Part shown: piece by piece, positions 1-28,057 of the stretch
How positions within the stretch are numbered: the stretch's first letter is position 1
Layout of the letters: each line of letters begins with the position of its first letter
Virus record (IMG/VR): IMGVR_UViG_3300032311_000477
Coordinates: 1 to 28,057 of that record
DNA from: a virus
Reading direction: 5' to 3' (one strand)
DNA: 28,057 nucleotides
The notes under the pieces: generated by a model
What the model was told of the DNA's origin: nothing
Seen by the model: the letters and a program-made list of their open reading frames with translations, nothing else
The model's database searches: none
Made by a program: the position numbers and the translations under genes

Positions 1-394
1 CAGGTCGTATCATATTGATTCCAATACCAACACCACCACCATGTTTTGCTAACAACATTAATTCCAAATTCTTTGAACCAATTTCATAAACACTATCACC
101 CACGTCGATACCGAAGCAAGAGATTGGTAAACCTCTATCAGTACCTGTGTTTGATAATACAGGCGTTGCTAAACACAACCATCCCTTCCAAATGTAATCA
201 AAGAATTTTGTTGCTAATTGTGGTTTATCCAATCTTTTAGCAACTGCCGTAGCAACTCTCCAATATGCATCTTTTGGTTTTTCGCCAGATTGTAAATATG
301 TTTTAGATATAGTTTTTACATATATCTCATTGTTTCCCCACGATGGAAAATCAACATCTACTTCCCATCCGTATTCTTCTCCGTAATTTTTCAT
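1..394 (-). CDS. nrdA: Ribonucleotide reductase large subunit NrdA (5' part only)
   Basis: The catalytic subunit of class I ribonucleotide reductase converts NDPs to dNDPs with the NrdB radical. Only the first 131 residues are inside the window; the frame is open to base 1. I chose the ATG at 392-394, preceded by ATAAGTT. Residues 72-81 (WLCLATPVLS) and 91-105 (ISCFGIDVGDSVYEI) match the region around the redox-active cysteine of NrdA, making Cys93 the counterpart of E. coli Cys225. GGGVGIGINMIRP follows at 119-131, also a family hallmark. The catalytic core starts almost at once: there is no room for the roughly 90-residue N-terminal ATP-cone that senses dATP in E. coli NrdA. It lies 10 bases after nrdB and should be co-transcribed with it. 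Identification is firm; the missing ATP-cone is read directly, its regulatory meaning is inference. Confidence 0.93.
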   Translation of the reverse strand, partial: MKNYGEEYGWEVDVDFPSWGNNEIYVKTISKTYLQSGEKPKDAYWRVATAVAKRLDKPQLATKFFDYIWKGWLCLATPVLSNTGTDRGLPISCFGIDVGDSVYEIGSKNLELMLLAKHGGGVGIGINMIRP

Positions 395-404
395 AACTTA
401 TAAT

Positions 405-1418
405 TTAAAATATATCATCCCAATTTTCACCTTCACCTGCTTTTGAATAATCCGTTGGTCTCATTGCGAAGAAATCGGTGTGTGTAACTCCTCCTGTAAG
501 ATGATAGAACCAATCCAATTCAGATGCCTTCTTCTCATCAAATTCAAAGTAATCATCTCCTCCTGGTATTGGATTATAACCCAATTCTCCTAATTTCTCA
601 TTAACTCTTTTTGTAATAAATTCTTTTAAATCATCTTTTTTAAGGTTTTCCAAATCACCCATTTCAAAAATCTTATCAATAAATTTATGTTCTAAATCTC
701 TAATGATTAATGCTGCTTGATAAATATCTTTTTTAGCTTCATCTAATAATTCAGGAAACTCCTCGCACATATGTCTGAATAATTGACAACCCATCTTTGA
801 ATGTAGAGATTCATCTCTTACACTCCACTTCATTTGTTGTCCAATTCCTTTTAATAGATTTCTCATTTGGAAACTATACAAAACTGCAAATGATGAGTAT
901 AATGCTACACCTTCTGCAAATGCTGAAAAGATAGCAAGTGAACGGGCAACCTCAACTCTAGCCTGATGATTTGTTTGTAAATCTTTAGGAGTCCAATCTG
1001 CGGTTGTGTTTGTTAGTAATTCAAATCTTTCTTTCATAACTTCATCATGCATAAAACCTGCGAAGTCATCTAATCCCAATGTTTCATTTAAGTATGAGTA
1101 TGCAACCGAATGTATTGTTTCTTGTGAACCAAATGCCATTGCCATCTGTCTAATCTCATGCTTTGGAAACCATTTAGTTACCATACCTGTCCAATAATCA
1201 CTTACTGCACATTCGGTTTGTGCAAATCCTAAAAGAATATTACCAACTAAATGTTTTTCTTCTTCTGTTAAATTTTCATTCCAATCCTTCACATCGCCTT
1301 GCATTGGTATTTCAGTATGTAACCAAAATGCCTGCATTTGTTTTAACCAACCTTCATTATAGTAGTCTGGAAATTCAAATGGTTTGTAGGCGATTCTGTC
1401 CGTAAATAATTTGCTCAT
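405..1418 (-). CDS. nrdB: Ribonucleotide reductase small subunit NrdB
   Basis: This 337-residue protein is the radical-generating dimetal subunit of class I ribonucleotide reductase. The ligand set is visible: Glu69 (in FAQTECAVSDYW), Glu100 and His103 (QETIHS), Glu169 (FAEGVALYSSF), Glu203 and His206 (RDESLH). Tyr107 sits at the position of the E. coli radical tyrosine Y122 (QETIHSVAY). The first ligand is glutamate rather than the aspartate of E. coli NrdB, a change known in some subclasses. The C-terminus ENWDDIF is the acidic/aromatic tail type that docks on NrdA and carries the radical pathway. Length is usual for the family and no ATP-cone is present. The start ATG at 1416-1418 is preceded by A-rich sequence without a Shine-Dalgarno motif. 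NrdA follows after 10 bases. Confidence 0.96.
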   Translation of the reverse strand: MSKLFTDRIAYKPFEFPDYYNEGWLKQMQAFWLHTEIPMQGDVKDWNENLTEEEKHLVGNILLGFAQTECAVSDYWTGMVTKWFPKHEIRQMAMAFGSQETIHSVAYSYLNETLGLDDFAGFMHDEVMKERFELLTNTTADWTPKDLQTNHQARVEVARSLAIFSAFAEGVALYSSFAVLYSFQMRNLLKGIGQQMKWSVRDESLHSKMGCQLFRHMCEEFPELLDEAKKDIYQAALIIRDLEHKFIDKIFEMGDLENLKKDDLKEFITKRVNEKLGELGYNPIPGGDDYFEFDEKKASELDWFYHLTGGVTHTDFFAMRPTDYSKAGEGENWDDIF

Positions 1419-1504
1419 ATTTTCTTTTTGTTATGTTTGAAGTGTAGATATAACTATCTTATCCATTTATAAATTCTTCTATTTCTTTAGAAAATTTTAT
1501 AGAA

Positions 1505-2863
1505 TTATCCCATATTTTCAACATACTTTTTGTGTAATAATTTTTTCTCCAATCCTTCACCATTCTTACTATCTTTTGTAGAAGCCATGCCATCAACCGA
1601 AGTTGCTGCGAACACATCCATAACACCTGTGAATGTATCAATCTTCGCTGGAAACGTCATACCATCTGGTCCAAACCTATTCTTTACAATGTGAATACGA
1701 CCTGTATTTGATAACTTATCTTTAGTCTTTCTACTCACACTCATAATAAAATCAGCTGTTTGTACTTTCTTATAAGAATCACCAACTGAATCAGCCTGAA
1801 TAACCTCGTGGTCAATTGCTGCTCTATTAGTTTGTGTTGCTGTCCAAACAGGTATTTGTGTTTCACCACTCAAACCTCTTAACTCCTCATAGATTCCACC
1901 TAATTCAGCGTATAATCCATCTCTACCACCATTACCACTTTTTAATAAATCAGCGTAATCGATAATGATAAGTTTTGGATTAAATCCAATTTGTCTTACC
2001 TTTTCAACGTGAGCTGCGATTGTTTTAGCGGATGCGAATTGTGGTGGATAATATTTGATACGAACTCTACCTGGAACTTGTTTGATTTTACGAATGATTT
2101 CATCTTTTTTCATCTTTTGGTCAGCCGTACCAATATTCGTAAGAATTGTAGTATATCTCTGCCCTACATAACTTTCAGATAATTCTAAAGTATAATGCAA
2201 AACATCTAAACCATTTTGTAATGCTGAACAAGCTATTTTAGATAAGAACCAACTTTTACCAATACCGGATGGAGCCATTACTACACCCAATTCACCTGGC
2301 CCTAATCCACCATCCATTAGTTCATCAATTACTTCCCATCCCGTAGAACAAGAATTTCGTTTAACATCTTCTAAAATAGATTCAAAATTTTCAATATAAT
2401 CTAAACCCAAATCTGATTCTACACCCACTTTGGATGCAGCCATCATTGTATCTATAATTTTATCGTAATTTCCTGCTTTTAATAAATCTACTGATTTTAA
2501 AAGTGCATCTTTAACTTTTTGATTCTTACAAAATGTTAGATATTCTTTTTTAACATATGCTAAATCATCAGCTCCTACTTGTGTATAAACATTTTTTAAT
2601 TGTTCAATTACAGTTTGCTTTAGAGCTTTATCCTCAACGCTTCCAACTTTGATTTTGAACACTTCCATTGTAGGAACTGCACGAAATTCATTGAAGTAAT
2701 CTTGTACTTCTTGTATAATCCATTGGTTTGCTTGAGATTCAAAAAATGCTGGTTTGGTGATTTCAGTTACCTGTTCAAGAAACTTTACATCCGTTATAAG
2801 GGAAGCAACAACTTTAGATTGATACGATTGGCCATATTTGACTAGTGTATCTACTACTTCCAT
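1505..2863 (-). CDS. Replicative DNA helicase, DnaB/gp41 family
   Basis: A 452-residue hexameric helicase expected to unwind the phage replication fork 5' to 3' on the lagging template. Residues 1-150 form a helical N-terminal domain of the DnaB/gp41 type. The RecA-like motor carries Walker A APSGIGKS (197-204), the catalytic glutamate in YTLELSE (Glu227), Walker B LIIID (298-302), motif H3 around WTATQTNR (340-347), and a likely arginine finger in VKNRFG (Arg396). No primase zinc or TOPRIM domain is fused, so this resembles T4 gp41 or DnaB rather than T7 gp4. The start overlaps the stop of the upstream 77-residue gene as TAATG, suggesting translational coupling. No separate primase or helicase loader was recognised in the window. 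Confidence 0.92.
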   Translation of the reverse strand: MEVVDTLVKYGQSYQSKVVASLITDVKFLEQVTEITKPAFFESQANQWIIQEVQDYFNEFRAVPTMEVFKIKVGSVEDKALKQTVIEQLKNVYTQVGADDLAYVKKEYLTFCKNQKVKDALLKSVDLLKAGNYDKIIDTMMAASKVGVESDLGLDYIENFESILEDVKRNSCSTGWEVIDELMDGGLGPGELGVVMAPSGIGKSWFLSKIACSALQNGLDVLHYTLELSESYVGQRYTTILTNIGTADQKMKKDEIIRKIKQVPGRVRIKYYPPQFASAKTIAAHVEKVRQIGFNPKLIIIDYADLLKSGNGGRDGLYAELGGIYEELRGLSGETQIPVWTATQTNRAAIDHEVIQADSVGDSYKKVQTADFIMSVSRKTKDKLSNTGRIHIVKNRFGPDGMTFPAKIDTFTGVMDVFAATSVDGMASTKDSKNGEGLEKKLLHKKYVENMG

Positions 2864-3096
2864 TATTTTTTATTTTTCTTTCTTGCTAATTTTTTTTCTT
2901 CAATCGATAATTCAACTACTTGGTCGGTAACTTGTTCGGACTTGGTCGGTTTACGTGTTGCTAACTTCCATTCTGATTTTGGAATGAATTTCCAATAACC
3001 ACCTTTTACTCTTTCATCCGCATCTGCATCACTTACTCTACGGATTTCATCAATTTCGTAACCTTTTGCTACTTTGATACATTTAATACACTTCAT
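2863..3096 (-). CDS. Small protein of unknown function (77 aa)
   Basis: I do not recognise this protein. It begins with a cysteine pair (CIKCIK, Cys3 and Cys6), has an acidic and arginine-rich middle, a GGYWKFIPKSEWK patch near residues 32-44, and a lysine-rich C-terminus ending in KKNKK. The aromatic/basic character could suit nucleic acid or protein binding, but nothing decisive is visible. It sits between groES and the helicase, 27 bases after groES, and its stop overlaps the helicase start (TAATG), so it is almost certainly translated in the same operon. The tight coupling and sensible composition support a real gene. Confidence 0.7.
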   Translation of the reverse strand: MKCIKCIKVAKGYEIDEIRRVSDADADERVKGGYWKFIPKSEWKLATRKPTKSEQVTDQVVELSIEEKKLARKKNKK

Positions 3097-3123
3097 ACTT
3101 TTTGTCCATGTTTAATTTAAAAA

Positions 3124-3429
3124 TTATTTTATTATCATTAAGATTTCTGATTCTCTTAATAATGTATATTTCTTACCACCTAATTTGATTTCTTGTCCTT
3201 GGTGATATGGTGGGAGAATTACTTCATCGCCTACCTCTACATTCATTGGAATTAATGTTCCACTTTGTGTGTAAATACCAGGTCCTACTGATTCTACTAC
3301 TGCTCTTGTAATATCCTCTTGCTTAACCGAATCTGGAATAATGATTCCACCAATCGTTTGCTCTTTTACTTCAACTTCACTTAGAAGAACTCTATCTCCT
3401 AATGGTTTTGCTAATTTGTCTTGTGTCAT
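3124..3429 (-). CDS. groES: GroES-like co-chaperonin
   Basis: A 101-residue co-chaperonin that should cap the host GroEL ring during folding of phage or host proteins. The family signature is clear: KPLGDRVLL at residues 8-16, the mobile loop running from about Glu20 to Asp39 with the GroEL-contacting GGIIIPD at 27-33, the VVESVGPG turn, and the C-terminal GKKYTLLRESEIL strand. It is much closer to cellular GroES than T4 gp31 is, and of normal GroES length. No GroEL gene is present in the window, so it presumably works with the host chaperonin. Many T4-type phages encode a co-chaperonin to fold their large capsid protein; that role here is inference. It lies in the replication/nucleotide operon and is probably expressed early. 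Confidence 0.95.
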   Translation of the reverse strand: MTQDKLAKPLGDRVLLSEVEVKEQTIGGIIIPDSVKQEDITRAVVESVGPGIYTQSGTLIPMNVEVGDEVILPPYHQGQEIKLGGKKYTLLRESEILMIIK

Positions 3430-3433
3430 ACCT

Positions 3434-3613
3434 TTATTTTTTATTTTTTTTAATTTCTGAATCTAATTCTATTACTAAATGTTTCAATACATCATCAACC
3501 AAAGATAAACTATGTGTTTTTACCATAGATAAATGGCCTTCGTAATCGACTGTTGCTTTAACACTTAATCCTGTTTTTTCATCCGTTACTTTTAATTCAA
3601 TTTTCTTATCCAT
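3434..3613 (-). CDS. Small protein of unknown function (59 aa)
   Basis: A short frame between the 5' nuclease and groES, read by hand: it starts MDKKIELKVTDEKTG, continues through SVKATVDYEGHLSMVKTH, and ends in DSEIKKNKK before TAA. The composition (alternating beta-type hydrophobics, acidic/lysine surface) is protein-like, and it exactly fills the gap, with 3 bases to the preceding stop and 4 to the groES start. The ATG at 3611-3613 has an A-rich upstream sequence like its neighbours. I do not recognise a family. Without it a gap of nearly 190 bases would remain in an otherwise packed operon, which favours it being real. Confidence 0.7.
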   Translation of the reverse strand: MDKKIELKVTDEKTGLSVKATVDYEGHLSMVKTHSLSLVDDVLKHLVIELDSEIKKNKK

Positions 3614-3616
3614 AAT

Positions 3617-4675
3617 TTAAAATTTACCTATGTGAGAAAAAGTTGATTGTAACCAATCTAACACATTTGGAAATGAATCCAATATATGTGTTTTCAATCC
3701 TACTTTTAAAAACCCTTGCTTATCGAATTTAGGAATTGGTTCTTCAAATCTATCAATAATCTTCATTCTAAGATTACCACTAAACTCCGGCTCAGATAAT
3801 TGCATCAATTTACGATTTCTTTCTAAGATTGCCAAATTATTTTCAAATAATTCGTGAGCTTTTGTTTTCTTCGATTGAGTTTTAATAAATTCCAACATAG
3901 ATTCGGTAGTATGCGTTTCTTCATCAGTTAATAATGGAAAGGATTTAATGATTGTTTTTAATCCTAAACCAGGTATACCTTCTACGTTATCGGATTTATC
4001 ACCATCAATCATTCTGAAATTTATAAAGTTATGTGGATGAATACCAAATTCTTCTTTAACTTCATCAATATTGTAAACTTTCTTTTTAGATGGTGAATAT
4101 ACACTCACATCTTTGTTTACTAATTGTAAGAAGTCCTTATCGGTACTCATTATAATAACCTTTTCATTTTCTTTCTTTAATTGAGTAGCAATGTATGCTA
4201 TAACATCATCTGCTTCAATTCCATCATAAATCATAATAGAAACAGGTAGAGCTGACAATAACTCACCTAATCCAGTCATTTGACGTTTCATAGATGCGCT
4301 TTCTTCTTCTGGGTTCATCTCAACGGAAGCGGCACGATTCAATCTCATTTTGATTTTATTCTTACCTCTTTCGGATTTATAGCCCGAATATATATTTTGT
4401 CTGCTTTTGTTTCCACCTTTGCCATCGAATACGACAACAACTCTGGTTGGATTTAAGGTTCGGATTGCAAAGCCGATACTTTTTAAAGTACCGACTATGC
4501 CTCCAATATGGTCACCATTCTCATTAAGATTAGGTGCGGTTGACCAAGAACGAATGAAGGTATTAAGACCATCAATAACTAAAGTTTTTGAATTACGATG
4601 TAAATCACCAAATCCTTTATGTTCCTCATCTATTTGTTTTAGTATATCTAAATACTTCTTATTAATCTGACTCAT
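3617..4675 (-). CDS. 5'-3' exonuclease / T4 RNase H (FEN-like)
   Basis: A 352-residue PIN/FEN-superfamily 5' nuclease, expected to remove RNA primers and flaps during lagging-strand maturation. Metal-binding acidic residues appear in the family order: Asp35 (VIDGLNTF), Asp84 (VVFDGKGG), Glu154/Asp156/Asp157 (DGIEADD), Asp179 and Asp181 (STDKDF), then Asp226 and Asp229 (GDKSDN). A helix-hairpin-helix motif GIPGLGLKTI follows at 233-242. The basic arch is seen around residues 90-116 (SRQNIYSGYKSERGKNK). Length and layout fit T4 RNase H better than the nuclease domain of Pol I. The start overlaps the end of recA by 14 bases, so the two are co-expressed and probably coupled. Confidence 0.92.
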   Translation of the reverse strand: MSQINKKYLDILKQIDEEHKGFGDLHRNSKTLVIDGLNTFIRSWSTAPNLNENGDHIGGIVGTLKSIGFAIRTLNPTRVVVVFDGKGGNKSRQNIYSGYKSERGKNKIKMRLNRAASVEMNPEEESASMKRQMTGLGELLSALPVSIMIYDGIEADDVIAYIATQLKKENEKVIIMSTDKDFLQLVNKDVSVYSPSKKKVYNIDEVKEEFGIHPHNFINFRMIDGDKSDNVEGIPGLGLKTIIKSFPLLTDEETHTTESMLEFIKTQSKKTKAHELFENNLAILERNRKLMQLSEPEFSGNLRMKIIDRFEEPIPKFDKQGFLKVGLKTHILDSFPNVLDWLQSTFSHIGKF

Positions 4676-5765
4676 TTGCTTCGTCCGTTGTTAGTTCAAC
4701 TTCATCCGTTGCCGAATTTTTGTATAATAATATTGTTGCCTCACAAATCCTACGATAGATTTGGTCTTTAAGTTCTTCGTTTTCTAACATTCTTGCGAAA
4801 TCTTTAGATTGGAATTTCATAATTTCACCTGTATCTATATCCGTATATTCGTACCAAGCTCCTGCTTGCTTTATAAGTTTAGCATCTTTCATAACTGCTA
4901 ACCATCCACCGAAATTATCAATACCTCTATCAAAGAAAATATCGAAATCTGCGTGTCGTAGTGGTGGGCCCATACGATTTTTAATAACCTGTGTTCTAAC
5001 TTTAATACCAACGATTCTATCACCGGCTTTAAGTTGTCCCATATTCTTTAATCTCAATCTAACCGAAGCATGGAATGCAAGTGCTTTACCACCGGATGTT
5101 GTCCACGGGTCACCAAACATTGCGTTCATCTTCTGTCTTAACTGATTTGTGAATACTAAAGCGATTGATTGTCTACCAATCATATTGGTAATCTTTCTCA
5201 TTGCTTTTGAAATGATAATAGCTTTATCAGTTGCATAACCATCTTTACCATAATCGGCTTCTAACTCCTTATGTGTTGATGCTGCTGCTACCGAATCCAC
5301 TACAATTGTAACTAAACGATTTTTATCGCCTGTTCTTACTTTCTCAATAATTGTTTCACATGCTTCAAAGATACCTTCAACAGTATCAACTGAAACATAT
5401 AGAAGTTTTGAGATATCTACTCCAATTGCTTCTAAAAACTCTCTACTAACTGCGGTTTCGGTATCAATCATTACTGCAACACCACCTTTACGTTGTGTTT
5501 CAGCAAGGAGATGGGCGGAGAGCAGAGATTTTCCACTCTGCTCTAAACCCGTAATCTCAGTAATACGTCCAACTGGCAATCCACCATAAGGGCGATTTGA
5601 GATTGCTACATCTAACATTGCGTTTCCAGTAGAAACCCAATCTTTAACATTTGTAGGGGCATCGCCTCCTTCATCTGTCAGGAAGTATGCAATCTTACCA
5701 TCCTTATTTTGTTTGTTGAGAGTGTCAGCGAGGATACTCGCTAAATCTTCTTCTCTTTTTGCCAT
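4662..5765 (-). CDS. recA: RecA-family recombinase (UvsX role)
   Basis: A 367-residue ATP-dependent strand-exchange protein. Walker A is GLEQSGKS (73-80), Walker B LVTIVVDS (151-158, Asp157). The L2 DNA-binding loop region, about 206-234, reads TNQLRQKMNAMFGDP followed by WTTSGGKALAF, which aligns directly with bacterial RecA rather than T4 UvsX. The C-terminal part, including VGIKVRTQVIKNR (252-264) and GAWYEY, also follows the bacterial RecA plan. In a T4-type replication set this protein takes the UvsX position, driving recombination-dependent replication and repair together with the neighbouring single-strand binding protein, which lies 14 bases upstream. The start ATG at 5763-5765 follows an A/T-rich stretch. 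Confidence 0.94.
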   Translation of the reverse strand: MAKREEDLASILADTLNKQNKDGKIAYFLTDEGGDAPTNVKDWVSTGNAMLDVAISNRPYGGLPVGRITEITGLEQSGKSLLSAHLLAETQRKGGVAVMIDTETAVSREFLEAIGVDISKLLYVSVDTVEGIFEACETIIEKVRTGDKNRLVTIVVDSVAAASTHKELEADYGKDGYATDKAIIISKAMRKITNMIGRQSIALVFTNQLRQKMNAMFGDPWTTSGGKALAFHASVRLRLKNMGQLKAGDRIVGIKVRTQVIKNRMGPPLRHADFDIFFDRGIDNFGGWLAVMKDAKLIKQAGAWYEYTDIDTGEIMKFQSKDFARMLENEELKDQIYRRICEATILLYKNSATDEVELTTDEANESD

Positions 5766-5779
5766 TGTAACTTTTTAAA

Positions 5780-6658
5780 TTAGTTGTTAAATAAATCATC
5801 GAATGCCGATGCTACATCATCTTTTGCCTTTGGAGCTGCTTTGGGAGCTTCTTCTTCCCAAGGTAAGTCATTTGGTAATGAACCAATTCCTACACCTGGA
5901 ATTTCTTGTGCTACAGATGGTTGTGGGGTTGCTACTCTCGGAGTAGAAGAAACTGGTTGCTTTGGTGCTTCCAATTCATCAATGATATCATCATCTCCCG
6001 TTGAACTAGCTGATGGGTTTAACCAATTTTCTAAAATTGTTTTTAATTCTGCGTAAGATAACTCCGAATATAATTCAGTAATTTCTTTTTGATTTTCCAA
6101 TAAGTTTTGGATAGTCGCAGAATCATCATGCAATTTACTTACTGCTGGTTTAACTCTAATTGTAGTTGTTGGATAAGATGTACCTGATTCCTCAGCTGAT
6201 TGTACATCTAATACAATATCTCTACCATTTAACGGGTCGGTAATATCTCCGTAATCAGGGTCTGCAATATAACCTAAGATATCTTGGTATACTGTTTTAC
6301 CAAATCCCCAAAATTTAACACCTTCATTTTCTTTACCACGAACAATAACTGGTGCAAAGGTTCTTAACTTCGGCTCCATTTTCTTACCTGCTTTCCAATC
6401 ATCGGTATCGCCTGTACGTTTAAGTTTTTCTGCAAACTCTACGATTGGGTCAGGTCTTCCAAATGAAATTGGTGACAAGTACGTTTTGTTGTTAATGTTG
6501 TAGTGAAAGTACAATTCGATAAAAGGAATATCCTTATTGAATTTGTAAGGTACTAAACGGATTTGAGATTTTCCGTTTGCCGGTTTCCAAATTGAATCCG
6601 ACTTTTTTGTGTTGTTTTGTAAAGAGCTAAATCTCTTTAATGCTAATGAAATGTCCAT
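5780..6658 (-). CDS. Single-stranded DNA-binding protein, gp32-like
   Basis: A 292-residue protein that coats single-stranded DNA for replication and recombination. The N-terminus (MDISLALKRFSSLQ) has the basic/aromatic character of the gp32 self-association region. The core (about 20-160) holds the aromatic-rich sequence IWKPANGKSQIRLVPY and KFWGFGKTVYQDI typical of phage T4-type SSBs. A proline-rich linker (about 215-265) leads to an acidic tail ending DDVASAFDDLFNN, the partner-docking tip common to SSBs. The protein has no cysteine, so the zinc site of T4 gp32 is absent. It is preceded by the best promoter in the window and a long structured leader, suggesting strong and possibly autoregulated expression. 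recA follows after 14 bases. Confidence 0.87.
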   Translation of the reverse strand: MDISLALKRFSSLQNNTKKSDSIWKPANGKSQIRLVPYKFNKDIPFIELYFHYNINNKTYLSPISFGRPDPIVEFAEKLKRTGDTDDWKAGKKMEPKLRTFAPVIVRGKENEGVKFWGFGKTVYQDILGYIADPDYGDITDPLNGRDIVLDVQSAEESGTSYPTTTIRVKPAVSKLHDDSATIQNLLENQKEITELYSELSYAELKTILENWLNPSASSTGDDDIIDELEAPKQPVSSTPRVATPQPSVAQEIPGVGIGSLPNDLPWEEEAPKAAPKAKDDVASAFDDLFNN

Positions 6659-6665
6659 TTTGCTT

Positions 6666-6700
6666 TTTGTTTTAAAGTTTAAGAATTTGTTTTTAAAGTT
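6666..6700 (-). repeat. Direct repeat in SSB leader, A/U-rich
   Basis: Between the leader hairpin and the SSB start codon two near-identical 15-base units occur: the coding-strand complement of 6686-6700 (AACTTTAAAAACAAA) and of 6666-6680 (AAACTTTAAAACAAA). The tract is free of obvious pairing. T4 gp32 represses its own mRNA by binding a repeated unstructured A/U-rich tract beside a folded element, so the layout is suggestive. Confidence 0.55.
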
Positions 6701-6703
6701 GAG

Positions 6704-6739
6704 GTTTATATCGATATATTCCTATATCTAAATATAAAC
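6704..6739 (-). promoter_or_regulatory. Nested hairpin in the SSB leader
   Basis: Read on the coding strand, an 8-bp outer stem (GTTTATAT / ATATAAAC) encloses a 6-bp inner stem (GATATA / TATATC) with a GGAA loop, which fits the GNRA tetraloop rule. The two stems are joined by an asymmetric bulge (TTA opposite G). It lies in the predicted roughly 95-base leader of the SSB mRNA, about 45 bases upstream of the ATG. The pairing is seen directly; a regulatory role, by analogy with T4 gene 32 translational autorepression, is inference. Confidence 0.6.
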
Positions 6740-6750
6740 TTTTTGGCTTT

Positions 6751-6760
6751 TGTTATAACA
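6751..6760. promoter_or_regulatory. Palindrome over the SSB promoter start point
   Basis: TGTTATAACA is a perfect 10-base palindrome placed where the transcription start of the SSB promoter is expected. Its position suits a repressor site, but short AT-rich palindromes arise by chance, so confidence is low. Confidence 0.3.
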
Positions 6761-6790
6761 AATATACAACTATTTTTTGTTATTGCCAAA
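6759..6790 (-). promoter_or_regulatory. Bacteroidota-type promoter for the SSB/recA operon
   Basis: On the coding strand TTTG (6790-6787) is followed after 20 bases by TATATTTG (6766-6759), matching the Bacteroidota primary-sigma consensus TTTG / TAnnTTTG. Transcription would begin near 6753 and give a leader of about 95 bases before the SSB ATG at 6658. A perfect 10-base palindrome, TGTTATAACA (6751-6760), overlaps the last bases of the -7 box and the likely start point and could be an operator. Confidence 0.72.
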
Positions 6791-6802
6791 TATTTTTAGG
6801 GT

Positions 6803-7153
6803 TTATTTTGCCCATTTTCCCCTATTAACTAATAAAGAAATTACTGAATATACAGCTAAATCCTCATATGTATCCTCAATAGATTCTCCAACCTCATCTG
6901 GCTGCCCTAATACTACCAATTGTTTTAATCTGTTGATTTTATCGTTTTTTCTGAACCATAATCCACTTAGGGATAATTTAACATCTTCCTTAGTAGCCAA
7001 TGGTGTTCCTACTGAAATATTACCAGGTCCATAGTTTCTTTGTTTCTTACAAAATGTAGTATACATTTTATCTAAAATATCCTTAAACTCTTCACAGGTT
7101 TGTGGATATGTTTCTTCGCAATATTGAATTGCGGTCATTTCTTCTTTATTCAT
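6803..7153 (-). CDS. DUF1599 / MazG-like protein (possible nucleotide pyrophosphohydrolase)
   Basis: A 116-residue all-helical protein. KKQRNYGPGNIS (36-47), GLWFRKNDKINRLKQL (64-79) and ESIEDTYEDLAVYSVI (90-105) resemble the DUF1599 family, also described as a nucleotide-modification-associated domain within the all-alpha NTP pyrophosphohydrolase (MazG-like) group. The ExxED arrangement in 93-98 would be the metal-binding acidic set. Such proteins hydrolyse or handle (modified) nucleotides in phages; the exact substrate cannot be read here. The gene is last in a run of small genes and precedes the SSB promoter. Its ATG is preceded by AAATAAGTT, the same context as three other genes. Family call is from memory of motifs, so moderate. 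Confidence 0.65.
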   Translation of the reverse strand: MNKEEMTAIQYCEETYPQTCEEFKDILDKMYTTFCKKQRNYGPGNISVGTPLATKEDVKLSLSGLWFRKNDKINRLKQLVVLGQPDEVGESIEDTYEDLAVYSVISLLVNRGKWAK

Positions 7154-7162
7154 AACTTATTT

Positions 7163-7465
7163 TTAAATTTTCCAAAATTGATACCATCTTTTCTTTTTAG
7201 TTTCCGGCTTTGCAAATGGTTGGGTGTTATCCCAAATGTTTACAATCCCACCATATCTTACCGACATCATTTGCATAAATAATTGGTGATACTCAGTTGG
7301 TATACTTCCAAAGTCAGCTTTTATTTCAATATCTAATGTAATACTTTTACTACTAGCTGTCATTAATTTTAATTGGTCATGCATTTCAACAATAGTACTA
7401 CTTTTTACTATTAAATGTGAACCATCTCCAATATGGAATTCTCCTTCTTTTTGTTTTGGTGCCAT
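7163..7465 (-). CDS. Small protein of unknown function (100 aa)
   Basis: I do not recognise this protein. It begins MAPKQKEGEFHIGDGSHLIV, has predicted beta-type segments (SITLDIEIKADF about 41-52, VRYGGIVNIW about 69-78) and a basic, tryptophan-rich C-terminus (KKKRWYQFWKI). No signal peptide or membrane segment is evident. It lies 9 bases upstream of the MazG-like gene and shares the AAATAAGTT-ATG start context with it, so both are probably translated from one message. Confidence 0.65.
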   Translation of the reverse strand: MAPKQKEGEFHIGDGSHLIVKSSTIVEMHDQLKLMTASSKSITLDIEIKADFGSIPTEYHQLFMQMMSVRYGGIVNIWDNTQPFAKPETKKKRWYQFWKI

Positions 7466-7468
7466 AAC

Positions 7469-7594
7469 TTATTTTTTAATTTTCCACTTCTTTTCTAAAT
7501 ATTCATAATATCTTTGAGTTTTATTACCATTGTATAGAAACCATACAATATAGATATCAAACCACCAATCCAACTTTTTTAGTAACTTTTTCAT
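7469..7594 (-). CDS. Possible small basic protein (41 aa)
   Basis: A short frame beginning MKKLLKKLDWWFDIYIVW and ending EKKWKIKK before TAA. It has a lysine-rich start, an aromatic/hydrophobic middle of about 12 residues (WWFDIYIVWFLY) and a basic end, so it could be a membrane-associated or amphipathic peptide. It overlaps the 3' end of the upstream 113-residue gene by 38 bases and fills the gap before the next gene, whose ATG comes 4 bases after its stop. The ATG follows an A-rich tract (AATAAGAAAA). Plausible on position, but unproven. Confidence 0.45.
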   Translation of the reverse strand: MKKLLKKLDWWFDIYIVWFLYNGNKTQRYYEYLEKKWKIKK

Positions 7595-7898
7595 TTTTCT
7601 TATTTATTTTGTTTTTAAGTTTAACTGCTAAAGCGCACAACTCATACTCCTCATGTTCTACGAGTATTTGTAAATTCTCATCTAATAAATCTAAAAATTC
7701 TCTACTATCGACTGATAGAGTAATGACAAGAAACTCTTTTATTATAACCTGTGCAAATTCTACTTTCTTTTTTCTGGCAGAAAGCCCATACTCAATACCT
7801 AAAATAATAGCTTTGGCTACATCGAGTGCATGTTGTTGAAAAACATCATCAGGTTTATCGGTATGAAATTGGACAGGTTGAAATTTCTTTTTTCTCAT
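7557..7898 (-). CDS. Protein of unknown function (113 aa), possibly leaderless
   Basis: An unrecognised, mostly helical, lysine-rich protein: MRKKKFQPVQFHTDKPDDVF, a helix around ALDVAKAIILGIEYGL (24-39), a second helical stretch with LDLLDENLQILVEHEEYEL (70-88), and a basic tail. No membrane segment or catalytic motif is seen. A good Bacteroidota-type promoter ends only 5 bases before its ATG, so its transcript may start at or next to the start codon. No alternative in-frame ATG exists nearby. It heads the small-gene group that runs down to the MazG-like gene. Confidence 0.65.
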   Translation of the reverse strand: MRKKKFQPVQFHTDKPDDVFQQHALDVAKAIILGIEYGLSARKKKVEFAQVIIKEFLVITLSVDSREFLDLLDENLQILVEHEEYELCALAVKLKNKINKKNEKVTKKVGLVV

Positions 7899-7903
7899 AT
7901 ATT

Positions 7904-7935
7904 CAAATATACGAAAAATAAATTAGAATTCCAAA
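7904..7935 (-). promoter_or_regulatory. Bacteroidota-type promoter abutting a start codon
   Basis: On the coding strand TTTG (7935-7932) and TATATTTG (7911-7904) are separated by exactly 20 bases, as at the SSB promoter. The -35-like box lies inside the last codons of the upstream 135-residue gene. The expected transcription start coincides with the ATG at 7898, predicting a leaderless message. Confidence 0.65.
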
Positions 7936-8330
7936 TTGTCCGTATTAAAACTTTTAAAAACTTTTGTAGCTATTTTTTTGTACCCTGTATTTGAAGTTGT
8001 TAGGATACAATTTCTAAATTCTTCCCAATCAATTTGAAATGAATTATCCAACATACCACCTGTTTTGGATTTAACTACTTCGTTTAAAGCATTAATAGTG
8101 TATATTGTGTTAGATTGTTTCTTTCTATGTACTAAAATAGTTTTCCATTCAGATGAGATTGGAGCAGAACCCTTACCCACATTGAATGTTATAAATGCTT
8201 CTTCTGGTCTTAGTTTACTTTCTAAAACAAAAACATTTGGGTTTGTTAATGTATAACTTCCCAATATAAAATTAACCGAATTATCTAATTCCTGCTTTGT
8301 TGTGAATAAGCAAAGTAGTTGTGTATTCAT
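7923..8330 (-). CDS. Protein of unknown function (135 aa)
   Basis: I cannot assign this protein. It starts MNTQLLCLFTTKQELDN, contains beta-type stretches (VFVLESKL 33-40, AFITFNVG 45-52, WKTILVHRKK 62-71) and a C-terminal half with QIDWEEFRNCILTT near residues 98-111. No transmembrane segment or known motif was found. Its start overlaps the stop of the HNH-motif gene as TAATG, indicating translational coupling, and its last codons host the promoter of the next gene. Confidence 0.65.
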   Translation of the reverse strand: MNTQLLCLFTTKQELDNSVNFILGSYTLTNPNVFVLESKLRPEEAFITFNVGKGSAPISSEWKTILVHRKKQSNTIYTINALNEVVKSKTGGMLDNSFQIDWEEFRNCILTTSNTGYKKIATKVFKSFNTDNLEF

Positions 8331-9979
8331 TATTTTTTACCTTTTTGTTTAGACTTTATAAGGTCTATTTGTTGTTGTCTAACTCCAGCTTCCTTTTCTA
8401 CCATCTTTCTACCTCTATCCAAAATACTGTTTGTAGCATCTAAATTCTTTTTACTTTGTAATTTAACTCCGGCTTTAATCATAGTATTTGCCACAACCTT
8501 AACTTCTTCTGGAACAGGTCTCCTAACACCTCGAGCTCTTACACCTTTTCCCGCTTGATATCTATCAATGTGAAATTTATTATCAGGTGGCGGAGGATTG
8601 ATACCCATTTTTTTCAACTTCTTTTCGTATGTTGGGTCTATTTTCATTATACTATTGAATTCCATAACATTAGGGTGCCAAAAGTTCCAAGCTTTCATTA
8701 AAGCCATTCTCTCATCTGGATTCATTTTCTTCAATGTTTCTTCATTAATACCCGAAAAATCACCAGCTCCTACTGATTTAATAAAATATTCTTGTAGTTT
8801 TTCTCTTCTAATTGAAACAATTTCATTTTTCAATCTAATCAATTCTTTATCATCCGGAGATACTGATAATTTTTTTATTACTCTATCCAATAATGCAGAA
8901 CCTTCTAATGAATTTTTTAACTGATTTAATGGAGTTTCAATTAAATCCCAGTTATCAGGACTATCTAAACGGTCTTGCTCAGCCAATATAGTTGTTTTAA
9001 TTCCTTTTTTCTTTTTCTCTGCAACAATTTTAGCTGCATTTGAATATGGAATATGATGGTCTAATTGCATTTGATTAAATGGAACTACTTCACCTGTTAC
9101 AACACTTCTTCCACCATTACTTAAATATAATTGAACAATATCTCTAAATCTTTGAACACCTGCCTCTCCGGTTGTTAATTCAGAAGCAACTCCACCAGCT
9201 TTAGTTATAGATTGTTTAACTTTAGCAAAATCTTTACCTAATTCATTTTTCATTACCTCAATAGTTCTATCAATATGTTCTTCTGATACTTCGTATTTAG
9301 GTAATTCTAATCTATATGATGGGTCTTTTAATTGTTTTTCAGTTACTTCTTTTAATGCAAGTAATTGCTTTTCAGTTGGGTCAAACACACCAGCTCCCTT
9401 TAATTGCTTTTCAGCTGAAGGAATTAAACCAAATTTAACAATTTGTAATAATTTTTTATCATCCAATTGCTTTCGTGCAATATCTTCTTTTGAAGGAACA
9501 AATGATTTGCCTGATTTTGAAGATGTTTTAGGTGTACCTTTATCAAATACATTAGCACCTTTACCTTTACCAAATACACTTTTACCTTTTATTGGTTGTT
9601 CTGCATCATCATCGGTAGCATCTACCATATCAACATCCTTTTCACTATACCCACTCTTCTTCATCATACCTTTTGCAATATTATATGCTTGGGTTTTTTT
9701 ATCATATCCTAATGCTGAGGCAACTCTTACATCGTTTCCAGTTTCAGGGTTTTTAAAAGATTTAGCTAATACTTTATCTAATGGTTCTTTTTTAGGTGCT
9801 TCATTTATATAAGAAAAATATACTCTAGCTTTCTGAGCCATCTCATTGGCATCAGAAACACCATTTTCTCTTAAAATTTCTGCTAATGTTGTAACTTGTT
9901 GTTCCTTGTTTAAATCAATAATACCATGCTCTACACGGTATTCTAACTCTTTTAGGATTTCTTGGAAATTTATTGACAT
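8330..9979 (-). CDS. Large HNH-motif protein (putative endonuclease)
   Basis: With the ATG at 9977-9979 the protein has 549 residues; an upstream TTG would add seven but is a poor choice. Residues 300-355 hold an HNH-type site: TGEVVPFNQMQLDHHIPYS (Asp307, His308, His309) followed by PDNWDLIETPLNQLKNS (Asn343 and Asn352), the expected metal-binding and catalytic arrangement. The N-terminal 170 residues are charged and low complexity (KGKSVFGKGKGANVF), and residues 170-290 and 380-549 are helical and lysine-rich. This is far longer than homing HNH enzymes, so the nuclease is embedded in a multidomain protein. It sits between polymerase and small early genes, but also has the late-type ATATTTATA element 36 bases upstream, so it could be a virion or packaging nuclease. 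Specific role unknown. Confidence 0.72.
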   Translation of the reverse strand: MSINFQEILKELEYRVEHGIIDLNKEQQVTTLAEILRENGVSDANEMAQKARVYFSYINEAPKKEPLDKVLAKSFKNPETGNDVRVASALGYDKKTQAYNIAKGMMKKSGYSEKDVDMVDATDDDAEQPIKGKSVFGKGKGANVFDKGTPKTSSKSGKSFVPSKEDIARKQLDDKKLLQIVKFGLIPSAEKQLKGAGVFDPTEKQLLALKEVTEKQLKDPSYRLELPKYEVSEEHIDRTIEVMKNELGKDFAKVKQSITKAGGVASELTTGEAGVQRFRDIVQLYLSNGGRSVVTGEVVPFNQMQLDHHIPYSNAAKIVAEKKKKGIKTTILAEQDRLDSPDNWDLIETPLNQLKNSLEGSALLDRVIKKLSVSPDDKELIRLKNEIVSIRREKLQEYFIKSVGAGDFSGINEETLKKMNPDERMALMKAWNFWHPNVMEFNSIMKIDPTYEKKLKKMGINPPPPDNKFHIDRYQAGKGVRARGVRRPVPEEVKVVANTMIKAGVKLQSKKNLDATNSILDRGRKMVEKEAGVRQQQIDLIKSKQKGKK

Positions 9980-10014
9980 ATCTATCTTAATTTGTATCAA
10001 ACATAATTATATGA

Positions 10015-10023
10015 TATAAATAT
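10015..10023 (-). promoter_or_regulatory. ATATTTATA element upstream of the HNH gene
   Basis: One of six copies of a coding-strand ATATTTATA upstream of a gene, here 36 bases before the ATG. A TATGTTTG box (10005-9998), fitting TAnnTTTG, lies between it and the start but lacks an upstream TTTG. Confidence 0.35.
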
Positions 10024-10029
10024 AAATTT

Positions 10030-11289
10030 TTAATGTATTACACTTAAATCATCATAATTCTTTCCTTCTTCGGCTCGGACTGGGAATCCACCTTCTTCCA
10101 TAATTGTCGTAACCGATTTTAAAATCTCATCTCTCTCTTCGGGATGAGTATCTATAAGGAAAGCATCATAGGTATATAGTACCATTTTCGATTTTTTATA
10201 CTCCAACCAATCCAACACCTTACCAATCTTCATATAATTGATTTCAGTTTCCAACGCCTGTAAAAGATAGTTGAATACCTTTTGTTCAGTCGCTCCCTCA
10301 ATTTTTGAGAAATGGATTTCCCTCTTATAAAGAGGAGTCGTTAAACGGCCGGAGATTACGAACTTTTGGTATAATCCCTTTATATATTTATCAACTTCTA
10401 TAAAAAACGGAATTCTTCGTGCATTATCATCTAATCCCCCATATAAATAAGTAAACGTTACCTTCTTTGCGGTTTCGTAATCACATCCATATAAGTCGGC
10501 TAAGTGTTGGTGAGCGGTAACCCCTTTTGGAAATTCGTATCCAACTAATTTGGCAATCAAACGAATGTGGTATGATTCATAATCCAAACTAATCAAAGTA
10601 CCCCCATCCCATCTACTTACAATAGCAGAACGAGTCCCATCGGATTTATTGAGAGCAGACCAGTTTACGTTTAAGTGACGGTTTGAAGGTCTACCGGTTG
10701 TTGTATATGGATTGTATTGTGTGTACACCTTACCCCCATCTATGAAGGCGGGATTGAAGCCAAAACTATCAATAAATTTTTCTTCTTCGACTTTCACCCC
10801 AGCCCCCTCCAGCCTCCCAAGTGTTTGAATGGAATCTGAATATGTACGATACCAACTACGTCTATTTTGAATATCAGGAATTGCTTTTAAGAGTTCGTAC
10901 CACTTCATTAGTGGGATACAATCATTCATCTCCGTATAATCGTTTCTATACCCCTTATAAAGCGATTCAGCGAACTCGTTGAATATGAATGGTTTACCAT
11001 ACTCTTCAAAGTATACCCACTCATAATCCAGTCCTTTTGATTGAATATATCGATTACCTAAAACAAGAGTATTTTCGTTGCAAAGTTTTTCTATTGGAAA
11101 TTGTGAAACCGAATTTGCATCTATATGTTGGAAATTTAAAATAAAATCCGTATCTTTGGTTCGTATGTATACAAACGAAATAGGAAACATCAACTCATGT
11201 CCTCGTGGAGAACTCCAAACCGGAACTACTAATGTAACATCCTTTGGATTGAGTAATTGTAAATCGATATTTGACTCTATTAAATTCAT
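10030..11289 (-). CDS. Short family-A (Pol I-like) DNA polymerase
   Basis: A 419-residue protein aligning with the polymerase domain of Pol I. TGRPS (198-202) matches the TGRLS entry motif; Arg220 follows in GTRSAIV; motif A is LISLDYESYHIRLIA with catalytic Asp236; the O-helix motif B is YETAKKVTFTYLYG (271-284) with Lys275, Phe279 and Tyr283 of the Rx3Kx3Fx3YG pattern; motif C is YTYDAFLID with Asp375 in place of the HD of VHDE. The arginine that begins motif B is a tyrosine. Residues 1-150 contain no recognisable DEDD exonuclease residues and the thumb is reduced, so it is far shorter than T7 (about 700) or E. coli polymerase. T4-type phages normally use family B, so this may be the replicase or an accessory enzyme. 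A T4-type TATAAATA lies 42 bases before the ATG. Confidence 0.82.
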   Translation of the reverse strand: MNLIESNIDLQLLNPKDVTLVVPVWSSPRGHELMFPISFVYIRTKDTDFILNFQHIDANSVSQFPIEKLCNENTLVLGNRYIQSKGLDYEWVYFEEYGKPFIFNEFAESLYKGYRNDYTEMNDCIPLMKWYELLKAIPDIQNRRSWYRTYSDSIQTLGRLEGAGVKVEEEKFIDSFGFNPAFIDGGKVYTQYNPYTTTGRPSNRHLNVNWSALNKSDGTRSAIVSRWDGGTLISLDYESYHIRLIAKLVGYEFPKGVTAHQHLADLYGCDYETAKKVTFTYLYGGLDDNARRIPFFIEVDKYIKGLYQKFVISGRLTTPLYKREIHFSKIEGATEQKVFNYLLQALETEINYMKIGKVLDWLEYKKSKMVLYTYDAFLIDTHPEERDEILKSVTTIMEEGGFPVRAEEGKNYDDLSVIH

Positions 11290-11329
11290 AGAGTGTAAAG
11301 ATAAGAAAAAAAATCCTAATTACAAAACT

Positions 11330-11704
11330 TTATTTATAAAATTGTAAATAGTTTGGTAAATATAATGCTATATTTTTTATTTTATGAGTTGCTAACCCAA
11401 TTGCTGCTTTATTAGAATTCATAACACCTCTATCATCTAATTCACCATCATCTTTATAAGTAGGACTTAGTGGACCTGCTATTCTCCATTTAATATCAGC
11501 CGTTGTCCAAAATGGATTATCTATATAATATTTATATTCATCTTTATCTATTTCATATGTAAAACTATTTTCATCATTAGCTTTTCTTACAAAATATCTT
11601 CTAATGAATCCAATTGAATAATCATCATCGGTTGGGGTTGGTACAATTGTATTTGGTGTATTTACCACAAATAAATCTATATTTTCTGCTATTTTATTAT
11701 ACAT
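11330..11704 (-). CDS. Small virion-cluster protein of unknown function (124 aa)
   Basis: I cannot name a family with confidence. The protein starts MYNKIAENIDLFVVN, has YSIGFIRRYFVRKAN (29-43) and a tryptophan-bearing stretch FWTTADIKWRIAGPLS (65-80), and ends HKIKNIALYLPNYLQFYK. There is no signal peptide or membrane segment. It follows the large hub-like baseplate gene by 11 bases, at the end of the virion cluster, so a minor structural or assembly role is the simplest guess. The aromatic-rich, acidic composition is similar to that of neighbouring baseplate proteins. Confidence 0.65.
   Translation of the reverse strand: MYNKIAENIDLFVVNTPNTIVPTPTDDDYSIGFIRRYFVRKANDENSFTYEIDKDEYKYYIDNPFWTTADIKWRIAGPLSPTYKDDGELDDRGVMNSNKAAIGLATHKIKNIALYLPNYLQFYK
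11331..11338 (-). promoter_or_regulatory. T4-type late promoter word TATAAATA before the polymerase
   Basis: TATAAATA reads on the coding strand at 11338-11331, overlapping the stop codon of the upstream gene and 42 bases before the polymerase ATG. In T4 this octamer is the late promoter. A single AT-rich octamer in AT-rich DNA is weak evidence. Confidence 0.25.
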
Positions 11705-11715
11705 AATATAATTAA

Positions 11716-14166
11716 TTATTTTTCAACAATTCTAAAACCAGCCTCAATTGTTGTATCCCATCCTGTGGTTTGTACGTTGTGTTTTATGTTAGTAATTTGA
11801 AATACTCCTATTTGATTGTATATTTCTGGTATACCATCTATATTAAAATATTGACCAGGTGTAAATCCGCTGAATCCATCAATTGTTATACTAACTTCAA
11901 TTGGTGATAATGTAGATTTTTTTGTTTTTGGATTGCCATTTGGGTCTCCTAATATTCCATTAACGGCATTATATATTAAATCTGCATCTTTATATACTAA
12001 TACAGTTCCATCATTTGCACCTGTTTTATTCAAATTTAAATAATATTGAATAGATTTTGAATTTGAAATTTGTGTAAAATTCTTAGCTTCTGTTGTTGCC
12101 GTTTTTGGTGTGGGTGTATCTGTGCTTGGTTTTTTTGCTTTATCAGCTTCTACTGCCTTTTTAAAATTAGCTTCAATTCTTTTTAATTCAACATTATTAA
12201 TAGAATAATACCCATCCGCATTACCCATAGTTGAATTATCAATTGCTTTGTAGGCTCCGGCTGGCATTACCAATGTAGTGCTTTTGGTATCTCCCGCTTT
12301 TGCTGCATCCGCTTTGGCTTGTTCTAATAATTTACCTGAATTAAATATTTGCCTACCTGCTACTAAATTACTCATTTCAAAATTAAAACTAAATTGTTTT
12401 ACATTTGATGCAATTGTAGTTGGTTTAAATCTATAAGTATCTTGTTGGTTTTGCTTTTTTACTTGAGAATCAGATGATGCCATCAATGCATCAATGATAG
12501 TTCCACCTGCATCAGGACGCATATTTCCATAAATTAATGCAAATAATCCATATGAGTTTTCATTTATTATACCCAATATTTTTTCTAAAAAATCAATTCT
12601 AGTATATGTTGAATTCCAAGCCTTTAAAACATCTTCATATTTTACAAAAATATTTAAAGCATCTCCCAAACGTATGTGTTCTTTATTTCCATTTCCCTGT
12701 GGTATTATTATTTGATTATAAGGGTCTCCCGGAACAAGTAATTTTTCTTCCGAATGAAAATTGTATCCATTAATTATACCGGGCCGTTTTCCATCAGGAA
12801 GTATTTTTATTATGTTTTCTCCTTCTTTTGGTTCTTCGCCTTCTTTTGTATCCGGTGGTAAATCTAATACTGGTAATTCATTAGTTGGGAAAAGTACTTT
12901 ATCGCTTGATGATAATATATATCTATTTGAACAAACTGGCAATATAGTTAATTCTTTTCCATCTTTATTTGTATATTTTGGTAATTCTAATTTAAAAAAT
13001 CTAGTATCTATATTATCTACGCCAACTACATAATTCATTAAAATTTGTAATATAAATCTAAGTGATAGATATGCTTTGTCAGATACAGTTGTATCGGATT
13101 GTTGTTTATTTATTTTTAAAAAATTAAACCAATCGTTTTGCCAATCTCCACCGGGTGTTGGATGTGGTGCGGCTAATTCATCAAATGTTTTTTCAACTAA
13201 ATTAAAATCAGCCAATATTAATTGTTTAACTTGCGCTTTATCTGTGTATTCTGTATCCTTTGGTTTAACTTGATTTATAGATGTATCCTTTTTAGGATTA
13301 TGTGGTATAGCTAAGCTTACTTGATTTCCCTGTGATATATCCAAAGAAACGCTGTATGTATTATCCTCATTTATTGAAAATGAATATTCAGTTACTTTTC
13401 CAGCCACTAAATCATATGTTCCTAATGATTTTTCAACTCTACCTAAATATGCAGCAATAGCAGTGGTATCTGAACGATAATAATCGGAAAAACTCTCACA
13501 AAATTTATCGTATGATTGATTTTTTGGAACTAATGCATCCAATGGACTATTATATGTTTCAATTTCAATTTTTTTTCCGTCTTTTAATGAATTGTATTTT
13601 CTTTTTTGATTTTGTGGACTATGTACTTCCGATGATGCGAATAAATAATTTTTCATTAAAGAATTATCTCCCCATTCTACCAATATATTCATACCAGGTT
13701 TTAAAAAAAACAATTCAAACATTTCCAATTGTTTTAATGTAAAACATCTAACATTTATTTTGGCAGTTTTTAATGTATTATTTGCACCATCAGTATCAAC
13801 TTCTACTGATTCTACAATTGGTGTAGATACTTTTCTGCCAGATTCATTTTTAACAGTTATAACTTTACCTGTAAAATCAATTCCAACAGGCGTTTCTCCC
13901 GTTGCATATGTTAAATTTAAATTATGTGAATTATTTGCAATTATACATCCTTTAAATGAGTTTTTTCCTCCACTATTTGCAATTATATCTAATAATTCTT
14001 TTCTTCTTTCTTCAGGGTCTTTTTTTGCTGCACCTTCTACAACTAATGCTGGTGATGTTAGTACTACCCACGGACTTTTAAATGATGTCATTAACGGAGT
14101 ACGCTCTCTCTGCGTCATTATATCACTAATCCAAGGATTAAGAGGAGCTAAAAATGGGAATGGCAT
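11716..14166 (-). CDS. Large baseplate/hub-like virion protein
   Basis: An 816-residue protein between the gp53-like gene and the end of the virion block. The C-terminal domain (about 755-816) reads GFSGFTPGQYFNIDGIPE, then VFQITNIKHNVQTTGWDT and TIEAGFRI, which resembles the terminal beta domain of hub proteins (gp27/late-control D type), where a ligand-contact turn is followed by FQVTNVxHxV and a GWxTTIE strand. The N-terminal half includes FTLKQLEMFELFFLKPGM and VEWGDNS (about 140-170) with beta-rich surroundings. A linker rich in Thr, Lys and Pro (about 680-700) precedes the last domain. I infer a baseplate hub or hub-associated protein; no lysozyme motif was seen. The ATG context is ATAAATAAGTT. 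Confidence 0.62.
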   Translation of the reverse strand: MPFPFLAPLNPWISDIMTQRERTPLMTSFKSPWVVLTSPALVVEGAAKKDPEERRKELLDIIANSGGKNSFKGCIIANNSHNLNLTYATGETPVGIDFTGKVITVKNESGRKVSTPIVESVEVDTDGANNTLKTAKINVRCFTLKQLEMFELFFLKPGMNILVEWGDNSLMKNYLFASSEVHSPQNQKRKYNSLKDGKKIEIETYNSPLDALVPKNQSYDKFCESFSDYYRSDTTAIAAYLGRVEKSLGTYDLVAGKVTEYSFSINEDNTYSVSLDISQGNQVSLAIPHNPKKDTSINQVKPKDTEYTDKAQVKQLILADFNLVEKTFDELAAPHPTPGGDWQNDWFNFLKINKQQSDTTVSDKAYLSLRFILQILMNYVVGVDNIDTRFFKLELPKYTNKDGKELTILPVCSNRYILSSSDKVLFPTNELPVLDLPPDTKEGEEPKEGENIIKILPDGKRPGIINGYNFHSEEKLLVPGDPYNQIIIPQGNGNKEHIRLGDALNIFVKYEDVLKAWNSTYTRIDFLEKILGIINENSYGLFALIYGNMRPDAGGTIIDALMASSDSQVKKQNQQDTYRFKPTTIASNVKQFSFNFEMSNLVAGRQIFNSGKLLEQAKADAAKAGDTKSTTLVMPAGAYKAIDNSTMGNADGYYSINNVELKRIEANFKKAVEADKAKKPSTDTPTPKTATTEAKNFTQISNSKSIQYYLNLNKTGANDGTVLVYKDADLIYNAVNGILGDPNGNPKTKKSTLSPIEVSITIDGFSGFTPGQYFNIDGIPEIYNQIGVFQITNIKHNVQTTGWDTTIEAGFRIVEK

Positions 14167-14169
14167 AAC

Positions 14170-14189
14170 TTATTTATTTATTTATTTTA
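14170..14189. repeat. TTTA microsatellite at a gene junction
   Basis: Four to five tandem TTTA units span the stop codon of the gp53-like gene and the leader of the large hub-like gene. On the coding strand they read as TAAA/ATAA repeats, so slippage would change the leader length or the last residues only slightly. Confidence 0.6.
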
Positions 14190-14476
14190 TATAGATTATT
14201 TAAAATATCAGATACATCTGCTGGTATTCTTAATTGTGTACCAACTTCAACAAAAAAATTGGCATCATTTAAATTATTTGCAACTGCAATAATCCACCAC
14301 ATAGATGGGTCTTTATAATATACATTTGCTAATAAATCTAATCTATCACCAGCCGATGCAATAATATAAAAATCAGTATCTTTTGGTTCTATTTTTGGAT
14401 AGATTGTAGATTCCATATACATTGTATTTGTATCGGAATCAGTTTTTTTATTTGTATATGTATATCTAGTTGACAT
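14174..14476 (-). CDS. Baseplate wedge protein, gp53-like with LysM fold
   Basis: A 100-residue protein. Residues 36-85 look like a LysM-type module: FYIIASAGDRLDLLANVYY, then PSMWWIIAVANNLNDANFF and VGTQLRIP, the pattern of GDxLxxLAxxYY...WxxIAxANxL...xxGxxLxIP seen in T4 gp53 and other baseplate wedge/LysM proteins. A hydrophilic N-terminus of about 35 residues precedes it. The gene lies between the tube-cap-like and hub-like genes, 7 bases from each neighbour, as expected for a baseplate component. The ATG follows TATAAATAAAAA. Peptidoglycan binding is possible for LysM folds, but in this setting a structural role is likelier. Confidence 0.8.
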   Translation of the reverse strand: MSTRYTYTNKKTDSDTNTMYMESTIYPKIEPKDTDFYIIASAGDRLDLLANVYYKDPSMWWIIAVANNLNDANFFVEVGTQLRIPADVSDILNNLYKINK

Positions 14477-14483
14477 TTTTTAT

Positions 14484-16070
14484 TTATATTTTATATTTTC
14501 TACGAGGCATCATTACAAATGTATCACCATCATCACCTAATCCATTTGCTCTATTTTCATCTATTTGCGCTTGCCTTCTTTGTGCAGCTTCATTTTGCCA
14601 TTTTTGCATCTCCGCACCACTCATATTTGAAAATGTAGATGTTTTAACAGGAGCGGGCGCAGCGGTAGCAGTAGCTGATGCAGCTGGGGCAGCTGCTTGT
14701 GTGCTTGTAGTAGATGCGGCCGGTGATTGTGCAGTTTTAACTTCACCATCCGTTGTTACAACAGGTTCTCCTGTAAAATTATATTCATATAATTTTTTCT
14801 TTTTATCTTTTTTATCTTCTACTATCTTTGGATTAGTTACAACTTTAAATCCAATTGATACGTTTATAACAGTTGGATATGGTGTTAATTTAGAACCATC
14901 GTATGCAGTTTCCATATCAGCCGTTGCCCACGATGCTGCATCATCCACTTCAATACTTAAACTTTCAATAAATCCAAATAAATTATCATATAATCCGTTT
15001 AAAGTTAAATAAACAAAATTACCATTAAATCCAAGTGGACTATATCCTCCATTGTTTTCGTAAGTAATTACACTAATATCTTCATCAGGATGTACTAATG
15101 CTCTCAATTTATTCAATGCTCTTTTCATAGAAACAAATGAATCCATATTAGTATAGTATAATTTTACAGAAAAAGATATACTTCTTTCCACACCCATGTA
15201 ACGATATTGTTGAAATGGCGAACCTATAAATTTAAAATTACTCCATTCAGGAGTAGCTTCATCTGTAATGCCTGATATTGTACCTGGTAATATTATATTA
15301 TCATTATTCTTACCATATCTTTGAAGTAACACATATGGAGTTTGTACATATTCATTCTTTTTTGCAATATCTTTTAATTGGTCCGTGCCAACATTATCGT
15401 TTAATGCAAATGCCGATATTATATTATGATTAACTACATCGAATGGACTATGTTTCTCATCCATTATTTTTGTATTTACTCTTGGTAACAATTTACCACT
15501 AACATCTTTATAATGTGTTGTGAATTTTATACCTTTCTCATCTGTTTTAGTAATACGTTTACCATCGGCTTTCATTTTCCACTTCATACCATATTCATCC
15601 TGCTCACTACCTTTACCCTTTAATTTATCTTTTAATTTATTAAGAGCTTTTGCACTTCCGAATGTATTTAATGCGGATACTGCGGCTGCTGCTGCCATAC
15701 CGGCTGGAGAAGAACCTCCTTGATTTAATTTAGCTATAATAGAAGCAGGTGAAGGTGTATCTTTTACAAAGTATGCAGTATTTGGGTCAATTGCATCTTT
15801 TAATCCCTGTTGCGTTTTACCAAATGAAATTGGAGGATTTAAAAATGCTTTATCGCTTTTAAATATAGTATCAGTTGGTCTATTTGGATTTCCACCCAAT
15901 GCTCCACCAATTTGACCGCCTATTAAATCTGCAAGTGCACTTGGTGATGATGTAAGTAATGCTGCTGCTCTTGGGGCATTAATTAATCCTCTACTTTCTA
16001 TAAAAAGTTTACCTTTCAGCCCGTATAGTTCTTTATTTTGCTGTTTAAATAAATCTTTGATTGTCGCCAT
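14484..16070 (-). CDS. Baseplate tube-cap / tail-tube initiator-like protein
   Basis: A 528-residue protein immediately after the tape measure gene, where T4-type phages keep gp48/gp54. The central part (about 275-410) includes FIGSPFQQYRYMGVERSISF, VKLYYTNMDSFVSMKRALNK and LRALVHPDEDISV, then PYPTVINVSIGFKVVTNP, a tube-like beta domain as found in tube-cap and initiator proteins. The N-terminal 150 residues carry Gly/Ala-rich stretches (GGQIGGALGGN; AGMAAAAAVSAL). A long Ala/Thr/Pro linker (about 435-470) leads to a basic C-terminal tail ending RRKYKI. Assignment rests on position plus resemblance, not on an exact motif. An ATATTTATA element lies 19 bases upstream of the ATG. Confidence 0.62.
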   Translation of the reverse strand: MATIKDLFKQQNKELYGLKGKLFIESRGLINAPRAAALLTSSPSALADLIGGQIGGALGGNPNRPTDTIFKSDKAFLNPPISFGKTQQGLKDAIDPNTAYFVKDTPSPASIIAKLNQGGSSPAGMAAAAAVSALNTFGSAKALNKLKDKLKGKGSEQDEYGMKWKMKADGKRITKTDEKGIKFTTHYKDVSGKLLPRVNTKIMDEKHSPFDVVNHNIISAFALNDNVGTDQLKDIAKKNEYVQTPYVLLQRYGKNNDNIILPGTISGITDEATPEWSNFKFIGSPFQQYRYMGVERSISFSVKLYYTNMDSFVSMKRALNKLRALVHPDEDISVITYENNGGYSPLGFNGNFVYLTLNGLYDNLFGFIESLSIEVDDAASWATADMETAYDGSKLTPYPTVINVSIGFKVVTNPKIVEDKKDKKKKLYEYNFTGEPVVTTDGEVKTAQSPAASTTSTQAAAPAASATATAAPAPVKTSTFSNMSGAEMQKWQNEAAQRRQAQIDENRANGLGDDGDTFVMMPRRKYKI

Positions 16071-16088
16071 TTATAGTTTTGTATTTAC

Positions 16089-16097
16089 TATAAATAT
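16089..16097 (-). promoter_or_regulatory. ATATTTATA element upstream of tube-cap-like gene
   Basis: Coding-strand GGATATTTATAG, 19 bases before the ATG at 16070, in the 55-base gap after the tape measure gene. One of six copies of the shared element. Confidence 0.35.
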
Positions 16098-16125
16098 CCA
16101 TTAAATAAAAATGTGAAAGTATTAT

Positions 16126-19100
16126 TTAGGGAACTTTGGGAAACCCTGCACCAGCCTTTCTATCATCTTGTCTTTTTTGAATCATACTTGTAACTGCTCT
16201 ACCATCTATATTAAGTGAGAATGCTGCATCTCTATTTTCTGCTAATACTGCCATTAGAGCTTGTAAGTTTTTAGATATCTGAACATTTGCTTTAGTATCT
16301 GCGGTTAATTTTTCAATATTCTTTGCACTATCTTGTGCTATTGTAAAGTTATTGTTTGCACTTTGTGCTAATACAAAATTTCCGTTTTGTTTACTAAATC
16401 CTGCCATTTTATCCCAAGGAACTTTTGATAAATTTGTGGTATCTATCTTAGCAACTTCACTCAATGCCGAAGCCATATTTATCAATGCCGCCGATGTTAC
16501 ATCTATACCGGATGAAATTGCACTGAATATTTGCATTGTACCTAACAACTGCATAAGTTGTGGATTTGCTGCTCCTAATGAATCTGCTAATCCTCTTGTA
16601 GAAGTAGCGAAAGAACTTAAAGTTGCTTGAAGTCCTTGTATTATTGGTGTACCTTTTGTTATTGCGTCTGTTACAGTAGGGCTTAATAATACTTGTATTT
16701 GTGCGGCTAATAATTCTAAATTAGGATTACTCCTTACTACACCTAATGCATATGCACCATATCCAAAATCATGCATTGCTCCAGCTAATCCTTTTAATGT
16801 TGCTTGAGCTTTATCATCAAGCTTAGTTAATGCACTTTTAAGATTATCCATAAGTGCTCCTAAATTCTTACCATCATCTACTTGCGAAAGCATTGCAAAT
16901 GCCGGTGCTAATACACTAACTGCTGTTGCTGCTTGCATTAATGCTGGACCAGAGTCACCAAGTTCTTTTAATTTTTCCCATATTGTTGGGCCTCCACCCC
17001 CAAATAGAGAACCAATGAAACCAAGAACACCATTTATTAATTCACCTGCCCCTAATGCAACTAAACCGGCTGAAAGGGGTATCAATGCTGCTGCTACTTT
17101 TAATAAATTTCCACCATCAATTTGACCTATTTTAACAAGTGAATCGGCAACAGCGGTTACCACCATTGCAATAGCCTCACCTATTGATTTAATCACATAT
17201 CCTATTCCTTCTAAAATAGATGTAATTATCGGTCCAGCCATTTCCAATGCTTTTACCAATACATCACCAATTACTCTAGCAATTTCTATTACCACCGGTG
17301 CCAATGCCATTATTGCAGGAGTTGTTAATAAAATTGCTGCACCAAATGCTAACATTACAGGTATAGCAGGAGTAAGTGCTACTAAACCAGTCGCGACTGA
17401 TAATAATCCTTGTCCGATTCCTTGTAATACTGCTTTAATTGCCGTACCAACACCTTGACCAATTTTTTGAATAAATCCGCCTAATCCAGCTCCTAAATCT
17501 TTTATCTTATCACCCATTGACATTGCTTTTTCCAATGGTGCTTCTAATGCTTCTACATTTGATGCAACCGATTCCACAACGGCGCCTGAACCAGGTATCA
17601 ATGCTTCTGCTCCAGCTGCTGCTCCACTTACAGCCATATCTTTGGCAACACTTCCACCTCCACCGCCTCCGGCTTCAGGTGCTCCACCTCCACCACCTTT
17701 TCCTCCAAATACTTTACCTGCCAATGAACTTAATCCGGTTGTAGCTAATCCACCAAGTGTTGCTGCTAACCCACCTAATAAATTTTCTTTTAAACTTTCC
17801 ATAAAGTTTAATTTTGCAGTATCTTCCAATTGTTTACGATACGCATCGGAAGATTTAAAAAGTTTATCCTGAGCTTCAGCGAGTTGTTGGGATTTTATTG
17901 CTTGTGCGGCTTGAGCCGCTAAAAAATCTTTATGTCCTTTTGAATTTATAAATGAATCTGCAATTTGTCCCGATAGTTGTGCATCAACTACGGCTTGTTG
18001 TGCTGATATATTTGCTTCTTGTGAATTTAATGTTGCTTCCGCTTGTTGTGTTTTTGTTAAAAACTCTTGATTACCAGCTTTTGCATTTCCTCCTGATAAT
18101 GATGCTTCTTTTCCTGTATTATTTGCTACCTTAGATAATGAATTTAAATCCATACCACCCAATGCATCTTGTAATGCTTGTTGTTGGAACATATCCATAT
18201 CAGCAGGGTCTAAACCTTGTGCTTTTAATGATTCTAATGCGCCAGCTTGGTCACCTGCTGCAAATTTAGCTCTTACTTCTGCTAAATCAACTTGTTCTCC
18301 TAACATAGAACTTAACTGCATTTCGGCTTTGATACTATCTTTGTAGTTCATCACCATATTTTTACCAGCTTTAGCTACATCACCAAAGTTCAATCCCATT
18401 GATTGTGTGTATGCAACTGCTTTAGCTAATGCAGGTCCGCTCTTTATTTGATATCCTAATGCTTCCTTTGAAGCTTCTGCAACCTCCTTCATTAAGTTCC
18501 CTAATCCAATGCCCGCCTGGTCTGCCATATTACGCATTCCCTCTTGCATATTCATAGCAACTTCTGCACTCATACCATCCATACGTTGGAAAGCCTCATT
18601 GATTGCTGATATATCATCTACGGATTGCCCTGTTCTTTCAGCCATAACTGCCATATCAGCAGCTGCTTTTGCAGTTGGCATTTTACCAGTTGCTGCTCCG
18701 GCTGCTTCCATAGCTGATGCTATCTTATCTGCACCAATACCTGCTAATTGCATTTGTGCAGCACCATATCCGATACTACCAATACTTTTACCAAATAGTG
18801 CCGTTTTAGCTGCTCTATCAAATTGTGCTGCTCCACTTTTCATTGATGCAGAAAACGCATTTGCGGCTTTTTGGCCGGCAAATGCCGCTTCATTCATAGC
18901 TTGCGCTACGTTGTGTGCAGTATCAATTCTATTATTATCGGATTCTTCTTGTATTTTGGTATAATTCTTTACACCTTTTACAACTTCATCATTTGAAATA
19001 AAATTCGCATCTGATTGTATTTTAGCTCTCTCAGCTATACCATCTATACGACCTTGTTCAATTTCCTTATCGGCTTGCATTGCTGCCTTAATAGGTGCAC

Positions 19101-19887
19101 CAAAGTAATCCATAGCGGCTTTACCCAATGCTGCCCCCAATGCAAATACAGCTGCTTTAAATGCAATTGTATCTTTTATGTTCGTTTTAAGTAAGGTATT
19201 TACTTCTCCTAATGCCGGAATGCCTGAAAAATTATCAAATACCCCATCTAATCTTTCAGATTGTATTTGAGATTTTTTCATTAGTTCTGCGAAGCTTTTA
19301 CCTTCGTTATTCATTAATTCCAATTGCTCTTTCAATGCTTCCGATGAAACACTAGCCATATCTACCTTAGATATAACATCTTGAAATGCTTCGGATTGTT
19401 GCTTAATTTGCTGAATACGTTCATCGTTGGATACTCTACCTAATGCAAATTCTCGATTGATATCTGCTATCGAAGTATGCATATTTTTATATGCATTTTG
19501 AGCTGCAACTACTTGTTGGTTAGTTTTTTTATTCTTTACTCCGCCATCTGCTAATTCAGCTGCGATACTAGCTGCAACTAATTTAACTTTAGTAAAGCTT
19601 TTAGCTTGCTCATTCGCAAATTTATTATTTTTCTTCATTTGATTTCCGATACTAGTCATAGTATCATCCATATCTTCAAAATCGGAAACAGAATCTTTGA
19701 TAACTTTAGCGTTATCTTTATATATTTTATTTAGTTTAGTTACTTCCCTTTGCTTTTCCTTAATGAGTTCGGCTTGAACTTTATCACCATCACTCATTTC
19801 TTTTTGAAGTTTGGCAAGTTCTTTCTGCGCAGTTAGAAGATATCTAACTACTTTAGCTTGGTCATTATAATCTTTTTCAAATGGCAT
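16126..19887 (-). CDS. Tail tape measure protein
   Basis: The longest gene in the window (1253 residues), downstream of the tail chaperone slot and upstream of baseplate genes, the standard place for the tape measure. The N-terminal 220 residues are coiled-coil-like and charged (YLLTAQKELAKLQKEM). Residues 330-700 are helical and alanine-rich with repeated KAAAD/AGAAT-type segments. A glycine-rich spacer (about 723-742) is followed by a strongly hydrophobic region (about 805-925; for example VMLAFGAAILLTTPAIMALA), the membrane-active stretch typical of tape measures that enter the host envelope. If tail length scales as in other phages (about 0.15 nm per residue), the tail would be roughly 190 nm, an inference. 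No peptidase or lysozyme motif was recognised. Confidence 0.88.
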   Translation of the reverse strand: MPFEKDYNDQAKVVRYLLTAQKELAKLQKEMSDGDKVQAELIKEKQREVTKLNKIYKDNAKVIKDSVSDFEDMDDTMTSIGNQMKKNNKFANEQAKSFTKVKLVAASIAAELADGGVKNKKTNQQVVAAQNAYKNMHTSIADINREFALGRVSNDERIQQIKQQSEAFQDVISKVDMASVSSEALKEQLELMNNEGKSFAELMKKSQIQSERLDGVFDNFSGIPALGEVNTLLKTNIKDTIAFKAAVFALGAALGKAAMDYFGAPIKAAMQADKEIEQGRIDGIAERAKIQSDANFISNDEVVKGVKNYTKIQEESDNNRIDTAHNVAQAMNEAAFAGQKAANAFSASMKSGAAQFDRAAKTALFGKSIGSIGYGAAQMQLAGIGADKIASAMEAAGAATGKMPTAKAAADMAVMAERTGQSVDDISAINEAFQRMDGMSAEVAMNMQEGMRNMADQAGIGLGNLMKEVAEASKEALGYQIKSGPALAKAVAYTQSMGLNFGDVAKAGKNMVMNYKDSIKAEMQLSSMLGEQVDLAEVRAKFAAGDQAGALESLKAQGLDPADMDMFQQQALQDALGGMDLNSLSKVANNTGKEASLSGGNAKAGNQEFLTKTQQAEATLNSQEANISAQQAVVDAQLSGQIADSFINSKGHKDFLAAQAAQAIKSQQLAEAQDKLFKSSDAYRKQLEDTAKLNFMESLKENLLGGLAATLGGLATTGLSSLAGKVFGGKGGGGGAPEAGGGGGGSVAKDMAVSGAAAGAEALIPGSGAVVESVASNVEALEAPLEKAMSMGDKIKDLGAGLGGFIQKIGQGVGTAIKAVLQGIGQGLLSVATGLVALTPAIPVMLAFGAAILLTTPAIMALAPVVIEIARVIGDVLVKALEMAGPIITSILEGIGYVIKSIGEAIAMVVTAVADSLVKIGQIDGGNLLKVAAALIPLSAGLVALGAGELINGVLGFIGSLFGGGGPTIWEKLKELGDSGPALMQAATAVSVLAPAFAMLSQVDDGKNLGALMDNLKSALTKLDDKAQATLKGLAGAMHDFGYGAYALGVVRSNPNLELLAAQIQVLLSPTVTDAITKGTPIIQGLQATLSSFATSTRGLADSLGAANPQLMQLLGTMQIFSAISSGIDVTSAALINMASALSEVAKIDTTNLSKVPWDKMAGFSKQNGNFVLAQSANNNFTIAQDSAKNIEKLTADTKANVQISKNLQALMAVLAENRDAAFSLNIDGRAVTSMIQKRQDDRKAGAGFPKVP

Positions 19888-19903
19888 TAGCTATATGGGA
19901 TTA

Positions 19904-20155
19904 TTATCCTTTGTATGATTTGACTAATTTATCCAATTCGGTTGTATCCATACCATGTTTAACATATATCTTTCGAGTGTTAGCCATTAGTTTTTGGAAA
20001 TCATTTTCCCAATTGTCAAATGCTCTTGCTAATTGTGGGTCAGTATCCTTAATAGTATTTAAAAACTTATTTTTTGTAGAAGTACTACTTCCACCGCCAA
20101 AAAAGCTTAATATCTTATCAAGTAATTTAACTTCTATTAATGTTTGTTTGGACAT
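19904..20155 (-). CDS. Small protein upstream of tape measure (83 aa)
   Basis: I chose the ATG at 20153-20155 (MSKQTLIEVKLLDKILSFF) over an in-frame TTG 36 bases upstream. The protein has an amphipathic N-terminal helix, a flexible GGGSSTSTKN linker (about 20-29) and a helical C-terminal part (FDNWENDFQKLMANTRKIYV). No family was recognised. It lies between the tail assembly chaperone-like pair and the tape measure gene, so a tail assembly or minor tail role is probable. An ATATTTATA element is 22 bases upstream of the chosen ATG, which supports this start. Confidence 0.68.
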   Translation of the reverse strand: MSKQTLIEVKLLDKILSFFGGGSSTSTKNKFLNTIKDTDPQLARAFDNWENDFQKLMANTRKIYVKHGMDTTELDKLVKSYKG

Positions 20156-20176
20156 ACTGTATTCTTTATGTTTATG

Positions 20177-20185
20177 TATAAATAT
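20177..20185 (-). promoter_or_regulatory. ATATTTATA element upstream of the 83-aa tail gene
   Basis: Coding-strand TTTATATTTATACA, 22 bases before the ATG at 20155 and in the gap after the preceding stop. Its first eight bases (TATATTTA) differ from the Bacteroidota -7 box TAnnTTTG only in the last base. Confidence 0.38.
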
Positions 20186-20199
20186 AAACAAATAATTTA

Positions 20200-20370
20200 T
20201 TACCTTCTTCTTACTTTAGAATTTGCTTTTGCTTTGCTATTTGCTTTATCCATTTCTTCTTTTTCCGTTTCTTTTGCACTAAGTAATTCTCTATAATAGA
20301 ATTCTCTCAATTTAATCGGCATGTAGTATAAGTCATTCCAATTGAACCCACCATTTGCATAGTAAGCCAT
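20200..20370 (-). CDS. Small tail-assembly protein (gp51/T-like), perhaps made as a frameshift extension
   Basis: From the ATG at 20368-20370 the product has 56 residues: MAYYANGGFNWNDLYYMPIK, then LREFYYRELL and a lysine-rich tail. The DLYYMPxxLREFYxxxL segment recalls the short second frames that follow tail-assembly chaperone genes (and the gp51 slot after gp26 in T4). AGAAAG lies 9 bases before this ATG. The same frame is open further upstream to 20463, overlapping the gp26-like gene by 59 bases, in the +1 frame relative to it, and the overlap includes a run of seven T. So it may be translated alone, or as a C-terminal extension of the upstream protein (predicted 342 residues in total). 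Confidence 0.6.
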   Translation of the reverse strand: MAYYANGGFNWNDLYYMPIKLREFYYRELLSAKETEKEEMDKANSKAKANSKVRRR

Positions 20371-20404
20371 TTGAAAAATCTTTCTATGAAGATAGGAACT
20401 ATAA

Positions 20405-21229
20405 TTACTCGGAAGGGTAAAAAAAGCCAATCCCAAAAGGAATACGAAGTGCCTCCGTCTCACCAGTTACAGGGGATGTATAATCAAATTTTAAATCCAA
20501 ATCTGGACTTATTTCTGAAATAGCCTTTCGTAATGCTTTGGAATCTCCGGCTAATAAACGATTGGTAACAAAGTTACTAATTGTTCCGGCATCTCTTACA
20601 CCATCTACTTCGGTAATTATTCTTCTGTATCTAGTTGTAATTTCGTTTGATTGTTTTAAAGTTTTTTGACTTGCTTCAATATCTTTATTAATAATCAATT
20701 CATCACCATGAGTTAATAATTTGAACTTAATTAAACTTTTTGATATTGGTAAGAAAAATTCAAATTCATTATTTCTATTTAATTTACTCTCATCAATTTC
20801 TTTGATTTTAATTTCAGATAAATCAATAGTAACTTCTACTTCTTCCTTATCAAATGGGTCATTTATTTTTGCTTGATATTCAGGTCCAAATGCTAAAATT
20901 CTAGATGTAATTAAAATTGCGTTTTTATCACCGATTACTAAATCATTGATATTAACGCCTGGTTCGATTACAATTGATTCTAATAATTTATCCAATTGAA
21001 TACCTTTTTTAATTAATGCAGCAGAAGTCAAAATATCTTCTTCTCTAGCTGTCATTAATTTAACAGTAACCTCACCTTTTGATAAGGGATTACTTTCAGG
21101 ATATACTAATCCTTTTGATGGTAAACTGATAACTTCGGTTGGGAAAGGATAAGATTTTGGTGCTGAATACTGAGGTGCCGCTTGTGGTGCTAACCCTCTT
21201 GTAACTTGTTGTTCGATTTGTTCTTCCAT
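20405..21229 (-). CDS. gp26-like baseplate hub / tail assembly chaperone protein
   Basis: A 274-residue protein of the T4 gp26-type family. Its hallmarks are the N-terminal YPFPTEVISLPSKGLVYP (28-45) and PLSKGEVTVKLMTAREEDIL (48-67), the middle GDKNAILITSRILAFGPEY (about 99-117), and a C-terminus ending IPFGIGFFYPSE, where relatives end in a FFWP-like motif. The cysteines of the zinc-ribbon seen in some relatives near the C-terminus are absent (FDYTSPVTGETEALRIP). It lies between the tail tube and the tape measure, the usual slot for tail assembly chaperones, directly after an intrinsic terminator. The last codons contain seven consecutive T (19-25 of 20400 onward), a possible shift site into the downstream frame. 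Confidence 0.8.
   Translation of the reverse strand: MEEQIEQQVTRGLAPQAAPQYSAPKSYPFPTEVISLPSKGLVYPESNPLSKGEVTVKLMTAREEDILTSAALIKKGIQLDKLLESIVIEPGVNINDLVIGDKNAILITSRILAFGPEYQAKINDPFDKEEVEVTIDLSEIKIKEIDESKLNRNNEFEFFLPISKSLIKFKLLTHGDELIINKDIEASQKTLKQSNEITTRYRRIITEVDGVRDAGTISNFVTNRLLAGDSKALRKAISEISPDLDLKFDYTSPVTGETEALRIPFGIGFFYPSE
20419..20425 (-). promoter_or_regulatory. Candidate +1 ribosomal frameshift site (T7 run)
   Basis: On the coding strand the gp26-like frame reads GGC TTT TTT TAC CCT, four codons before its stop. A +1 slip of Phe-tRNAs on the seven T would continue as ACC CTT CCG into the small downstream frame, which is open through the site. The geometry is seen; use by the ribosome is inference. 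Confidence 0.35.
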
Positions 21230-21270
21230 AATATAACTTAATGTTGTTTAATAATATATATCAACTTTTT

Positions 21271-21310
21271 AAAAAAATAAAAAGGGGATAACATTTCTGC
21301 ATCCCCTTTT
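21271..21310 (-). terminator. Intrinsic terminator after the tail tube gene
   Basis: On the coding strand a perfect 10-bp stem (AAAAGGGGAT / ATCCCCTTTT) with an 11-base loop is followed by TTTATTTTTTT. It starts 22 bases after the tail tube stop and precedes the gp26-like gene. It is the clearest terminator in the window and would limit transcription of downstream tail genes relative to sheath and tube, which are needed in far larger numbers. Confidence 0.88.
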
Positions 21311-21331
21311 CTATATGATTCCAGTCAAATA

Positions 21332-21820
21332 TTAGTACTCTAAAATAGCGTAGTCGTAAGTCAATGTTAATTCAATTGATAACGGGTCATTTGAAGCCCA
21401 ATCCAACTCACCAAAGTTTGCTGAACTGATAAATGCTCCTTTTAATGTCCATTGTTCAACTTTATCACCTACTGGTCCTAATAGATAGAAAGTAATATCT
21501 TTCTTGTAGAAAGCTGCATATCCATCTCTACCTGTTAATGATTCGTGTGATGTTCTAATCCACTCCATTACCATTTGTGCACCTGATGGTACAATTGGGT
21601 CGTAAAGAGTGATAGTGATATCATCCCAAGTAGATTTTCCTTTAATCTTTCTTTTTACGTTTATATGGTCTAATTCAACAACTTCCGATGTGAATGTTGG
21701 TCTCGCTGCTGTCTTAATAAGATAAGATTCGATACCGTTGATTTCCATAATGAATCGATTCCCTAATTTTGGTTCGAAATTCTTATAGAACATTTTGTCA
21801 AACTCTAATATTTCTGGCAT
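21332..21820 (-). CDS. Tail tube protein (gp19-like)
   Basis: A 162-residue protein that forms the inner tube of the contractile tail. Features of the T4-type tube family are clear: NRFIMEINGIESYLIKTAA near the N-terminus, RPTFTSEVVELDHIN (41-55), the KGKSTWDDITITLYDPIVPS segment (about 60-79), WIRTSHESLTGRDGYA (about 87-102), and a final WTLKGAFISSANFGELDW plus SIELTLTYDYAILEY. Length matches gp19 (163 in T4). It lies just after the tail sheath, has its own candidate promoter element 27 bases upstream, and is followed by a strong terminator, consistent with high, separately controlled expression. Confidence 0.93.
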   Translation of the reverse strand: MPEILEFDKMFYKNFEPKLGNRFIMEINGIESYLIKTAARPTFTSEVVELDHINVKRKIKGKSTWDDITITLYDPIVPSGAQMVMEWIRTSHESLTGRDGYAAFYKKDITFYLLGPVGDKVEQWTLKGAFISSANFGELDWASNDPLSIELTLTYDYAILEY

Positions 21821-21840
21821 TTTACTTTTTATTTAATTGT

Positions 21841-21855
21841 TTCTATTATAAATAT
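21841..21855 (-). promoter_or_regulatory. Late-element copy upstream of tail tube
   Basis: Coding-strand ATATTTATAATAGAA is identical over 15 bases to the sequence upstream of the tail sheath gene; the ATATTTATA core ends 27 bases before the tube ATG, in a 47-base gap. Best-supported pair of the six copies. Confidence 0.5.
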
Positions 21856-21867
21856 CTATTTTCTAAA

Positions 21868-24396
21868 TTATCCGTTAAAACTTGCACCAGTTGGTAAAAT
21901 GTTGAAATCAATTTGAATGAATTCAGCCGTTCTAGTTGGTTGTAAGTAGATAGCCCCTTTCATAATGTTTCTATCAATTACATCTGGTGTGTTATTAGTT
22001 TCATCCATTACCACTTTGAAAGCGTAAAGACCTTGTCTTTGTTGGATTGATTCTAAATACGGATTAACTATGTTTAAGAATCTATTTCTAGTCTCTGCTG
22101 TGTTTTGTTCGAATACTAAATAACGAGAAGTAGATGCGATATACTTTCTAACAGTCAATAATAATCTTCTTACGTTGATTCTATCTAATGCTGATGGTTT
22201 ATCTTGTAAAGTTTTTTGTCCGAATACAACTATACCTTGTCCAGGGAATTGTACAATTGGATTTACTTTACCTTCGTATAATGAATCTTTTTCAGATTGT
22301 GTTAATCTATTCAATACACTAACTGCTCCTGTCAATCCACCTCTATTCAAACCTGCTGGTGCGAACCATTCTGCTGCTACTCTATCGTTAGATGCGAATA
22401 CGCCAGGTAATAATACTGAAGGTGGAACAGTGATTAATTTATTTGTGTTTACATCAATTGTTTTAATCCAAGGATAGTAAGTTGCTGCCATATTTGAATC
22501 AACATTACCTGCTTGCGAAGTTGCGGTAGTTACCGTATCACCTGCTGCTGTTGTATCCATAATATAGAAACAATCATTTCTTGCTTCAACCATATCCAAT
22601 ACTGAAGTTACTACTGAAGGGTGTAATGTTCTAATAACACCTGGAGTTACTACCATATTGATATCATATTCATCAGCGTTTGATAATGCTGCGATATGAG
22701 TTTGATATGCCTTCGAACCACTTGCTGCTACCGTAGATAAGTTAAAACCTTGTGAGTTTCCTTGTACAATATCAGTTCCTTTGTAAATTGGAGTTGCCGG
22801 GCTCATACCATCAAATCCTTCTTGGAATGCTACAACGAATTGTGCTAAAGTTGAACCTACTGATAATGCTACTACGTTTGTTGCTGCACTATCTAATCCG
22901 AATACTGTGTTAGAACCTACACTTGCACCAGTTGGAATTGGTTTTAAATAAATTGAGTTATCACTATTATTATCTAAATCAATACCACCATATTGTGTTG
23001 CCGATGAAGTTACAAATGTTGCTGCCGGTATTTTTGCACTAATAGCTGCTGATGCAGAAACTGGCAATTGATATGCGGCGTGTCCAAATGGTACTGCTTG
23101 AACCGGAATTGAATCAGATGATACAAATCCTGCATCACTACTATTCCAAATTCTTACATATTTTGAATTATTTACCCAATCACCATATTCAGTTATCTTA
23201 CCAGTTGTTGAATCGATTTCTCTACTTCTATCACCTATTACTCTAGCAATATAGTTAGGAGAATTAGGGTCTAAGTTTACATTAGAGAATGATTCTAAAA
23301 CGATTTTCTTTTTGTTAGTATCTTTGAAATCCCTTACAACTACAGTGAATGTACCATAATCGGTACCCGCAACTGAACCAGCTGCTTTAATATTTGTAAT
23401 ACCTACTTTAACTTTAGTATTTGCTGCATTGCCTGCACCAATTGTTACAAATTTTAATAAATCATATCGTTGGCCGGAAATAGTTTGAGATTTGATTGTT
23501 GGAGTTACTGCAGATTGTGCATCAAATCGGAAGTTTTGGTCACCCAATATGTTTACTGAACAAGATGCGTGTGAATCAAAGTTTATACCACTATTTTTAA
23601 AGTATCCATGTACATATGCTGCTTTAGAGCCCAATGGAGAATTACCAAATACTGCTTCAACATCATTTACATCAGTTGATTTTAAAGATGCTGATATATT
23701 TAAACCATTACCTAAATAAAAATCACCATTACCATCGTTATCTGCCAAAGTTGAACCTGCAAATCCAGCGTTTGAACCAGTTAATGTATTGAATAATATT
23801 GCTGCAGTTGAACCAGATACATCATATGTGATATCAAATATATCCGTTTGATAATTTGTTGCTGTTGCAGATTGGGATACATATATCGAAGTTGGTGCAA
23901 CTGTCAATCCACTACCTTTTTCGATAATATTAACTGCGGTAATTACACCACCTACAATTGTCACCGATGCCGTTGGTGCCATTGTAAATGTACCACCAAC
24001 AAATTGAATAGATGCAGTTCCTGCATTTGTTCCCGTTGATGATGTATAATACAATCCAGCGGATGATGTTGTTAATGTATCGATTTGCCCTAAGTTAAGT
24101 GCACTTATCAATAAAGGAGCTGTTTCGGTATATCCACCAACACCTGCTACTCTACAAATTGTTGCTACTCCAGCTTCTCTCAAATATGATTGAACTGCCA
24201 AAGGAGTATAATATGTGTCATCAACTGAACCGAAAAGTGTTTCGAATTCAGATTGTGAATTTACGATTGTTGGTACTAATGGTCCTTCTTTAAAAGGTCC
24301 GATGAATGCTGCACCAATGTCAGCAACACCTTGTTGTAAGAATGAAAGGTCGTTTTCTTTTGTAAATACGCCTGGTGATACTATTTTGTCTGCCAT
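21868..24396 (-). CDS. Tail sheath protein (gp18-like)
   Basis: An 842-residue contractile sheath subunit, longer than T4 gp18 (659). The N-terminal VSPGVFTKENDLSFLQQG (6-23), the FIGPFKEGPLVPTIVNS segment and YYTPLAVQSYLREAG follow the sheath plan. The C-terminal domain (about 640-842) is the conserved part: GLNRGGLTGAVSVLNRLTQS, VVFGQKTLQDKPSALDRIN, VRRLLLTVRKYIASTSRY, and a final strand FIQIDFNILPTGASF that packs on neighbours. The extra length is in the middle (about 100-500), rich in Ser, Thr, Ala and Asn with beta-type sequence, probably surface-exposed insert domains. Transcribed just before the tube gene. Confidence 0.93.
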   Translation of the reverse strand: MADKIVSPGVFTKENDLSFLQQGVADIGAAFIGPFKEGPLVPTIVNSQSEFETLFGSVDDTYYTPLAVQSYLREAGVATICRVAGVGGYTETAPLLISALNLGQIDTLTTSSAGLYYTSSTGTNAGTASIQFVGGTFTMAPTASVTIVGGVITAVNIIEKGSGLTVAPTSIYVSQSATATNYQTDIFDITYDVSGSTAAILFNTLTGSNAGFAGSTLADNDGNGDFYLGNGLNISASLKSTDVNDVEAVFGNSPLGSKAAYVHGYFKNSGINFDSHASCSVNILGDQNFRFDAQSAVTPTIKSQTISGQRYDLLKFVTIGAGNAANTKVKVGITNIKAAGSVAGTDYGTFTVVVRDFKDTNKKKIVLESFSNVNLDPNSPNYIARVIGDRSREIDSTTGKITEYGDWVNNSKYVRIWNSSDAGFVSSDSIPVQAVPFGHAAYQLPVSASAAISAKIPAATFVTSSATQYGGIDLDNNSDNSIYLKPIPTGASVGSNTVFGLDSAATNVVALSVGSTLAQFVVAFQEGFDGMSPATPIYKGTDIVQGNSQGFNLSTVAASGSKAYQTHIAALSNADEYDINMVVTPGVIRTLHPSVVTSVLDMVEARNDCFYIMDTTAAGDTVTTATSQAGNVDSNMAATYYPWIKTIDVNTNKLITVPPSVLLPGVFASNDRVAAEWFAPAGLNRGGLTGAVSVLNRLTQSEKDSLYEGKVNPIVQFPGQGIVVFGQKTLQDKPSALDRINVRRLLLTVRKYIASTSRYLVFEQNTAETRNRFLNIVNPYLESIQQRQGLYAFKVVMDETNNTPDVIDRNIMKGAIYLQPTRTAEFIQIDFNILPTGASFNG

Positions 24397-24421
24397 TTTG
24401 TATGATAATTTAATTTATTAA

Positions 24422-24436
24422 TTCTATTATAAATAT
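24422..24436 (-). promoter_or_regulatory. Late-element copy upstream of tail sheath
   Basis: Coding-strand ATATTTATAATAGAA, identical over 15 bases to the copy before the tail tube gene; the core ends 32 bases before the sheath ATG in a 68-base gap. The upstream context TTTATATTTA also resembles a -7 box. Confidence 0.5.
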
Positions 24437-24464
24437 AAAGTTTTATTTCAAAACAACAAAAATT

Positions 24465-26213
24465 TTATTTGTATGTTGGAGAGAAATAATCGTATACTTG
24501 TCCTACCTGTGTTGCTGTTTGTAATGTATTATAGAATAATGCAGTTGCAATTTGCCCATTCCAAAACGATGTTCTAGCACTATTTGAACCAATTGTTACA
24601 TAGTTTGTAGAAGCAGGTGCCGTAAATGCCGCTGCTGTGAATGTACCAACTGATGTTTTATCAACATAAACCGTTACAGTTCCAGATGGTTGGAATGTTG
24701 CCGAAATCATATACCAAACGTTTGATGATAATGAAGTCGTTAATTGTGCACTATTTCCTAATGTACTACCATAGAACTTAACTCTATTTAAAGTTGAACT
24801 ATCGGTTGATTCAATTGCTAAACCATAAAATCCAGCATAGTCAAAAATGTGTCTTGTAGTTGTACCCAATGTTGTTGTAGGTCTTACCCAAACATGAATT
24901 GTACCTGTGTTAGTATTGAATTGAGAAATGCCACCATTTATATTAGATGCAGTATCTTTATAGAATAAATTTGATGTACCATTAAATGCGTAGTATTTAT
25001 CCTTTTTAGTTGCTCCTGCATTATATGATGGGTTACCACTTCCTAATGATAATGGAGCTTGTGCACCAGGTCTAACACCTGTACCATATCCTGTCAAATC
25101 TAAGAAATCCACAGTAGGAGTTCCCGTTGAAGGAAGTGTTTGCGATGGAAATGAATATGCTTTTCCTGCATCTACATACATTCTTAAACCTAAAGATGGG
25201 ATGTATGGTTGAGTTGTTGTACCTTTATTGTGTGATATTGTACCATTTGCTAAATAAACGTCAGCGTTTTCTACGTTAATTGTTACAATTTCAGTATCTT
25301 CAGTTACCTGTGCTATATCATATACTTCAATTTCTTCTACTCCACCTTCTTCCGTATATTTAATAATCAAATCACCAGGTAATATATTTTCTACATTTTT
25401 GAAATGATATTTTTGAATTTCATTATCAAATACCCATAATGGGTGTGTTCCAGTTGATTTTATTAATCCATTGTTAATGTTATAATATCCACTTGCAAAG
25501 TTAAATACTAAATTTTCAACTGCTACTTCGGTGTATGTTCCTGAATTACTTTCTAATTGATAAAATCTCCAATCTATATTTTCAGAATCAATTGGTTGAG
25601 ATTCATCGGGTAATCCTGCTGGCACCCATGCTTTAATAATATCACCTACATTCAAATCTTCAACATTGATTTCACTACCATTTGATAATTTTACTTTTGT
25701 ACCAAATAATAAACAAAAATCAGGTTGGTTAATTGTATTATATACATCTACTGCATATAATACTTTTGTAGATGCAACATTGTAATTGGTTGCATTTATA
25801 TTATATCCATCAGCATATGTCATTGATAAACTAGATGATGCTTCTGAATATGTACTTGTACCAACTGCAGCAGGTGTTACAGGAAATGATGGAGATGCTC
25901 CCAATGTAGGAGAGCCTACTGAAAAATTACCATTATTAAATGTTACTGAATAGTTTGCAGCTACACTACCAACTCTACTACCGTGCAATGAACCTTGTGA
26001 GCCAAATGAAAATGTTGCCGTTTCTGATGTGCTCTCTACTATATAAGTGTATGTTGGTAAATTAGCAGTTATAGAATCTACTGCAAATGAACTAAATGCT
26101 GCCGTTGTTCCAGCTGCTGCATTCATAGCATTTAATGAAACTGCTTGTGTAGTTCTTGCCGAACCCACTGTTGCTCTATATAAATTTCCTAATGATAAAT
26201 TTGTCCTTGGCAT
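24465..26213 (-). CDS. Virion lectin-like protein with internal Hint (intein-like) domain
   Basis: A 582-residue three-part protein. Residues 1-166 are Ser/Thr/Ala-rich beta-type sequence, likely a virion attachment domain. Residues 167-329 form a Hint domain: Cys167 starts block A (CLLFGTKVKLSNGSEINVED), block B is TGTH (Thr254, His257), and block G is VYLANGTISHN with His328-Asn329. The next residue is Lys330, not Cys, Ser or Thr, so complete protein splicing is not expected; cleavage at either end is. No homing endonuclease is inserted. Residues 340-582 resemble LamG/concanavalin-like lectin domains: LRMYVDAGKAYS, YYAFNGTSNLFYK, IHVWVRPTTT, GTVTVYVDKTSVG. The gene sits between a glycosyltransferase and the tail sheath gene, so a sugar-binding, self-cleaving fibre or decoration protein is my inference. 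Confidence 0.82.
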   Translation of the reverse strand: MPRTNLSLGNLYRATVGSARTTQAVSLNAMNAAAGTTAAFSSFAVDSITANLPTYTYIVESTSETATFSFGSQGSLHGSRVGSVAANYSVTFNNGNFSVGSPTLGASPSFPVTPAAVGTSTYSEASSSLSMTYADGYNINATNYNVASTKVLYAVDVYNTINQPDFCLLFGTKVKLSNGSEINVEDLNVGDIIKAWVPAGLPDESQPIDSENIDWRFYQLESNSGTYTEVAVENLVFNFASGYYNINNGLIKSTGTHPLWVFDNEIQKYHFKNVENILPGDLIIKYTEEGGVEEIEVYDIAQVTEDTEIVTINVENADVYLANGTISHNKGTTTQPYIPSLGLRMYVDAGKAYSFPSQTLPSTGTPTVDFLDLTGYGTGVRPGAQAPLSLGSGNPSYNAGATKKDKYYAFNGTSNLFYKDTASNINGGISQFNTNTGTIHVWVRPTTTLGTTTRHIFDYAGFYGLAIESTDSSTLNRVKFYGSTLGNSAQLTTSLSSNVWYMISATFQPSGTVTVYVDKTSVGTFTAAAFTAPASTNYVTIGSNSARTSFWNGQIATALFYNTLQTATQVGQVYDYFSPTYK

Positions 26214-26223
26214 ATGTTATGTA

Positions 26224-27222
26224 TTATTCTCCGTTATAAATATCTAAAAGTTTTTCTTTCCATACATCTTTGTTTGAAAAGTATTTTATCATCCAATTTT
26301 TAAGTTTTTCAAATTCTGCTTTACGGGTTTCGTAATCATCCTTACATATCGTTTCGTAGGTCTCTCTAAACGATATCGCATCACTCGCTTTGTATTTATA
26401 ATCAAGTGGTACGTGCCATTTTTCATGTAGTATTGGAAGTTTTCCCCAATCCACTGCTTCAAATATACCATATCCGAATGGTTCATATTCAAAGCAAGAG
26501 TGAGATATTCCCCAATCAAGTCCATAGAACCTTTCCTTATACTTATAATCAAATTTGTAAACTTTTGCTTTTTCAAATTTGTATCCATATTTTTGTTTAT
26601 AATATTTGTTGAATGTTTCTGAATTTGTAGAAATAAATCCACCTAATCCATCCATATATTCAACATTTTTTCTACCTTCAACTCTTGCCGCATATCCAAT
26701 TTGTGTGGATTCAGAAAGCTTATTGTTTTTGGTAAATGTATAATTATTTGGAATATGATGCAAATTTTCCGTTTCATATGGAAAATGATACAATCCTACC
26801 CAAACTTTATTTTTAATTTTATTTATTAATTCGTTTTCGTATTCCCAATTACCATACCAATGTAGATATTCATCTTTATCTTGCTGTGCCATTAAAGACA
26901 CTTTAGTTAAATTATGAAAAACTATTGAATCAATCTTTTCCAAATTTTGATGAATAGCTCTGGTTGGAGTATAATGACCATGTAAAATGTGAATACGTCT
27001 TGCACCTTCTAATATTTTTATAATTTCATCTTCGGATGTTTCCCAAACATGCTCTATATCAATTGGAAATTCTTCGTAATTTGTAGGTTTGTGTCTATGG
27101 AAAAGAAGAAGTGGCTTAACATCTAAGTTAGGTGCCACTTCTTTTATCCAATTTGTTACCCATATATCAGCACCGCTATTGAACCAGGGTCCTCCTGCGG
27201 TAGTGTAATAAACATCATACAT
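26224..27222 (-). CDS. Glycosyltransferase, GT-B fold (GT4-like)
   Basis: A 332-residue enzyme. The N-terminus MYDVYYTTAGGPWFNSGADI has the acceptor-side loop of GT-B enzymes; HILHGHYTPTRAIHQN (about 73-88) fits the middle of the first Rossmann domain; IGYAARVEGRKNVEYMDGLG (about 174-193) opens the second; and EYEPFGYGIFEAVDWGKLPI (about 244-263) is the E-x7-E nucleotide-sugar motif with both glutamates present. No signal peptide or membrane segment. It is flanked by a tail fibre gene (3 bases away) and the Hint/lectin gene (10 bases away). It may glycosylate virion proteins or alter host surface sugars; the donor cannot be read from sequence. Confidence 0.8.
   Translation of the reverse strand: MYDVYYTTAGGPWFNSGADIWVTNWIKEVAPNLDVKPLLLFHRHKPTNYEEFPIDIEHVWETSEDEIIKILEGARRIHILHGHYTPTRAIHQNLEKIDSIVFHNLTKVSLMAQQDKDEYLHWYGNWEYENELINKIKNKVWVGLYHFPYETENLHHIPNNYTFTKNNKLSESTQIGYAARVEGRKNVEYMDGLGGFISTNSETFNKYYKQKYGYKFEKAKVYKFDYKYKERFYGLDWGISHSCFEYEPFGYGIFEAVDWGKLPILHEKWHVPLDYKYKASDAISFRETYETICKDDYETRKAEFEKLKNWMIKYFSNKDVWKEKLLDIYNGE
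26235..26243 (-). promoter_or_regulatory. ATATTTATA element upstream of the Hint/lectin gene
   Basis: Coding-strand TAGATATTTATAA lies 22 bases before the ATG at 26213 and shares 13 bases with the tail tube copy. It falls inside the last codons of the glycosyltransferase (encoding DIYN), so coding constraint could also explain it. Confidence 0.33.
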
Positions 27223-27225
27223 TTA

Positions 27226-28057
27226 TTATAAACCTTTTGATTCTTTTAACTTTTCGATTTCTAAAGTTAAAGAATGAATTTGTGTTTGTTGTTCTTTGAT
27301 TGCTTCTACCATTAAACCCATCATTTTTGAATAGTCTAATGCTAAGAAACCATCGTCTCTTGTTTTAACTACTTCTGGTAAAACTTCTTGTACTTCTTGT
27401 GCTATCAAACCTGTTTTAGGAGTTGACTTTGTTACTTCATGTACATCATCATTCCATTCCCAAGTTACACCATTTAATTTAGTTACTTTTTCTAAAGCGT
27501 TTGGAATATTTTGTATACTATTCTTATGTCTTTTATCCGAAGTATAGTATGCCGTAATATCACCAGTTGCAGTTATTGCTCCCGTTACTGTTACACCACC
27601 ATTTGCAGTTATTGCTCCTGTTACTGTTAAAGAAGTTAATGTTCCAACCGATGTCAATGAAGATGCCGTTACACCCGATGCTAATGTTGCACCTGATAAA
27701 GTTCCTGCTGCTGCAGTTACTGTTATTGCCGCTGAACCATCAAAGTTTACACCATTAATTGCTCTTGCAGTTGCCAATGTAGTTGCAGTTGATGCATTAC
27801 CTGTTAATGCTCCTGTAAATCCAGTCGAACTTACTGACGTTAATCCTGCCAATGTAGTAGAAGTTCCACCCAACGCAGTTGATGTTGAACCAATTGTTAT
27901 TGTATTAGTAGTGATTGCAGAACCAACTACTTGAGATGAACCTGAGAATATTGTTTTAGCCGCCGTTGCTCTACCTTCGTATGTTGTTGCTAAAGATGCG
28001 GTTGTTAAGTTAATACTTGCAGTACTTTCTTCAATTCTTGTTAATCTTGTATTTTGA
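27226..28057 (-). CDS. Tail fibre with C-terminal S74 intramolecular chaperone (5' end outside window)
   Basis: The frame is open to the right edge; 276 residues are visible. The first visible part (RLTRIEESTASI, then SSQVVGSAITTNTITIGS) is Ser/Thr/Ala-rich, typical of trimeric fibres. A repetitive stretch follows (VTGAITANGGVTVTGAITA). The last 110 residues are an S74-type chaperone domain: YYTSDKRHKNSI with the Ser-Asp-Lys motif at the self-cleavage site, LEKVTKLNGVTWEWN, GLIAQEVQEVLPEVV, LDYSKMMGLMVEAIKEQQ, and a coiled-coil end. Such domains trimerise the fibre and then cut themselves off before the Ser of the SDKRHK motif. A TTG at 27873 is not the real start: no stop precedes it. It is the most upstream gene of the visible virion set. 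Confidence 0.9.
   Translation of the reverse strand, partial: QNTRLTRIEESTASINLTTASLATTYEGRATAAKTIFSGSSQVVGSAITTNTITIGSTSTALGGTSTTLAGLTSVSSTGFTGALTGNASTATTLATARAINGVNFDGSAAITVTAAAGTLSGATLASGVTASSLTSVGTLTSLTVTGAITANGGVTVTGAITATGDITAYYTSDKRHKNSIQNIPNALEKVTKLNGVTWEWNDDVHEVTKSTPKTGLIAQEVQEVLPEVVKTRDDGFLALDYSKMMGLMVEAIKEQQTQIHSLTLEIEKLKESKGL
27567..27629 (-). repeat. 36-base tandem repeat in tail fibre
   Basis: Two 27-base segments (27567-27593 and 27603-27629) differ by one base and are spaced 36 bases apart, giving a 12-residue repeat of the type VTGAITANGG. This is the usual pattern of repeated beta turns in phage fibres and could vary in copy number by recombination. Confidence 0.8.

Follow-up and report, generated by a model that had tools for sequence, protein, structure and literature searches.

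Type A bacterial intein-like (BIL) domains are defined by a C-terminal His-Asn pair (HN), which type B BILs lack (PMC4031507, PMC7765530). Their sites are variable regions of bacterial proteins that are not themselves conserved. BILs with no nucleophile at the +1 position cleave at both of their ends and can also splice, by attack of the free alpha-amine on the thioester (PMC4031507). BIL2, from the BUBL1 polyubiquitin locus of Tetrahymena, forms isopeptide bonds in which a ubiquitin-like domain is joined to lysine side chains (PMC8616854). The C-terminal (Hog) domain of Hedgehog (1at0) has the same fold, and its thioester is resolved by an outside nucleophile. Among phages, homologous Hint domains are found in tail loci, in the proteins of PHROG 38766 (from Erwinia and Dickeya jumbo phages) and in the tail proteins of Phage NCTB that are annotated 'intein domain'. 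These Hints have an HN end and are at the extreme C-terminus of their proteins, with few residues past the HN, and several of the proteins have a collagen-like N-terminal part. We found no description of Hint domains as processing elements of phage tail proteins in the open-access full-text papers that we searched.

The window that we analysed, a 28,057-nt stretch of the virus record IMGVR_UViG_3300032311_000477, contains a 582-amino acid ORF (positions 24465–26213, minus strand) for which the original prediction had proposed a Hint domain with Cys167 in block A, TGTH in block B, a terminal HN and a following Lys330. All of these residues are present. The protein consists of an N-terminal domain (residues 1–154; 25752–26213, minus strand), the Hint domain (residues 167–329; 25715–25227, minus strand), a linker, and a LamG/concanavalin A-like domain (residues 430–570; 24504–24926, minus strand), the last of which had been suspected at the far end and is matched by PF13385 with an E-value of 1.5e-14. 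Searches with the N-domain and the C-terminal part found no match in named phages.

Both profile searches and structure prediction, two of the checks that the Hint claim called for, upheld it. We modeled the protein with AlphaFold2, using an alignment of the window family alone, and searched the PDB with Foldseek. The models have pLDDT values of 75 (Hint domain) and 81 (full-length protein), a moderate confidence. The top match of the Hint model is BIL2 of T. thermophila (6y75, 6tmm; E = 9.4e-8), below which is a mix of inteins, the Clostridium thermocellum BIL 2lwy, and Hedgehog 1at0; Foldseek assigns a probability of 1.00 to the BIL2, 2lwy and 1at0 matches, and the full-length model retrieves the same BIL entries with target TM-scores of 0.73–0.81. 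A profile made from the window family and distant phage Hints (profile A1) hits BIL2 (E = 2.7e-9) and 2lwy (E = 1.2e-8) ahead of every intein among PDB sequences. Because the window family used alone as a profile gives only weak PDB sequence matches, the sequence link to BILs passes via the distant phage Hints, which the window family matches at E = 3.1e-21 in profile–profile comparison; its match to a triple-Hint family, described below, has E = 1.9e-12. PHROG 38766 ('virion structural protein') covers the Hint domain at E = 5e-7. Matches to the Pfam Hint and intein models are all below cut-offs (PF14890, E = 0.0026), so the domain would escape ordinary annotation. Chance similarity to Hint domains is ruled out by the structure and profile comparisons, and we regard the domain as confirmed.

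The sequence blocks of the Hint domain are CLLFGTKVKLSNGSEINVEDLNVGD (A), STGTHPL (B), EIVTINVENADVYLANG (F) and SHN (G), after which comes Lys330. On the minus strand, the putative block A nucleophile Cys167 is encoded at 25713–25715, TGTH of block B (residues 254–257) at 25443–25454, block F (residues 311–318) at 25260–25283, and His328-Asn329 of block G at 25227–25232. Block F is altered: profile alignment with BIL2 puts Thr311 where Asp is usual and Asp318 where His is usual, and neither residue varies in 98 sequences. The window Hint shares its block F Asp with the NCTB, Erwinia and LR756508 Hints, the last from an uncultured huge phage. A type B BIL had been proposed originally; this is ruled out by the invariant HN, which is a type A feature (PMC4031507, PMC7765530).

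By its predicted fold and its profile matches, the domain is a type A BIL-like Hint. It resembles type A BILs such as 2lwy in fold, in Cys1, in the TxxH of block B, in the HN end and in having no Cys, Ser or Thr at +1, and it is nearer to BILs than to inteins, with BIL2 ranked first by fold and, together with 2lwy, also at the top by profile. It differs from them in that the +1 residue is always Lys, in the block F Asp that replaces His, and in its fixed place within a conserved, syntenic phage tail gene. As occurrence in variable regions describes where BILs are found and not what they are, we use the term BIL-like. BIL2 is the best structural and profile match and, like the window Hint, lies between two separate domains. 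However, BIL2 is eukaryotic and zinc-responsive, has ubiquitin-like flanks and retains the block F His, and lysine-directed ligation is chemistry known for BIL2 itself. The resemblance to Hog is a possible analogy: Hog ranks lower in the structure search, and the window Hint has an HN end and no sterol-recognition region that we could see.

Two scans, one with the Hint domain and one with the N-domain only as query, yielded 150 complete homologues, and all 150 have the order N-domain, Hint, LamG. These relatives come from freshwater viral contigs, and all the close ones are metagenomic. The search with the N-domain alone returned no Hint-less homologue (0 of the 150 complete homologues), and no homing endonuclease is present, so we view the Hint as a fixed domain and not as a mobile intein. 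We also considered an ordinary selfish intein in decay after the loss of its +1 nucleophile. Such an origin would account for the Hint fold and intein blocks, and inteins do exist in LR756508, a related huge phage, where Ser and Thr follow the Hints of a portal-like ORF. It is nevertheless very unlikely, given that no empty allele or endonuclease was found, that the +1 residue is Lys in every sequence whereas class 1 inteins have Cys, Ser or Thr, and that the catalytic residues appear to be under protein-level selection.

The indication of selection comes from a comparison of 52 representatives (52–80% identical to the window protein) and 98 distinct DNA sequences. Cys167, Thr254, His257, Pro258, His328, Asn329, Lys330, Gly331 and Thr332 are invariant in the 52 representatives, while most codons vary silently. 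In the 98 DNA sequences Asn329 is encoded by AAT in 46 and AAC in 52, His328 by CAT in 61 and CAC in 37, and Lys330 by AAA in 94 and AAG in 4; silent changes also occur at Thr254, Ser327, Gly331 and other codons, and Cys167 is always TGT. Part of the residue invariance may be due to shared descent. The prediction that the domain has no +1 nucleophile holds to the extent that Cys, Ser and Thr are absent, but the position is not simply vacant: Lys330 (25224–25226, minus strand) is present in 52 of the 52 representatives and in all 98 unique DNA sequences.

The highest conservation in the protein is at the junctions of the Hint domain. The N-side junction VDVYNTINQPDF (residues 155–166; 25716–25751, minus strand), which immediately precedes Cys167, has a mean conservation of 0.996, and of all 12-residue windows in the protein, those with the highest conservation fall within residues 149–171, surrounding it. 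The C-side junction KGTTTQPYIP (residues 330–339; 25197–25226, minus strand) has a mean of 0.93, compared to 0.74–0.80 elsewhere (0.80 in the N-domain and 0.75 in the Hint domain). Both junctions are predicted to be disordered (pLDDT below 50 at residues 157–165 and 331–333). Conservation of disordered junctions is what junction chemistry would produce, and it would also fit if the freed ends had a role in binding. These data bear on whether the Hint fold might be inert, serving a tail protein as a structural spacer, as the Asp in place of the block F His could suggest, together with a first Hint-like unit that lacks Cys1 in the triple-Hint family. We consider an inert spacer unlikely, because Cys167, Thr254, His257, His328, Asn329 and Lys330 stay the same in a domain that otherwise mostly drifts, and because the most conserved parts of the protein are its disordered junctions.

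The gene lies in a tail gene cluster. In sufficiently long loci the gene order is S74 tail fibre, a 332-amino acid neighbour, the Hint-LamG protein, tail sheath, tail tube and baseplate protein; in the window, the tail fibre with an S74 chaperone domain (PF13884, E = 7e-18) is at 27226–28056, the neighbour at 26224–27222 and the tail sheath at 21868–24396, all on the minus strand. From this synteny we infer that the Hint-LamG protein is located in the virion. The original placement between a glycosyltransferase and the tail sheath is right as to the tail cluster, but the upstream neighbour matches no glycosyltransferase family model. It has a glycosyltransferase-like motif, EPFGYGIFEAVDWGK, and no family match in Pfam, PHROGs, NCBIfam or PDB searches; a profile of 14 sequences of its family found nothing in PDB or Pfam, so the glycosyltransferase label is a guess from the motif. 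The neighbour is a conserved partner gene, adjoining the Hint-LamG gene in 145 loci with a gap of about 15 bp, and a homologue with 36% identity is directly beside the Hint protein of LR756508. Several large ORFs in the tail/baseplate stretch of the window and beyond have no Pfam match (16126–19887, 14484–16070, 11716–14166 and 8330–10000). A profile finds no Hint domain in Microcystis phage Mel-JY01 or Flavobacterium phage immuto, the isolates whose tail sheaths are closest.

Overall, sequence and model point to a real, conserved and probably active type A BIL-like Hint in a lectin protein of a phage tail cluster. Since both the cutting machinery and the lysine at the cut site are invariant, the protein is probably cut or re-joined after synthesis, and we think it likely that the Hint domain processes its precursor autocatalytically, without choosing one outcome; the self-cleavage or conjugation first envisaged is compatible with all the findings. 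We propose that a tail-associated lectin-like precursor has a fixed, catalytically competent Hint between its N-domain and LamG part. The acyl group of Phe166 would pass to Cys167 to form a thioester, aided by Thr254 and His257 of block B, and cyclisation of Asn329, assisted by His328, would free the LamG part with Lys330 as its new N-terminus. In inteins the block F His helps Asn cyclisation; with Asp318 in its place, and Thr311 in place of the usual Asp, the step on the C side might proceed slowly or differently. The thioester might be resolved by water, giving three separate parts; by the Lys330 amine, joining the N-domain to the LamG part and releasing the Hint; or by a lysine that belongs to another subunit, producing a cross-link. 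The computed masses are 62.4 kDa for the full protein, 17.1 for the N-domain, 18.3 for the Hint, 27.1 for the LamG part and 44.2 for the spliced N-domain plus LamG, and the computed junction peptides are VLYAVDVYNTINQPDFK (1998.01 Da) for alpha-amine splicing and VLYAVDVYNTINQPDF (1869.91 Da) for hydrolysis. An isopeptide bond would correspond to a species of 3482.81 Da that spans Lys330 and is not cut there by trypsin, and an Asn succinimide to a C-terminal Hint peptide of 4837.26 Da.

A narrower form of processing is cleavage only, in which the action of the Hint domain is to free the LamG part or to mature the precursor, and neither ligation nor Lys330 chemistry is involved. This is a real possibility, though not one that we would bet on: BILs give mainly cleavage products (PMC4031507, PMC7664689), but a fixed +1 residue is no requirement for cleavage, and Lys330-Gly-Thr is invariant. 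The retention of the +1 residue and of both junctions leads us to a weak preference for amine capture over plain cleavage. Alpha-amine splicing by BILs and the lysine chemistry of BIL2 make the invariant +1 lysine suggestive, and by analogy Lys330 could itself be the +1 nucleophile, its side-chain amine or freed alpha amine taking the Cys167 thioester, a specific reading that we hold tentatively and consider improbable. If true, it would mean a lectin protein joined by an isopeptide bond, or cross-linked tail fibres, made without ATP or a partner enzyme. The reaction would be the viral equivalent of that of Tetrahymena BIL2, and its acceptor lysine would have a fixed position, +1. If active, the Hint would be an autoprocessing domain retained as a functional component of a phage tail protein, not a selfish intein; the lineage occurs in many freshwater viral contigs. 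Having lysine fixed at this position raises the question of whether lysine can be a Hint acceptor instead of Cys, Ser or Thr, and such a domain could serve as a tool for lysine-directed protein ligation.

A +1 lysine is also seen in the LR756508 Hint, in one of the three NCTB Hints (HN-Lys-Val-Asp-stop) and in the third Hint of most triple-Hint members, which end in HN-Lys or HN-Lys-Lys. Other Hints of the families compared have Ala, Thr, Leu, Phe or Tyr at +1, and those of PHROG 38766 and NCTB have Ala, Thr or Lys. The backbone of the Hint tree is poorly resolved, so we make no claim about the number of origins of the +1 lysine. As background, we tallied +1 residues in bacterial PT-HINT domains, for which just 3 of 297 genomes gave a match. 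Bacterial relatives amount to four weak genome matches; two proteins of Bacteroidota MAGs (L158:7203–8483, L160:7176–8486) have a Hint-like domain without HN at their C-terminal end.

Like the window protein, the LR756508 Hint protein (L084) has HN-Lys, there followed by His and a stop, and lies beside a homologue of the upstream gene, but it has another N-terminal part and no LamG domain. The LR756508 genome is intein-rich, with several Hint/intein insertions in its portal-like ORF and in the adjacent ORF (L236:1401–5999); as the portal-like ORF Hints are followed by Ser and Thr, the virion-type Hint of this phage and its inteins are not alike at +1. No viral relatives came from searches that used the LR756508 and NCTB2 Hints as queries. 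Phage NCTB (L082:4960–12219) has three Hint proteins near tail-fibre genes, two with HN-Ala and one with HN-Lys, and one of the three is almost solely a Hint domain.

The triple-Hint family occurs in related freshwater phage contigs and comprises proteins of 734–765 amino acids that start with MKGT and have three tandem Hint-like units (L187:1944–4151, plus strand; L188:1645–3942, minus strand; and L189–L203). Unit 1 has no Cys1 and its HN abuts Cys1 of unit 2, whereas the HN-Lys or HN-Lys-Lys of unit 3 is the end of the protein in L193–L203. The N-terminal part (L187:1944–3300) matched nothing in Pfam or in a PDB sequence search; its LLELNTDT motif is reminiscent of ATP-grasp enzymes. The window family and a triple-Hint protein occur together in the phage contigs G012 and G015 (L204, L205, L214, L215), and also in G002 and G003.
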